Shown here: positions 1 through 64,000 of the stretch, piece after piece
Numbering within the stretch: position 1 is the first letter of the stretch
Layout: each line of letters opens with the position of its first letter
Assembly: GCF_000371805.1 (NCBI RefSeq)
Contig: NZ_AQUK01000001.1
Coordinates: 372,001-436,000, forward strand
Reading direction: 5' to 3'
DNA from: Methanocaldococcus villosus KIN24-T80
Lineage (GTDB): Archaea; AGJL01; Methanococci; Methanococcales; Methanocaldococcaceae
DNA length: 64,000 bases
The notes under the pieces: generated by a model
Databases searched by the model: none
Told to the model about the DNA's origin: nothing
Seen by the model: the letters and a program-made list of their open reading frames with translations, nothing else
Position numbers and translations under genes: made by a program

Positions 1-62
1 TTACAAGAACTATGGACAAACACAAAAAAGTTTTAGGTATAACTGAGGGTAGAGTATTCTAA
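1..62 (+). CDS. rps5: Ribosomal protein S5, C-terminal end (partial)
   Basis: The window opens inside a reading frame that ends at a TAA at 60-62. About 20 codons are visible, ending in the residues GITEGRVF. The call rests mainly on position: in archaeal spc-type operons S5 directly precedes L30 and L15, which follow here on the same strand after a 22-base gap. The visible tail is too short to prove the family on its own. It would be part of the small ribosomal subunit. Confidence 0.65.
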   Translation, partial: TRTMDKHKKVLGITEGRVF

Positions 63-84
63 TTAAATTTTTAAGGTGAAAAAT

Positions 85-549
85 ATGGCTTATGCTGTAA
101 TTAGAGTGAGAGGTAGAATAGGAGTTAGAGGGGATATTGCTGACACTTTAAAAATGTTGAGGCTTCATAAAGTTAATCACTGTGTTATCATTCCCGAGAC
201 TGATACTTATAAGGGAATGTTAAGAAAAGCTAAAGATTATATAACATGGGGAGAAATAAACAAAGAAACCTTAAAAAAATTGATTTTAAAGAGAGGAAGA
301 TTACCTGGAAATAAGAGAGTAAATGAAGAAATAATAAAAGAATTAACTGGAATGGATATTGATGAATTATGTGAGAAAATCATTAATGGAGAAATAAAAA
401 TCAAAGATCTTCCAATAAAGCCAGTTTTTAGGTTACACCCTCCAAAAAGAGGATGGGAAAGAAGAGGAATAAAAAAACATTTTAAAGAAGGAGGGGCTTT
501 AGGATACAGAGGAGAAAAGATAAATGAATTATTGGAAAGGATGATGTAA
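85..549 (+). CDS. rpl30: Large-subunit ribosomal protein L30 (uL30)
   Basis: This is the archaeal long form of L30, related to eukaryotic L7, at 154 residues. The N-terminus [15 protein letters not shown] is the family signature and the basic C-terminal part has [13 protein letters not shown]. An in-frame GTG at 76 lies inside the ribosome binding site AGGTGA (74-79), so I take the ATG at 85 as the start. It is followed after 10 bases by rpl15 in the same ribosomal operon. It acts in the large ribosomal subunit. Confidence 0.95.
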
Positions 550-559
550 AGGTGAAATA

Positions 560-991
560 ATGATTAGAAAGAGAAGAAAAGTCAAAAAGTACAGAGGGTC
601 TAGAACCTGTGGAGGGGGAAGTCATAAAAAGAGAAGAGGAGCTGGAAACAGAGGAGGAAGAGGAATGTCTGGAGGATTTGACCATATGTGGACATGGGTT
701 ATTAAATACGATCCTGAAAGATTTGGTAAATATGGTTTTTCAAGGCATCCATCATTAGTTAAGGATTATGAAACAATAAATGTTGGTGAGTTGGAAGAGC
801 TAATTTTAAAGAATCCTGATAAATTTGAAAAAGAAGGGGAAAAATATATAGTAGATCTAACTAAATTGGGTTATGAGAAACTATTGGGAAGAGGAAAAAT
901 TTCTATACCTGTAGTAGTTAAAGTTGTGGAAGTTTCAGAAAGAGCTAGGGAAAAAATAGAAGCTGCTGGTGGAGAGGTTGTTGAATTATAA
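560..991 (+). CDS. rpl15: Large-subunit ribosomal protein L15 (uL15)
   Basis: The protein has 143 residues and begins with the basic, glycine-rich stretch typical of L15 (RTCGGGSHKKRRGAGNRGG), followed by the globular C-terminal domain ending in ERAREKIEAAGGEVVEL. A clear GGTGA lies just before the ATG. It is the last ribosomal gene before secY, the usual archaeal order. A T-rich tract directly after the stop suggests that some transcripts end here, with secY partly under its own promoter. Confidence 0.96.
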   Translation: MIRKRRKVKKYRGSRTCGGGSHKKRRGAGNRGGRGMSGGFDHMWTWVIKYDPERFGKYGFSRHPSLVKDYETINVGELEELILKNPDKFEKEGEKYIVDLTKLGYEKLLGRGKISIPVVVKVVEVSERAREKIEAAGGEVVEL

Positions 992-994
992 AAT

Positions 995-1017
995 ATTTTT
1001 ACTCTTTTTTTTATTTC
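995..1017 (+). terminator. T-rich putative archaeal terminator after rpl15
   Basis: Just after the rpl15 stop the + strand has two runs of T (995-1000 and 1004-1012) and more T-rich sequence. Archaeal termination depends mainly on such U-rich tracts. It sits at the start of the 144-base gap before secY, the largest gap in this ribosomal cluster. This is an inference from composition only. Confidence 0.4.
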
Positions 1018-1135
1018 TAATTTTTGAATTTAAAGAAGAAAAGAAAATTTTTTATAATAGCTATTTTTATGAACTTTTTTTGCAATTATTTAACATATTA
1101 AAATTAGAATTTGTAAAAACTATTAGGTGATAGAT

Positions 1136-2461
1136 TTGGAAAATATTATGAAAAGTCTCATCCCTATATTAGAAAAAATCCCTGATGTAGAATTACCATT
1201 AAGAGAGCCATCTTTCAAAGAAAAGCTTAAATGGACAGGTTTAGTTTTAGTATTGTATTTTATAATGGGAACTATAGATGTCTATACTGCCGGTGCTCAG
1301 ATTCCAGCTATATTTGAGTTTTGGCAGACAATAACAGCATCAAGGATTGGAACATTAATAACACTTGGTATTGGGCCAATAGTTACTGCAGGAATTATTA
1401 TGCAATTACTTGTTGGAGCTAAAATAATAAACATTGATCTATCTATTCCAGAAAACAGGGCACTTTTTCAGAGTACACAAAAATTTTTAGCAATACTTAT
1501 GTCATTTGTTGAAGCTACATTATTTGTTGGAACTGGGGCTTTTGGTTCGTTATCTCCATTAATTGCATTGTTAGTAATATTACAAATAGCCTTAGGTTCA
1601 ATAGTGTTAATTTACTTAGATGAGATAGTTTCTAAATATGGAATTGGTTCAGGTATAGGGTTATTTATAGCTGCAGGGGTTTCACAAACTATATTTGTTG
1701 GAGCTTTTGGACCTGAAGGTTATTTATGGAAGTTTTTCAGCTCATTATTACAAGGAGCTCCAAACATAGAATATATCTTACCAATATTAGGAACAATTAT
1801 TGTATTTTTAATGGTTGTCTACTCAGAATGTTTAAGGGTAGAGATTCCTTTAGCTCATGGGAGAATTAGAGGAGCTATAGCAAAATATCCTATAAAATTT
1901 GTATATGTGTCAAACATGCCTGTAATCTTGACAGCTGCATTATTTGCTAATATACAACTTTGGGGATTAGCTTTACAAAAGGTAGGTTTACCAATATTAG
2001 GTCATTTTCAAAATGGAAAAGCTGTAGATGGAATAGCATATTATTTATCAACACCATATAGCATACTCTCAGTACTGTCTGATCCAATACATGCAATTAT
2101 TTATTTAATAGCAATGATAATATGTTGTATATTCTTTGGAATCTTCTGGGTTGAAACTACTGGCCTAGACCCAAAGACAATGGCTAAAAGAATAAGCTCA
2201 TTAGATATGGCTATAAAAGGTTTTAGAAAAAGTGAGAAAGCAATAGAACAGAGATTAAAAAGATACATTCCTGCCATTACTGTCATGAGTTCAGCATTTG
2301 TTGGATTTTTAGCTGCAATAGCTGACTTTATAGGAGCTTTAGGTGGAGGTACAGGAGTTTTATTAACTGTTTCTATTGTATATAGAATGTATGAGCAATT
2401 ATTAAGGGAAAAAATAACAGAACTACATCCTGTCATATCTAAATTAATAAAAATGAGGTGA
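1136..2461 (+). CDS. secY: Protein translocase subunit SecY (Sec61 alpha)
   Basis: SecY is the channel-forming subunit of the membrane protein-export complex. About ten hydrophobic segments are visible, with the plug and pore region near TAGAQIPAIFEFWQ, the motif YLDEIVSKYGIGSGIGLFIA, and the C-terminal stretch GGGTGVLLTVSIVYRMYEQL. All are diagnostic and nearly identical to methanococcal SecY. Possible starts are GTG 1127 (inside the AGGTGAT binding site at 1125-1131), TTG 1136 and ATG 1148. I prefer TTG 1136 because of its spacing, although ATG 1148 would also give a normal protein. It overlaps nothing and is followed 5 bases later by adkA. Confidence 0.97.
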   Translation: MENIMKSLIPILEKIPDVELPLREPSFKEKLKWTGLVLVLYFIMGTIDVYTAGAQIPAIFEFWQTITASRIGTLITLGIGPIVTAGIIMQLLVGAKIINIDLSIPENRALFQSTQKFLAILMSFVEATLFVGTGAFGSLSPLIALLVILQIALGSIVLIYLDEIVSKYGIGSGIGLFIAAGVSQTIFVGAFGPEGYLWKFFSSLLQGAPNIEYILPILGTIIVFLMVVYSECLRVEIPLAHGRIRGAIAKYPIKFVYVSNMPVILTAALFANIQLWGLALQKVGLPILGHFQNGKAVDGIAYYLSTPYSILSVLSDPIHAIIYLIAMIICCIFFGIFWVETTGLDPKTMAKRISSLDMAIKGFRKSEKAIEQRLKRYIPAITVMSSAFVGFLAAIADFIGALGGGTGVLLTVSIVYRMYEQLLREKITELHPVISKLIKMR

Positions 2462-2466
2462 TATAA

Positions 2467-3042
<576 letters not shown>

Positions 3043-3055
3043 GAGGGTGTAAAAA

Positions 3056-3652
3056 ATGTTTGATACTATTATAAACTTTTTTTATAATTCATTAGATGCT
3101 ATTTTTTTACCAATAATAAAAATTTTACATCCAGGAATGTCTATTTTATTTATAGCTTTTATAGTTTCTTTAATAATTACATTGGCTAATAAATTTTTAA
3201 TTGACCAGGAAAGGTTAGGGGAAATAAAAAGAGAAATGCAAGAAATACAGAAAAAGTATAAAAAATATATGAATAACCCAGAAAAGTTAGAAGAGTTAAA
3301 AAAAGATCAGGAAAAGATGATGCAATTAAATGCAGAATTTATGAAAATGAGTTTTAAACCAATGATTTATACATGGTTACCTATAATACTTATTTTTATT
3401 TACCTAAAACATGTTTATGGATATAATGGAATATACCAAAACCTTTACCCTGATTGGAATGGAGTTGTAGTTTATCTCCCAACAGTGTTAGCTAAGTTAC
3501 TATTAGTTGATTTTTGGCATTGGTTGGGTTCTATGCTTTACCATGGAGGATTTAAAATAGTTTCTAACAATGCCTTAGGATGGTTGGGATGGTACATATT
3601 GGTTTCATTTGTAACATCAACAGTATTAAGAAAAATTTTTGGACTTAAATAG
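3056..3652 (+). CDS. DUF106 membrane insertase (archaeal YidC/EMC3-like)
   Basis: The 198-residue protein has a hydrophobic segment near residues 21-45, a charged coiled-coil region around 48-95 rich in E, K and Q, then hydrophobic segments near 103-120 and 172-193. This is the architecture of the archaeal DUF106 family, a distant relative of YidC/Oxa1 and of eukaryotic EMC3, proposed to help insert membrane proteins. Its place after secY and adkA fits that role and is conserved in Methanocaldococcus. The 3' end overlaps the convergent gene by 8 bases. Confidence 0.85.
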
Positions 3653-4442
3653 ATTCTAAGTATTCAACCTCTTTTATAACAATATTTATTTTCTCCTCTT
3701 TGCTAAGGTTTTTTCCAAATCTTCTATCATCAAGTTCTAAATTAAACATCCCTTTATACCCTCTATGTAACAATTCCAAAATGTACTTTGAAAAATCAAT
3801 ATCTGACTTTATTAATGAGCAATGGTCTCTATTATTAATAACTCCTGATATATGAGTATGTTTGATATAATCATATAATTCTAAAAATTCATCTAAATAA
3901 CCTTTAGCATGTGGAAAATCTAAGGTTAAATATAACCCTTCAAAATTTTTTAATATATTTTCAACATCTTTTGGATGCCATCCAATTCTATTAATCTTCT
4001 TTGGTAGATTTTCCATACAAAATGTTATTTTTTTCTTTTTAGCCTCTTTTAAACAAATATTTAAATAATTATAAAAATGATCATACTCCTCTTTAGTAGG
4101 CTCTCTTGTGGTAGGTCTTTTCCCAGGATGAATTGTTATAACATCACATCTATAAAATTTAGCCAATTCTAAACTCCACAATGTTTCCTTTATAGAAGCT
4201 TCTCTTACATATGGGTTTAATGATGATGGGTTAAGCTCAATATGTGGTGCATGCAAACCTATATCAAATTTTTTAAATTCTCTTCTTAACTCTGAAATAT
4301 AATCTAAATCAAACCTGTTATCCCAAAAATCTGGATTTTCTGGAAAAAATTCCATACATTTTAATCCAATCTCTCTAAATATATCAACAATTTCAAACAT
4401 AGGATATTCCCAAAAAAATAGTGTAGATAATCCAATTCTCAT
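3645..4442 (-). CDS. Sugar phosphate isomerase/epimerase-like TIM-barrel protein
   Basis: The 265-residue protein fits the xylose-isomerase-like TIM-barrel (AP endonuclease family 2) superfamily. Supporting segments are [15 protein letters not shown] near the start, [11 protein letters not shown] around 80-90, [11 protein letters not shown] around 125-135, CMENLPKK near 160, [10 protein letters not shown] near 190, THISGV near 210 and [11 protein letters not shown] near 245. These supply the His, Glu and Asp metal ligands of the fold. The substrate is unknown; sugar isomerization or end-cleavage of damaged DNA are both used in this superfamily. It is the last gene of a minus-strand run, one base after its neighbour. 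Confidence 0.75.
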
Positions 4443-4443
4443 A

Positions 4444-5190
4444 CTATCCCTTAATAATATGGGCTATCTCAAACACCGCTCCTGACAACTCATTACCAAT
4501 GTCTTGCAACTCTGAAAGGTTAATCTCCACTTTATTCTTTTGAACAGAAATGGCTATAGGTAAAAACTTATATGCAATCTCAAAAAGTTCAAAAGGCTTG
4601 CAAAACATGTCAATTGCTACTAAACCATTAAATTTATCTTTATCAAAGTTTTGAGTTAAAACTTTATTTATTATTATATTTTCACTGTCTAATGTAGATA
4701 TGAGTTTCTTTATTACAGTCTCTTCATCTTTTCCCACACCTTCAAAGACACATTTTACCCTTATATATTCTTCTGAAAGTTCTAAAATCTCATCTTCATC
4801 AAATCTACCCAATTTATATTCTTCTACATTAATATCTTTCTCTTTTAAATCCATTTTATATACAACATTATACTTCTCATAAATCTTTTTAAAAAAAGAT
4901 ATTACAAAAGCTAATGCTTTATTGATTTCATCAACATCCAACACTAATTTATCTGGACTTACCACTTCTATATCAGCACCATATTTTAAACAAAATTCCA
5001 AATATTCTAATAAATTATTAAAAGATATCTCAAATTCTCCAATTTTTGTATAAAACTCCCCTTCTTCTGTTTCTTCAAATACTAATTTTGGGTTATAATT
5101 TTTAATATCTTCCTTAATCCTCTCAAACTCTTTATCTACAATATTTTTAATGTTACCTTTTACTTCAATTAAAGCTCTTATCTTTATCAT
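4444..5190 (-). CDS. Conserved-looking protein of unknown function
   Basis: I do not recognise this 248-residue protein. It is acidic and mixed alpha/beta, starts MIKIRALIEVKGN, and has no signal peptide, membrane segment or cysteine pairs typical of metal sites. A stretch near residues 90-115 (LVLDVDEINKALAFVISF) and the C-terminus (LSELQDIGNELSGAVFEIAHI) look like amphipathic helices. It lies 6 bases after the MBF1-like gene and 1 base before the TIM-barrel gene, so it is almost certainly co-transcribed with both. A GTGAG site precedes the ATG. Confidence 0.7.
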   Translation of the reverse strand: MIKIRALIEVKGNIKNIVDKEFERIKEDIKNYNPKLVFEETEEGEFYTKIGEFEISFNNLLEYLEFCLKYGADIEVVSPDKLVLDVDEINKALAFVISFFKKIYEKYNVVYKMDLKEKDINVEEYKLGRFDEDEILELSEEYIRVKCVFEGVGKDEETVIKKLISTLDSENIIINKVLTQNFDKDKFNGLVAIDMFCKPFELFEIAYKFLPIAISVQKNKVEINLSELQDIGNELSGAVFEIAHIIKG

Positions 5191-5196
5191 TTTATC

Positions 5197-5679
5197 TCAC
5201 TTCTTAAATTTTAAAAAATGTCCTAATGTAAAACTCTCCTCCTCTGAAGAACTTTCAATTGTCTCCTCCTGTGGATTAGCTAATAAATTAATTTTTAACT
5301 CTTTCTCTAACAATTTTATTTCTTTTTCATTAGGTTCTAGCTCATATCTTTCAAATTTTTGTAAAACTGTGGCTTTTATTTTTAATCTTCTTGCTAACTC
5401 TTCAATAGATAACCCCAATTTTTCCCTAGCTTCTCTGATTACATCACCATAATCTTCCCTTAACTCTACAAGTTTATCAAATAAATCTCTTCTTGGCCTT
5501 TTAACAATTCTTTTTTCTGTTTTAACATCTCTTGTAGGTATTTTTTTCCCTATTCTTGAATATGTTTTTGGAGTTTTCCCAAACTTCTTGCACTTTTCAC
5601 ATACCATCATTTCTGAGCCTTCTATTATAACTTTGTAAAGTTTATCAGTTAGTTTTCCACAGAGTTCACACATTTGCAT
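5197..5679 (-). CDS. MBF1-type transcription factor (zinc ribbon plus HTH)
   Basis: This is an archaeal multiprotein bridging factor 1 homologue of about 160 residues. An N-terminal zinc ribbon is formed by CELC (residues 4-7) and CEKC (about 28-31). A basic linker leads to a helix-turn-helix of the cro/C1 type ([20 protein letters not shown], then [11 protein letters not shown]), followed by an acidic tail. In eukaryotes MBF1 bridges activators and TBP; the archaeal protein has been linked to ribosomes and translation. An in-frame GTG at 5688 is part of the GGTGA site, so the ATG at 5679 is taken as the start. It lies 5 bases after pstK. Confidence 0.9.
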
Positions 5680-5684
5680 AAAAT

Positions 5685-7582
<1,898 letters not shown>

Positions 7583-7590
<8 letters not shown>

Positions 7591-8581
7591 GTTCTAACCT
7601 TTTTATGATTTCTTCTGCCATTTCAAATGTTTTTAAATTTCCTCCTAAATCAGGAGTGGTTAATCCTTCTGCTAAAACTTCTTCCAATGCCTTCTCTATT
7701 TTATTAGCCATTTCATGTTCATTTAAATACCTTAACATAAGAACTGCACTTAAAATTGTTGCTGTTGGATTAGCTATTCCTTTTCCAGCAATATCTGGAG
7801 CTGAGCCATGAACTGGCTCAAACAATCCATGTTCATCTCCAATATTTGCAGATGGAGCTAACCCAAGACCACCAACAGTACCTGCAGCTCCATCAGATAA
7901 AATATCTCCAAATAAGTTAGATGTGACAACCACATCAAATGTTTGTGGTTTTGTTATAATGTACATGTTCATTGCATCAATGTAATAATCCTCTGCCTTA
8001 ATATCAGGATATTCTTTAGCTATTTTATAGAATACATCCTTAAATAATCCATCAGTTATTTTTAAAACATTTGCCTTGTGAGCACAAGTTACCTTTCCCT
8101 CTTTACCTTGTTTTTTTCTATCTCTTGCCAATTCAAAAGCAAATCTAAATATTCTTTCACAGGCTTTTTCAGTAATAACCCTTGTAGCTATTGTAATACC
8201 CTCATCAATTTTTGCCTCTATTCCTTTATATAACCCTTCTGTATTCTCCCTAACAATTACATAGTCAATATCATCTCTCAAACACTTAACCCCTTTATAA
8301 GCCTTAACTGGCCTTACATTAGCATATGTATCAAGAATATGTCTAAGTTTAACAATAACATCTGCAGCAGTTTCCCCTGCAGCTCCAAATAAAACAGCTT
8401 CACATTCTAAACACTTTTCTACAGTTTCCTCAGGAAGAGCTTTTCCTGTTTTCTTATAAACCTCATCTCCTGCTTCAGCATAAACAAACTCAAAGTCTCC
8501 TACAGCTTCTAATATCTTTACTGTTGCAGGCACCACCTCTTTCCCAATACCATCTCCTGGTATAACACATATCTTATGCAT
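7583..8581 (-). CDS. leuB: 3-isopropylmalate dehydrogenase
   Basis: An NAD-dependent beta-decarboxylating dehydrogenase of 332 residues. It starts with ICVIPGDGIGKEVVP, has the substrate-loop arginines around VKLRHILDTYANVRPVKAY, the YVIVRENTEGLYKG segment, the catalytic lysine near CAHKANVLK, the metal-binding aspartates in SNLFGDILSD, and EPVHGSAPDIAGKGIANP. Methanogens also have a close paralogue (AksF) for coenzyme B synthesis. Similarity to the methanococcal LeuB and the companion leuA and ilvD in this window favour leucine/isoleucine synthesis. It overlaps both neighbours by 8 bases. Confidence 0.88.
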
Positions 8582-9671
8582 TATTCCACCATATATTTAT
8601 TATATCTCCTTTTTCAACCCTCATCAATGAAGCTACTATATTTTTACTAAACAAAATGGCGTTTGTAGGTTTTATAAAGGTTAGATCAGCTTTATAGCCT
8701 TCATCTATTAATCCCACATTTTCAAGTTTTAATATTTTTGCATTGTTTATAGTAGCCATCTTTAAAATCTCTTTTGGTTCTATATGATAGAGCTTATATA
8801 TAAACTCCATCTCTCTAAATATAGATGGAGAATTTGCCATGAAATTGTCACTACCTATCCCTAACATTATTTCATTCTCCATCAATTTTTTAATATTTGG
8901 CATACCTACATTAAAATATAGATTAGCTCTAACACATAAGACAGTTGGGATATTTTTCTCTTTTAATAAATAAATATCTTCATCACTTAAATGTGTCCCA
9001 TGAATGATAAAATCAGGTTTTATATTTAACTCTAATAATCTCTTTAGTTCAGTTTTACCATATTTTTCTATACTGTACTCTACAGCCCCTCTATGTTCAG
9101 CTACATGAATAGAAAAAATTTTATTATATTTTTTAGTTAAATTATATATTATCTTCAACTCCTCATCATTATATTCATTGGCTCCACTCAATCCTATACC
9201 ATCAGCAGAAAATAAAATTTTTTCAATTTCACTTACATCTATATTTATTGGTCTTCCTAAAATAATAGCTTTTATTCTTCTATTATTAAGAGCTTTCCTT
9301 AATAACTTCACTCCCTTTAACCCCCCCTCTCTAAAATCACAGAAATATCTTATCCCCAAACTAACCATTTCATCTATAGCTAATCTTATACCTTTTATAA
9401 TAATATTATCATCTAAAATTTTTAAATACTTGTGTTTTAAACCATTTGGTGGTTTAACAAGCTCATCTAAATCCTTATTTATCCCTATGTCTTTAATACA
9501 ATTATCAGCAATGTGTGTGTGAGCATTTATAATTGAAGGGATAATTAAGCCATTAAATTTTATATCTTCCCTTTCATTAGTAAATCCCTTAATTATTCCT
9601 TCTTCAATAACTAAATTTCCCTCTCTTAGAGTAAAATCTTCTCCATATAGAAATTTTCCTCTGATAATCAT
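8574..9671 (-). CDS. Amidohydrolase (chlorohydrolase/cytosine deaminase class)
   Basis: The 365-residue protein has the amidohydrolase metal site: the HxH pair in INAHTHIAD near residue 50, a later His in FSIHVAEHRG near 195, FIIHGTHLSD near 225 and the Asp in LGIGSDNFMANSPS near 275. The ends form the small beta-sandwich typical of the family, with GYKADLTFIK near the C-terminus. Likely activity is deamination or hydrolysis of a cyclic C-N bond; the substrate cannot be told from the sequence. It is the first gene of the minus-strand run, so this region is likely its promoter end, and overlaps leuB by 8 bases. It is clearly distinct from the adenine deaminase at 13380. Confidence 0.8.
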   Translation of the reverse strand: MIIRGKFLYGEDFTLREGNLVIEEGIIKGFTNEREDIKFNGLIIPSIINAHTHIADNCIKDIGINKDLDELVKPPNGLKHKYLKILDDNIIIKGIRLAIDEMVSLGIRYFCDFREGGLKGVKLLRKALNNRRIKAIILGRPINIDVSEIEKILFSADGIGLSGANEYNDEELKIIYNLTKKYNKIFSIHVAEHRGAVEYSIEKYGKTELKRLLELNIKPDFIIHGTHLSDEDIYLLKEKNIPTVLCVRANLYFNVGMPNIKKLMENEIMLGIGSDNFMANSPSIFREMEFIYKLYHIEPKEILKMATINNAKILKLENVGLIDEGYKADLTFIKPTNAILFSKNIVASLMRVEKGDIINIWWNNA

Positions 9672-9745
9672 TTACATCACTAAAAAGGTTTTTAAATCCT
9701 TAAAAAATATAATTTATTAAATCTAATATTAAATAATATTTCTAT

Positions 9746-9761
9746 CCGAAAAATTTATATA
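9746..9761 (+). promoter_or_regulatory. BRE/TATA-like promoter before the SBDS gene
   Basis: A CCGAAA B-recognition element runs directly into a TTTATATA box. The same CCGAAAA plus TATA arrangement precedes the tRNA-Ser gene at 59617. The TATA centre is only about 19 bases from the SBDS ATG, so a start 25 bases downstream would fall just inside the gene. Either the message is nearly leaderless, or the more upstream AT-rich element (9726-9741) is used and the GGGGAT site at 9765 serves as ribosome binding site. Confidence 0.45.
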
Positions 9762-9775
9762 ATTGGGGATATGAT

Positions 9776-10483
9776 ATGGTATCCTTGGAAGAAGCTGTTA
9801 TAGCTAGATTAACAGCACATGGAGAAAAGTTTGAAATTTTAGTAGATCCTTATTTAGCTGCTAAATTAAAAGAAGGTTTGAATGTAGATATGGATGAACT
9901 CTTAGCTATTGATGTAGTTTTCAAAGATGCTAATAAAGGAGAGAAAGCTCCTGAAGAATTATTAATGAAAGTTTTTGGAACTACAGATGTTAAAGAAATA
10001 GCTAAAAAGATCATATTAAAAGGGCATGTTCAACTCACTGCTAAGCAAAGAGAAGAGATAAGGGAACAAAAAAAGAAACAAATTATAACAATAATATGTA
10101 AAAACACAATTAATCCTCAAACTGATACCCCACATCCTCCTCATAGAATAGAAAAGGCATTAGAAGAGCTTAAGATAAATATTGACATTTATAAATCTGC
10201 TGAAGAACAAGTTCCTGAGATTATTAAAAAACTTAAAAGAGTCCTTCCTATAAAATTTGAAAAAAGGGATATTGCTGTTAAAATTCCTCCTGAGTTTGCT
10301 GGTAAGGCTTATAATGTGTTACACCATTTCGGTTCTGTTAAACAGGAAGAGTGGGCAAATGATGGATCATTAATTGTCTTAATAGAAATCCCCAGTGGGG
10401 TAGAATCAGATTTCTACACCCAACTAAATAAAATAACTAAAGGTAATTTCCAAGCAAAAGTTTTAAAAAGATATAGTGAATGA
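9776..10483 (+). CDS. sbds: Ribosome maturation protein SBDS/Sdo1
   Basis: The 235-residue protein has the three SBDS domains in order: the N-terminal FYSH domain ([20 protein letters not shown] to about residue 85), a central helical domain with the signature [19 protein letters not shown] near 107-125, and a C-terminal ferredoxin-like domain. In eukaryotes and probably archaea it releases the anti-association factor IF6/eIF6 from the large subunit. It heads an operon of ribosomal, RNA polymerase and ribosome-assembly genes, which agrees with the role. Confidence 0.95.
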
Positions 10484-10494
10484 GGTGAAAAATT

Positions 10495-10770
10495 ATGTTT
10501 AGTCATACAAAAAAGGTAGGACCTGCAGGAAGATTTGGGCCAAGATATGGTTTAAAAATAAGAGCAAGAGTTAGAGATGTTGAAGTTAAAGCAAAACAAA
10601 AATACAAATGTCCTGTTTGCGGATTCCAAAAGTTGAGAAGAGCTTCAACTTCTATTTGGGTTTGTGAAAAGTGTGGGGCTAAAGTTGCTGGAGGAGCATA
10701 CACTCCAGAAACTGGTGCAGGAAAGGCTGTTATGAAAGCTATAAGGAGAATATTGGAGAAAGAAGAGTGA
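10495..10770 (+). CDS. rpl37ae: Large-subunit ribosomal protein L37Ae (eL43)
   Basis: A 91-residue zinc-ribbon ribosomal protein. The start has [16 protein letters not shown], then CPVCGF near residue 40 and [17 protein letters not shown] near 58-74, giving the four zinc cysteines. It lies 11 bases after SBDS with a GAGGTGA site, and rpoP follows 6 bases after its stop. It is found in archaea and eukaryotes only. Confidence 0.96.
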
Positions 10771-10776
10771 TGAATT

Positions 10777-10917
10777 ATGGTTGAATACAAATGCTTAAAT
10801 TGTAAAAAAATTATTTCTTATGAGGAGTTAGGAAATAGGGCAAGGTGCCCATACTGTAGTTATAAAATTTTAATAAAGTTAAGACCAAAAGTAGTTAAAC
10901 ACTTAAAGGCAAGATAA
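10777..10917 (+). CDS. rpoP: RNA polymerase subunit P (Rpb12)
   Basis: A 46-residue protein starting [11 protein letters not shown] and continuing with [12 protein letters not shown], then a basic end VVKHLKAR. The paired CxxC motifs make the zinc ribbon of the archaeal RNA polymerase subunit P, homologous to eukaryotic Rpb12, which helps hold the D-L assembly platform. The length and its place right after rpl37ae are conserved in archaea. The gene is short and easily missed. The ATG at 10777 has a GTGATG site overlapping the end of rpl37ae. Confidence 0.93.
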
Positions 10918-10919
10918 CT

Positions 10920-11432
10920 ATGATATTAACTAGCTCAAGAAAACCTTCTCAAAGAACAAGAAGTTTCTTAAGGGATCTTGAAAGAACATTAAATATTCCA
11001 TATATTCAAAGAGGTAAATTATCTTTAAAAGAGTTATTTGAAATGGATAAACACATCCTTTTAATAGGAGAATTTAAAGGAAATCCTGGAACATTAATGG
11101 TTTATGATGTGGAAAGAGAAAAAAAGTTATCGAGCTTTATTTCTGTTAAACTCCAAAGAGAAATCTGTGGAGAGAAGATATATAATAAAGATGGTATAAA
11201 ACTTAAAGTAGATAAAAGATTAGAGGATGATGAGAATTTTAAAGAATTTTATGATATATATGATAAATTTTTATTTCAACATCTAAATATTGATGATCAA
11301 TCTGAAATTGTCTTAAGATTAGAAAAAGATCCAAAATACCTATTTGCTATGCAGTTTTATAAAAATAGAGTTAAAATTGGCCCATTAATTAGGATTAAAT
11401 CAATAAAACTATTTGATAAATTAGTGGAATAA
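10920..11432 (+). CDS. Brix-domain ribosome biogenesis protein
   Basis: The 170-residue protein begins [20 protein letters not shown], the classic opening of the Brix/Imp4 family, followed by the sigma70-like motif region [15 protein letters not shown] and KLQREICG. Eukaryotic relatives (Imp4, Rpf1/2, Brx1) act in rRNA processing and subunit assembly; the archaeal single-domain form is thought to act likewise. It begins two bases after rpoP, and pcc1 starts on the last base of its stop codon. Confidence 0.9.
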
Positions 11433-11689
11433 TGAACAGGTTTAAGTTAATATTAACTTTTGATTCTGAAGAAGAGGCAAAAATTATTTATAATGCTATT
11501 TATTTAGAACATATATCATCTCAGATAAGATCAAGAGCTGAAATGAAGTTAGAAAGAAATGTTATAAAAATACATGTAGAATCACCAGATATATCTATTT
11601 TAAAGGCTTCAATATATTCTTACCTTAGGTGGATATCTGCAGCACAAAACATATATAGAAAGGTGAGAGAATGCCATTCTATAGAATAA
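11432..11689 (+). CDS. pcc1: KEOPS complex subunit Pcc1
   Basis: A small protein of 85 residues matching the Pcc1/CTAG family: FKLILTFDSEEEAKIIYNAI at the start, and the later LKASIYSYLRWISAAQNIYR. Pcc1 is the dimerization subunit of KEOPS, which makes the universal t6A modification of tRNAs reading ANN codons. The stop of the Brix gene and the start of this one share one base, and its last 19 bases overlap the start of rpl18a, so translation of the three is probably coupled. Confidence 0.85.
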   Translation: MNRFKLILTFDSEEEAKIIYNAIYLEHISSQIRSRAEMKLERNVIKIHVESPDISILKASIYSYLRWISAAQNIYRKVRECHSIE

Positions 11690-11889
11690 CAGGTAAGGTA
11701 TTAAAAAAGGAACCCATGTTTTTCAGAAAAGAGTATAAAGCTTTAAAACCTGAACATGCTATTGAGTTGTTATATTCTGAGTTTGGTGGACTCTATAAGG
11801 TTAAAAGATCAAAAATAAAGATAGAAAAAGTTGAAGAAATCCCTCCAGAAGAAGTTACTGATCCTATTTTAAAAGCTTTAATATTTTAA
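11671..11889 (+). CDS. rpl18a: Large-subunit ribosomal protein LX (L18Ae/eL20)
   Basis: The 72-residue protein (PFYRITGKVLKKEPMFFRKEY, then EHAIELLYSEFGGLYKVKRS) is the archaeal LX protein, a half-length relative of eukaryotic L18a. It starts inside the end of pcc1, with the AGGTGAGAG site in the pcc1 coding sequence. Archaeal genomes often place it in this cluster with SBDS, L37Ae and Brix. Confidence 0.92.
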   Translation: MPFYRITGKVLKKEPMFFRKEYKALKPEHAIELLYSEFGGLYKVKRSKIKIEKVEEIPPEEVTDPILKALIF

Positions 11890-11934
11890 AAAATTTTAAA
11901 ATCTTTTATTAATACATTTAAATAAGGTGATAAA

Positions 11935-12360
11935 TTGGAAGAAAAAATTGAATTCTTAGCTAAGCATAAAAATTGGTTTGTTGTAAAAAAATTAAAGATA
12001 GATGAGCATACTGAAGATATTGAAATTGCAAGATTACTAGCCTCAATTGGTGAAACAGTAGATAATAAGTTTATAGAATATTTACCTTTTGATGTAAATA
12101 AGCTTTATGAGATAGCAGATTCTATATATCAAAAAAAGAAAGGTAAAATAAAGGAAGAGGATATAATAAATGCTTTAAAAAAATTAAAGTCTCCTGCAAC
12201 AACAAAGAAATTAAATGAAATTGATGCTTCAAAAGAAGGAAAGGAAATATTAAAGATAATGTTAAACAATATAGTTTTAAAAAGATTAGGTATTGAAACA
12301 AAAGTTCCTGCTAAATTAATAGAAAAATATATAGAAAAGAAAAACTTGGGAGAGATATGA
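11935..12360 (+). CDS. Unknown helical protein, possibly DUF2666-like
   Basis: The 141-residue protein is charged and predicted helical, with no membrane or metal motif. The opening IEFLAKHKNWFVVKKLKI reminds me of the archaeal DUF2666 family, but I am unsure. The start is a TTG at 11935 preceded by AAGGTGAT at ideal spacing; the first internal ATG would cut off conserved-looking sequence. Its stop overlaps the start of the radical SAM gene (ATGA), so the two are translated together and may work together. Confidence 0.7.
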   Translation: MEEKIEFLAKHKNWFVVKKLKIDEHTEDIEIARLLASIGETVDNKFIEYLPFDVNKLYEIADSIYQKKKGKIKEEDIINALKKLKSPATTKKLNEIDASKEGKEILKIMLNNIVLKRLGIETKVPAKLIEKYIEKKNLGEI

Positions 12361-13400
12361 TTGTTGATGAAATATTAGAAAATGTTAGAAAAGCTTATAA
12401 AATTACAAGAAGACATTTTAACTATGTATCTTTTGAAAGAGCATTATTTTTAGGGTGGTATTGTAATTTAAAACATCCATGCAAGTTTTGTTATATGAGC
12501 ACACAGAAAAATAAAATAAAAAATCCAGAAAAAGCTAAAAGAAGTTTATCTTCTATTTTAGCTGAAGCTATTTTAATGAAAAGAATTGGTTGGAAATTAG
12601 AATTTATCTCTTCAGGTTATGGATTTTCTGAAAAAGAAATAAATAACATAGCAGAAATGGTGGCTTATGTTCAAAAATGTAAGCAGTTTTTAAATACAGG
12701 AGTTATTAATTTAGATGAAATAAATTTAGATATCATTGAAGGAGTTACTGGGGCTGTGGAAACTGTTGTTAAAAATAGAGATGAGATTTGCCCTGGAAAG
12801 CCATTAGAGAGGATAAAAGAATTTTTATTAAAAGCTAAAGAAAGAGATTTAAAAACAGGAATAACTATAATATTAGGTTTAGGTGAAAAGGAAGAAGATA
12901 TAAGTAAATTATTGGATTTAATAGAAGAGTTAGATTTAGATAAGGTAATATTTTACTCATTAAATCCACAAAAAGGAACTATTTATGAAAATAAACCCAC
13001 TGTAACAACTTTAGAATATATGAATTGGGTATCCTCTGTAAGATTGGCATTTCCAAAGATAAAAATAGCTACTGGAGTTTGGGTAGACAAGATTTCTATG
13101 ATTAGCCCTCTAATTTGTTCAGGATCAAATGTAATAACAAAATTTCCTGTATTTTCAATATATGGAACAAAGTATGCTTATTGGGTTGAAAAGGAGATAA
13201 AAACAGTTGCAAAACTTTTGGGAACTTTTACAGATTTAGAGGTTTTAATGGGAGCTAAAGAATTAAAAGAAACTCCTTATATTGATGAAGATATAAAAAT
13301 TAATGAAAAAAATAAAGAGAAAGTAGAAGGTTTAAAAGGAGAAATAGATAAAAAGATCAATAGTTATGTTAATAGTGTATTAAAAAGAGTTAATAAATAG
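12357..13400 (+). CDS. hmdB: Radical SAM enzyme with CX5CX2C motif, HmdB (HcgA)-like
   Basis: The 347-residue protein has the iron-sulfur motif [13 protein letters not shown] near residues 36-48. The spacing C-x5-C-x2-C differs from the usual C-x3-C-x2-C and is the known mark of HmdB/HcgA, the radical SAM enzyme of FeGP-cofactor synthesis for [Fe]-hydrogenase (Hmd). The rest is a normal radical SAM barrel with a BATS-like C-terminal half ([35 protein letters not shown]). The hmd gene is not in the window. A second Hmd-linked gene candidate lies at 40599. An alternative is another biotin synthase-like enzyme that shares the spacing. It overlaps the convergent ade gene by 21 bases. Confidence 0.68.
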
Positions 13401-15017
13401 ATCCACAAGCTCCATGTTCTTAACTAATCCTTTATCAGTTATTTTTAACTCAGGGATTACTGGTAGGGAGAAGAAGCTCATAGATAAAAAAGGGTCTTCA
13501 AAATTGCACCACCCTTCTATAATTTTATTCAGCTTTTCTATTTCTTCTAAAGTTTTTAAACTATCTCCCATAATGCCTGCAACTCTTAATGGAACTTTAT
13601 ATACCTTGCCATTTAACACTGCTACAAACCCTCCTCCAATAGATTTTAAAACACTAACAGCCAAATATAGATCATCTATATCATTTCCAATAGCTATAAT
13701 ATTATGTGAATCATGAGCATATGTTGATGCTAATGTACCTTTATTTAAAAACTCTATCAAACCCTTACCAACATTTCCAGTATTTTTATGCCTCTCAATT
13801 ACAAAGATTTTATTAAGTTTATTAGCTTCTAAAAGTTCTTTAGCTTTTTTAACATTTAAAATTTTTTCTTTTGTTATTAGGCAGTCTTTTAATGGTTTTA
13901 TTACTCTTACCTTACCATCTTTTTTATTATAATCAATCCCTTCTATTAAAAAATCTTCCTTTTTAATTTTGCAATTAACAGTTTTTAATAAAGTTTTTGG
14001 GATTCTTTTTTTACTATTATTTAAGTCCTTTAAAATATCATTCAAAAATTTCCCTTTAATTATAATATTATTTATTTTAAATTTCTCTATATCATCAAAA
14101 ATTATAAAACTAGCTTCATTTCCTGGTTTTATTCCTATATCTATGCCCAAATAGTTTGCAGGATTAGCAGTTACCATTTGTATGGCTTCTATTGGAGAAA
14201 CATATTTTATAGCCTTTCTCAATATCTTTACCATATAACAATCAAGATCTTTTGAAACATCATCACTTACTAATATAATATTTCTTTTATCTTTAACTTT
14301 TTTAGCAACTTCCAGTAGATAAATATTTTTAGACACTGTTCCTTCCCTAATCATTAATTTTAATCCCAATCTAAGCTTTTCTAAAGCTTCATCAATTTCA
14401 AAAGCTTCATGGTCACTCATGATTCCTTTTTCAATATATTTATTTAACTCCTCACCTCTTAAACCTGGGCAATGTCCATCAATTAGTTTTTTATATTTTT
14501 TAGCTATGTTTATTTTCTCTATAATACTTTTTTCATTATTTATAACAGCTTTATAATTCATAACTTCCCCTAAACCTAAAACCCTATCTAATGTTATTAA
14601 CTCTTCTATGTCTTTAGCTGTTATCTTAGCCCCATTAGTTTCTAATTCTGTAGCAGGGACACATGAAGGAAGCATAACATAAACATCCAAATATTTTGCA
14701 TCATTTAACATAAATAAAATTCCATCTTTACCACATACATTAGCTATTTCATGAGGATCTATAACAACCTTAGAAACTCCTGACTTTAAAACTAATTTTT
14801 CAAATTCTGAAGGAATGAGATGAGATGATTCTATATGAATATGAGCATCAATAAAAGTTGGGGAGAGGTATTTTCCCTTTAAGTTAATAATTTTATCATC
14901 TTTCTTAATCTCATTATTATCAAAATCTATTAATTTTATTTTTTCATCAAAATATACATTTCCTTCTAAAATTTCTCCTGTATAAACATTTATGATTTTA
15001 GCATTTTTTAATATCAT
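13380..15017 (-). CDS. ade: Adenine deaminase
   Basis: This 545-residue protein has the layout of the long adenine deaminases (COG1001): an N-terminal amidohydrolase barrel with [13 protein letters not shown], the [10 protein letters not shown] segment, [20 protein letters not shown] and VSDDVSKD, and a C-terminal adenine-deaminase domain with [14 protein letters not shown] and [12 protein letters not shown]. It converts adenine to hypoxanthine in purine salvage. A GGAGG site lies 9 bases before the ATG. The gene is alone, converging on the radical SAM gene. Confidence 0.93.
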
Positions 15018-15094
15018 AAATAAAAACCTCCAAAATAGATTATTAGTTATCTTTAAATTATATAATAAAAATAAAAAAAGAATATATATAAAAT

Positions 15095-18000
15095 TTAAGG
15101 CTTCTCTATTTTAACAGCCTTTCCATCTTTCCATTCTACGAATATTGGCTCATCTGGGATATCATCTAATGTCTTGAAGTACTCTACAGCCGCTTTTGTT
15201 CCCCATCTGTCTGAACCTGCTAATAAAATAACTATATGGCCATTTATTATCTGTTTCTCAATAACCCCTCTATTCTTACCTGGATAGTCATTAGTTACTT
15301 TAACTGGGAATGCCCATAGCCATTTCTTAACTACTGGATTTGCTATAGGACCTCCGATTAATATACAATCTTCTTTTATTTCTAATGATCTATTTATGAT
15401 ATCTACAACGTCTTTTAAATACTTAGCTGATAAGTTTAAATCGACATCATTACCTACTATAACTTTAGATTTATATACTAACTCTTTTATCTTCTCTGAT
15501 TTTATATCTTCAGCAACTCCTGGGTATTGCTCAATTGCCCTGTGATGCCCCCCACCACTACTGTAGTAAGTTGTAGTTGTAGGCAATTCAGTAACTAATA
15601 AAACATTAACAATTGGATCTTTAACTAATGTTATTTTTAAAATTCCATTATCTATTTTAAACCACCCTAATGATACATTAACATTAGGATCACCTAACGG
15701 CCTTAATTCTTTATTATCTACTTTTATAGTCTCGACTTTTAAATGCCCTATTGGGATATAGATAATTGAAAATCCTTTTTTAGATAGATTACTAACATTA
15801 AACTTAATTTCAGAAATAATTTTATTATTAACCTTCTTGGATATTTTTTTTGTTATATTTGTTATATTAAATCCTAAAGAAATTACTGATTCTACTTTAA
15901 TTTCACTAATGATTTTTTCAATATCTTTTTCTGAGGAAATCTTAATATTCATTAAATCATTATTTATATCTTTTATATCTTTTATCTTTTTAATTACGTA
16001 TTTAGTAATGTTTATAGATGTGTTTTCTAGTTTAGGGATTACTAATGTATCAATGGTTGTAGGAATAATTGTTAAGTTTATATCTTTTATTTTTTCCATC
16101 TTTACTTTATCTATATAAGTATTATTTAATACTTCACTATCTAAATTAATTCCTTCTAACGCTATTTTTATTTTTTCTGGAAGTAATGTATTATTAACGA
16201 ATACTAAATTATATGGATAACCATCACCATCAGACAATTTTATATTTTTTATTACTATATAGGATTTATTAGAAATATTAATCACTGAAATATTTGCTAT
16301 AACAAAATTACCATGTTTTGTGAAATTATATCCAGTTAGGAATATTATATTATTTTTTATTGTGTAGTTATAGACTCCTATAGCACTTATGTTAGATATA
16401 TTCACATTATCAAATTTAATATATACATCATAACCAGAACAGTTTCTTTCTATAGGTACTCCTCTAACATATATTTTTACAGTAGTATTATTCTTCACTG
16501 TATCTACATATATTGGTATTTCATTAACTTTCACTATTTTAACTAATTTATTATCACTTTCATTTTCTTCTTTAATTATATTATATTTATCTACTAAAAC
16601 TACCAAAACATAATTTTTCAATTCTTTAGGCTTCCAAACAAATGATATTGTTTTCTTTTCACCTACTTTTAAGTTATTAATTGTAATTGATCCTATAGTT
16701 TCACTGTCTGCATATAAGTTAATGTCAAATGACTTATTAATAATGTCTTGATGTCCATCATTTACAATAGTAATGTTTATTTCTGCAGGAATTCTATAAT
16801 AAATTTTATTAGGCAAAGAGACACTAGCAATTTTAATATTTGGTCCTTGTACGACTATGGATGCATTATTAGTTATAATTTTATTAAATTTATATCCATT
16901 AACATCAGATACTACTAAATTTCCAAGACTTATTTCAGAATATCCAACATCTACAGCTCTAAATATTGCTTGAGCTATTGGTTTTGAAGTATTTATTTTC
17001 CCATCAACTATTGAGAAATATATATAACCATCATTTATACTAATATTAGTTAAGTTTTCACTTATTGGAGTTATTAAGAAACTAAAGTTTTCACATTTTA
17101 AAACATTTTTATTGTAAAAGATTTTTCCTTCAATAGCTTTAACTGGCCTTTTTGGTGATATATTTTCTAAACTAATATTTACTACAAATGTTTGATCTGT
17201 TTTAATTAAGTTTTTAGATGGGTTTATCTTAATTACTATTGGATTTTCTGTAGCTATGATGTTAGTTAAAACTAAATAATTATTATTCTCATTTATTTCT
17301 TTAACTTTATTCTCACTATCTACAATAGCTGTTATTGTATAATTCTTTATATCTATTGGCATAAAATCAAATGTTATATTTTTACTTTCTCCAACATTTA
17401 GCCCATTAATAATCTTTTTCCCTACAATTTGGGAATCCGCACATAAAGATACTGTGAAATTATCAGTTATATTTCTTTCACCAACATTTTTAATTTTTAC
17501 ATTTATGCTATTATTTTGATAACAGATTATAGGTTGATTCAGTGTTATATTTTCTATAACTAAATCTGGTCCAGGAATTATAACTTTTGTTACATTAGAG
17601 TTTTTTATTTCATAAGCTCCTGTAATATCAGCCAATTTAACATTCTTTAACTCTATTGTAGTATTTCCAACATTTATTATATTAAATGTAAAGTTTATCT
17701 CTACAGGAGTTGTAGAGTTTAAATTATCTGCTATAAACATTCCATTACTGTCATTATATTTTATTGAAACATTTGAAGTAATATTTGTTAATTTTAACAT
17801 CTTTTTATCATATATAATATAACCTTCAAAACTTTTTATGGTAATATTCTCTTTAGGTTTTATAATAGTGGTGAATACTAAGTTTTTATATAATTCACCA
17901 TTAATTTTATCTGGAACTATAATATCTGCTATAGGTTTATAATTAATAACAATTGAGCAACCTTCTACACTAATATTTTCAATATGTTGCCCTTCAGGAC

Positions 18001-18385
18001 TTGAGAATACAACGTTACTTAAATTAACTACATCGCTACCACTATTAACTGCTTTAAATGTTAATGTTGCCAATGTTAGATTTCCAGAAATATCCTTAGA
18101 TAGCCAAACACTTACGAAACCATCTGAAATATTTATTTTTATTTTATTAGCATTTTCTAAAACTACCTTACTTAAGGTTATATTTTTTAATTCTAAGACG
18201 TTTTTATCGTATGTAACATAAAAATCAAAACCTTCACATAGAGGCAAGTTATTAACAGTTACATTTACGTCAAAATTATTTCCAATATAAACTTCTTTAT
18301 ACTTAGGTACTATTTGAACTGTTGCAGCTCCTGCAGTTAATAGTGACATTAATAATAATGTTAATATCAATATTCCTCTCCTCAT
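15095..18385 (-). CDS. Large secreted cohesin scaffold with S-layer C-terminal domain
   Basis: The protein of about 1096 residues has a signal peptide ([12 protein letters not shown]...) and then beta-sandwich modules: cohesin-like modules around 20-145, 150-270, 380-505 and 612-725, with CARDB-like modules around 272-378 and 508-610. A linker follows, then a Gly/His-rich spacer ([12 protein letters not shown]) and a final domain of about 170 residues with [10 protein letters not shown] and [17 protein letters not shown], the pattern of the methanococcal S-layer C-terminal domain. N-glycosylation sequons are very frequent. I infer that it sits in or on the S-layer and offers binding modules to dockerin proteins such as its neighbour at 18495. 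The start is the ATG at 18385, just after GGTGA; an ATG 24 bases upstream lies before that site. The first cohesin module is an almost exact DNA copy of one in the gene at 21296. Confidence 0.78.
17991..18289 (-). repeat. Cohesin-module inverted repeat, left copy
   Basis: This 299-base stretch encodes the core of the first cohesin module of the large scaffold. Its reverse complement matches 21386-21684 with a single difference (an Asp/Asn codon). The sequence outside the repeat is unrelated apart from distant module similarity. Confidence 0.95.
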
Positions 18386-18494
18386 ATTTTCACCACTATA
18401 ATTATTCAATTCTTAATAATTTTTACTCACAAATATAAAATTTTTGTTATAATTTATTATCAAAAATTAATTAAATATTAAAAAATAAAAATAT

Positions 18495-19874
18495 CTAATT
18501 TGCTGTATATGGTTTAGCTGTATTATCTTCTGGATTATATTTTAAAAAGAAGTGAGTAGTTCTCCCTTTAAATAGTTCTGGATGAATAATAGTCGCTAAA
18601 TCATATAATAGCTCATCAGTTTTCATTAAACCTATTTGCCAATAATCATCACTAATGCAGAAAACTCTACCATTTTTAACTGCTTTAAAATCTTTATATC
18701 CTGGATGGTCATTTTTAAATGTAGTTAACCATTTTGTGTTAGAAGGAATTACCCAAATATCTGCATTCTTTGCTCTATCAGCAAATGTCTCATAGTTTAT
18801 GCATGCTGATCCAGTACCTGGAATATCTTTAAATATATAATCTGCATGACAATCTTCCATAATTCCCTTAGCTACATAAGATTGCGCTTTTGGAACATAT
18901 GTTCCTCCATATGATGGGTAATTTTTACCCCATGCTACTAATACATAATCTCCATTTCTTGTGATTCTTCTAACATTTAGTGCATTTTTTTCTACTTTAG
19001 TAAAGTATTCTTTAGCTACATCTTCCTTATTGTATAAAGCTGCAAAAAATTTTATCCATTCAAATCTTGCTAAAAAACTATTTTCCAAATATTCTGAATC
19101 GGCTATATAAGTTAAATTTAGCTCTTTACATTTTTCAATTATAGCATCACCAGAATATCCGGGATATACTATAATAGCTTCTGGAGTCAAATTAATAATT
19201 TTATCCCAATTTGGATTCCATGAAGAACCAACATCAATAATTGATCCATTCTCTAAACCTTTCTTTATATCATTAAAATACCATGTATATCCTCCTCCCC
19301 ACATAATTCCTTTAACTGAAGAAATAACTGAACCATCATTATTTAATGGTTCCATTAATGCTATATGGGTGGAACTCATAATTACTACTCTTTTCAGGGG
19401 AACATAAAGAACTTTCACATCATTTCCATACTGTGACTTAGCTAATTTTATATAATTCTCAGCCTCAGTTTGAGGGGTTGATCTATTTATTAATACAAAT
19501 TTTTGATCTTTAGCATCAATTAAAACTTTATAAGCATATTTATCTCCTTCATAAGGATTAACTTCATGTCCATATGGGTCATAATACTTAATTTTAATAT
19601 TTTTAGCATATTTTACAGGCTCTCTAAACTTATCATAATTTCTAAATAGATAAACAACATCTGCGATATCTACAGAGTTATCACAGTTTAAATCTCCATC
19701 TGTTAATGGAACGTCTCTATGTTTAAATAGGTAAATGACATCTGATATATCAATATATCCATCTTTGTTAATGTCTCCTAACCTATGTTTATAATCTATA
19801 CTCTCTCCAAATATTGGTATTATAAATAATGAAGTTATTATTAATAAAACCAAAAACTTTTTATTATTTATCAT
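18495..19874 (-). CDS. Dockerin-tagged periplasmic-type binding protein (iron-siderophore/cobalamin class)
   Basis: The 459-residue protein has a signal peptide (FLVLLIITSLFIIPIFG), then a duplicated type I dockerin at about 33-84 with calcium loops DINKDGYIDISD and DLNCDNSVDIAD, then a class III solute-binding domain (about 105-445) of the PF01497 kind, with KRVVIMSSTHIALM, IDVGSSWNPNWDKI, EAIIVYPG and the long bridging helix region near EWIKFFAALYN. No lipobox cysteine and no membrane anchor are visible, so the dockerin is the likely means of staying on the cell. The ligand is unknown: ferric chelate, heme or corrinoid are the usual ones. No ABC permease or ATPase is nearby. A GGTGGTGAT site precedes the ATG. 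Confidence 0.85.
   Translation of the reverse strand: MINNKKFLVLLIITSLFIIPIFGESIDYKHRLGDINKDGYIDISDVIYLFKHRDVPLTDGDLNCDNSVDIADVVYLFRNYDKFREPVKYAKNIKIKYYDPYGHEVNPYEGDKYAYKVLIDAKDQKFVLINRSTPQTEAENYIKLAKSQYGNDVKVLYVPLKRVVIMSSTHIALMEPLNNDGSVISSVKGIMWGGGYTWYFNDIKKGLENGSIIDVGSSWNPNWDKIINLTPEAIIVYPGYSGDAIIEKCKELNLTYIADSEYLENSFLARFEWIKFFAALYNKEDVAKEYFTKVEKNALNVRRITRNGDYVLVAWGKNYPSYGGTYVPKAQSYVAKGIMEDCHADYIFKDIPGTGSACINYETFADRAKNADIWVIPSNTKWLTTFKNDHPGYKDFKAVKNGRVFCISDDYWQIGLMKTDELLYDLATIIHPELFKGRTTHFFLKYNPEDNTAKPYTAN
19614..19778 (-). repeat. Dockerin inverted repeat, left copy
   Basis: This 165-base stretch encodes nearly the whole dockerin of the binding protein. Its reverse complement matches 23437-23601 with one synonymous difference. 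The flanking parts of the two genes are clearly diverged. Confidence 0.95.
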
Positions 19875-19979
19875 AATATATCACCACCAATAATTTTATA
19901 TTTATTACATTAATTAAAGATTACTTAATTTTTATAAAAAAAACTTTATTAATATATAAATTTTATGTTTGGTGAGAAG

Positions 19980-20519
19980 ATGAAAAAAATAGCTATTGTT
20001 ATGTTATTCTTATTATTAACAAATTTATATGCAGTAAATCTGAAAATAGACACTCCTAAGAATGTTAAAGTTGGTGAAGAATTCAATTTAACCATTGATG
20101 TTATTAATGATAAAAAAATATCTGGTTTTGAATGTTTTATAACTATACCTAAAGATAAAATAAAAATTATTAGCATTGAAGATAATAAAACAATAAAAAA
20201 TAAAGCTGGAAATTTTTATTTTTCAAATTTTTCTAATTCTAAAGCTTTTGTAAAATTTGCATTATTTGATAAACCAATTAATAGTAATTTTAGGCTTTTA
20301 AATTTAAAACTAAGAGCTATAAGGTCAGGAGATGCTAAAATAATTATAAATGCAGTAGCTTCTGATGATGACGGAAACTGTATATTTAGGGAAAATAAGG
20401 AAATTGAAATTAAAATTATAGGAGGTAATTCTGAAGGTAATAAATCAGAAAAAGAAAATTTCTTTGATGTCTTATTAAAGACTATTTTAAATTTCATAAA
20501 ATTATTATTTGGTGATTAA
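19980..20519 (+). CDS. Small secreted protein with one cohesin-like module
   Basis: The protein has about 179 residues: a signal peptide (KKIAIVMLFLLLTNLYA), a single beta-rich module (about 20-140) with VKVGEEFNLTIDVIND, GFECFITIP and LLNLKLRAIRSGDAKI, the pattern of cohesin folds, then a charged spacer and an amphipathic helical tail (FFDVLLKTILNFIKLLFGD). It may be a peripheral or self-associating surface protein. The ATG at 19980 follows GGTGAG; an upstream ATG at 19965 precedes that site. It opens a plus-strand operon whose next gene starts directly after its stop codon. Confidence 0.7.
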   Translation: MKKIAIVMLFLLLTNLYAVNLKIDTPKNVKVGEEFNLTIDVINDKKISGFECFITIPKDKIKIISIEDNKTIKNKAGNFYFSNFSNSKAFVKFALFDKPINSNFRLLNLKLRAIRSGDAKIIINAVASDDDGNCIFRENKEIEIKIIGGNSEGNKSEKENFFDVLLKTILNFIKLLFGD

Positions 20520-21299
20520 ATGAAGAATTTAATTTTTTTAATCCTATTAATTCTATCTTGTTGCTACGCTGATGATATTATAGTTAAACTAATTCCAGAA
20601 AAGGTTGAAAATAACGGAAGTTTATTATATTTGAACATATCTGTAGAAAATATTCCCAGAAAAGATAGCCTTAATGGTGATGGAGGATGTGGAGGGGTAG
20701 ATTTATATATAAACTATTCTCCTGAGTTTTTAGATCCAGTAACCTTTAATTGGAGTGATATTTGTAAAAATCAAAAAATTAAAGAATTTAAATTCAATAA
20801 TGGTTCTTTTTACTTATCTATTTTATTTGATAATCCTATCTATGAAGATTTTATTTTAGGGACTTTAACTTTTGTTCCTAAAAAAGTAGGTATCACATAT
20901 ATCAATATTTCAGGAGTTGTTAGCTCTAAAGAGGGTTTAAAATATGATGGTTATAATTACAATGGAGTTAAATATCCAAAAACATTATTTTATGGCTCTG
21001 AGATAATTATTAAAAAATCTATTAATTATTCTGGAGAGAAAAAACTAAATGAATCTATAACAAACATTTATCAAACATCTTCAAATATTATTAATGTAAA
21101 TGTAAACATAACTGCTAATCAGAAATCACCAAAAATTATTATTAAAGAAATAAATATATCTGAAACAAAACCTAACATAACAATTTTCATAAAAGAGGAA
21201 GATAATTTAGATATTAAATTATTATTTTGTGTTTTTTTAGGTAGTATTTTATCAGGAGTTGTTTTTGGAATAATTATTAAAAATGTAGTGAGAATATGA
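20520..21299 (+). CDS. Membrane-anchored cohesin-like surface protein
   Basis: The 259-residue protein has a signal peptide ending near CCYADD, a cohesin-like module around 20-150 (YLNISVENIP, GGVDLYINYSPEFL, GTLTFVPKKVGITYINISG), a stalk rich in Asn-x-Ser/Thr sequons, and a C-terminal membrane helix (LLFCVFLGSILSGVVFGIII) followed by a short basic end. This would display one module close to the membrane. The stop of the previous gene abuts its ATG, and its own stop overlaps the next start by four bases, so the three genes are one translation-coupled operon. The cohesin reading is weaker than for the neighbours. Confidence 0.68.
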   Translation: MKNLIFLILLILSCCYADDIIVKLIPEKVENNGSLLYLNISVENIPRKDSLNGDGGCGGVDLYINYSPEFLDPVTFNWSDICKNQKIKEFKFNNGSFYLSILFDNPIYEDFILGTLTFVPKKVGITYINISGVVSSKEGLKYDGYNYNGVKYPKTLFYGSEIIIKKSINYSGEKKLNESITNIYQTSSNIINVNVNITANQKSPKIIIKEINISETKPNITIFIKEEDNLDIKLLFCVFLGSILSGVVFGIIIKNVVRI

Positions 21300-23284
21300 G
21301 CCCGAGAAAGATTTTTTTTATATTATTAATTTTAAATGTCTGTCACTGTTTTACAGTAAAATTATTACCTGAGAGTGTAAATACATATATTGGAAATAAT
21401 TTTGACGTAAATGTAACTGTTAATAACTTGCCTCTATGTGAAGGTTTTGATTTTTATGTTACATACGATAAAAACGTCTTAGAATTAAAAAATATAACCT
21501 TAAGTAAGGTAGTTTTAGAAAATGCTAATAAAATAAAAATAAATATTTCAAATGGTTTCGTAAGTGTTTGGCTATCTAAGGATATTTCTGGAAATCTAAC
21601 ATTGGCAACATTAACATTTAAAGCAGTTAATAGTGGTAGCGATGTAGTTAATTTAAGTAACGTTGTATTCTCAAGTCCTGAAGGTTATAGACTAACCCCA
21701 TCTAGAATATATGAAAGCAGTATAAATATATCCTCCTATCAAAAACCTATATCTACTCTAACGTTAAAAGATAATGAAGCTATTCTAAGTGTATATAGCC
21801 ATACTTTAATAGAAAATGTTTCTGGAAATATAACATTTAAAAATGCTTCTATACTAAACAACCCTGAACCAATAATACCCTATAACAGCTTCAATTGCCA
21901 TTGGAACTCTTCATATATTAAATTTTTTATAATTCCAAAAGAAGAAAAATCTGGTTTTGATTTATTGAAAATTCCTATAAATTTGTCTAATAATCCAAAC
22001 ATAACTATGTATATATATATAAATGGAAATCTTTCATTATCTAAAATATTCTACAATATAAACAAAATAAATGTTACAAACTATAGTGGTTTAACTTTTT
22101 ATACAGACAATTTAGCTGATGAAATCAATTTAACATATGGTCATGAAAAAGAAATCTTGCTATTAGCCAATAATATTAAAGAAAATATTACAAATATTAG
22201 TGGCTATATATATATTAACAGATCAATATTAAATGTTTATAATTATGGAATCCCTGAATCATCAGTAATATACTACAAACATAAATTAAAACATTACAAT
22301 ATTTCCCTAACTGATAACTATCTCTACTTTAATATTTCTTTTAATAGCACAAATGGTACATTTGGTATATTAAGATTTTATATATATCCAAAAATAAATA
22401 AAAATATATCAACATTGATTTATATTAAAAATCTTTCAGTCTATAAAAATTTTTCTAAACCAGTCATATTGCCTTATAAAAATTTAACTATTAATATAAT
22501 AGAAAGACCTATAAAATTAAATCATCCACCAAAGTTAAAAATAGCATGTTATATTTATAATAACAAAGAAGTTCATTTCTTAGCTTTAGCTTATGATTCA
22601 GATAATGATAGTTTAAAATATTTCTGGGATTTTGGAGATAATAGCACATCAACAATTAAAGACCCAATACATGTTTATAAAAATTTTTCTTATTATTTGG
22701 TTAAATGTATTGTAAAAGATAGCTTAAATGCATCAGCAAAAGTAGAAGGTATTTTAGAAATCAAAAACTATACTCCAGTATTGAAGTATTGCTTATCTAA
22801 TATAACTAATAACACAATATATTTAAATATATCTTTAATAAATCCATTTAAAACTAAAATTTTAGGATATATTAGTGTTTATAATAAAAACTATAATTTT
22901 TATCTCAAACCAAATGAAACCTTAAATTTATCAATACCAATCAATATTTCTGATGATGTAATTAAATATAATATTATTTATTATCCAATAATAAAAAACA
23001 AAAAAAATGAAAAATTTGAAATTTTATATTATACTTGGAATTATGAAAGGAAACTAACATCTAATATATCAGAAAGTACAAAAATATTGAGTTACAATAT
23101 AAATAAAACATTAAACTTAAACTCATCAAAAATTATTATAAAAATTAATAAAAATTATTTAGTTAAGAATTATAATATAACAAAGTCTGTTAAAACTTTC
23201 TCTAAAAAATCTTTGTTTGTTTATATATTCACTACTATTTTTAGTTTTATTTTAGGATTTATTCTTGTATATTCTAATAAATAA
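21296..23284 (+). CDS. Membrane-anchored scaffold with cohesin and PKD modules
   Basis: The 662-residue protein has a signal peptide (KIFFILLILNVCHC), a cohesin module at about 22-132, two further beta modules to about 400, a PKD domain at about 410-490 (signature YFWDFGDNS), another beta region, and a C-terminal membrane helix at about 638-658 with a short tail. The first module is almost identical, in DNA and protein, to that of the large S-layer scaffold at 15095. The two proteins therefore should bind the same dockerin but are held at different layers of the envelope: this one in the cytoplasmic membrane. Sequons are dense. It is the last gene of the three-gene operon, and a dockerin-binding protein gene follows 86 bases later. 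Confidence 0.78.
   Translation: MSPRKIFFILLILNVCHCFTVKLLPESVNTYIGNNFDVNVTVNNLPLCEGFDFYVTYDKNVLELKNITLSKVVLENANKIKINISNGFVSVWLSKDISGNLTLATLTFKAVNSGSDVVNLSNVVFSSPEGYRLTPSRIYESSINISSYQKPISTLTLKDNEAILSVYSHTLIENVSGNITFKNASILNNPEPIIPYNSFNCHWNSSYIKFFIIPKEEKSGFDLLKIPINLSNNPNITMYIYINGNLSLSKIFYNINKINVTNYSGLTFYTDNLADEINLTYGHEKEILLLANNIKENITNISGYIYINRSILNVYNYGIPESSVIYYKHKLKHYNISLTDNYLYFNISFNSTNGTFGILRFYIYPKINKNISTLIYIKNLSVYKNFSKPVILPYKNLTINIIERPIKLNHPPKLKIACYIYNNKEVHFLALAYDSDNDSLKYFWDFGDNSTSTIKDPIHVYKNFSYYLVKCIVKDSLNASAKVEGILEIKNYTPVLKYCLSNITNNTIYLNISLINPFKTKILGYISVYNKNYNFYLKPNETLNLSIPINISDDVIKYNIIYYPIIKNKKNEKFEILYYTWNYERKLTSNISESTKILSYNINKTLNLNSSKIIIKINKNYLVKNYNITKSVKTFSKKSLFVYIFTTIFSFILGFILVYSNK
21386..21684 (+). 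repeat. Cohesin-module inverted repeat, right copy
   Basis: This copy covers residues 31 to about 130 of the membrane scaffold. It matches the reverse complement of 17991-18289 in 298 of 299 positions. Both copies keep the same reading frame. Confidence 0.95.
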
Positions 23285-23295
23285 ATATTAATAAG

Positions 23296-23307
23296 ATTTA
23301 TATATTT
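23296..23307 (+). promoter_or_regulatory. TATA-like box before the second dockerin protein
   Basis: A TTTATATATT box in the 86-base gap after the membrane scaffold lies about 70 bases before the ATG at 23371. It suggests that the second binding protein has a promoter of its own besides any read-through from the cohesin operon. The region is AT-rich, so the call is tentative. Confidence 0.4.
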
Positions 23308-23370
23308 TTTAACATTTTTTATTAATTGAGTATTTATTTATTTTACTATAATATTAACAAGGTGAGGATA

Positions 23371-24621
23371 ATGAGGAAAATATTATTATTAATCATACTA
23401 ATAATAAGCTTACCAGCAATTTTTGGAAGTAAAGTTGGAGATATTAACAAAGATGGATATATTGATATATCAGATGTCATTTACCTATTTAAACATAGAG
23501 ACGTTCCATTAACAGATGGAGATTTAAACTGTGATAACTCTGTAGATATCGCAGATGTTGTTTATCTATTTAGAAATTATGATAAGTTTAGAGAGCCTGT
23601 AGTTTTTGCTAAGTATTTCCAAATAGATCAACACTGGAATGAAGGTTATTGTATAGTGACTGATTCAAAAGGTCATAAATTTTTGTTAACAAATAGATCA
23701 GATATATCAGTTCCTGGAACTATAAAAATAGAGATACCGGTTAAAAAAATAGTTACCATCTTTTACTGTCCAATTGTTTCTACAGCCGATATATTAAAAG
23801 AAAATTGGATATATGATACAATAAAAGGGGTGCCAAAGTATATATTAAAATATTCCTCTGATCTAAAAAATAGGTATAATGAAGGAAAAGTCTATGATAT
23901 AGGCTCCTCAACAAGTATTGATTATAATATAGTTTTAAATATATCTCCTGATATTGTGTTTTTAGGTGATTGGCCACAACATGATGCTATGGAAGAAAAA
24001 TTGAAAGAATTAAATTTAACTGTGTCTAGATTCTATACCTATATTGAACCTACATTTTTAGGTAGAATAGAATGGGCAAAATTTGCTGCAGCTTTTTGGG
24101 GACATAATGTATATGAAAAAGCCAATAATTATTTCCAAAATGCATGGAAAAAATATATGGATCTAAAAAGAAAAACTTATGGAGCAAATTATATAAATGC
24201 AGTGACATTCTCAGCATTCACTTCTGGTAAAGTCTATATTCCACAAGGACAAAATTACTACGCCTCATGGATAAATGATTTTAGAGGAAATTATATATTC
24301 TCCTATATCCCAGGAACTAAAAGTCAAAAAATAGATACTGAATTGTTTGTAGAAAAAGCTAAAAATGCTGATGTTGTTATATTTAGACAGTTTAAGAACA
24401 TAACTACTGCTGATGAGATAATGAATTATTATCCATTTTTAGGAAATATAAAAGAGTGGAAGGCTTACAAAAATGGTAGGTTTTATATATCCAGACCAGA
24501 TTATTATATATGGGAAGCTAAAGACCCAATAGGAATGATGGAAGACTTTGCTAAAATGTTGCATCCTGAAAAATTCCCAAATGGAGATAATGATTTAAAA
24601 TATTATCATAAAGTTAAATAA
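23371..24621 (+). CDS. Second dockerin-tagged periplasmic-type binding protein
   Basis: The protein has about 416 residues: a signal peptide (RKILLLIILIISLPAIFG), a dockerin at about 22-74 identical in protein sequence to that of the gene at 18495, and a solute-binding domain of the same class (about 95-410), with KIVTIFYCPIVS, YDIGSSTSIDYNIVLN, GRIEWAKFAAAFWG and AKNADVVIFRQF. Outside the dockerin it is only distantly similar to its partner, so the two probably bind different ligands. As in the partner, no lipobox or anchor is visible. The start is the ATG at 23371 after AAGGTGAGG; an in-frame ATG at 23326 precedes that site. Confidence 0.84.
   Translation: MRKILLLIILIISLPAIFGSKVGDINKDGYIDISDVIYLFKHRDVPLTDGDLNCDNSVDIADVVYLFRNYDKFREPVVFAKYFQIDQHWNEGYCIVTDSKGHKFLLTNRSDISVPGTIKIEIPVKKIVTIFYCPIVSTADILKENWIYDTIKGVPKYILKYSSDLKNRYNEGKVYDIGSSTSIDYNIVLNISPDIVFLGDWPQHDAMEEKLKELNLTVSRFYTYIEPTFLGRIEWAKFAAAFWGHNVYEKANNYFQNAWKKYMDLKRKTYGANYINAVTFSAFTSGKVYIPQGQNYYASWINDFRGNYIFSYIPGTKSQKIDTELFVEKAKNADVVIFRQFKNITTADEIMNYYPFLGNIKEWKAYKNGRFYISRPDYYIWEAKDPIGMMEDFAKMLHPEKFPNGDNDLKYYHKVK
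23437..23601 (+). repeat. Dockerin inverted repeat, right copy
   Basis: This 165-base stretch matches the reverse complement of 19614-19778 with one difference, at 23442, which is silent (GAT against GAC). It codes for both calcium-binding loops of the dockerin. Confidence 0.95.
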
Positions 24622-24623
24622 AT

Positions 24624-25817
24624 CTATAAATTTCTACCTAATGCCTTAGCTACTGTCTGCACATCTTTATCTCCTCTTCCTGAAAGATTGATAACAATAA
24701 TATCATCTTTGTCAAAATTTTCAGCTAATTTAAGAGCATAAGCTACTGCATGGGAACTTTCTAAAGCTGGCAATATTCCTTCTAATTTACAAAGTAGTTT
24801 AAAACCTTCCAAAGCTTCGTAATCTGTTACAAATACAGGTTTTATTCTTTTTATATCTTTTAAAAAACTTAATTCTGGACCTACTCCTGGATAATCAAGG
24901 CCAGCAGATATACTATAGCTTTCTTCTATCTGTCCATATTCATCTTCAAGAACATATATTTTTGCTCCATGTAAAACTCCTACATCCCCCTTACATAAAG
25001 AAGCTCCATGTCTTTTTCCATCTCCTCCAGCTTCTACTGCATAAAGTTCAACATCATCATCTAAAAACTCATAAAAAGCTCCTATAGCATTACTACCTCC
25101 TCCAACACATGCTACAATAGCTGTTGGAAGACTTTGCTCTTTCTCTAATATTTGTTCCTTTATTTCTTTTCCTATAACTCTTTGAAATTCTCTAACTATT
25201 AAAGGATATGGATGAGGTCCCAAAGCTGATCCAAGTAAATAATAAGTAGTTCTAACATTTGTTGTCCAATCCCTTAAAGCTTCATTTACAGCATCTTTCA
25301 ATGTTTGAGATCCACCATATACAGGAATAACTTTAGCTCCCATCAACTCCATTCTAAAGACATTTAACTTCTGTCTTTCAACATCCTTAGCTCCCATATA
25401 AATATTACATTCAAGCCCGAGCTTAGCACATGCTGCAGCTGTAGCTACTCCATGCTGTCCTGCACCAGTCTCAGCTATAACTCTTTTTTTACCCATTTTT
25501 TTTGCTAATAAAGCTTGGCCTATTGCATTATTTATTTTATGAGCTCCTAAATGACAAAGATCCTCCCTTTTTAAATAAACTTTACATCCTAAATATTCAC
25601 TTAATCTTTCAGCATAGTATAGAGGTGTAGGCCTTCCAACATACTCTTTTAACAGCCTATAATATTCCTCCTTAAAATTACCTTCATTTTTAAACCAAAA
25701 TCTATTAAATGCATTTTCTAACTCTTCTATAGCAGGCATAAGTGTTTCAGGTACATATTTTCCACCATATTCTCCATATTTTCCTTTTTTATCAGGATAT
25801 AAGCCTTTAATACCCAT
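24624..25817 (-). CDS. trpB: Tryptophan synthase beta subunit
   Basis: The 397-residue protein is the standard TrpB1 form, which joins indole and serine using PLP. Marks are [13 protein letters not shown] at the start, [16 protein letters not shown] with the PLP lysine, [13 protein letters not shown], the phosphate-binding [12 protein letters not shown], and NLSGRGDKD at the end. The usual partner trpA is not beside it; the next gene downstream belongs to the dockerin locus. It overlaps the stop of the upstream ZIP transporter gene by one base, so the two are co-translated. Confidence 0.95.
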
Positions 25818-26506
25818 TATCTCACCATTCCTATTAAGCCAACTATTATATATCCTATTATAATATATAATATAACATCTTCCTTATGATGATACATGTG
25901 TGGATATAATGTTATAAAAGTTCCCAAAAATATCCCTGCTGAATAAGATAGAAGTGGTTTTATAGGGAGATTTTTAAGTAATATCAATCCCAAAATTGTT
26001 CCTAAAACTGTACCAAAAGATATTATTGAACAAATTAATAGTGGTTGTTTATACACCCACTTCAATGGAGATAACAAAACAAAACCTGCTGGTATCTTGT
26101 GGGTTATTATAGCTAAATATAGAGGTAATCCAATATTACCTAAATAAGATATAGCTAATATTAAACCATCTATAAAAGTGTGAATAAAGAAAGATATAGG
26201 ATAAATGTATTTTACTTTAAACATTTCTAAGTTTTTACACTCTACACAGTAATTTTTTGACATAGGACAGTAGGCTAGAAACTTTTCTATTATATAAACT
26301 GTTAATATTCCTAAAGATAAAGGAAGAAAGAAGGTTTTATAATACCCTTTAACTAATAATATTAATGTAGCTACACCAAATATGAATCCTAATGATATGG
26401 CTTCAACTTCCTTTCTATATTTTAAGGATATAGAATAATAAGCTAAAACACTACCAATAAGCATAATAAAAAAACTAAGGATTGCTATATATATCACTAC
26501 TAACAT
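25817..26506 (-). CDS. ZIP-family metal transporter
   Basis: The 229-residue membrane protein has about seven or eight hydrophobic segments. The ZIP signature is visible in [13 protein letters not shown] and [14 protein letters not shown], which carry the metal-binding His and Asp residues of the transport path. A loop with [11 protein letters not shown] near 85-96 has three cysteines that might sense or deliver metal. Likely function is uptake of zinc or iron across the cytoplasmic membrane. A GGAGGG site lies before the ATG. Co-translation with trpB is odd functionally. Confidence 0.82.
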
Positions 26507-26575
26507 AAAAATCCCTCCAGATAATTTTTATTAATTAACATTAATAATTAATATTAATTTTATAGGGGGTATAAT

Positions 26576-27445
26576 ATGATTTTGTTAGATGAAAATACTA
26601 GGGCTATAGTTCAAGGGATCACTGGAAGACAGGGGAGCTTTCATACTAAAAAAATGTTAGAAGCTGGAACAAAAATTGTTGCAGGAGTAACTCCAGGAAA
26701 AGGAGGAAAAGAAGTTCATGGGGTAAAAGTTTATGATACTGTAAAAAGAGCTGTTGAAGAGCATGATGCTAATGCTTCAGTAGTTTTTGTTCCTGCACCA
26801 CATGCTAAAGATGCAGTTTATGAGGCTATAGATGCGGGAATAGAATTAATAGTAGTTATAACAGAACACATCCCAATACACGATACAATGGAATTTGTTA
26901 ATTATGCTGAAGAGCTTGGAGTAAAAATAATAGGACCAAACACTCCAGGGATAGCTTCACCTAGAGTGGGTAAATTAGGAATAATACCTATGGAAGTTTT
27001 AAAAGAAGGAGATATTGGTATAGTTTCAAGAAGTGGAACATTAACATATGAGATAGCAAATCAAATAAAAAACAGTGGTTTTGGAGTATCAACATGTGTA
27101 GGTATAGGGGGAGATCCTATAGTAGGATTAGGATTTAGAGAAATTTTAGAGATGTTTGAAAATGATTGTGAAACAGAGGTTGTAGTTTTGATAGGAGAAA
27201 TTGGAGGGTCTGCTGAAGAGAGAGCTGCTGAATATATTAAAAAGATGAAAAAGCCAGTTATTGCCTATATAGCAGGTAAATCAGCTCCTAAAGGTAAAAG
27301 AATGGGACATGCTGGGGCAATAATAGAAGGGGAAAAGGGAACTGCTGAAAGCAAAATAAAAGCTTTGAAAAATGTAGGAGCTTATATAGCTAATAATATT
27401 TCAGATATACCAAAAATATTAATGGAAGTAAAAAAAGAAATATAA
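26576..27445 (+). CDS. sucD: Succinyl-CoA synthetase alpha subunit
   Basis: The 289-residue protein has the CoA-binding Rossmann domain ([36 protein letters not shown]) and the ligase domain with ISRSGTL-like [23 protein letters not shown] and the phospho-histidine in RMGHAGAII. In methanococci the enzyme works in the reductive, incomplete citric acid branch or its reverse. The beta subunit sucC is not adjacent, as in M. jannaschii where the two genes are apart. A GGGGT site precedes the ATG. Confidence 0.93.
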
Positions 27446-27464
27446 GAAAATGAAGTTTTAATAT

Positions 27465-28325
27465 TTATATATCTACCAGAAGTTTTCCATCAAAAATCAT
27501 TTCAGCATCTCCAATAATATAAACTCCATCATCTTTTATCTCTATTTCTAATTTTCCTCCATCTAAATGAGCAACAACTTTCTTTCCTGTTTTGCCTAAT
27601 TTATTAGCTACAACAGCTGAAGCGGTAGCTCCTGTTCCACAGGCCATTGTATAGCCAACACCTCTTTCCCATGTTATTATCTTAATCTCATTATTATTTA
27701 TTGTCTTAACAAAATGTACATTTATTCTCTCAGGGAAAAGATTATGGTGTTCTATTTCTTCTCCAATAATATTTAAATGCTTTCTAATAAATTCTTCATC
27801 TAAATTATTATCTTCTAAAAATACTATTAAATGTGGATTGCCTACACTTATAGCAGTAGCTTTAATTTCTTTTATATAAGGATTTTTTAATTTTAATGTT
27901 TTATTTATAAACTCCATATTGTAGCTTATTGGAATATCTTCTGGCTTAAATGAAGGTTTTCCCATGTAAACCTTAATTTTATCAGCTTTGTTATCTCCAA
28001 AAATCTCACAAATTCTTAATCCTGCCTTTGTTTCAACATACAGAGGATTTTTCTTTAAAATCCTCTCATAAACATATTTAGCAAAACATCTTATTCCATT
28101 TCCACACATTTCAGCTTCTGATCCATCAGCATTAAATATTCTAAATTTAACATCATATTTATCAGATTTTTGAATAAAAATTACACCATCAGCTCCAACA
28201 TAAAATTTTCTTAAGCATATTTTCTTTACAAAATTTTTTTTCTTACTTTCTTCAATTTTCTCCTCATTAAACTCATCAATAACTATATAATCATTTCCTA
28301 AAGCCTGCATTTTTGTGAATTCCAA
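27465..28325 (-). CDS. dapF: Diaminopimelate epimerase
   Basis: The 286-residue protein shows both catalytic cysteines in their signatures, NADGSEAEMCGNGIRC near 68-83 and TMACGTGATASAV near 227-239, plus MQALGNDYIVID at the start and SVGNPHLIVF in the middle. It converts LL- to meso-diaminopimelate for lysine synthesis. The likely start is a TTG at 28325, preceded by GGTGAT at good spacing; the ATG five codons later (28310) is the alternative. It converges with sucD. Confidence 0.94.
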   Translation of the reverse strand: MEFTKMQALGNDYIVIDEFNEEKIEESKKKNFVKKICLRKFYVGADGVIFIQKSDKYDVKFRIFNADGSEAEMCGNGIRCFAKYVYERILKKNPLYVETKAGLRICEIFGDNKADKIKVYMGKPSFKPEDIPISYNMEFINKTLKLKNPYIKEIKATAISVGNPHLIVFLEDNNLDEEFIRKHLNIIGEEIEHHNLFPERINVHFVKTINNNEIKIITWERGVGYTMACGTGATASAVVANKLGKTGKKVVAHLDGGKLEIEIKDDGVYIIGDAEMIFDGKLLVDI

Positions 28326-28396
28326 AATATCACCATTTTTATATTTAAATTGATAAATTTAACATTTAAAAATAAATAACAAAAATAAATATAAAA

Positions 28397-28508
28397 TGGT
28401 GCCGAGGGGGGGATTCGAACCCCCGACCTCCCGGTTTCCCAGGCCCCCAGCCAAAGAGCTGGGGTATCCGTATGAGCCGGGCGCTATAACCAGCTAAGCC
28501 ACCTCGGC
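28397..28508 (-). tRNA. tRNA-Met (CAU), elongator, with intron
   Basis: On the minus strand a 7-bp acceptor stem (GCCGAGG with CCTCGGC) starts at 28508, with discriminator A and an encoded CCA at 28397-28399. The T arm has GTTCGAATC. The anticodon stem is CCCGG with CCGGG and the loop reads CTCATAA once an insert of 35 bases (28436-28470) after position 37 is removed. The insert holds its own 7-bp hairpin (CCCCAGC with GCTGGGG), as expected for an archaeal intron cut by the tRNA splicing endonuclease. Elongator tRNA-Met with an intron is known in Methanocaldococcus. Confidence 0.93.
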
Positions 28509-28534
28509 ACAGTAATTTTATTCATATATAGAAG

Positions 28535-28546
28535 TTATATATAAAC
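28535..28546 (-). promoter_or_regulatory. TATA box of tRNA-Met
   Basis: On the minus strand TTTATATATAAC lies about 27 to 38 bases before the first base of tRNA-Met, the usual distance for an archaeal TATA box. Confidence 0.6.
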
Positions 28547-28560
28547 TTTTCGACGTAAAA

Positions 28561-28570
28561 TTTATATAAA
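28561..28570 (+). promoter_or_regulatory. TATA box of tRNA-Leu
   Basis: TTTATATAAA on the + strand ends 36 bases before the first base of tRNA-Leu. The two tRNA genes thus have back-to-back promoters in a 97-base gap. Confidence 0.6.
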
Positions 28571-28605
28571 GATATAATAATTATTTAATACACTATCTAT
28601 ACTGT

Positions 28606-28693
28606 GCGGGGGTCGCCAAGCCTGGCCAAAGGCGCCAGATTGAGGGTCTGGTCCCGTAGGGGTTCGCGGGTTCAAATCCCGTCCCCCGCACCA
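28606..28693 (+). tRNA. tRNA-Leu (GAG)
   Basis: The acceptor stem GCGGGGG pairs with CCCCCGC, the anticodon stem CCAGA with TCTGG, and the loop TTGAGGG gives anticodon GAG for leucine CUC/CUU codons. A long variable arm (TCCCGTAGGGGTTC) marks a class II tRNA. The T loop is TTCAAAT, and the discriminator A and CCA are encoded (28690-28693). Confidence 0.95.
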
Positions 28694-28696
28694 TTT

Positions 28697-29590
28697 TTAA
28701 AATAAAAATTTTATAGCAAAAATATACAAAATTAATAAAATTAATCCATCAAATCTTGTTATTTTACTCTTTTTAGCAAATATGTATAATAAAATACTCA
28801 TTATTAGTAATATAACCATTTGAATATTAGCTGTTGGCAAATAAGAGAAAAAACTACTTATAGCTAATGCTCCACCTATATCAGCTATATTACTACCAAT
28901 AATATTTCCTAATATCATCCCTCCCAATCTTCTTTTAGCTGCAGCAATAGAAACCATTAGTTCAGGAACAGATGTTCCAAAGGCTACTAAGGAAAAGCCA
29001 ATAATATAATCAGGAATATGTAATAAGAAAGCAATCATTTTAGCCCCATCAATAAATAACTTAGCCCCTATTAAAACTGAAATTAATCCTATAATCAAAA
29101 ATATTAGTGAAATAACAATATTAATTTCCTCTTCTTCTTTTTTCTTTTCAATTTTATCATTTTTTAATACCCAAATTATATAAAAAATAAAAGTTAAAAA
29201 TAGTATAGCACCATCTACACAATTGTATCCATCAACTCCAAGAATGAAAGTAAGAGCTACAAAAAATAAGTGAAACAATATATTTTTTATTTGATCTTTT
29301 TTAATAATTATTGGATAGACTATAGATGAGATGGCTAAAATTAGCCCTATATTACACACACATGAACCTATTGCATTTCCAACAGCTATTCCAGATGATT
29401 TTGTTAATGCAGCATAAACAGAAGAAACTATTTCAGGAACAGATGTTCCAAAGGCTATAACAGTAGCTCCAATAACAAAATTTGAAACATTAAAAAATTT
29501 AGCTGTTTTCTCCCCACCTACAACAAACCAATCACTACCATAATATAGTAAAACTAGCCCTATGAAAAAATAAATAATACCCAATAACAT
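28697..29590 (-). CDS. Sodium/calcium exchanger family protein (CaCA, NCX_Mj-like)
   Basis: The 297-residue membrane protein has two inverted alpha repeats, GATVIAFGTSVPEIVSS with GNAIGSCVCNIG in the first half and GFSLVAFGTSVPELMVS with GNIIGSNIADIG in the second, joined by an acidic cytoplasmic loop (KIEKKKEEEEIN). This is the ten-helix layout of NCX_Mj from M. jannaschii, an Na+/Ca2+ antiporter. The glutamates in the two VPE motifs are the expected ion ligands. It lies five bases after moaC on the same strand, and its 3' end faces the tRNA-Leu gene. Confidence 0.92.
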   Translation of the reverse strand: MLLGIIYFFIGLVLLYYGSDWFVVGGEKTAKFFNVSNFVIGATVIAFGTSVPEIVSSVYAALTKSSGIAVGNAIGSCVCNIGLILAISSIVYPIIIKKDQIKNILFHLFFVALTFILGVDGYNCVDGAILFLTFIFYIIWVLKNDKIEKKKEEEEINIVISLIFLIIGLISVLIGAKLFIDGAKMIAFLLHIPDYIIGFSLVAFGTSVPELMVSIAAAKRRLGGMILGNIIGSNIADIGGALAISSFFSYLPTANIQMVILLIMSILLYIFAKKSKITRFDGLILLILYIFAIKFLF

Positions 29591-29595
29591 TTAAA

Positions 29596-30048
29596 TCACA
29601 TTTTTATCTTTTTAATTATTTTTATCCCATAAATTTCTGTTTCTTTATATCCATCCTTTTTTTCAACAGATTTTACCATATCCCATATTGTTAATAAAGC
29701 TACTGAAACCCCTGCAAGTGCTTCCATTTCTACACCAGTTTTATATTTTGCTTTAACTTTACATATACATTTTATTTTATCTTCAAAAACTTCAAAATCT
29801 ATATTTACAGAGGTTATAGGTAAAGGATGACAGAGAGGGATTAATTCATGTGTTTTTTTTACAGCCATAATTCCTGCTATTTGGGCAGTTGTTAAAACAT
29901 TACCTTTTTCTAATTTATTTTCTTTTATTAATTCTATTGTCTCTCTTTTTAATTTTATATATCCTTCAGCTTCAGCTACTCTTATTACCTCTGACTTCTC
30001 AGAAATATCAACCATTTTTACTCCTTTATCATCAACATGTGTTAACAT
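29596..30048 (-). CDS. moaC: Cyclic pyranopterin monophosphate synthase MoaC
   Basis: A 150-residue protein with [19 protein letters not shown] at the start, then [16 protein letters not shown] and [20 protein letters not shown], the signatures of MoaC. With MoaA it makes the first pterin intermediate of molybdopterin, needed here for tungsten or molybdenum formylmethanofuran and formate dehydrogenases. It shares one base with the stop of pheA and has GGTGG as binding site. Confidence 0.94.
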
Positions 30049-30839
30049 TATTCCACCAATACTGGATACCTACCAAGAACTTTTATGAATGTTGTATGCT
30101 TTTTTACACTATTTAAAACTTCTAAGCCATTTTCATAATCAATATAAAATATATATGTCCCCAACCTTCTTTTTGAAGGTCGTGATTCAATCCTTGTTAA
30201 ATTTATTCCTCTTTCAGCAAACTCTTTTAAGACATGATAAAGTGCTCCAGGTTTATCTTCTTTTAATTCAAAAATAATTGATGTCTTATATTTCTTAAAC
30301 TCTTTTTTAAATTTAACTTTCTTATAACCTATTAAAATAAATCTTGTTTTATTATTTTTATAATCTTCTATATTTTCATCTAAAATTTTTAAATGCTTAT
30401 AATACTTCACCACATCCCTATCTGCTATTGCTCCATATCTCTCATCTTCTATAAGCTCCACAGCTTTTATTGTACTTTCAACAGCTTTAACTTCCCAACC
30501 ATGCTTTTTTATATATTTCCTACACTGAGCTAAAGCCTGTGGGTGAGATAATATGATTTTAATCTTCTCTTTATCATAACCTATTAAACAGTGATGTATA
30601 TCCAATGATATTTCAGCTAATATTTTAACATCAAACTCTAAAAGTAGATCTAAAGTTAAAGATACTGAACCCTCTATAGAGTTTTCTATAGGCACAACAC
30701 CAAGACTACTTCTATCAATTTTTTCAAAAATTTCATATATGTTGTTACAATATCCTATCTCATATTCTCCATCTAAAAATTTTAAAAATTCTTTTGCAGC
30801 TTTTTCTGAATATGAGCCTTTTGGTAAGGTGTAAATCAT
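30048..30839 (-). CDS. pheA: Prephenate dehydratase
   Basis: The 263-residue protein has a prephenate dehydratase domain ([41 protein letters not shown] with the TRF motif) and a C-terminal ACT domain with the phenylalanine-binding ESRP motif ([18 protein letters not shown]). It makes phenylpyruvate and is usually inhibited by phenylalanine through the ACT domain. It overlaps the methyltransferase upstream by four bases and moaC by one. Confidence 0.93.
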
Positions 30840-31486
30840 TTTTTCACCATTTCAATAATTAAAAATAACCCCTTATCTTTAAATAATTTTGATAGAAATC
30901 TATCAACAAAAATCCAATATTTCAAAAATACTTTTAATATTCTACTTGGAAGAATTTTAAAAAATGATGGGAGAAAATAAACTGAGGTATAGAAATTTAT
31001 ATTATAAAAATCTTTTATAGATAAGGGCTGATGATAAATTTTAAATTCTGTAAAAATCTCTTCATTAATTAATCTATTTTTATTTATAACAACTACTATG
31101 ATCCTTCCACCCTTCTTTAACACCCTAAACATCTCCTCTAAAGCCCTCTTATAATTTACATGTTCCAAAACATTTATACATAGAATTAAATCAAATACTT
31201 CATTTTTAAATGGTAAATACAACATGTTGGAGCATATTTTCTTCTCTTTGATTTTAAACTTCTTTAACTGATAAAATGAGATATCTAAGTATAGAGTATT
31301 ATGATCCTTTGTTAATTCATAAAAAGCTCCAAAACCACATCCACAATCCAACACAAATTTTGGTTCTTCTACCAATAACTTTTTAATTTCATTTTTTATT
31401 AATCTATCAGCAAATTCCATTAATATTTTAATATAATCAGGAAATTCTTCAGGATTCCAATTATCATAAAACTCTTCAATGTCCAT
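30836..31486 (-). CDS. SAM-dependent methyltransferase of unknown substrate
   Basis: The 216-residue protein has a class I methyltransferase fold: motif I as VLDCGCGFGAFYEL near 44-57, the acidic residue in LYLDIS, motif with YLPFKNEVFDLILCINVLEHV near 90-110, and VLKKGGRIIVVVI. The type is Methyltransf_11. The C-terminal third is hydrophobic and basic (FLPSFFKILPSRILKVFLKYW), suggesting a lipid or membrane-bound substrate. It overlaps pheA by four bases. No strong ribosome binding site is seen. Confidence 0.78.
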   Translation of the reverse strand: MDIEEFYDNWNPEEFPDYIKILMEFADRLIKNEIKKLLVEEPKFVLDCGCGFGAFYELTKDHNTLYLDISFYQLKKFKIKEKKICSNMLYLPFKNEVFDLILCINVLEHVNYKRALEEMFRVLKKGGRIIVVVINKNRLINEEIFTEFKIYHQPLSIKDFYNINFYTSVYFLPSFFKILPSRILKVFLKYWIFVDRFLSKLFKDKGLFLIIEMVKK

Positions 31487-31502
31487 AAAAAATTTATTAG
31501 TT

Positions 31503-31940
31503 TTATATTCTATTTAATTTTTTCATTTCATATAAGAATATAGCCAAATTTCCTAAAGCTCCTATATCATTCTCAACAATATACCTTCCCAAACCTTTTT
31601 CTAACTCCAACTTTGTAAAACCTGTTGAAGCCCCACAGAAAATTATTAAATCTCTCTCTCCCACTTCTTCAAAATTCATTTTTTCATCACATATTCCTTT
31701 ATGTCCAATTAAGAATATTTTTTCTGGATTTAGCAACTCAATAGCATCATCAATATCCTCAAAACAAAGAATGTTTTTATTTAATTTATATGCCATCTTA
31801 TGTAATATTGGTATTCCACTCTGAGCTGCAGATGCCGTAGCCTTTGTTATTATCACAGCATTCGCACCAAAACCATAAGCTATCCTTCCAAACTCTTCAA
31901 CCTGTTTAGAGCTATATGTGTTATGTAAGCATATAAACAT
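31503..31940 (-). CDS. SPOUT-type methyltransferase-like protein (DUF2122/COG4080 type)
   Basis: The 145-residue protein reads FICLHNTYSSKQVEEFGRIA, GANAVIITKATASAAQSGIPIL and, near the end, FCGASTGFTKLELEKGLGRYIVENDIGALGNLAIFL. The Gly-rich loop and the C-terminal pattern recall the SAM-binding knot of SPOUT RNA methyltransferases. Some databases call the family RecB-like nuclease, which the sequence does not support well. Target RNA is unknown. GGTGAAAG precedes the ATG. Confidence 0.62.
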   Translation of the reverse strand: MFICLHNTYSSKQVEEFGRIAYGFGANAVIITKATASAAQSGIPILHKMAYKLNKNILCFEDIDDAIELLNPEKIFLIGHKGICDEKMNFEEVGERDLIIFCGASTGFTKLELEKGLGRYIVENDIGALGNLAIFLYEMKKLNRI

Positions 31941-32000
31941 TTACTTTCACCATCTAAAATTATATTTTTTAATAACTTATTTTTCCTTTATTTTTATATT

Positions 32001-32999
32001 TTACCCTTCTAAGTATTTACTCAATTTCTCCAACTGTTCTCTTTTTCCAAATGCATAAACAACATCCCCAACATTTAACTTAACCTCTGGTGGAGGGCTA
32101 GTTATCATTTTATTACCTTTCTTTATTGCTAAAATAGTAGCTCCAGTCTTCTCTCTAATTTTTGACTCTCTTAAAGTTTTTCCATCCAATGCTTCATTTT
32201 TTATTGTCAATCTTCTAACTTCCATATCTTCTTCATTTGCTACCAAAGAGTGTATAAACTCTAGAATTTCTGGATTTATAGCTATTTTGGCTATCTCCAT
32301 ACCTCCAACAATATATGGACAAATAGCTCTATCAGCTCCAGCCTTTATCAGTTTATCCAATGTAGAAGATTTATCAGCCTTTGCTACAACAAATATATTG
32401 GGGTTTAAACTCTTAGCTGTCAAGGTTATAAACACATTTTCAGCATCTGAACCTACAACAGATATCAATCCTTTAGCTTTCCTTATATTAGCTTTTTCTA
32501 AGGTTTCTTCTAAAGTAGCATCCCCTACAATACATATAAGATCATTATCCATTTCAACAGCTTCCTTTAAAACATCCTCATTTATGTCAATAACAACATA
32601 TGGAATATTAGATTTTTTTAATTCATCCACAACTACCCTTCCTAACCTTCCGTAACCACAAACAATATAATGATCCTTAAGCTTTTTTATCTTTTCAATC
32701 ATTTTTCTCATCTTAAAAATCTTTTTAAAATGTCCTTCTATAAGGAAACTTGCTACATTACTAAGAGTATATGCTACTAACCCAACACCTACAAATATAT
32801 ATATAATAGTCACTACCCTTCCTAAAAAGGTTTTTGGAACAAAATCTCCATAACCTACAGTAGATATTGTTATAACTGACACATAGAAAGATGTGAAAAG
32901 ATCCCAACCCTCTATTGATGAATAAACTAATGTCTGTATAAATATTAACAATAGAAGGGATAATATACCAAAAAATATTTTTTTTATGCTATCCTGCAT
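32001..32999 (-). CDS. Potassium channel with RCK/TrkA regulatory domains
   Basis: The 332-residue protein has two membrane helices flanking a pore loop with the selectivity filter TVGYGD near 47-52, then an RCK (TrkA-N) Rossmann domain with VCGYGRLGRVVVDEL near 113-127 and GDATLEETL, and a TrkA-C domain from about 250 with ESKIREKTGATILAI. This matches MthK-like, calcium- or nucleotide-gated channels. The start codon overlaps the stop of the helicase gene by one base. Confidence 0.92.
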   Translation of the reverse strand: MQDSIKKIFFGILSLLLLIFIQTLVYSSIEGWDLFTSFYVSVITISTVGYGDFVPKTFLGRVVTIIYIFVGVGLVAYTLSNVASFLIEGHFKKIFKMRKMIEKIKKLKDHYIVCGYGRLGRVVVDELKKSNIPYVVIDINEDVLKEAVEMDNDLICIVGDATLEETLEKANIRKAKGLISVVGSDAENVFITLTAKSLNPNIFVVAKADKSSTLDKLIKAGADRAICPYIVGGMEIAKIAINPEILEFIHSLVANEEDMEVRRLTIKNEALDGKTLRESKIREKTGATILAIKKGNKMITSPPPEVKLNVGDVVYAFGKREQLEKLSKYLEG

Positions 33000-34990
33000 T
33001 AAATCTCCTTTAAAAATTTTTCTATAGCTAAACTTCCAGCTTTCTTAAGATTTAATTTAATTAATTCTCTAAATTTTTTATAAGATTTTTCATTTTCTTT
33101 TATTATATTAAAATAAGATATTCCTACCTCTAAATATATTTCTATATTATTAACACAAAGTGGAATTATTAGTTTGGCATATAAGCTTTTACTACTCTTA
33201 TTATACTTAATCTTTCCTACAGACACAATATTATCTTCTGTAGTTAATAAATATTTAACTCTCCTAATATCCTCTTCCAAAAATAGATCTGACATTAATC
33301 TTAAAAATGGTTTTCTATCTAATTTAAACAAGCTATTTTCATACTTTTTTATTCCTCTTTTTAAACATATATTATACAGCCTTAAAAGTTCAAATTTTAT
33401 AATTTTAGAGAGTTTATTTACATTATATATATAATAAATCTCTCCTCTCTCAATAGCTCTATCAAGGCTTCTACTAAAGTTGTTTGAGATTATATAATTA
33501 TCAATATCTTTTATTAATTTTGATAATCCTCCTCTATATAATGGGTTTGTTAACAAGATAAAAAATATCTTCTTTAACTTACTCTCATCTTCTATACTTG
33601 TAATACCCTTCAATTTTTCTTTCACCTTATTAAAATAAAATTCAAATGGATCTATGTCTTCATTTAAAATTAATTTAGTATAAGATATAGGTCTTTCATA
33701 TCTTTTTATTATTTCTACAACTTTAACCTTTTGAGTTTTCTCAATGTCTGAGAGAATATAACTGACATCAACACCCTCATTATATAACTTATTTATAGCC
33801 TCATCTAAATAATCATACTCAAAAGTCTTTGGAGTTAATGTAAATACTAAAAATTTTATCTTATCTTTACTTGATAGTCTTATCAACCTTCCCAACCTTT
33901 GATAAAATCTTAAAGGGCTTTTTGGAATATCTGTCATTATTAAAAGTCCAGATTCTGGAATATCTATACCTTCTTCCCCTACTAATGTTGAAATAATTAT
34001 ATCCACTTCTCCATTCTTAGCTCTATTTATTAATTTTAATCTCTCATCTTTACTAAGATCACTTGTTAAAAGTTCGGTTTTAAAATTTTTTATAACTTCC
34101 ATAAACTCTTTTGCAGTAGCTTTTCTTGATGTAAATATTAAAACAGGTTTTAGTTGAGATACTTCATAAGCCTTTAAAACCTTTAAAACTGCTCTTGCTT
34201 TATGAGAAATACCTCCTTTTTTACAAAAATCTATCAACTCTTTATCTTCTATTTTACCTTTCCTTAATAAATTTCTTAAACTCTCACAAAATGCTCTTTT
34301 TCCATACTTTATTAAAACATTCTCTAAATATTTTATAGCTTTTACATCCCCTATAACCTTACAGCAGAAGAGTTTTTCATAAATCTTATCTTCATCAATA
34401 TTTAGCTCAGCATCAAATATATCTATTATTGCCTTAGGGTGAGAGAAGGTTTTGTCAATTTGATGTAGTTTCTTAAAATCATAGTCCAAAAAACATACAT
34501 TTCCAATCTCTTTTCTTTTTTCTTTTATAATAAGTGCTGTAAATCCAAAAATATATTGTGGATTTAATTTTGATAGTAAGGTTTTATAATACTTATTTCC
34601 AAAAGCATGATGTATCTCATCAATAATTATAACATCAAAGTCTCTTGCCCATTTTAAAGCAGTTTGAGGAGTAGAAATTATTATTCTTTTATTATAGTCA
34701 AACTTCTTTCCTTCATAGTCTTTTTCAACATTATCAAAAAGAGTTTTCCAAAGTTTAAACATTTGATCACATAGAAATCTTGTAGGCTCTAGAACTAATA
34801 TTCTTTTATCTTTAAAATAATAAGCTAAAAACATTTCAATTATTGTTTTTCCACTACCAGTAGGCATAGATACTGCTATAAATTTATTTCTCTCAAGATT
34901 TTTTATAATGTTATTAATAACATACTTCTGATATTCCTTTAATGTGAATCCAAAACATTTTTTAATTAGTTTGTTAAAATCTTCTATCAT
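32999..34990 (-). CDS. Superfamily 2 DEAD/DEAH-type helicase
   Basis: The 663-residue protein has the helicase motifs in order: I MPTGSGKT near 42-49, Ia VLEPTRFL, Ib STPQTAL, II DEIHHAFG near 125, III-like GFTAL, IV VLIFTSRKATAKEF, V STLVGEEGIDIPE and VI YQRLGRLIRL near 385. The set resembles the Hef/RIG-I branch (DEIH box, QRxGR), but no nuclease domain follows. The C-terminal 250 residues are lysine-rich and not recognised by me. Role in DNA repair or RNA metabolism is open. It is co-translated with the K+ channel downstream. Confidence 0.82.
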   Translation of the reverse strand: MIEDFNKLIKKCFGFTLKEYQKYVINNIIKNLERNKFIAVSMPTGSGKTIIEMFLAYYFKDKRILVLEPTRFLCDQMFKLWKTLFDNVEKDYEGKKFDYNKRIIISTPQTALKWARDFDVIIIDEIHHAFGNKYYKTLLSKLNPQYIFGFTALIIKEKRKEIGNVCFLDYDFKKLHQIDKTFSHPKAIIDIFDAELNIDEDKIYEKLFCCKVIGDVKAIKYLENVLIKYGKRAFCESLRNLLRKGKIEDKELIDFCKKGGISHKARAVLKVLKAYEVSQLKPVLIFTSRKATAKEFMEVIKNFKTELLTSDLSKDERLKLINRAKNGEVDIIISTLVGEEGIDIPESGLLIMTDIPKSPLRFYQRLGRLIRLSSKDKIKFLVFTLTPKTFEYDYLDEAINKLYNEGVDVSYILSDIEKTQKVKVVEIIKRYERPISYTKLILNEDIDPFEFYFNKVKEKLKGITSIEDESKLKKIFFILLTNPLYRGGLSKLIKDIDNYIISNNFSRSLDRAIERGEIYYIYNVNKLSKIIKFELLRLYNICLKRGIKKYENSLFKLDRKPFLRLMSDLFLEEDIRRVKYLLTTEDNIVSVGKIKYNKSSKSLYAKLIIPLCVNNIEIYLEVGISYFNIIKENEKSYKKFRELIKLNLKKAGSLAIEKFLKEI

Positions 34991-35017
34991 AATTTCAGTT
35001 TTAAGTAGGTTATTATT

Positions 35018-35785
35018 ATGAATATTTTATTTTTTATTACTCTTATAATTTTAGGTTTCTTTGTTGGGATATTGGGAAGCTTATTAGGGGTTAGTGGGGG
35101 TTTCATAATAACTCCTATATTAACATTAATATTTGAATCTCTCTCTATCCCAGAAGCTATGAAATTTGCTGTAGGGACTTCTTTGTTTGTTGTTTTTATT
35201 AATTCTATCTTTGCACTTTTGAGACATAGGGTTAATATAAGATGTGGATTATATATAGGGATTTTAGGATCACTAATTGCTTTTATTTTTGGAAAGTTAT
35301 CTATATTATATATTCCTTCATCAGTGGTTAAAAAAATATTTGGGATATTCTTAATAATTATTTCAGGATATTATTTATTACTAAAAGACTTTTATGATGA
35401 TAGAGAAGTTAGGTTTTCTCATTTGGTAATTTGTGGACTAATCTCAGGAATTTTAGCTGGATTATTTGGAATAGGAGGAGGAATTGCAATAATTCCCATT
35501 CTATCCATGTTCAAATATGATCCAAAGAAATTGGTAACTGTATCAATTTCAGCTATTCCAATAATATCCTTTGGGGGATTAATAAGTTATTTATCAGCAA
35601 ATGTTGATAATTATATATATAATATTGGTTATGTATCAATCCCTATAGCTATAATAATTGCCTTCCCAATAGCTTTCTCCTCTAAATTAGGGCATAAATT
35701 ATTCCACAAATTAGATAATAATAAGATAAAGATTTTATTATCTACAATTTTATTTATTATAGGATTAGTTATGTTAATAAAATAG
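35018..35785 (+). CDS. TSUP (TauE/SafE) family membrane transporter
   Basis: The 255-residue protein has about eight hydrophobic segments and the duplicated TSUP glycine motif: FVGILGSLLGVSGGFIITPIL near 15-35 and ILAGLFGIGGGIAIIPIL near 145-162. Members export or import sulfur-containing or organic anions such as sulfite or sulfoacetate; the substrate here is unknown. It diverges from the helicase gene, 27 bases away, and its 3' end overlaps the convergent MarC gene by 17 bases. Confidence 0.85.
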   Translation: MNILFFITLIILGFFVGILGSLLGVSGGFIITPILTLIFESLSIPEAMKFAVGTSLFVVFINSIFALLRHRVNIRCGLYIGILGSLIAFIFGKLSILYIPSSVVKKIFGIFLIIISGYYLLLKDFYDDREVRFSHLVICGLISGILAGLFGIGGGIAIIPILSMFKYDPKKLVTVSISAIPIISFGGLISYLSANVDNYIYNIGYVSIPIAIIIAFPIAFSSKLGHKLFHKLDNNKIKILLSTILFIIGLVMLIK

Positions 35786-36404
35786 TTTTATATAATCCAT
35801 ATAAACCAAAGAATATAATTTGGACAGAGATTGAAGCTAACAACAACCCCATTATTCTTACAAATGCATTAATTCCATAAATATTAAATTTTTTAATTAT
35901 GTAATCTGAAAGATAAAATATTACTGCAGAAACTAACATTGTAGTTAATATAGCTGAAATAACTATTATTTTATAAATTAAACTCTGTGCTTTACTAATC
36001 AATATTACTGTTGTTGTAATTGCTCCAGGACCTGAAATTAGTGGGATAGCTAAAGGTACATAAACAATGCTGTCAATATCCTCAAGTTCAATTTTTTCTT
36101 CAGGCTTATGTTTAGTTTTTGGAATTTCAGCATGTAACATATCCCAAGCAATTTTAAATAGTAATATCCCTCCAGCTACTCTAAATGCATCTACTGTAAT
36201 TCCAAAATAGCTAAAAATAAAATTTCCAAAAAGGGCAAATATTAGTAAAATAGTAGTTGAAGCTAAAATAGCTTTTTTTATTATTCTCTTTCTATAAGTT
36301 GAATAAGGGTAAATAAGGGAGTGTATTATTGGTATTAAACCTATAGGATCAACAGTTATAAACAAAGAAACAAAAGAATATATGTAAAAGTTTAGGATAT
36401 CCAT
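35769..36404 (-). CDS. MarC family integral membrane protein
   Basis: This is a protein of about 211 residues with six hydrophobic segments and the family motifs FITVDPIGLIPI near the N-terminus, FRVAGGILLFKIAWDML and VPLAIPLISGPGAITTTVIL. Its function is unproved; the name comes from a disproved link to antibiotic resistance. The ATG at 36404 directly follows the stop of the upstream protease gene with GTGG nearby; an upstream in-frame start at 36449 would lie within the protease gene. Confidence 0.85.
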   Translation of the reverse strand: MDILNFYIYSFVSLFITVDPIGLIPIIHSLIYPYSTYRKRIIKKAILASTTILLIFALFGNFIFSYFGITVDAFRVAGGILLFKIAWDMLHAEIPKTKHKPEEKIELEDIDSIVYVPLAIPLISGPGAITTTVILISKAQSLIYKIIVISAILTTMLVSAVIFYLSDYIIKKFNIYGINAFVRIMGLLLASISVQIIFFGLYGLYKTILLT

Positions 36405-36406
36405 TT

Positions 36407-37480
36407 CTACCACATTGAATAAATTATAGCCCCTAATATAATCCACCAAATCAATAATGAAATTGACCTTAATGTTTTTTCATTAACTATTACTTCTAAG
36501 AAATTTCCAAATTTATATAATCTAATACTTTTAAATATTTCAGGTATTGATGAAAAGACATAGAATCCATCTAATGGAAAGGCTGGGAGTAGATTAAATA
36601 AAGCTAACAACAAATTAAATAGATAACTCCAATATAGTGTATTAATCAGAAAAGCCAAACTTCCTGAAGGTGAAACTAATAAACCTAGTTTTCCCTCATT
36701 AGAACTTTTTATATTATAACTTATAACTTTATTCCCTCTTAAAACCTCTATTCTATAAACTTTATTTGGTTTTATTTCTTTTGCAAAATTTTTAAAATCT
36801 GCTATAGATTTTATATTATAATCATTAATTCTTAAAATAATATCTCCACTTTTTAAATATTTTGAAGCTGGCTCATATGTTTTAATTACCACTATCTCTG
36901 AAGGAATAGAGTAGGACAGATACATTAATGGTAGAGAAATTACACATAAAATCAAATTAGCCATAGGTCCTGCTGAAGCTATAGCAGCTCTAACTTTCTT
37001 TTCTGTTGTTTTGAACTTTTCATCTAATTCTACAAAGAACCCTAAGGGAAATCCAAGCATTAATAAAATTCCTGAACTTTTTACATTTATATTAAAAGAC
37101 CTTGCTATTACTCCATGAAATAACTCATGTGCAGTTATAGCTATAGTTAAAGCAATTATTCCTGGAAGTATTGGGATAACTGAACCAAATAAAAATATTA
37201 TTGGCTTTCCAGCAGATTTTGGCAATTCTCCAGAAATTAGTTTAATACTCATATTTATTATATTAAATAATGCATATCCTCCTAATAGGACACATATAGG
37301 TATTGAAATATATCCTATTTTCCTCCAAAATTTATACTTTCCTAACTTGTCTATAACATTTAATCCAATTTTTGTTCTCAAAATCCCAAATGCTCCAAAA
37401 TAAACTTTTAAATTAATTTTCTCTCTTACAGCTAATAAAAATACCCAAATAATTATAAATATTAATGCTACAATTTTCAT
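36407..37480 (-). CDS. Site-2 protease (M50 family) with PDZ domain
   Basis: The 357-residue membrane protein has the zinc motif HELFHG (near 117-122) in a hydrophobic segment, and the second motif LPAFPLDGFYVF near 300, the NPDG-like third ligand of M50 proteases. Between them lies a PDZ-like domain (SKYLKSGDIILRINDYNIKS near 205-225). It would cut membrane-bound substrates, for instance regulators. Two hairpins lie in the gap upstream (37527-37584). GTGAT precedes the ATG. Confidence 0.9.
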   Translation of the reverse strand: MKIVALIFIIIWVFLLAVREKINLKVYFGAFGILRTKIGLNVIDKLGKYKFWRKIGYISIPICVLLGGYALFNIINMSIKLISGELPKSAGKPIIFLFGSVIPILPGIIALTIAITAHELFHGVIARSFNINVKSSGILLMLGFPLGFFVELDEKFKTTEKKVRAAIASAGPMANLILCVISLPLMYLSYSIPSEIVVIKTYEPASKYLKSGDIILRINDYNIKSIADFKNFAKEIKPNKVYRIEVLRGNKVISYNIKSSNEGKLGLLVSPSGSLAFLINTLYWSYLFNLLLALFNLLPAFPLDGFYVFSSIPEIFKSIRLYKFGNFLEVIVNEKTLRSISLLIWWIILGAIIYSMW

Positions 37481-37526
37481 ATTATCACAAAAACTTTATA
37501 TAAAATTTTACTAAATATTTATAATA

Positions 37527-37550
37527 ACCCTACTCCACAGTGAGTAGGGT
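37527..37550. other. Inverted repeat hairpin 1 of a pair
   Basis: A perfect 9-bp stem, ACCCTACTC with GAGTAGGGT, encloses the six-base loop CACAGT. It lies downstream of pelA and upstream of the site-2 protease gene, both on the minus strand. It is much more GC-rich than its surroundings. Confidence 0.8.
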
Positions 37551-37560
37551 GTATATTTTA

Positions 37561-37584
37561 ACCATGCCCCATAGTGGGCATGGT
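37561..37584. other. Inverted repeat hairpin 2 of a pair
   Basis: A second perfect 9-bp stem, ACCATGCCC with GGGCATGGT, encloses CATAGT, nearly the same loop as hairpin 1. Ten AT-rich bases separate the two. The stems differ in sequence but share length, loop and outer ACC/GGT pairs. Confidence 0.8.
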
Positions 37585-37618
37585 GTAACAACATTAAATT
37601 TAAAGAAGTTTATAAATT

Positions 37619-38653
37619 TTAAACTTTAAATCTTAATAAACCTGCAACTCCTCCTAATGCCTTTAGTTGTTTTCCAGCATCATGTTCTGTAGAAACAATA
37701 ACAACTTTTCCTCCAATATTTTCAGTTAAATCTATAATTTCTTCAATTCTTTTGTCTCTAACCATATCATCAGCTACTAACAGAATGTCAATAGCTGCAT
37801 AATCTATTGCTCTTTTAACATCATCTATCCCATACACAGCTAACCCATTTTTAGCTATTTCCTCTAATAGTTTCTCTATAAGTTGAGTTTCCTTAGCCAC
37901 TCTTGACTCAGCATAAACTCTATTAATAATCCCTCTTTTAAAAACTTCATTTAAACCAGCTTTTGATGTAGTTGAAACGCTTTCTACTACTACTTTTCTT
38001 TTTAATTCTGGATATTGTTCTGAGAGAAAATTATAAAAACTATTCTTAGCAAATCCTGGACCAGCTACTATAATATTATCAACCTCATACTCCTTCAATA
38101 CCTTAGCTATTTCATGATAATATTCTTTTTTTAACTCTTCATTGATCTTATAATCTAACCTCTTAGAGGCATGACTTTTTATTGAGCATATCTCTTTAAC
38201 ACAGTAATCTCTAACCTCATATACTTCAGCAGATTCATCATCCATAATAACAACTAAAACTTTTGGCCTTTTTGAAGATTCTATAGCTTCTTTGATTTTT
38301 TCTATTTGCCACTTTTTCCACTGTTTTTTTATAGTTATTTCATCAAATGGTTTTACTTCTATAGTGTGATGAGCTCCTAGTGGTATGTCATCAGGTCCAT
38401 GTATTATAACCCCTAAGATCCTCAATCTCTTAGTATTTTCATCAAACTCTAAGTTTTTTACTTCTATTCCTAAAATCATCTTTCTCTTAGTACCTCTATC
38501 AGCTCTTATCATATCCCCTTTATCCTGTACTCTTCTCTCTGTTAATGCAAATATTACATCTCCTTCATCAATAACATTATAAAGAACCCAAAGATCATCT
38601 AAATTTTCAGGCATTAATTTGATATAATCTTTCTCCTCTTCAACAATCTTCAT
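37619..38653 (-). CDS. pelA: Pelota (Dom34) ribosome rescue factor
   Basis: The protein of about 344 residues has the three domains of Pelota: an N-terminal Sm-like domain (IKLMPENLDDLWVLYNVI near 10-27), a central eRF1-like domain with ESVSTTSKAGLNEV, and a C-terminal eRF1-type domain with AIDILLVADDMVRD and VVIVSTEHDAGKQL. It lacks the GGQ motif of termination factors, as expected. With aEF1A/ABCE1 it releases stalled ribosomes. The ATG at 38653 follows GAGTGAG, which includes the stop of the upstream gene; a farther start at 38674 would lie inside that gene. Confidence 0.94.
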   Translation of the reverse strand: MKIVEEEKDYIKLMPENLDDLWVLYNVIDEGDVIFALTERRVQDKGDMIRADRGTKRKMILGIEVKNLEFDENTKRLRILGVIIHGPDDIPLGAHHTIEVKPFDEITIKKQWKKWQIEKIKEAIESSKRPKVLVVIMDDESAEVYEVRDYCVKEICSIKSHASKRLDYKINEELKKEYYHEIAKVLKEYEVDNIIVAGPGFAKNSFYNFLSEQYPELKRKVVVESVSTTSKAGLNEVFKRGIINRVYAESRVAKETQLIEKLLEEIAKNGLAVYGIDDVKRAIDYAAIDILLVADDMVRDKRIEEIIDLTENIGGKVVIVSTEHDAGKQLKALGGVAGLLRFKV

Positions 38654-38658
38654 AATTC

Positions 38659-39843
38659 TCACTCTTTTTTCCAATTAACTAATAACTTATCTTCTCCATG
38701 ATATCTATTTAAAAAAGCCTCTATAGCAGCTTTTGTCCCCCATCTATCTGAACCAGCTAAAACATAGATGAAATGATTTTTATTCCTTATTTTAATAATA
38801 TATCCTTTAAATCTTCCAGGGTTAGTCTCTGTTATTCTATCCTTTAATAATCCTCTTCTTACTAACTCCCTCACATAGCTATTTACTCTTTCCCCTCCAA
38901 CTAATATAACATCCCTATCCATATTAAAAATATCATTATTGATGATATCAACTGATCCAAAATAGAACTTCTCCCCACTTCTTACTTCTTTTCCTTTATA
39001 ATAAACTTTGTTACCCATAATGTAAAAACCATTTTCAAAAGAAATATTTTCTTTTTTATAAGAGTCAATATATTCAACTATAGCCTTAAATAAAGTTTTG
39101 TTTATTGGATATATATAGCAATTGGATAGGTTCAGTCTATTTTTAAAACTGTTTTTAAATTTTAATTTAATATAGTTATTAATATCTTCAACTGTGAATC
39201 TTTTATCTAAAGGATAATCCTTACCTTTTTCAATCTTTATAGCCTTATACACAGTAAATTCAAAAAGATTCTTAGAATAATTTTTATATTTTACAGCTAT
39301 CCCTTTTGAGTAATACATCTCTCCCATATTTAACTTAACATTTTTTTCAACAGCTACTCCATCTTTATATATATCAACAATCAAACTTTTATGATCCATA
39401 GAAACTAGTTTAATATTTATTCTATAGTTATTAAATTCAAATGACCCCTTTGTTGTTACATTTTCTCCATCACCTAACAACAATATAAAATTTCCAAAGT
39501 TTTTAACATTATATTTTTCCCCATTTATCTCTATTTCTTTATCTAACTTTATTATATAGTAGATATCTTTAAAAATAATATCATCATTATTTCTTTCAAT
39601 TTTTACTCTTAAAATATCATTTTTTAGCCTAATATCCAAACTATTTTTAAAAGGTAAATATAATATATTTCTTGAAATCATCTTTACTGTGTCATTCTCA
39701 ATTATTATCTTTTTTGAAGAGTAGTAATTATCCATTAAAATTAGAGAGTTATTATAATCAACTGTAGATTTATTAGCTACAATAATTGGTTCCATAGCAA
39801 ATACAGAAGTTAATATCAGAAATATTAATAAAACTTTCTTCAA
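38659..39843 (-). CDS. Secreted protein with S-layer-type C-terminal domain
   Basis: The 394-residue protein starts with a signal peptide (KKVLLIFLILTSVFA). The middle is beta-rich with Asn-linked glycosylation sequons. The last 120 residues carry VILVGGERVNSYV, ETNPGRFKGYIIKI and [19 protein letters not shown], the same block found at the end of the large cohesin scaffold and known from methanococcal S-layer-like proteins. It has no cohesin modules and is half the size of a main S-layer protein. TTG start with GGGGTGA. It lies a few bases before pelA, a strange operon partner. Confidence 0.78.
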   Translation of the reverse strand: MKKVLLIFLILTSVFAMEPIIVANKSTVDYNNSLILMDNYYSSKKIIIENDTVKMISRNILYLPFKNSLDIRLKNDILRVKIERNNDDIIFKDIYYIIKLDKEIEINGEKYNVKNFGNFILLLGDGENVTTKGSFEFNNYRINIKLVSMDHKSLIVDIYKDGVAVEKNVKLNMGEMYYSKGIAVKYKNYSKNLFEFTVYKAIKIEKGKDYPLDKRFTVEDINNYIKLKFKNSFKNRLNLSNCYIYPINKTLFKAIVEYIDSYKKENISFENGFYIMGNKVYYKGKEVRSGEKFYFGSVDIINNDIFNMDRDVILVGGERVNSYVRELVRRGLLKDRITETNPGRFKGYIIKIRNKNHFIYVLAGSDRWGTKAAIEAFLNRYHGEDKLLVNWKKE

Positions 39844-39930
39844 TATTTCACCCCTTATAGTTTTAATATTTTTAACTTAAAATTCAAAAATTTAATATTT
39901 ATTATGGTAATACTAAGTAAGGGTGATAGA

Positions 39931-40596
39931 TTGAATTTGAAGTTAAAGGTAGCAAAAGAGGCTGCAAAGTTAATAAAAGATGGTATGGTAGTAGGTTTAG
40001 GTAGTGGTTCTACTGCAGCTATGTTTATAAGAGAACTTGGTAGTAGGATAGAGGAGGAGGAATTAACTGTATTTGGCATTCCCACATCCTTTGAATCTAA
40101 AATGTTAGCTTTACAATATGGAATTCCTTTAGTTAGCTTAGATGAGTATGATGTTGATATAGCCATAGATGGAGCAGATGAAGTTGAAAAAGAAACACTA
40201 TTTTTAATAAAAGGTGGAGGGGGTTGCCACACAATGGAAAAGATTGTTGATTACAATGCAAAAGAATTTGTTGTGATAGTGGATGAGTCAAAAATAAAAA
40301 ATAAACTTTCATACCCTATACCTGTTGAAGTTTTACCTCAAGCTTATAGAGTGGTTATGAAAAAATTAAAGGATATGGGAGGGGAACCTATAATAAGATT
40401 AGCAGAAAGAAAAAGAGGACCAGTTATAACTGATAATGGTAACATGATAATAGATGTATCAATGGAAATAGATGATGCTGTTAGCTTAGAAAGTGAAATA
40501 AACAACATACCAGGAGTTGTAGAAAATGGAATATTTACTAAAGTTGATAAAGTTTTAGTAGCTACAAAAAAAGGTATAAAAACATTAAAAAAATAA
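39931..40596 (+). CDS. rpiA: Ribose-5-phosphate isomerase A
   Basis: The protein has about 221 residues, with the active-site segments GLGSGSTAAMFIREL, YDVDIAIDGADEVE, LIKGGGGCHTMEKI and RKRGPVITDNGNMIIDV. It interconverts ribulose-5-phosphate and ribose-5-phosphate and feeds nucleotide synthesis in methanogens via the ribulose monophosphate route. The start is taken as TTG 39931 behind GGGTGAT; an ATG at 39904 lies before that site and adds residues absent from the M. jannaschii protein as I know it. Confidence 0.95.
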   Translation: MNLKLKVAKEAAKLIKDGMVVGLGSGSTAAMFIRELGSRIEEEELTVFGIPTSFESKMLALQYGIPLVSLDEYDVDIAIDGADEVEKETLFLIKGGGGCHTMEKIVDYNAKEFVVIVDESKIKNKLSYPIPVEVLPQAYRVVMKKLKDMGGEPIIRLAERKRGPVITDNGNMIIDVSMEIDDAVSLESEINNIPGVVENGIFTKVDKVLVATKKGIKTLKK

Positions 40597-40598
40597 AT

Positions 40599-42098
40599 CT
40601 AAATTAATAACTCTATATTATTATACTCTTTTAGTTTTTTGTAGATCTTTAAAGCCAATTCAGGAATAAAGGTTGTTATATAGCCTTTATATCTCAAAGC
40701 TTCCCTATCATCTCCATTGCAAGGATATGCATTAATTCCATTTTCATTTAACACCTTAACTGTTGCTTTCTCTACCCATGGATCTCTGTCAGATATATAA
40801 ACTTCTTCAGCTTTCTCAGCTATTGCCCAAGCTATATATCTTCCTCCAATTAATCCCAATTTATCCTCTTTAATGTCATCTATTGTTTTTTCTGGTTTAT
40901 ATTTCATTAATTTACTCTCTTTAACTGCTCTCCAATGTGCATCTCCAAGAAAGAAGCTACCTAATGTGTAGGGATATATCTTATCTTTTAAAAAATTATT
41001 ACCCATTGCTATAGCTTTATTTATATTTTTATCAGCTAATTTTACATTCAAATCTTTTATTTCTTCTTTTATTATTCTCATAACTCTTCTAAGTCCAAAA
41101 TTACCTCTCTTTGCTGTTCCAGGAGAATAGCCACACATATATCCATGATGATTGTAAGGAAAACCAGTAATTATTGTATTCAGCCCTGCTCTTAAAGCTA
41201 TTCTACACTCATTTTCATAAGCCCCATTTGTTGCTACAACTCCCCCTTTAACCAATATCCTACTTATAGCTACTGCTTTAGCAAAAGCTTTTAATTTATC
41301 CTTTGCCCTATTGAAACATGCTCCTTCAATAACAAAAACATCCACATCTAACTTTAAACATGCATTTATCCCTTCTATTAAATCATCATATCCATCACCA
41401 ACATGAAATATCCCTTCTAACCCTTTACCATATTTCTTAGCAAGATTAGCCACAATCTCCATCTCCTCTATTGGAGCTGCATGCTCTTCAGCTCCCTGCT
41501 CCTCTACGACATTCACACAAACAGTTGAAGCTAACCTTATATAATCTTCGACAAACCTTTCTTTTTTTTCTTTTTCAATCAATCTTTTATGAATTCTCTT
41601 CCTAGGACATCCTCTAAAATATCCTTTAAAATAACACTCTCCATAACAATGGGTAATCTCTTTTGGAAATCTCATTGGGCCATATTGTCCAAAATGATCT
41701 ATATCTATTGGCACTTCAACATTTTCAATGATCTTCTTAAATAACTCTATTGTTTCTATTCCTTCTTTTTCAGCAATGTCAGCTATAGCATAAGCACATA
41801 TGTGAATTGGATAGCCAATATAGTCAGCTAAAATACAATTCTCTAATAATTCTAACATTGATAAATTAGAAGCACATGGCCCTATAGCAATATCAACTAA
41901 ATCACAACCTAAAGGAAATTTTCTAAAATTTGATCCTAATTTAATAATCTCTTCTAAAGATAAATCATCTATAGCATCCAATATTTCAATAATGTCACTC
42001 TCTTTAAGTTTTCTATTTCTTATTTTGTTTAATACAATCTTTCTTAATTCTAATGCAGCATCTAAATTATTTATTGATTCTTTTATTAAATCTCTCAT
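40599..42098 (-). CDS. hmdC: HmdC (HcgG)-like protein, Hmd cofactor-associated
   Basis: The 499-residue protein has no simple fold signature. Notable segments are FPLGCDLVDIAIGPCASNLS near 60-80, PIDIDHFGQYGPMRFPKEI with CYGECYFKGYFRGCP near 135-170, FHVGDGYDDLIEGI near 235 and FPYNHHGYMCGYSPGTAKRG near 320, each with conserved-looking Cys and His. Length and these blocks fit my memory of HmdC, found in methanogens that make the [Fe]-hydrogenase Hmd. I cannot verify this. If right, it pairs with the HmdB-like gene at 12357. It overlaps mvk by four bases. Confidence 0.58.
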   Translation of the reverse strand: MRDLIKESINNLDAALELRKIVLNKIRNRKLKESDIIEILDAIDDLSLEEIIKLGSNFRKFPLGCDLVDIAIGPCASNLSMLELLENCILADYIGYPIHICAYAIADIAEKEGIETIELFKKIIENVEVPIDIDHFGQYGPMRFPKEITHCYGECYFKGYFRGCPRKRIHKRLIEKEKKERFVEDYIRLASTVCVNVVEEQGAEEHAAPIEEMEIVANLAKKYGKGLEGIFHVGDGYDDLIEGINACLKLDVDVFVIEGACFNRAKDKLKAFAKAVAISRILVKGGVVATNGAYENECRIALRAGLNTIITGFPYNHHGYMCGYSPGTAKRGNFGLRRVMRIIKEEIKDLNVKLADKNINKAIAMGNNFLKDKIYPYTLGSFFLGDAHWRAVKESKLMKYKPEKTIDDIKEDKLGLIGGRYIAWAIAEKAEEVYISDRDPWVEKATVKVLNENGINAYPCNGDDREALRYKGYITTFIPELALKIYKKLKEYNNIELLI

Positions 42099-42997
42099 AG
42101 AATCACCTTACATGGATAAAGAGATATTACATGATTTTTTATCCTTTTAATTAACTCCTTCCAATTATCATTTAATAATATAATAACACATCCCCCTCCT
42201 CCAGCTCCTGTAATCTTAGCCCCATAGCTATATTTTTTAGCTATATCTATAACCTTATCTATTTTATTTGTAGATATATTTAATTTTTTTAATAATTCAT
42301 GATTCTTTAATAATAACTCACCAAACTCTTTTTTATCATTGACTTTTATAGCCTCTTTAGCTATTTTGTCTATTTCTTTAAATATCTCATCTTTATAATC
42401 TAAGTTAGAAACTTCTTTAACAAGATCAGCAGTTTTTTTATTCCTCTTTTCAACATAGGCTATTAAAAAATCACATTCTTTAATAAAATCATTTAAATCA
42501 TTAAGCTTTCTAAACTTATTATCTTTTATCTCTAATACCCCACCATAAGTTATTGTTGCTGTGTCTGTTATACTGGCTTTCCCTTGAGTAATTCTCTCTA
42601 CTTCATAGGCTAATTTAAATATGTCATTTTTATCTAATTCAATATTATAAAAATTAGATAAACTTTTTAATGTTTCAATTATAACTGAAGCAGAGCTCCC
42701 TAAACCACAGCTAACAGGAATTTCTGAATATATGGATAATTTTAAATATTCTGGTTCTATGTTAAAGTTATTAAAGAATATTTTTAATGTATTAATTATA
42801 TATGAGAAGTCTCTATCATTACATTCCAAATTATCAGAAACTAGAGTTTTGTTCAAATTTTCTGAATATATTATAAACTTATCTGCTTTCTCTACTTTTA
42901 CAGAAGTATTTAAGTTTATTGCCATAGAAATTGCCCTATAGCCATAAACTACTGCATGTTCTCCAAAAAGTATAACCTTAGCTACCATAACCATCAT
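42095..42997 (-). CDS. mvk: Mevalonate kinase
   Basis: A GHMP kinase of about 300 residues. It begins with the N-terminal block AKVILFGEHAVVYGYRAISMA, then the ATP-binding motif PVSCGLGSSASVI near 93-105, the catalytic region GKASITDTATITYGG, and the C-terminal KITGAGGGGCVIIL. It phosphorylates mevalonate for archaeal lipid precursors. Several ATGs lie close together at the start (42997, 42994, 42988) and I cannot decide between them. It diverges from the HTH regulator and HMG-CoA synthase genes, which serve the same pathway. Confidence 0.93.
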   Translation of the reverse strand: MMVMVAKVILFGEHAVVYGYRAISMAINLNTSVKVEKADKFIIYSENLNKTLVSDNLECNDRDFSYIINTLKIFFNNFNIEPEYLKLSIYSEIPVSCGLGSSASVIIETLKSLSNFYNIELDKNDIFKLAYEVERITQGKASITDTATITYGGVLEIKDNKFRKLNDLNDFIKECDFLIAYVEKRNKKTADLVKEVSNLDYKDEIFKEIDKIAKEAIKVNDKKEFGELLLKNHELLKKLNISTNKIDKVIDIAKKYSYGAKITGAGGGGCVIILLNDNWKELIKRIKNHVISLYPCKVIL

Positions 42998-43080
42998 CTT
43001 CGTCAAACTATAAAATTATTTTCTACAAAAACAAAAATAATATATACAATAAAAATATTATTTAATTATTGTGATTATTT

Positions 43081-43776
43081 ATGGAAAAAGTGGCTATTTA
43101 TATCATTGGGGACATCGTCTTATCTGAGAATACTGGAGCTGCATTAAAAAAGTGGAGAAATTTATTTAATATACAGCAGATTGAGTTAGCAAACTATCTC
43201 AATATCTCTCCATCAGTTATAAGTGATTATGAGACTGGAAGAAGAAAAAATCCTGGAGTTAATGTAATAAGAAAGTATGTTTTAGCTTTGATAGAAATTG
43301 ATAAGAGAAAAGGAGGCTATACAATAAAAGCTTTGAAAAGATTATTAGAGAAATCTCCATCAATGAAAGCTATATTATCCATAAAAGAGTATAACAATCC
43401 TATAAAAATAAAAGATTTTGCCAAAATTTTAGAAGGAGAAATAGTTGTTGGGTCTAATTTAGATGCTGTTATTTATGGTCATACTGTTGTAGATAGTATT
43501 AAAGCTATTATGGAAATGACTGGAGAAGAATTTTATCACTTATATGGTTGGACAACTGAAAGGGCTCTTATATTTACAAATGTCTCCACTGGAAGAAGTC
43601 CTATGGTTGCTATTAGAGTTAGCTTAATGAAACCAAGAGTTATAGTTTTTCAGGGTTTAGATAAAAATAAAATTGATAAATTAGCTATAAAATTGGCAGA
43701 AATTGATAATATTCCCATAATTACAACTAAATTAGATATTGATGAATTAATAAAAAGATTAAATGAAATAGGGTGA
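43081..43776 (+). CDS. XRE-type HTH regulator beside HMG-CoA synthase
   Basis: The 231-residue protein has a Cro/C1-type helix-turn-helix at about 22-57 ([20 protein letters not shown], then GRRKNPG). The C-terminal two thirds form a separate alpha/beta domain, around 105-225, with [19 protein letters not shown] and [18 protein letters not shown], which may bind a small ligand. Related regulators stand before HMG-CoA synthase in other methanogens. The start lies close to the divergent mvk gene, so the 83-base gap could hold an operator for both directions. This is inferred from position only. Confidence 0.82.
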
Positions 43777-43780
43777 AATA

Positions 43781-44818
43781 ATGGCAGGAATTGTTGGTTA
43801 TGGAAGCTACATCCCAAAATATAGAATTAAAGTTGAAGAAATAGCAAGAGTTTGGAATAAAGATGCTGATGCAATAAAGAAAGGTTTGCTGGTTTATGAA
43901 AAATCCGTCCCAGCTTTAGATGAAGATACAGCTACAATAGCTGTTGAAGCAGCAAGAAATGCTTTGAAAAGAGCTGAAATTAATGGAAAAGAAATAGAAG
44001 CTATTTATGTTGGTAGTGAAAGTCATCCATATGCTGTTAAACCAACAGCGACAATTGTTGCTGAAGCTATTGATGCTACACCAAATTTAACTGCAGCTGA
44101 TTTAGAATTTGCTTGTAAAGCAGGGACAGCAGGAATACAGATATGTATGGGCTTAGTTGATAGTGGGATAATAAAGTATGGTCTTGCTATTGGAGCAGAC
44201 ACTGCCCAGTCAGCTCCAGGAGATGCTTTAGAATTCACAGCATCAGCAGGAGGGGCTGCTTATATAATTGGAAATAAAAAAGAAATAGCAGTGTTTAATG
44301 GAACATTCTCTTATACAACAGATACTCCAGACTTCTGGAGAAGAGAAGGTAGGCCATATCCTAAACATGGTGGAAGATTTACAGGAGAACCTGCATACTT
44401 TAGACATGTTTTAAATGCTGCTAAGGGATTAATGGAAAAACTAGGAACAAGTCCTAAAGATTATGATTATTGTGTTTTCCATCAACCAAATGGTAAGTTC
44501 TATCTTAGAGTTGCTAAAATTTTAGGTTTTAAAGAGGAACAATATAAATTAGGATTATTAACTCCTTATATAGGGAATACATACTCAGGAGCAGTTCCTT
44601 TAGGATTGTCTAATATACTAGACCATTGTAATGGAGGAGAAAGGATTTTAGCAGTTTCATATGGTAGTGGAGCAGGTAGTGATGCTTTTGATATAACAGT
44701 AAAAGAAAGAATAAATAAAGTTAAAGATAAAGCTAAGAAGACAGCTGAATATATAAATAATAAAGAATATATTGACTATGCAATTTATATTAAATTCAGG
44801 AAGAAAATAAAATTTTAA
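43781..44818 (+). CDS. mvaS: Hydroxymethylglutaryl-CoA synthase (archaeal)
   Basis: A thiolase-fold enzyme of 345 residues that condenses acetyl-CoA with acetoacetyl-CoA. The nucleophilic cysteine is in [11 protein letters not shown] near 107-117, with the general-base region [18 protein letters not shown], the acid/His segment [13 protein letters not shown] near 232 and [11 protein letters not shown] near the end. In many archaea thiolase and a DUF35 protein follow it and form one complex; here leuA follows instead. GGGTGA lies before the ATG, five bases after the regulator gene. Confidence 0.95.
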
Positions 44819-44827
44819 GTGATGATT

Positions 44828-46363
44828 ATGATAATCTACAGAGAAGAAAATGAAATTATAAGAGAAGCTTTAAAAAACATTAACCTTCCTAAGAATGTTT
44901 ATATATTTGACACAACACTAAGAGATGGAGAACAAACTCCAGGAGTTTCTTTAACTGTTGATGAAAAAGTTGAGATAGCTGTAAAGTTAGATGAGTTAGG
45001 AGTAGATGTTATTGAAGCAGGATTTCCTATTTCTTCATTAGGAGAAAGAGAAGCCATTAAAAAAATATGTTCTTTAAACTTAAATGCTGAAATATGTGGC
45101 TTAGCAAGAGCTAGGAAAGAAGATATTGATGCAGCTATTGATTGTGGTGTAGATAGAATCCATACTTTTATAGCTACATCTCCTTTACATAGAAAATATA
45201 AGTTAAAGATGGATAAGGAAGAAATAATAGAGAGAGCTATTGAAGCTATTGAATATATAAAAGAACATGGAATAAAAGTTGAATTTTCTGCTGAAGATGC
45301 TACAAGAACTGAGTTAAATTATTTAAAAGAAGTTTATAAAAAAGCTATTGAGGCTGGTGCTGATATAATAAACGTCCCTGACACAGTAGGAGTTATGATT
45401 CCTAGAGCTATGAACTATTTAATAAAATATTTAAATGATTTGGATGTTACAATATCAGTCCACTGTCATAATGATTTTGGATTAGCTGTAGCAAATTCTT
45501 TAGCAGCTGTAGAAGCTGGAGCTAAGCAGATACATTGTACAATTAATGGATTAGGAGAAAGGGGAGGAAATGCTGCTTTAGAAGAAGTAGTTATGAGCTT
45601 ACATTGTATTTATGGAATAAAAACAAATATTAAAACTGAAAAATTGTATGAAGTTTCTAAGTTGGTAGCAAAATATACTGAAATAAATGTTCAACCAAAT
45701 AAGGCCATAGTTGGGGAAAATGCTTTTGCACATGAAAGTGGGATTCATGCTCATGGAGTTTTAGCCCATGCTTTAACATATGAACCCATACCTCCAGAAC
45801 TTGTTGGACAGAAAAGAAAGATAATACTTGGAAAACATACAGGAACTCATGCCATTAAAGCTAAATTAAAAGAACTAGGATATAATAATTTAACAGAAGA
45901 ACAATTTAAGGAGATAGTTAAAAGAATTAAAAGTTTAGGAGATAAAGGAAAGAGAATAACAGATAGGGATGTTGAGGCAATTGTAGAAGATGTGTTAGGT
46001 AGGGTAGCCAAAAAAGAGAGAGTTGTTGATTTAGAACAAATTGCAGTTATGACAGGAAATATTATTCCAACAGCCTCAGTAGCTTTAAGAATAAACAAAG
46101 ATGTTAAAAAAGTTTCATCTATTGGTGTGGGTCCAGTAGATGCTGCAATTAAAGCCATACAAAAAGCTATTGGAGAGAAGATTAAATTAAAAGAGTATCA
46201 TTTATCTGCAATAACAGGAGGAACTGATGCATTAGCAGAGGTTGTTGTTAAATTAGAAAGTGATGGAAAAGAAGTAATAACAAAAGCTGCTAGTGAAGAT
46301 ATTGTTAGAGCTTCTGTTGAAGCTGTGATAGATGGGATTAATAGATTATTAAAAAAACATTAA
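44828..46363 (+). CDS. leuA: 2-isopropylmalate synthase
   Basis: The protein has about 511 residues: a DRE-TIM metallolyase barrel ([43 protein letters not shown] with the metal histidines, [14 protein letters not shown]) and a C-terminal LeuA dimer/regulatory domain (about 380-511, [29 protein letters not shown]). The leucine-feedback domain and the pair PIS in the barrel favour LeuA over the related AksA and CimA, but exact substrate needs a phylogeny. The GTG at 44819 is part of the GTGAT site, so ATG 44828 is preferred. Confidence 0.88.
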
Positions 46364-47355
46364 ATTTTTTTATCTCTATACTTAGCTAAGTATAAGGCAT
46401 ATAATGCTCCTATAACAAGAGGTCCTATTGCAAAACCTACAACTCCTAAGGAGAGAGGAGCTATTAAAAATGCTATTATAACCAATACAGGATGTATATC
46501 GGTGTCTTTTTTTACTAAATAAGGTCTCAAAATAAAATCTGGAACTAAATTTAAAAATATAACTCCATATATTAAAATAAAAATGGCACTATAATAATTG
46601 TTTATTAAAAAATAGTAAAGTGCTAAACTTCCATAAACCATCCAGCTACCTAATATAGGTAAAAGGGCAAATATTCCTGTTATTATTGCCAACAATTCAG
46701 GATATGGGGAAAATGTGAGTTTATATCCTATATATGCTAAAGCTGTTATTATTATTGAAATATTGACACAACTAATAAAGATATTTTTATATGTCTCATG
46801 CAGATACATTAAATATATTTCTAATCTACTCCTATAGTCATGAGGAGTTATATTTAAAATAATATCTTTTATATGATAGCCATCTTTTAAAAAATAGAAA
46901 GTCATAAAGATTATTATTAAAATCTTTATGAATAAGTTACCTAGACTTAATAAACTGCTTGATATTTTTGATACTATATATTTTATTACATCTTCTCCAT
47001 ATTTCTTTATAAACTCATCATTTATAATATTATCTAACCTATACTTCCCCACTAACCATTTATAATATGAGATAAATAAACCAATATCTAAATTTATGAT
47101 ATAGCTAACAATTAACCATATAATATATAAACCAATTAAAATTATAGGTAGAACAAATATAATAACAGCTAATATTGATGCCAAGTTTCTGTTCTTACTA
47201 ATATTATATATAAAGTTATATATTGGTAAAGCCATGTAAGAGAAAACAATGGCATATGCTATAACATCAATATATGGGAATATAAAATAAAAAAATGATA
47301 GTATTAACACAATAATAATTATTTTTATTAAATATTTAAACTCATTATATCTCAT
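46360..47355 (-). CDS. AI-2E/PerM-family membrane protein
   Basis: The 331-residue protein has about eight hydrophobic segments with a soluble part between ([20 protein letters not shown]) and the C-terminal family motif region [29 protein letters not shown] and [13 protein letters not shown]. Members have been linked to export of signalling molecules and to Na+/H+ exchange; function here is unknown. The start is the ATG at 47355; the GTG at 47364 forms part of the GGTGA site. It converges with leuA (4-base overlap) and diverges from the glycosyltransferase. Confidence 0.85.
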
Positions 47356-47377
47356 TACATTCACCTAAGTTGATATC

Positions 47378-48388
47378 ATGAAAGTTTTAATGCCCACTAT
47401 TTTCTATCCTCATATAGGAGGAATAACAGTACATGTGGAGAACCTTGTAAAAAATTTAGAAGATATTGAATTTTATCTCATAACTTATGATTATTCCAAA
47501 CCAAAGTATAAAAATATTCATATTTATAATGTTCCATACTTAAAAAGATTTAGAGGTGTTAGTTATTTAATAAATGCTTATAGAGTCAGTAAAAAGATTA
47601 TTGATAAAGAAAAGATAGATATTATCCACTCTCACTATGCATTTCCTCAAGGATGTTTAGGAGGGCTATTAAAAAAGAGATATGGAATACCTCACATATT
47701 AACATTACATGGATCGGATGCACTAATATTAAAAAATTCTCTGTTAGGTAAGAAATTCTTTAATTTTGCTATAGAAAATGCTGATGAAATAATATGTGTC
47801 AGTAATTACATTAAAGAGACAGTTGGTAGAGGTAGGGTAATTTATAATGGAGTAGATAGGGAGATGTTATATAATGAGGGAGATCATAATTTTGCCCTTT
47901 TTGTAGGCTCTTTTGTTAAACAGAAAGGAGTTGATATATTAATTAAAGAGATAGAAGATATTGACTATAACTTCATACTCATAGGTGATGGACCACTATA
48001 TAAGGAGGTTTATAATTATATAAGTAAGAAGGGGTTAGGGCATATAATGTTATTAGGAAAAAAGAAATTTAATGAAGTAGCTTATTATATGAGAAAATGT
48101 AGTTTTTTAATAGTACCTTCAAGAAGTGAAGGTTTTGGTTTAACAGCTATTGAAGCTATGGCTTGTGGAAAACCTGTTGTAGCTAGAAATGTTGGGGGGT
48201 TAAGAGAGATAGTTATTAATAACTATAATGGTTTCTTAACAAATAATTTAAAAGAGAAAATAGAGTTACTAATTAATGATAAAAATTTGAGAGAAACGTT
48301 AGGAAAAAATGCCTATAAGTTTTCAAAAAAATTCTCTTGGGAAAAGACTGCTGAAGAGGTTAGAAAGGTTTATGAGGAGATAGTATGA
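47378..48388 (+). CDS. Family 4 glycosyltransferase
   Basis: The 336-residue GT-B enzyme has a glycine-rich N-terminal loop ([19 protein letters not shown]), HSHYAFPQG near 88, [11 protein letters not shown] near 107, and the C-terminal donor site [15 protein letters not shown] near 170 and [22 protein letters not shown] near 245-266, with the EX7E pattern. It uses a nucleotide sugar; candidates are surface glycan or protein N-glycan. The stop of this gene overlaps the start of ilvD by four bases. Confidence 0.9.
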
Positions 48389-50037
48389 AAAGTGATAGTG
48401 TAAAAAGAGGAATAGAAAGGGCTCCACATAGAGCATTATTAAAAGCTTGTGGATATACTGATGAAGAGATAGAAAGACCATTCATTGGAATAGCTAATAG
48501 CTTTAATGAAATTGTTCCAGGGCATATTCATCTAAGAGAATTGGCTGATGCTGTTAAAAAGGGTGTTTATGCTAATGGAGGAACAGCTTTTGAATTTAAC
48601 ACCATTGCTATATGTGATGGTATTGCTATGGGTCATGAAGGTATGAAATACTCTTTACCTTCAAGGGAAGTAATAGCAGATTCTATTGAATGTATGGCAA
48701 AAGCTCATGGATTTGATGGTCTTGTATTAATTCCATCATGTGATAAAGTAGTTCCTGGAATGATAATGGGTGCTATTAGGGCAGAAATTCCATTTATTGT
48801 TCTTACTGGAGGGGCTATGCCTCCAGGAGAGTTTAGAGGGAAAAGATATGATTTGATAAGTGTTTTTGAAGGAATTGGAGCATATAAAGCAAATAAGATA
48901 AGTGAAGAAGAGTTAAAAGAAATTGAAAACATTGCCTGTCCAGGTGCTGGAAGCTGTGCTGGATTATTTACAGCTAATACTATGGCATGTCTTACTGAGG
49001 CTATGGGTTTATCTCTACCATACTGTGCTACTTCATTAGCAAATACTGCGGAAAAAATGAGAATAGCTAAAAAAACAGGATATGCTATAATGGAAATGAT
49101 AAAAAAAGGTATAACAATGGATAAAATACTTACTAAAGAGGCTTTTGAAAATGCTATTATTGTTGATCTCGCATTGGGAGGTTCTACAAACACCACCTTG
49201 CACATTCCTGCTATAGCAAATGAAGTTGAAAAAGGTTTAATTACTTTAGATGACTTTGATAAATTATCTGACAAGGTTCCACATATAGCCAGCTTAAGAC
49301 CAGGAGGAGAGCATTTCATCATTGATCTTCACAGGGCTGGAGGAATTCCTGCAGTTTTGAAAGTATTAGAAGAGATAATAAATAAAGAATGTTTAACTGT
49401 TAGTGGGAAAACTGTTAGAGAGATAATTAATAATGTTAAATATATTGATCATAATGTCATTAGAACAGTTGACAATCCTGTCCATAAAACTGCAGGGTTA
49501 AGAATATTAAAAGGTAGTTTAGCTCCGAGGGGAGCTGTGGTGAAAATTTCTGCAGTTTCTCCTAAGATGTATAAATTTAAAGGACCAGCAAGAGTATTTA
49601 ACTCTGAAGAAGAAGCTGTAAAAGCTATATTAAACAGTGAAATTGAAGAGGGGGAGGTAATAGTTATTAGATATGAAGGCCCTGCAAGTACAGGTATGAG
49701 AGAAATGCTTGCCCCAACCTCTGCTATATGCGGTATGGGGTTAGATGAAAAAGTGGCTTTAATAACTGATGGTAGATTTAGTGGAGGTTCAAGAGGGCCA
49801 TGTATTGGCCATGTTTCTCCTGAGGCAATGGCTGGTGGACCTATAGCAGTGGTTGAGGATGGAGACATGATAGAAATAGACATGATTAATAAGAGATTAG
49901 ATTTATGCTTAAGTGAAGAAGAAATAAAAGAAAGATTGACAAAATGGAAAAAGCCAGAAATTAAAGTTAGAGGTTATTTAAGAAGATACTCTAAACTTGT
50001 AACCTCAGCAGATGAAGGGGCTGTATTAAGGGATTAG
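48385..50037 (+). CDS. ilvD: Dihydroxy-acid dehydratase
   Basis: The 550-residue iron-sulfur enzyme of valine, isoleucine and pantothenate synthesis. It shows [30 protein letters not shown] and [19 protein letters not shown], the last two with cluster cysteines, and near the end [23 protein letters not shown]. The length is normal. It is translationally coupled with the glycosyltransferase upstream, and DUF99 follows after 5 bases. With leuA and leuB also present, three branched-chain genes are scattered over this window. Confidence 0.97.
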
Positions 50038-50042
50038 AGACT

Positions 50043-50591
50043 ATGAAAGATCAGATAGAAGTAATAGGTTTTGATGATGCACCATTTAAAAGAGAAGATA
50101 GGGAGGGTATATTAATATCTGTATATATGAGAGGAAACAAAATAATTGATGGAATATATTTTAAGAGGATTAAAAAAGATGGGTTAGATGTTACAGAAAA
50201 AATAATAGAAATAGTAAAAGGTAAGCATTATAAGAAAATAAAAGCTATCTTTCTGTCAGGAGTAACCTTTGCAGGTTTTAATATAGCAAATATTAATGAA
50301 ATATATAGTAAAACTGGAAAACCAGTTATTGTAGTTATAGATAAAAATCCTAATAAAGATAAGATATTTTTAGCCTTAAAAAAACATTTTTGTGATGCTG
50401 AAATAAGAATAAGGATTATAAACTCATTACCAAATCCTGAAAAGTTAGAAAATATCTATGTACAATATATAGGGTGTGATAGAAATTTTGTAAAAAATAT
50501 GATAAAAAAGACTAAATTAAAAAGTAAAATTCCAGAGTGTTTAAGAATAGCTCATTTAATTGGTAGAGGATTTTTAGAATTAATGGAATAA
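50043..50591 (+). CDS. DUF99 (UPF0215) family protein
   Basis: The 182-residue protein has the family opening EVIGFDDAPFKR and continues with KAIFLSGVTFAGFNI and KPVIVVIDKNP. DUF99 is distantly related to endonuclease V, with acidic residues in the first strand (GFDDAP) that may bind metal, so a role in DNA or RNA repair is possible but unproved. It ends within the convergent HD-hydrolase gene (40-base overlap). Confidence 0.85.
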   Translation: MKDQIEVIGFDDAPFKREDREGILISVYMRGNKIIDGIYFKRIKKDGLDVTEKIIEIVKGKHYKKIKAIFLSGVTFAGFNIANINEIYSKTGKPVIVVIDKNPNKDKIFLALKKHFCDAEIRIRIINSLPNPEKLENIYVQYIGCDRNFVKNMIKKTKLKSKIPECLRIAHLIGRGFLELME

Positions 50592-51892
50592 ATATATTTA
50601 TTTTTATAAAATTTTTCTTTTATTAATCCTGAAAATATCAGTTTATATAATTCATCATAAAACTCTTTTTTTGATAATTTTGAAAGCTCAAGTAAATTCT
50701 TCCTACCCTCAACAATTTCATGTTTATTTAATACATCTAATATCCTACTATGAATCTTCATGTCTAAATTCTTAAATAATTCTTTTTTAAACTCTTTTTT
50801 ATTTATCCCTTTACAGTCTGAATATACTGCTAACTTCCAAAGTTTCATTTCTGAAAATTTTAAACTTCTGGCTAATGGTGAAACTTCATCTAACTTTTTG
50901 GCATGGTTATTCATTATAATATAAATATCATGTTCTTCCAAATTAGGGATGGGATAGATATCTATAAACAATTCTCCAAACTTTTCCTGCAATTCTTTTT
51001 CTAAATTTAAAATATCCTCCTCTTTCATATTAACTAATATCCATTTTTCTTTTGGAGATAATTCATAATAGTCATAATAGATAACCCTTTTATAGAGTCT
51101 TCTTTTATCTAATCTTTCTATCAAATAATTATTGTTTTCTCTTAAAAAAGATATGAGGGCTATATCATCCATTTTAGATAATTCATCTAGCTTTAAATTT
51201 TTATTTTCAATTTCTTTAATTACTGCTCTCTTTAACATTGTATCTGCAATTCTAACAGTTTTGTGAAAATAAACTGCAGAATACATTTGATGTCTTGCTA
51301 TTAGAAGAGATTCTATAGCTTCTATACCTTTTTTCAAAATACCTATCTTAATTTTTCCAAAAGTTTCAAAAGTTTTTAAACTAGTAATTATTCTATGTAT
51401 ATCAATCATACCATAAGCTGTTCCTGTATTATAGCTGTCTCTTAACAAATAATCCATTCTATCAGCATCAACTTCTCCAGATATAATATGCCCCTCTAAA
51501 TTCTTTTTACTTAGAGTTTTGATAACTTCTTTTTTATTTCCAATATCTAATTTTTTTATTATCTTCTTTCCAACTTCTTCATGATTGTAGCCAAAAATTT
51601 CCAATGTATGAGAAAAAGGAGGATGTCCAATATCATGTAAAAGTGCTGATAATCTAACAGTTTCGATATCAACATCTACTTCTCTCTTAATTTTATTAGC
51701 CATTTTATTAGCTATATATAAACAACCAAGAGAGTGTTCAAATCTTGTATGATTAGCTGAAGGATAAACAAGATATGTTAATCCTGTCTGTTTTATATTC
51801 CTTAATCTTTGAAATTCTTCAGTATCAATAACTTCCATTTCTTCATCAGTTAGATAAATATCTTTATGAATTGCATCTCTAATAACTTTCAT
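50552..51892 (-). CDS. HD-domain phosphohydrolase (SAMHD1/dGTPase-like)
   Basis: The 446-residue protein has the HD metal site: NHTRFEHSLGCLYIA near 48-62 (first His), ALLHDIGHPPFSHTLE near 83-98 (HD), and DADRMDYLLRDSYNTG near 148 (last Asp), with the segment ARHQMYSAVYFHKTVR typical of the SAMHD1-like branch. The likely substrate is a deoxynucleoside triphosphate. The C-terminal 150 residues are charged and include a winged-helix-like end. Its last 40 bases overlap the end of DUF99, an unusually long convergent overlap here. Confidence 0.88.
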   Translation of the reverse strand: MKVIRDAIHKDIYLTDEEMEVIDTEEFQRLRNIKQTGLTYLVYPSANHTRFEHSLGCLYIANKMANKIKREVDVDIETVRLSALLHDIGHPPFSHTLEIFGYNHEEVGKKIIKKLDIGNKKEVIKTLSKKNLEGHIISGEVDADRMDYLLRDSYNTGTAYGMIDIHRIITSLKTFETFGKIKIGILKKGIEAIESLLIARHQMYSAVYFHKTVRIADTMLKRAVIKEIENKNLKLDELSKMDDIALISFLRENNNYLIERLDKRRLYKRVIYYDYYELSPKEKWILVNMKEEDILNLEKELQEKFGELFIDIYPIPNLEEHDIYIIMNNHAKKLDEVSPLARSLKFSEMKLWKLAVYSDCKGINKKEFKKELFKNLDMKIHSRILDVLNKHEIVEGRKNLLELSKLSKKEFYDELYKLIFSGLIKEKFYKNKYIYSINSKNPLPIK

Positions 51893-51896
51893 GCTT

Positions 51897-52727
51897 TCAT
51901 GTGAAATATTTTATAACATCTTTTTCAGTAATAATTCCTATTAATTTACTATCTTCAACAACAGGTAATGCTCCTATATCTTTTTCCACCATAATTTTAG
52001 CCACATCTTTTAATTTATCATTATTATTTGCTGTAATAACATCTTTAATCATTATTTCTTCTATTCTAACATTAGTAATTTCTCTAACATTTCCCATTTC
52101 CATCTTTTTAAATGTCCAATTGCTTCCCAATAGCTTAATAAAATCTGTAGCTGTTATTATCCCTACTAATTTATCTTCACTCACAACAGGCAATCTTCTA
52201 AAACCATTTCTAACCATTGTTCTTGCTACATCTTTTAATCTCTCTCCTGGTGTAGCATAGATAATCTTTCTTGTTATATAATCTTCAATAGTCTCATTTT
52301 CATCAATTTTATTTATAAGAGCTTTTATTACATCTCTTTCAGTTATTAAAGATAAAAAATGTCCTTCCTTATCCAATATTGGTACTCCTCCAACATTTTT
52401 ATTTAGGAATGTTTCAATAGCCATATCAATGTCATCATTTTCATCTAATGTTATAACCTCTTTTGTCATTATTTCTCTAACAGGTTGGTTTATAGCTGCT
52501 ACAAAGTTTCTATTAAATTTCTCCCTAATTAAATTATACTTTGAACCACCACCTATAAAATCAACAATATCCATAGCAGTAATTATCCCTACAAGTTTAT
52601 TATTTGGATAAACTATTGGCAATCTTCTAAACCTATTCTCATTCATTATCTTTAAAGCCTCTCTTATAGTTGTTGTAGGGTAGATTTTAACTATTTCCTT
52701 ATTTTTTACTACATCCAAAGCTCTCAT
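51897..52727 (-). CDS. Four-CBS-domain protein
   Basis: The 276-residue protein consists of four CBS motifs in two Bateman pairs, at about 8-65, 80-135, 145-205 and 220-276. Each has the repeating form of xxxRRLPIVxxxNKLVGIITAxD (for example RFRRLPIVYPNNKLVGIITA and GFRRLPVVSEDKLVGIITAT). Bateman modules bind adenosine nucleotides, SAM or related ligands and act as sensors. No catalytic domain is attached, so it should act on a partner. It lies 4 bases before the HD-hydrolase gene, so that enzyme is a natural candidate partner. Confidence 0.93.
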   Translation of the reverse strand: MRALDVVKNKEIVKIYPTTTIREALKIMNENRFRRLPIVYPNNKLVGIITAMDIVDFIGGGSKYNLIREKFNRNFVAAINQPVREIMTKEVITLDENDDIDMAIETFLNKNVGGVPILDKEGHFLSLITERDVIKALINKIDENETIEDYITRKIIYATPGERLKDVARTMVRNGFRRLPVVSEDKLVGIITATDFIKLLGSNWTFKKMEMGNVREITNVRIEEIMIKDVITANNNDKLKDVAKIMVEKDIGALPVVEDSKLIGIITEKDVIKYFT

Positions 52728-52842
52728 TATTTTTCCCTCTTTAAATTAGTTATATTTTAATATTTTACAAATTTACTATAAAAAATTTTATATATTATTA
52801 AGGATAAAATTGAGAAAGACAAAATTTTAAAAGGGGATAGTT

Positions 52843-53184
52843 ATGGAAATTCCTCCACAGTTGCAAGCTCAGTTAATGCAATTACAGCAGTTGCAACAAC
52901 AGTTACAAATGATTATCTTACAGAAGCAAAATGTGGAAATTGAATTAAATGAAACTAAAAAAGCTTTAGAGGAATTGGATAAGAGTGATGTTGATTATGT
53001 TTATAAGCTTGTAGGTGGGTTGTTTATAAAAAGAAATAAGGAAGATGTAAAAAAAGAATTAAATGAGAAAATTGAAACCTTAGAGTTGAGATTAAAAACA
53101 TTAGAAAAACAGGAGGAAAAGTTACAGTCAAAATTAAAAGAAATACAAGCAAGATTGCAAAGATTTGCTAATCAAGCACAGTGA
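52843..53184 (+). CDS. pfdB: Prefoldin beta subunit
   Basis: The 113-residue protein is a coiled-coil hairpin: a Gln-rich first helix (AQLMQLQQLQQQLQMIILQ), a central beta region (DVDYVYKLVGGLFIKRNKED) and a second helix (LELRLKTLEKQEEKLQSKL). This is the archaeal prefoldin beta subunit that delivers unfolded proteins to the thermosome. GGGGA precedes the ATG. The DHH gene follows after 6 bases. Confidence 0.95.
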   Translation: MEIPPQLQAQLMQLQQLQQQLQMIILQKQNVEIELNETKKALEELDKSDVDYVYKLVGGLFIKRNKEDVKKELNEKIETLELRLKTLEKQEEKLQSKLKEIQARLQRFANQAQ

Positions 53185-53190
53185 AGTATT

Positions 53191-54162
53191 ATGATCGAGG
53201 AATATTTAAAAAGAGATAGTATTCTATTTTTATGTCACCATAATGCTGATCCTGATGCTATAGGTAGTGCTGTAGCTTTAAAGTATTTATCCAAATATTT
53301 AAATCCTAATGCTAATGTTAGAATAGTTGCTGATTCAATAAGTAAGATTTCAAAAAATATTCTAAATGAGATAAATGAAAAAGTAGATATAGAACTCTAT
53401 CCTTCATTACCAGAAACAGTATTTATTGTTGATACAGCATCAATAAATCAATTAAAAGTAGATTTTGAAGAATTAAAAAAGAGAGATGTTATTTTAATTG
53501 ATCATCATAAAAGAACAGAATTAGCAGATATATGTAAATACACGATCATAAAAGAAGATTATCCTTCAACATCTGAAATAGTTACTGAAATTTTTAAAGA
53601 GCTAAATATATACCCCCCTAAAAATATTAGAATTGCCCTATTATGTGGAATTGTTTATGATACAAAACATTTAAAGTTAGCTACACAGAAAACATTTGAA
53701 ATTATTAGCTATTTAATTAAAGATATAAGCTTTCAAAAAATCCTTTCTATGTTAACCCATGAAAGTGATATTAGTAAGAGGGTAGCCCATTTAAAAGCTT
53801 GTAGTAGGATGAGAATTAAAGAATATAATGGAATAAAGATAGCTCTATCTCATGTGAGCTCTTACGAAGCTTCATGTGCTAAAACTATTGTTAGTATTGG
53901 AGCAGATGTAGCATTTGTTGTTGCTGTTAGGAAGAAGGAAGGAGAAATTAGAGTGAGTGCCAGATGTAGAAAACATGTAGCTAAAAAAGTTCATTTAGGA
54001 AAATTAATGGAAAAAATTGGTAAAGAATTAAAAGGTTCTGGAGGAGGACATAGTGAAGCTGGTGGATTGAATGCACCTTATGATGGAAAAGATAAAGAAA
54101 AAACAATAAATAGAGTATTAGATTTGTGTTACAAAAGATTCATAGAAGAGTTTAAAAAGTAA
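53191..54162 (+). CDS. DHH/DHHA1 family phosphoesterase
   Basis: The 323-residue protein has the DHH metal motifs: FLCHHNADPDAIGSAVAL near 14-31, FIVDTAS near 88, LIDHHKRTEL near 108, and the later ILLCGIVYDTKH-like LLCGIVYDTKH near 150; then a DHHA1 domain with KGSGGGHSEAGG near 283-294. Relatives hydrolyse short oligonucleotides, cyclic dinucleotide products, pAp or polyphosphate. It is probably co-transcribed with pfdB and overlaps the convergent DsrE gene by 11 bases. Confidence 0.9.
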   Translation: MIEEYLKRDSILFLCHHNADPDAIGSAVALKYLSKYLNPNANVRIVADSISKISKNILNEINEKVDIELYPSLPETVFIVDTASINQLKVDFEELKKRDVILIDHHKRTELADICKYTIIKEDYPSTSEIVTEIFKELNIYPPKNIRIALLCGIVYDTKHLKLATQKTFEIISYLIKDISFQKILSMLTHESDISKRVAHLKACSRMRIKEYNGIKIALSHVSSYEASCAKTIVSIGADVAFVVAVRKKEGEIRVSARCRKHVAKKVHLGKLMEKIGKELKGSGGGHSEAGGLNAPYDGKDKEKTINRVLDLCYKRFIEEFKK

Positions 54163-54496
54163 TAACATTATCACTCTCTTTAACAAAAGCTACAAGATCA
54201 TGCATTGTGGCTAATTTTACACCCTCAATTAAATCACTATCACTCAATCCTCTCGCTTTACAACATGGCCCACAAACTTTAACTACAGCCCCTAATTCAA
54301 TGGCATTCTTCAATAGTTCTAAATAGTTAGGAACTTCTGAAGGATTTTGACCTTTTTTAGCTACATAAACTCCATCTTCTATTAAAAAAATATTCACTTC
54401 AGCCCCTTCCAATAGTGATGTTAAAGCAAATCTCAGTGCTGAATATGCCCTTTCTTTTCCATATGGGGCTGATGTAATAATAACAGTAAATTTCAA
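54152..54496 (-). CDS. DsrE-family sulfur-carrier-like protein
   Basis: The 114-residue protein has the DsrE/TusD fold: VIITSAPYGKERAYSALRFAL with a glycine-rich start, VNIFLIEDGVYVAKKG in the middle and VCGPCCKARGLSDSDLIEG near 73-91, holding the likely active cysteine. It lies 13 bases after a TusA-like gene. The pair suggests sulfur relay, for example to tRNA thiolation or metal-cluster assembly. The start is TTG with GAGGTGA. Confidence 0.87.
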   Translation of the reverse strand: MKFTVIITSAPYGKERAYSALRFALTSLLEGAEVNIFLIEDGVYVAKKGQNPSEVPNYLELLKNAIELGAVVKVCGPCCKARGLSDSDLIEGVKLATMHDLVAFVKESDNVITF

Positions 54497-54509
54497 TATT
54501 TCACCTCTT

Positions 54510-54725
54510 TTATTTTCTTATTACTATCCTAAATCCATTATCTGTTTCTTCTGCAAGAATAACAGTGTATCCATTATTTTCAGCAAATCTTCTTATGTTC
54601 TCTAAAGCAGGTTTATAATCTCCAATAACTTCCAGCTCTTCCCCTTCTTTTAATTCTTCTAAAGCTTTTTTAGTTTTTAAAACAGGAATTGGACAGATAT
54701 CTCCAGTAACATCTAATCTTTTCAT
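54510..54725 (-). CDS. TusA/SirA-like sulfur carrier
   Basis: The 71-residue protein carries the CPxP motif in VTGDICPIPVLKTKKAL, with the persulfide cysteine at residue 11, and the usual C-terminal strand FRIVIRK. TusA proteins pass persulfide sulfur between enzymes. A GGTGAT site precedes the ATG. Its neighbour downstream is the DsrE-like gene, with which it is surely co-transcribed. Confidence 0.92.
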   Translation of the reverse strand: MKRLDVTGDICPIPVLKTKKALEELKEGEELEVIGDYKPALENIRRFAENNGYTVILAEETDNGFRIVIRK

Positions 54726-54797
54726 TATATCACCAAAAAATAGATAATATGCATAAAAATATAAAAAACTGGGTATTTAAAAAATTAATATCATAAA

Positions 54798-55721
54798 TTA
54801 AAATCTTCTTATGTTTGGATTTGATATTGATCTTTCTATTTCCCAAACTTCATTTAAAACACTTGATGATAGATGTGCCCTAATAACAGGAACTTTAAAA
54901 GCTGTTGCAATATGAGCTAAACTGTTATTATCTCCTTCTAATACAGGATACAAACCCTTATCAAATATGTAGTTTATATAATAGAATAACTCAGTAACAG
55001 TACCTATTTCATATGGATAAACTTTAACAAAATCACTCTCTTCATAAATAATATCTGTACATAAAAATCCATCAAATTCTACAGGTTCTTCTACTTCCAA
55101 ATAATCAACCAATGATAAATCTTTATCTTTTACCATATCTTTTTTAATTTTTAAACCCAATAATATCTCTATATCTTCCTCTTCTTTAATTTCATCTATC
55201 TTTTCTCTGACCTTGCCTATTTCATTAAAAATATCCTTACAAACATATGCCCCATTTATATCTATTACCTTATAATCCAAAATATTCCTTAATTTAATGT
55301 AGATATCTACAATATCCTCTATAGATTCTGCCATAACAATAGGGAAGAGCTCACTATTGTTGTCTCTCAAAATTGTAGAGGAAACTATTGGTAAATCTGT
55401 TGTTATTGCACCTCCTAAATATTTAAATAGAGGAATATCAAAGCTATTAGCTGCAGCTCTTGCAACACTAACAGAGACTCCATAAGAAATTAAACTATTT
55501 TCAGACACTTCACAAATAATGTTGTCAATCAAATCAATATCTAAAGAATAACCAAACAGTTCTGGAGCAATAACATTATTTATCTCAGCTATAACATTAT
55601 CAGGTTCTTCAGTATCTATAATTTCATAACCAAAAGAGTTTTCTGTTATTGTTGTGATCATAACTTTTATATCTCCTTTAAAAACTTTTTTTGCAGATAT
55701 TTTTCTAATAATATCCAACAT
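54798..55721 (-). CDS. Degenerate enolase-like protein
   Basis: The 307-residue protein aligns by eye with enolase but is about 120 residues shorter than a normal one. The clearest block is SYGVSVSVARAAANSFDIPLF with KYLGG after it, matching the conserved helix of enolase. Further on, EIGTVTEL matches the NQIGTVTE block, but the catalytic Lys position before it holds Tyr, and the SHRSGET block reads GDNNSL. The usual HAG(N) loop is also missing. It sits between rpoK and whatever follows, the position of eno in many archaeal ribosomal operons. So it is a likely non-catalytic relative of enolase, with a true enolase elsewhere. Confidence 0.72.
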   Translation of the reverse strand: MLDIIRKISAKKVFKGDIKVMITTITENSFGYEIIDTEEPDNVIAEINNVIAPELFGYSLDIDLIDNIICEVSENSLISYGVSVSVARAAANSFDIPLFKYLGGAITTDLPIVSSTILRDNNSELFPIVMAESIEDIVDIYIKLRNILDYKVIDINGAYVCKDIFNEIGKVREKIDEIKEEEDIEILLGLKIKKDMVKDKDLSLVDYLEVEEPVEFDGFLCTDIIYEESDFVKVYPYEIGTVTELFYYINYIFDKGLYPVLEGDNNSLAHIATAFKVPVIRAHLSSSVLNEVWEIERSISNPNIRRF

Positions 55722-55722
55722 C

Positions 55723-55887
55723 TCACTCTCTTATAGGCTTTAATGGAACCTTTCCTTTTTTTATTTCTTCATATGCAATTTTTAATGAACTTGTTTCATT
55801 TGTTTCTACTGTTGCATAAGCCCCATTAGATATTTGTAAACTTCTCGCTCCTAAAATTCTTGCTATCTCGAATTTAGTTAATTTCAT
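55723..55887 (-). CDS. rpoK: RNA polymerase subunit K (Rpb6)
   Basis: A 54-residue protein with KLTKFEIARILGARSLQISN near the start, the Rpb6 signature. Subunit K helps assemble the polymerase around the A' and A'' subunits. The ATG at 55887 has GGTGAT in front. A longer open frame starting at 55986 would run through the tRNA-Pro gene and is not real. The enolase-like gene starts one base after the stop. Confidence 0.93.
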   Translation of the reverse strand: MKLTKFEIARILGARSLQISNGAYATVETNETSSLKIAYEEIKKGKVPLKPIRE

Positions 55888-55907
55888 GTTATCACCTAAA
55901 AAATAAC

Positions 55908-55984
55908 TGGTGGGGCCGCCGGGATTTGAACCCGGGTCGCACGCCCCCCAAGCGCACAGGATAACCAAGCTACCCCACGGCCCC
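55908..55984 (-). tRNA. tRNA-Pro (GGG)
   Basis: The acceptor stem GGGGCCG pairs with CGGCCCC, the anticodon stem is TGCGC with GCGTG (two G-U pairs), and the loop TTGGGGG gives anticodon GGG for proline CCC/CCU. The T loop is TTCAAAT and discriminator A and CCA are encoded at 55908-55911. It is embedded in an operon, 8 bases after rpoN and 20 bases before rpoK, on the same strand. Confidence 0.95.
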
Positions 55985-55992
55985 AAAACAAT

Positions 55993-56214
55993 TTAAAGGC
56001 GAGCAATATCGTGTTCTATAATTTCATCAAATATCTCCTTACCATCTTTGGAAATTCTATAGGAGATAAACATTCTTCTACAACAGTATTTTTTTATTCC
56101 CAAATCATCTAAAACATCTTTTGGATGTTCTCCATTTAATATTCTTCTTTTATATTCCTCAAAAACTTCTCCAATAACTTTACCACAAGAAAAACATCTT
56201 ATAGGGAACATCAT
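55993..56214 (-). CDS. rpoN: RNA polymerase subunit N (Rpb10)
   Basis: A protein of about 73 residues with the zinc motif FPIRCFSCGKVIG near the start and KKYCCRRMF near 42-50, the four cysteines of Rpb10. It belongs to the assembly platform with subunits D, L and P. The start is the first of two adjacent ATGs (56214, 56211) after GGTGAG; frames beginning farther up pass through that site. Its neighbours are rps9 upstream and tRNA-Pro downstream. Confidence 0.95.
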   Translation of the reverse strand: MMFPIRCFSCGKVIGEVFEEYKRRILNGEHPKDVLDDLGIKKYCCRRMFISYRISKDGKEIFDEIIEHDIARL

Positions 56215-56240
56215 AACCCTCACCAAAAAATAGAAAAAAT

Positions 56241-56651
56241 TTATCTGTAAGATTTTTGTCTCTTAGCTCTTGGACCTTTTGTAGATCTACTTGGTTTGTG
56301 TGGTTCAGTTCTTCTAGCATCACTAACTAACAGTGTTCTGTCATATGCTAAAAACTTATCCCTTAACTCTTTACTTCCTGTAAATTCAACTATTGCTTTA
56401 CCTATTGCTGTTCTAGCAGCATCCATTTGACCCATTACCCCTCCTCCTCTAACAGTAACATCTATATCCATCTGACTTATAACTTCTTCTCCAGCTAATA
56501 ATAATGGCTCCATCAGTTTCATTCTTTTATACTTAGGCTCTATTAATTCAATAGGTATCCTATTTATTCTTATTCTACCTTTCCCTGGTCTTGCTACAGC
56601 TCTTGCTATAGCCCTTTTCCTCTTACCTACTGTTATAACAATTTTTTCCAT
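56241..56651 (-). CDS. rps9: Small-subunit ribosomal protein S9 (uS9)
   Basis: The 136-residue protein starts [18 protein letters not shown] and ends with the basic tail [13 protein letters not shown], which reaches the tRNA in the P site. It shows [20 protein letters not shown] in the middle. The order rpl13-rps9-rpoN is conserved across archaea. AGGTGA precedes the ATG. Confidence 0.97.
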
Positions 56652-56663
56652 AAATTTTCACCT

Positions 56664-57077
56664 TTAAAACTTTGCTCCTAAGTGTTTACTAAGTTCCCCT
56701 AAAGTGATAAATTTGTTTGTCTTCAATTCATGAGATATTTTTTCATCTGGTTGTAAGTTTAATGGATTTCCAACATAAACTTTTACTCTTTTAAAAGCTT
56801 CTCTTCCTTTAGGTTTTTTATATGGTAACATTTTTCTTATAGTTCTTCTCAATATATCATCTGGCCTTCTTGGAAACTTTGGACCAAATCTTCTAGGATT
56901 TGCCACATTTTTCTTAGCTCTTTCTTCCTGATAATGCTTTATAATCCAATCTCTATTTCCTGTAATTATAACTTTTTCTGCATTAATAATTGTTATTTCT
57001 TCCCCTCTTAAAACCCTCTTTGCTACTGTTGAAGCTAATCTTCCTAATATTGCTCCTTCAGCATCAATCACTGTCAT
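56664..57077 (-). CDS. rpl13: Large-subunit ribosomal protein L13 (uL13)
   Basis: The 137-residue protein opens VIDAEGAILGRLASTVAKR and contains the archaeal/eukaryotic block FGPKFPRRPDDILRRTIRKM followed by PYKKPKGREAF. It lies 13 bases after rpl18e and 12 bases before rps9. GGTGA precedes the ATG. Confidence 0.97.
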   Translation of the reverse strand: MTVIDAEGAILGRLASTVAKRVLRGEEITIINAEKVIITGNRDWIIKHYQEERAKKNVANPRRFGPKFPRRPDDILRRTIRKMLPYKKPKGREAFKRVKVYVGNPLNLQPDEKISHELKTNKFITLGELSKHLGAKF

Positions 57078-57090
57078 AGTGTTTCACCTT

Positions 57091-57453
57091 TTAAGCCATT
57101 ATCCTAACATTTGATCCTTTAGGATTTCTTTCTAACAACTCTTCTATTGTTATTGCCTCTCCTCCAGCTTCTTTAATTATTCTTTTTGCAGACTCACTAA
57201 AAGCATATGCTGCAACAACTACTCTCTTCTCCAATTTTCCTGCACCTAAAACTTTACCTGGAACGACTATAGTTTCATTTTCTTTAGCATACCTGTTTAT
57301 CTTACTAATATTAACTTCTACCCTTCTTCTTGTAGGTTTAGCCAACTTTTCAGCAACAACTTTCCAAATTTTTGCATTATTTTTATTTGATGCTTTTCTT
57401 AGTGTTTTTATCAGCCTAATTAATCTAGGATTTGTTTTCATCAGCCTTCTCAT
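57091..57453 (-). CDS. rpl18e: Large-subunit ribosomal protein L18e (eL18)
   Basis: The protein of about 120 residues reads [19 protein letters not shown], then [15 protein letters not shown] and [20 protein letters not shown]. It is the archaeal form of eukaryotic L18, related to bacterial L15. The ATG at 57453 follows GGTGAT; an upstream GTG is part of that site. The first 29 bases overlap the end of rpoD. Confidence 0.95.
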
Positions 57454-58027
57454 CTTTATCACCTAACAATTCCAACTGATGTAAAAAACTAAACGCTTTT
57501 TCTTTTAGTATTTTGATGGCCTCTTTTAAAATCTCTTCTCCATCCATCTGACCAAATGTTTCAACAAAAAATTCAACTTCATCATCTTTTATTCTATAAA
57601 CAGCATTACATGGTTGCCATTTAGCATGAACTTTTCCAATCCCTGGAACTGCCTCACAAACAATTTTTATTTTCTGCTTTTCTCCCAATTTAACTATTGG
57701 AATATTTTTAAATGCAACTTCCCCATTTTCAGATTTTAAATCTGAGCTATAAACTGTGCAAGGACCTTCTTTTTCTAATGTAAAAGTAATAACCTCTTTA
57801 TCTGATGCAGGTTTTCCTTTTATTGGGATTAAACCCAATCTATGAGCTAATATTTCATCATCCATCGAAGAAGTGTTTTCATATATATAGACATCTTCAA
57901 TAGCATATGTTGGGACTTCAGAAATCATTATCCTTCTTATTGCATTACAAAAAGAAATAGGGGCTTTTAAAGAAAAAATAAACTCTTCCCCTATTTTTGT
58001 CTGTTTTTTCTCTTTAATGGTTAACAA
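57425..58027 (-). CDS. rpoD: RNA polymerase subunit D (Rpb3)
   Basis: The 200-residue protein is the alpha-like subunit that nucleates polymerase assembly with L, N and P. It shows [21 protein letters not shown] near 27-47, [10 protein letters not shown] near 63 and [11 protein letters not shown]. Many archaeal D subunits carry a ferredoxin-like insert with cysteines; here only isolated cysteines (CTVY, CEAV, CNAV) remain and no 4Fe-4S pattern is seen. The start is a TTG at 58027 behind AAGGTGG, as no better ATG exists. Confidence 0.94.
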
Positions 58028-58038
58028 ATAAAACCACC

Positions 58039-58428
58039 TTATTTTTTATAGGCTTTCTTAGGTGTTGTACCATCGTGTGGAATTGGAGTAACATCTTCTA
58101 TTCTTCCTATTCTCAATCCAGCCCTTGCCAGTGCTCTTATAGCAGCCTGAGCTCCTGGACCTGGATTTTTCTGTCCAGATCCACCAGGTGCTCTAACTTT
58201 TATGTGTATATTGTAAATACCTCTCTCTTTTAATATTTCAGCAACTCTAAAAGCAGCCTGCATAGCAACATAAGGAGATCCTTCATCTCTCTGATTTCTT
58301 GTTATCATACCACCAGAAACCCTAGCTATTGTTTCTGCTCCTGTTATGTCAGTGGCATGTACTATAGTATTGTTATAAGATGAGAATATATGAACAATAG
58401 CCCAAATTTCTTTTTTCTGCTCAGCCAT
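58039..58428 (-). CDS. rps11: Small-subunit ribosomal protein S11 (uS11)
   Basis: The 129-residue protein contains [18 protein letters not shown] near 12-30, the block [20 protein letters not shown] and the C-terminal [20 protein letters not shown], all typical of uS11, which lines the platform near the mRNA exit. It lies between rps4 and rpoD as in most archaea. GGTGAAAC precedes the ATG. Confidence 0.97.
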
Positions 58429-58446
58429 AGGTGTTTCACCTTTTTA

Positions 58447-59007
58447 TTATTGTTCTTCTTTAACACTCTCTTCAGTAATTCCTATAATTTTAGCTCTTTC
58501 TGGATGATCTTTATTATTGAATGGAGAGTTTTTAGCATATGTTATCTTATCTTCTTCATCAACCTTTACCAAATAACTTGGAGCATCAATAATCCTTCCA
58601 TTAACTGCTATATGCCTATGAACAATTAACTGTCTTGCCTGCTTAGGAGTTCTTGCTAAACCTTTCCTAAAAACTAATGTTTGTAATCTTCTTTCCAATA
58701 TATCCTCTACAGTTAAGGACAAAACATCATCCAATGTAGGATTCTCTTTTTTTAATATTCCATATCTTTTTAATACATTAAATAATTGTTCCATCTCTTT
58801 TTGTCCTTGAGGTGTATCTAATAATCTTATCAGCCTTCTTGCCTGTCTTCTATATTTTCTTAATAATGTCTCAGCTTTCCAAACTTCTCTTTTTCTTCTT
58901 AAACCATATTTTCTACACAATTCTTTTTCTCTTTCAATTCTTTCTTTTATCCATGGATGGTTAGGTGTTTCATATTTTTTAGGAAATCTTCTTCTAGGAT
59001 CTCCCAT
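58447..59007 (-). CDS. rps4: Small-subunit ribosomal protein S4 (uS4)
   Basis: The 186-residue protein begins [19 protein letters not shown] and has the S4 RNA-binding domain at about 105-165 ([20 protein letters not shown]), with [19 protein letters not shown] before it. It is a primary 16S rRNA binder. It lies 18 bases before rps11 and 10 bases after rps13. AGGTGAT precedes the ATG. Confidence 0.97.
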
Positions 59008-59017
59008 CTAATCACCT

Positions 59018-59473
59018 TTATTTTTTCTTTCTTGAAACTCCTACAGTTGGACCTCTTCTGAATGTACTTCTTGTTCTTTGTCCTCTAACAGGTAATCCTA
59101 ATTCATGTCTTATTCCTCTATAACACTTAATTCTCTTCAATCTGTTTATATCTTCTTGTTTTACTATAATTAAATCACTTTCAATAACGTGTTTATCTTC
59201 ACCTGTGACATAATCTTTTCTTCTGTTAAACATCCATGATGGTATTCCATATTTTGCAGGATCAGAGAGAACATCTTCTATTTTCTTAACCTCTTCATCT
59301 GTTAAATAACCGGCCTTTTTATTTGGATCTATTCCTGTAACTCTAATAATTGCTCTAGCCATTGCTTCTCCAACACCGTAGATATCTTGAAGGGCCATGA
59401 TAACCTTCTTATTACCATCTATATCAGTTCTTGATATTCTAAGCAAATACTTAAATTCAGCCTGCTCAGTCAA
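59018..59473 (-). CDS. rps13: Small-subunit ribosomal protein S13 (uS13)
   Basis: The protein of about 151 residues has [20 protein letters not shown] near the start, [21 protein letters not shown] with the helix-two-turns-helix, and the basic end [19 protein letters not shown]. The frame is open far upstream, through tRNA-Ser, but a GGAGGTG site directly precedes a TTG at 59473 that gives the normal archaeal length. It opens the ribosomal/polymerase operon. Confidence 0.94.
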
Positions 59474-59528
59474 ATTTACACCTCCAAAAAATCGTGTTTG
59501 ACCTTTAAATATTGATGGTAAAAATAAG

Positions 59529-59617
59529 TGGCGCGGAGGGGGGGATTTGAACCCCCGCGGGGCAAAGCCCCATGGGATCTCCAGTCCCACGCCTTAGCCG
59601 GGCTTGGCTACCTCCGC
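59529..59617 (-). tRNA. tRNA-Ser (GGA)
   Basis: The acceptor stem GCGGAGG pairs with CCTCCGC, the anticodon stem TGGGA with TCCCA, and the loop CTGGAGA gives anticodon GGA for serine UCC/UCU. The long variable arm (GGGGC with GCCCC) marks class II. Discriminator G and CCA are encoded at 59529-59532. It lies 55 bases before rps13 on the same strand, with a promoter of its own upstream, and may share its transcript with the operon. Confidence 0.96.
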
Positions 59618-59647
59618 ACTATAACAAAGGATAATTAAAAAGTAATT

Positions 59648-59664
59648 GATATATATTATTTTCG
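59648..59664 (-). promoter_or_regulatory. BRE/TATA promoter of tRNA-Ser and the rps13 operon
   Basis: Read on the minus strand, CCGAAAA is followed by TAATATATAT about 30 to 45 bases before the first base of tRNA-Ser. No equally clear element is seen between the tRNA and rps13, so this may drive the ribosomal operon too. Confidence 0.55.
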
Positions 59665-59732
59665 GTTTTAATATAATGGATGTTATATGGTTAATACATA
59701 TATGGTATTTAAAACTTTTTATCGTGGTTTAT

Positions 59733-60509
59733 ATGGTAAAAGTAAAAGAGTATATGACAAAAAATGTAATAACAGTAAAAAAAGATGACAAAGTAAAAGA
59801 TGTTATAGAGCTATTCAAAAAAACAAAACATAAATCATTTCCTGTAGTTGAAAATGGTAAATTAGTAGGGATAGTTTCTTTAGTAGATATTGTTGGAAAG
59901 GATGATAATGAAAGAGTAGAGAATGTTATGACTAAAAGAGATGATATGGTCATTACCCATCCTGATGAAGATATTATGAATGTGGGTAGAATAATGTTTA
60001 GAACAGGGTTATCAAAATTACCTGTTGTTGATGAAAAAAATAATTTAGTAGGGCTTATATCAAATATGGATGTTATAAGATCACAGATAGAAAAAACTAC
60101 CCCTAAAAAATTAGAAAGAATTATAAATACATACAAAAGCTTAGGTTATAAATTAGAAGTAAAAAAAGGAAAAGTTGAAATTCATAAATTAAAACCTACT
60201 CAGAATAAAATACATTCTGATGAATTAATTGGTAGAATATATGAATTAAAAAAAGGATTAGCTGAACCAATTATTGTTATTAAAAAGAAAAATGATGATA
60301 AATACATACTTTTAGATGGTCATCATAGAGCGGTAGCTGCATATAAATTAGGTATTCCTGAATTAGATGCATATATAATTTATTTAGACACTGATAAAAA
60401 GCTAGGAATTGAAAGAACTGCTGAAAGTTTGAACTTAAAAACTTTAAGAGATATTAAAATAGTGGAGCATGATATTGAAAATAGTGAAAATATATTTAAA
60501 AAGATTTAA
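59733..60509 (+). CDS. CBS-pair protein fused to a ParB-like domain
   Basis: The protein of about 258 residues has two CBS domains (about 5-55 and 68-118, each with FPVVENGKLVGIVSLVD- or LPVVDEKNNLVGLIS-like cores), a short linker, then a ParB/sulfiredoxin-like domain at about 165-240 with LAEPIIVIKKKNDDKYILLD and GHHRAVAAYKLG. Such ParB-like modules can bind or hydrolyse nucleotides. A sensor function with the CBS pair binding an adenylate is plausible. The ATG at 59733 gives a normal CBS opening; an upstream ATG at 59646 would add 29 hydrophobic residues encoded over promoter-like sequence. Confidence 0.85.
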   Translation: MVKVKEYMTKNVITVKKDDKVKDVIELFKKTKHKSFPVVENGKLVGIVSLVDIVGKDDNERVENVMTKRDDMVITHPDEDIMNVGRIMFRTGLSKLPVVDEKNNLVGLISNMDVIRSQIEKTTPKKLERIINTYKSLGYKLEVKKGKVEIHKLKPTQNKIHSDELIGRIYELKKGLAEPIIVIKKKNDDKYILLDGHHRAVAAYKLGIPELDAYIIYLDTDKKLGIERTAESLNLKTLRDIKIVEHDIENSENIFKKI

Positions 60510-61243
60510 AGTTTTTTCTTAAAAAATTTACATGTATTTTTATAGATTATGTTTTTAACCTCATTAATATCCATCTCTTTTATCTCAGATATTATTTTAT
60601 AGACAAATTTAACATTTATAGGCTCATTCCTTTGCTTTTTTATTGGAGATAAATAAGGGCTGTCAGTTTCTGTAGTTATATAATCTATATCTAACTTTTC
60701 AACTAATTTTTTATGATGCTCTGAAAAACATACTAATGTAGATATTGAAATTAAATTTCCACTCTCTCCAATCTCTTTAGCCAGCTCTAGACTTCCTGAG
60801 TAGCAATGGAACATTATAGGTTGATCTGATAGTTTAAATATCCTCTCCTCAAAACCTCTTGCATGGGCTACAATAGGTTTATTTATCTCCTTAGAAAGTT
60901 CTAAGAATTTTTTAAATATTTCTTCCTGTCTTTTTATATTTTCTATCTTAACATCCATCCCTATTTCTCCTACAGCCAATATTTCTTTTTCATTTTCTTT
61001 TATAAGATTATAAACTTTATTAATAATTTTATCATCAGCATTAACTCTTGAAGGGTGATAACCTAAGGTAAGGTAAATATCATACAATCTCTTACAATTT
61101 AAAGCTCTTACACACCCTCCAAATGAAGCACCACTTGTAATGATTATAACATTATTCTCTTTAGCCCTTTTCACAACTTCATCTCTATTTTTATTAAACG
61201 CTTTATCCTCTATATGACAGTGTGCATCAACATATTTACTCAT
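60506..61243 (-). CDS. TatD-family metal-dependent hydrolase
   Basis: The 245-residue protein has the TatD metal motifs: YVDAHCHIED near 4-13, VGEIGMDVK near 92, KPIVAHARG near 120, MFHCYSG near 143 and TTETDSPYLSP near 192-202. Relatives act as 3'-5' exonucleases or aminoacyl-tRNA deacylases. The first bases overlap the end of pyrD, so the two are coupled. It converges with the CBS-ParB gene (4-base overlap). Confidence 0.92.
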   Translation of the reverse strand: MSKYVDAHCHIEDKAFNKNRDEVVKRAKENNVIIITSGASFGGCVRALNCKRLYDIYLTLGYHPSRVNADDKIINKVYNLIKENEKEILAVGEIGMDVKIENIKRQEEIFKKFLELSKEINKPIVAHARGFEERIFKLSDQPIMFHCYSGSLELAKEIGESGNLISISTLVCFSEHHKKLVEKLDIDYITTETDSPYLSPIKKQRNEPINVKFVYKIISEIKEMDINEVKNIIYKNTCKFFKKKL

Positions 61244-62132
61244 GTGCTATCCCAATAATATCTTTAAGTTCTAACCCTTCTTTATCCAAAAACTCTTTAA
61301 TTTCTTTATATATTTTATTAAAAACATCATAACCTCTAAAATATACAGCAGAACCTATTTGCACTGCTGAAGCTCCTGCCATAAAATATTCTAATGCATC
61401 TCTTCCATTAAATATTCCACCCACACCTATTATTGGTTTTTTGTATTCATAAAGCTCATAAACAACCCTTACACCTATTGGCTTAATATACTTTCCACTT
61501 AAACCTCCAAACTTATTTGATAATATTGGCTTTTTCATATTTATATCAATGACCATACCTTTAACTGTATTTATAGCTGTAAATCCATCAACAACATTAC
61601 AAAGTGCCTCAGCTATCTCCCTAATATTAACCATTGGAGATATTTTAGCAAAAACAGGAATATTTACAGCAGATTTTACAGATTTACAGACATTATATGA
61701 TAAATCTACATCTTGCCCAATCTCTAAACCATATCCTTTAGCATGTGGGCAAGATATATTTAGTTCAATCATATCTACATAAGGTTCTATTTTTTTAGCA
61801 ACTTCTTTAAATTCTTCTTCATCTTTCCCATATATAGAAGCTATTATCCTTACACCTATTTTATCTAAAAATCCTCTAATTTTTTTTAGTTCTTCTATGT
61901 AATTATCTACTCCTGGATTTGCTAAACCTACAGCATTTAAAAATCCTTCATCCAACTCAACAATCACAGGATTTTTATGACCCATATTTGGCTTTAGCCC
62001 AATAGATTTTGTAGTTACTGCTCCAGCTCCATTTATTGCAATCCTTTTTAAAGCTCCTGCATTATCTCCCATTATTCCACTAGCTAAAAATATTGGATTT
62101 TTAAATTTTATACCACATAATTTTATTTCCAT
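61236..62132 (-). CDS. pyrD: Dihydroorotate dehydrogenase B, catalytic subunit
   Basis: The 298-residue FMN enzyme of pyrimidine synthesis, class 1B: FLASGIMGDNAGALKRIA near the start, ELNISCPHAKGYG with the catalytic cysteine near 130, KISPMVNIREIAEAL, and GVGGIFNGRDALEYFMAGAS near 235-255. The electron-transfer partner pyrK is not adjacent. GGTGAT precedes the ATG; the methyltransferase gene ends four bases before. Confidence 0.94.
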   Translation of the reverse strand: MEIKLCGIKFKNPIFLASGIMGDNAGALKRIAINGAGAVTTKSIGLKPNMGHKNPVIVELDEGFLNAVGLANPGVDNYIEELKKIRGFLDKIGVRIIASIYGKDEEEFKEVAKKIEPYVDMIELNISCPHAKGYGLEIGQDVDLSYNVCKSVKSAVNIPVFAKISPMVNIREIAEALCNVVDGFTAINTVKGMVIDINMKKPILSNKFGGLSGKYIKPIGVRVVYELYEYKKPIIGVGGIFNGRDALEYFMAGASAVQIGSAVYFRGYDVFNKIYKEIKEFLDKEGLELKDIIGIAHE

Positions 62133-62136
62133 TAGA

Positions 62137-62730
62137 TCACCATTGTTTCTTACTTTTTAAAACCCTATACCCTCCTTTAATTTCCACTGTTTCTACATTT
62201 CCAAAAATTTCTTCCATATAATTAGCTAAACTTTTAGCCCCTTGCTTCGTTCTAATAACAAGCCAAATTTCCCCACCATCTTTTAAATAATCTTTCCCCT
62301 CCCCAATTATCCTATTTAGCACTTCTTTCCCCGCCCTTATTGGAGGATTTGTAATAATTTTATCAAATCTCTTATTTATATTGTTAAATAAATCACTATA
62401 AACCACATCAATATATTTATCAGAAAGGTTATTTAATTTTATATTTTCTTTGGCCAATTTTAAAGCCCTTCTATTGATATCACTCATCAAAACTGACTTA
62501 ACTTCATCAGCTAAAGCTATCCCTATAACACCATAACCACATCCTAAATCAAGAATTTCATCATTCTTATTAACTTCAACACTTTCAACCAATATTTTTG
62601 TTCCTTTATCAATTTTATCACTAGAAAATACACCACTATCAGTTTTAAATTTTAATAACTTTCCTCTTAAGATATCTTCAATAATTTTTATATTTGATTT
62701 TGTTGTTGGTTTTTCTGAAAAATAGTGCAT
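62137..62730 (-). CDS. RsmC-like class I methyltransferase (MJ0882 type)
   Basis: The 197-residue protein has HYFSEKPTTKSN at the start, the SAM motif ILDLGCGYGVIGIALAD near 59-75, and the catalytic IITNPPIRAGKEVL near 125-138, whose NPP motif points to methylation of an exocyclic amino group in RNA or DNA. It is the same type as MJ0882, whose structure is known. It diverges from the L-cysteine desulfidase gene; GGTGAGAG precedes the ATG. Confidence 0.9.
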   Translation of the reverse strand: MHYFSEKPTTKSNIKIIEDILRGKLLKFKTDSGVFSSDKIDKGTKILVESVEVNKNDEILDLGCGYGVIGIALADEVKSVLMSDINRRALKLAKENIKLNNLSDKYIDVVYSDLFNNINKRFDKIITNPPIRAGKEVLNRIIGEGKDYLKDGGEIWLVIRTKQGAKSLANYMEEIFGNVETVEIKGGYRVLKSKKQW

Positions 62731-62786
62731 ACTCTCACCATAATTTTTAATACTAAGAAATTAAAATAAAGTTATATTGTGAGATC

Positions 62787-63884
62787 ATGGTAATAGATGA
62801 AGTTTTGAAAAATGAGATTTATAAATCTTTAGGTTGCACAGAGGTAGCTCTTATTGGGTATACAGTAGCAAAAGCCAAACCTAAAGACTTAAAAGAGATC
62901 AAAGAGATAAAGTTAATTTTAGGAAAAAGTGTTTTTAAAAATGCTTTTTCTGTTGGTGTGCCAAATACAGGTAAGTTTGGAATTTTGCCAGCAGTTGTTG
63001 GGGGCTTGCTTGGAGAAAAAGAAAATGGATTAGAAATTTTTAGAGATATCGAATATGATGAAGAATTAGAAAATATTGTTAGGAACAGATTAAAAATAGA
63101 GGTTGTTAATAAGGATGTTTATTGCAGAGTAATTATAAATAAGATCTATGAAGCTGAATCTACATATTATTATAAGAGGGTTGATGATAAGTTAAAAGAA
63201 AAATTTAAAAGTTTAGACTTAAAAGATTTCTTAGATTATATAGATAATTTACCAAAAGATATAGAAGAACTCATAAAAGATGTTATAAAAACAAATAAAG
63301 AATTTGTTAATGGATTTTTAGATATTGATTTTGGAGATCTTAATAATATAATAAAAGCTACAGCTTCAGCAGTTTATAATAGAATGATGGGTTTTAATAA
63401 AGAAGCTTATGCCATTGCTGGTAGTGGAAATATGGGATTAATGGCTACATTGCCAATAATATTTTATGATAGGGAGAATAGAGAATTAATAAAGTCACTA
63501 GCCCTATCAGCATTAATAACAATATATGCCACTTATCACACATCCTACATATCTTCTATGTGTGGGTGTGTAAATAGAGGAGGATTAGGATGTGTATGTG
63601 GTTTAGCATACTATTTAAATAAAGATATAGAAAAAGCCATGAAAAGTTTTTTAGCCAACATAACAGGCATAATATGTGATGGAGGAAAACCATCATGTTC
63701 ATTAAAAATAGCTTCTGGGGTGTTTTCAGCATATTTATCATTATTCTATGAAACTAAGGATTATGAAGGTATCATTGGGAAAGATTTTAAAGAGTGTATT
63801 AAGAATTTAAGTGAAATAACAAAATCTATGAACTTAGAAGACAAAATAATAGAATTAATGTTAAAAAAAGATGTGAAATTATGA
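62787..63884 (+). CDS. L-cysteine desulfidase (UPF0597/CyuA family)
   Basis: The 365-residue iron-sulfur enzyme breaks L-cysteine into sulfide, ammonia and pyruvate without PLP. It shows [20 protein letters not shown] near 10-29 with the conserved Cys, [18 protein letters not shown] near 57, [16 protein letters not shown], and the cluster cysteines in [19 protein letters not shown] and [16 protein letters not shown]. This matches the M. jannaschii enzyme. Its stop overlaps the ATG of a regulator gene, which may control it. Confidence 0.9.
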
Positions 63885-64000
63885 AGAAAAGGAATATTAC
63901 TGAACTACAAATATTAGCTGAGATTTTAAGAAAACAGCCATATGTTAAACAGAAAGAGATTGCTGACAACTTAGATATAACAGTCCAAGCTGTATCTGAA
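63881..64000 (+). CDS. Winged-helix regulator, N-terminal part (runs off the window)
   Basis: Forty codons are visible from the ATG at 63881, which overlaps the L-cysteine desulfidase stop (ATGA). The reading [20 protein letters not shown] followed by [14 protein letters not shown] is a clear helix-turn-helix. Archaeal winged-helix regulators start this way. The C-terminal ligand domain lies outside the window. Coupling to the desulfidase suggests control of sulfur or cysteine use. Confidence 0.75.

Follow-up and report, generated by a model that had tools for sequence, protein, structure and literature searches.

A cohesin-dockerin locus of Methanococcales that probably tethers ABC-importer receptors

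The window analysed here, a 64-kb stretch of the Methanocaldococcus villosus KIN24-T80 genome, contains a six-gene locus that a first-pass annotation had read as two secreted solute-binding proteins (SBPs) and four secreted proteins with cohesin-like modules. All six open reading frames are present; gene calls and Pfam bear out the layout, and a cohesin HMM trained on the locus places eight modules (4 + 1 + 1 + 2) in the four proteins of the window. Apart from start-codon choice, the coordinates agree with those first given: the S-layer scaffold, started at a TTG, runs 15095-18409 and not 15095-18385, and the small cohesin gene and the second SBP may begin at 19965 and 23326, respectively. The locus comprises the following features.

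15095-18409, minus strand: S-layer scaffold, scaffoldin-like and putatively S-layer attached, with a signal peptide, four cohesins, two CARDB stretches and a C-terminal S_layer_C
17984-18292, minus strand: cohesin module A of the S-layer scaffold, nearly identical to the cohesin at 21380-21691
17618-17890, minus strand: cohesin module B of the S-layer scaffold (locus-trained HMM)
16886-17206, minus strand: cohesin module C of the S-layer scaffold (locus-trained HMM)
16211-16498, minus strand: cohesin module D of the S-layer scaffold (locus-trained HMM)
17273-17569, minus strand: CARDB linker domain of the S-layer scaffold, the better scoring of the two stretches (Pfam)
15179-15379, minus strand: S_layer_C, outer domain, partial profile match in the S-layer scaffold (Pfam)
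18495-19874, minus strand: SBP1, with a signal peptide, N-terminal dockerin and Peripla_BP_2, lacking a lipobox or further transmembrane segment
19617-19778, minus strand: two-repeat type I dockerin of SBP1
19965-20519, plus strand: coh1, small cohesin protein with one cohesin at 20061-20381 (Pfam and locus HMM)
20520-21299, plus strand: coh2, membrane cohesin protein with one cohesin at 20610-20945 and a C-terminal transmembrane segment at ~21222-21278
21296-23284, plus strand: scaf2, membrane scaffold with cohesins at 21380-21691 and 22130-22447, PKD at 22559-22741 and a C-terminal transmembrane segment at ~23213-23269
23326-24621, plus strand: SBP2, with a signal peptide, N-terminal dockerin and Peripla_BP_2, lacking a lipobox or further transmembrane segment
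23437-23598, plus strand: two-repeat type I dockerin of SBP2, identical to that of SBP1 over its 54 residues
17991-18322, minus strand: inverted-repeat arm, converted cohesin tract, partner 21353-21684; core ~99% identical, flanks unrelated
19591-19778, minus strand: inverted-repeat arm, converted dockerin tract, partner 23437-23624; a single mismatch over the 165 nt compared, with unrelated flanking sequence

In the window genome coh1 ends in a hydrophobic or amphipathic tail; in several relatives this end is clearly a transmembrane helix. A search of the SBP1/coh1 intergenic region for a shared operator or palindrome found none.

Each SBP begins, as first proposed, with a duplicated type I dockerin containing two canonical calcium loops (DINKDGYIDISD, DLNCDNSVDIAD). 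The loops follow the F-hand pattern D-x-N-x-D-G-x-I-x-x-x-D with its following helix, with N in place of G in the second loop, and are near-invariant across Methanococcales. In the Pfam scan of the six proteins, the SBP1 dockerin fell under the cut-off (Dockerin_1, E 0.083, 13.5 vs 22.9 bits) and that of SBP2 was not among the matches. An order-specific dockerin profile was needed because PF00404 alone found no dockerin in the window genome. Searched against the PDB, a profile of 38 homologous dockerins retrieved mostly cellulosomal dockerins, with 5lxv_B as the best match (5.9e-6). PF01497 is matched by both SBP1 (E 1.4e-22, 80.7 bits) and SBP2 (E 1.8e-11, 44.4 bits) above its cut-off of 27.5 bits; AF2 modelled SBP1 with low confidence (pLDDT 59).

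Cohesin PF00963 exceeds the Pfam cut-off (24.1 bits) in the proteins at 19965-20519, 21296-23284 and 15095-18409, the N-terminus of the last scoring 45.4 bits; the coh2 cohesin, without a Pfam match, scores 99 bits with the locus HMM. The cohesin profile retrieves cohesins from the PDB (best 3.5e-12). The first cohesin of scaf2, the one module modelled, was predicted by AF2 with a pLDDT of 94.9, and its top 38 Foldseek matches in the PDB are all cohesins, the second being 2xdh, a non-cellulosomal cohesin of Archaeoglobus. A chance resemblance among beta-sandwiches is rejected by the PDB profile search and Foldseek: by profile and fold, the modules belong to the cohesin family rather than to an unrelated beta-sandwich family, and they are predicted to bind dockerins.

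The module families, the two-repeat calcium dockerin and the tandem-cohesin scaffold on the S-layer or surface recall the type I cohesin-dockerin system of cellulosomes (Clostridium and others). Here, however, the cargo consists of two ABC-importer receptors, the dockerin is N-terminal, and each genome has one dockerin type, devoted to SBPs. As first reported, the six proteins contain no Pfam glycoside hydrolase domain, and a Pfam search of them for carbohydrate-binding modules found none either; with no enzymes present and the dockerin model matching SBPs only, a cellulosome was rejected. The cohesin and dockerin of Archaeoglobus fulgidus (2xdh) are also non-cellulosomal and come from a hyperthermophilic archaeon, but the present system has up to five cohesins per scaffold (locus HMM), a conserved SBP cargo and a conserved locus.

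The survey covered 36 Methanococcales genomes, the same 36 that the phylum comprised. Genome-wide and across the order, the dockerin model matches only these SBPs (two in the window genome), and most cohesins fall within this locus or a portion of it. Dockerin and cohesin occur together in 24 of the 36 genomes and are both absent from 10, with one dockerin-only and one cohesin-only genome (Fisher p 5e-7, phylogeny ignored), and a divergent locus is shared among Methanococcales. In the cohesin-only genome the discordance is explained by a contig end that truncates the SBP. The complete genome G014 retains a dockerin SBP, yet no cohesin was detectable in it, and in G005 and G006 a single cohesin was detectable against two dockerin SBPs. 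A contig search with one protein returned six loci, all in MAGs or single-cell genomes.

Overlooked at first was that the two dockerins, and likewise two of the cohesins, form near-identical inverted repeats. In the window genome the dockerins differ at a single position and the cohesin pair at 2 of 300 nt; the flanking sequence is unrelated in both cases, the near-identical tracts ending at the module edges. Between SBP1 and SBP2 of the same genome, the dockerins are 56-100% identical and the bodies 29-35%, and cohesin A pairs inside one genome reach 96, 95, 95 and 81% identity. An assembly chimera was rejected as the source of the repeats, since similar module-limited identity recurs in the cohesins of G022, G029 and G030 and in the dockerins of G022, G023 and G033. 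Between the two dockerin repeats, co-variation is seen at loop positions 7, 9, 10 and 11; in clostridial type I dockerins, positions 10 and 11 are the cohesin-contacting residues. The dockerin could in principle be a mere calcium-stabilised N-terminal cap that binds no cohesin, as the lone dockerin SBP of G014 would fit, but the 24-to-1 co-occurrence, the shared divergent locus, the homogenised partner modules and the co-variation between repeats make this extremely unlikely.

The anchor of the two SBPs varies across the order. None of the 45 dockerin SBPs has a lipobox or a second transmembrane segment, and all ten SBPs longer than 365 aa (near full-length) without a dockerin carry a lipobox and come from cohesin-free genomes. 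Lipobox SBP1s and lipobox SBP2s each form one clade nested inside the dockerin forms, in the same five genomes, so that the change is common to both paralogues. The lipobox state goes back to a single evolutionary event, and the co-occurrence therefore rests on few independent changes. In these Methanocaldococcus relatives (e.g. G004), the SBP1 and SBP2 orthologues adjoin an ABC ATPase and FecCD permeases but have a lipobox where M. villosus has a dockerin, and cohesin genes are absent; these genomes provide a natural control for dockerin anchoring. This replacement suggests that the cohesin-dockerin clip of the cellulosome holds nutrient receptors on these cells. A NifH-like gene also adjoins SBP1 in the lipobox genomes; its match to CfbC lies under the cut-off (369 vs 402 bits), and therefore no link to F430 is claimed.

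The first-pass proposal that dockerin-tagged receptors are parked on S-layer and membrane scaffolds is thus favoured by fold and profile membership, by the lack of any other SBP anchor, by co-occurrence, by lipobox replacement and by module homogenisation. A non-cellulosomal cohesin-dockerin system probably tethers the receptors of a FecCD/BtuC-class ABC importer in Methanococcales, with binding, its calcium dependence and the surface location as predicted properties. The N-terminal dockerin of both secreted receptors would sit where a lipoprotein anchor otherwise would, replacing the lipid anchor, and would plug through its calcium loops into cohesins on the S-layer-attached scaffold and the membrane-anchored proteins. 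Receptors would thereby be kept at and under the S-layer, where they could be loaded, exchanged or clustered near the permease pair, which suggests how S-layer cells without a cell wall might retain them.

The SBPs might instead be hemophore-like scavengers that diffuse off, load ligand and are recaptured by cohesins. That all 45 dockerin SBPs have a signal peptide but neither a lipid anchor nor a further membrane anchor would permit this, and cohesins on S-layer and membrane proteins alike would suit capture and relay; known cohesin-dockerin pairs, however, bind very tightly, and the relatives rely on a permanent lipid anchor, so we regard free scavenging as unlikely in comparison with a permanent tether. 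Rather doubtful, though slightly less so, is a two-tier relay, in which receptors would load at outer S-layer cohesins, be released or passed on, and dock again at the membrane cohesins next to FecCD, plug and socket being matched by repeated module-limited gene conversion. If true, the S-layer would itself act as a surface that actively captures corrinoids.

That no nutrient-capture use had been described, as first asserted, is too strong. In ANME archaea, dockerins on ABC-transporter SBPs and multi-cohesin scaffoldin-like proteins were already listed, with a suggested S-layer link (Chadwick et al. 2022, PMC9012536). There, SBPs are one among many cargos (NikA/OppA and TroA types), with no locus or partner assignment, whereas the Methanococcales cargo is confined to FecCD/BtuF-class SBPs and comes with a conserved divergent locus and the anchor-swap control. 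The function of cohesin-dockerin pairs outside the cellulosome has been called unknown, and adhesion roles have been proposed in ANME (PMC5244752). A role in cell-cell or surface adhesion, with the SBP domain incidental, would accord with the adhesion-type CARDB and PKD domains and the S-layer attachment; it is highly unlikely here, as the dockerin model matches importer SBPs only, across the order, and dockerin loss coincides with lipid-anchor gain in both SBPs. Tethering would give non-cellulosomal pairs a specific, testable job as an exchangeable anchor for nutrient receptors, and the locus offers thermostable, matched plug-socket pairs.

The first-pass annotation had put forward three ligands for these receptors, a ferric chelate, haem or a corrinoid, of which genomic context favours the corrinoid and makes the other two less favoured. 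FecCD permease pairs and an ATPase adjoin the SBPs in many relatives, the best NCBIfam match of the ATPase being a corrinoid transporter, below cut-off. CobN is at most 10 kb away in 20 of 30 genomes, against 1.8 expected, and CbiZ in 7 (~0.9 expected, a rough estimate); CbiR-like neighbours, whose match is below the NCBIfam cut-off, occur near the SBPs, and these CbiZ and CbiR-like corrinoid-remodelling genes share an island in several genomes. Because CobN, CbiZ and CbiR-like genes neighbour the system, a corrinoid (a cobamide or precursor) is the likeliest ligand, although gene association gives this assignment only about an even chance. With the anchoring unchanged, the cargo could also be a ferric chelate or a haem-type tetrapyrrole, the importer feeding a CobN-like de-chelatase resembling HmuS. 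The best NCBIfam matches point that way, IsdE (haem) for SBP1 (E 0.006) and SstD (ferrated catecholamine) for SBP2 (E 0.001), both far below cut-off, as do the nearby CobN/HmuS-superfamily genes themselves; HmuS strips iron from haem (EMBO J 2025, PMC12583661). This reading is possible but on the unlikely side, given the island shared by CbiZ and CbiR-like genes and a nearby CobN that scores 1049 bits with cobalto_cobN (cut-off 822 bits). The HmuS/CobN-linked haem uptake of Bacteroidota likewise ties a CobN-superfamily chelatase gene to a metal-tetrapyrrole uptake system (PMC12583661), but here the tie is gene proximity alone and the CbiZ and CbiR-like neighbours indicate corrinoids. The locus also offers a starting point for work on the archaeal CobN/HmuS homologues, whose role that study states to be unclear. 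In M. villosus itself, the FecCD pair lies ~300 kb from the locus and the nearest CobN ~98 kb, and CbiZ is also unlinked to it.

The first-pass annotation had proposed a cohesin-dockerin surface system for solute capture at 15095-24621. All six of its genes are present as described, and PF01497 was matched by Pfam in both secreted solute-binding proteins (SBPs).

15095-18409, reverse strand: S-layer scaffold, four cohesin modules; S_layer_C and CARDB (Pfam)
18495-19874, reverse strand: SBP1
19965-20519, forward strand: small cohesin protein (coh1), one module
20520-21299, forward strand: membrane cohesin (coh2), one module
21296-23284, forward strand: membrane scaffold (scaf2), two modules; PKD (Pfam)
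23326-24621, forward strand: SBP2

Two gene groups diverge from a short intergenic region that they share: SBP1 and the S-layer scaffold to the left, and coh1, coh2 and scaf2 to the right. SBP2 comes after scaf2. As annotated, each SBP bears an N-terminal dockerin, its two loops lying directly after the signal peptide, and cohesin modules occur in four secreted proteins, eight in all by a locus-specific cohesin HMM. Pfam places Cohesin above its cut-off in coh1 and scaf2, and a Pfam search in genome coordinates finds a cohesin at the N-terminus of the S-layer scaffold (45.4 bits). The Pfam dockerin model scores SBP1 under threshold and does not list SBP2, but when 38 homologous dockerins are combined into a profile, its PDB matches are mostly cellulosomal dockerins. 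A profile of 62 cohesins likewise retrieves PDB cohesins. The AF2 model of the first scaf2 cohesin (pLDDT 94.9) has only cohesins among its first 38 Foldseek matches, including the Archaeoglobus cohesin 2xdh. Dockerin loop residues 7, 9, 10 and 11 co-vary between the two repeats in a shuffle test that ignores relatedness, positions 10 and 11 being where clostridial type I dockerins touch their cohesin. Such a pattern would be expected of two repeats that are each able to bind a common partner.

The annotated adjacency of dockerin-SBP and cohesin genes extends across the order: among 36 Methanococcales genomes, 33 have SBP relatives, and the divergent locus recurs in Methanocaldococcus, Methanothermococcus and three further genera, some of these names being presumed. 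Genome-wide, every dockerin match falls at an SBP, and cohesin matches lie mostly within the locus or its scattered parts. Both modules occur in 24/36 genomes and neither in 10/36 (Fisher p = 5e-7 assuming independent genomes, which these are not). The exceptions are G027, with a cohesin, no dockerin and SBP1 cut by a contig end, and the complete genome G014, with a dockerin SBP and no detectable cohesin. In the G014 SBP (L060:7053-8324) the second dockerin loop has V-V at positions 10-11, and this dockerin is possibly decaying. A single detectable cohesin gene accompanies two dockerin SBPs in G005 (L048:5140-5685) and G006 (L049:13282-13839), where the system is at its smallest. Additional copies of dockerin SBPs in G023 (L075:7636-10257) and G034 (L094:7840-9099), some of them interrupted by stops or frameshifts, suggest receptor turnover behind the same dockerin.

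Dockerin-cohesin pairing probably tethers the receptors, either statically or in a capture-and-relay through the S-layer. S_layer_C ends the large scaffold in the window and most complete relatives; coh2 and scaf2 have a C-terminal transmembrane helix in nearly all, and the C-terminal helix of coh1 is either transmembrane or amphipathic. Among the 45 dockerin SBPs longer than 365 aa, every one carries a signal peptide and none has a lipobox or other transmembrane segment, so the dockerin is their sole recognisable means of retention. In five genomes both SBPs lack the dockerin; all ten carry a lipobox (e.g. FAGC, LSGC), and no cohesin matches were found there. A maximum-likelihood tree of SBP bodies groups the lipobox SBP1s into a single clade and the lipobox SBP2s into a second; the two clades come from the same five genomes, and each is nested inside dockerin-bearing forms. 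The simplest reading of these sequences is that both receptors would have exchanged dockerin for lipid anchor in one coordinated replacement, with cohesin gene loss; the replacement counts as a single event, or a single transferred island, rather than several. In several lipobox-type genomes a NifH/CfbC-like gene immediately follows SBP1 (L046:14541-15377 in G004).

The two dockerin-coding tracts of the window differ at 1/165 nt, synonymously, and a cohesin pair of the S-layer and membrane scaffolds at 2/300 nt; identity falls to background at the tract edges, and the SBP bodies are 34% identical. Elsewhere, SBP dockerin pairs are 56-100% identical against 29-35% for bodies; within G022, G029 and G030, the leading cohesin of one scaffold reaches 81-95% identity to that of the other. 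Both modules are homogenised in the window and G022, mainly the dockerins in G023 and G033. Near-identical inverted repeats (17991-18322/21353-21684; 19591-19778/23437-23624) could allow DNA inversion exchanging the N-termini of scaffold and SBP genes.

Non-cellulosomal archaeal cohesins and dockerins are already known. The first-pass statement that no description of a nutrient-capture use was known was too strong: dockerin-bearing ABC-transporter SBPs and multi-cohesin proteins are reported in ANME (Chadwick et al. 2022, PMC9012536). For Methanococcales, no account of such a system was found in a search that covered a minority of subscription papers; as far as checkable, the dedicated conserved locus, partner assignment, lipobox swap and matched homogenisation are new.

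Many genomes have FecCD permease pairs and an ATPase beside the SBPs, but the window genome has its nearest pair ~300 kb off. In 20/30 genomes a CobN-family gene is no more than 10 kb from an SBP, against 1.8 expected; NCBIfam names CobN a cobaltochelatase, above cut-off. CbiZ is as near in seven genomes, including the close relatives G018-G020, against a roughly estimated 0.9. G003 and G009 carry CbiZ and a CbiR-like gene together inside the island; NCBIfam matches to CbiR and the corrinoid ATPase are under cut-off, and CobN and CbiZ are unlinked to the locus in the window genome. This gene context favours a corrinoid ligand, at about an even chance; haem, another metal tetrapyrrole or a ferric chelate is possible, with lower probability. 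PMC12583661 describes what archaeal CobN/HmuS homologues do as unclear. One genome has a CobN-family gene on either side of the dockerin/cohesin locus (L073:457-4146; G022:C1:134667-137960).
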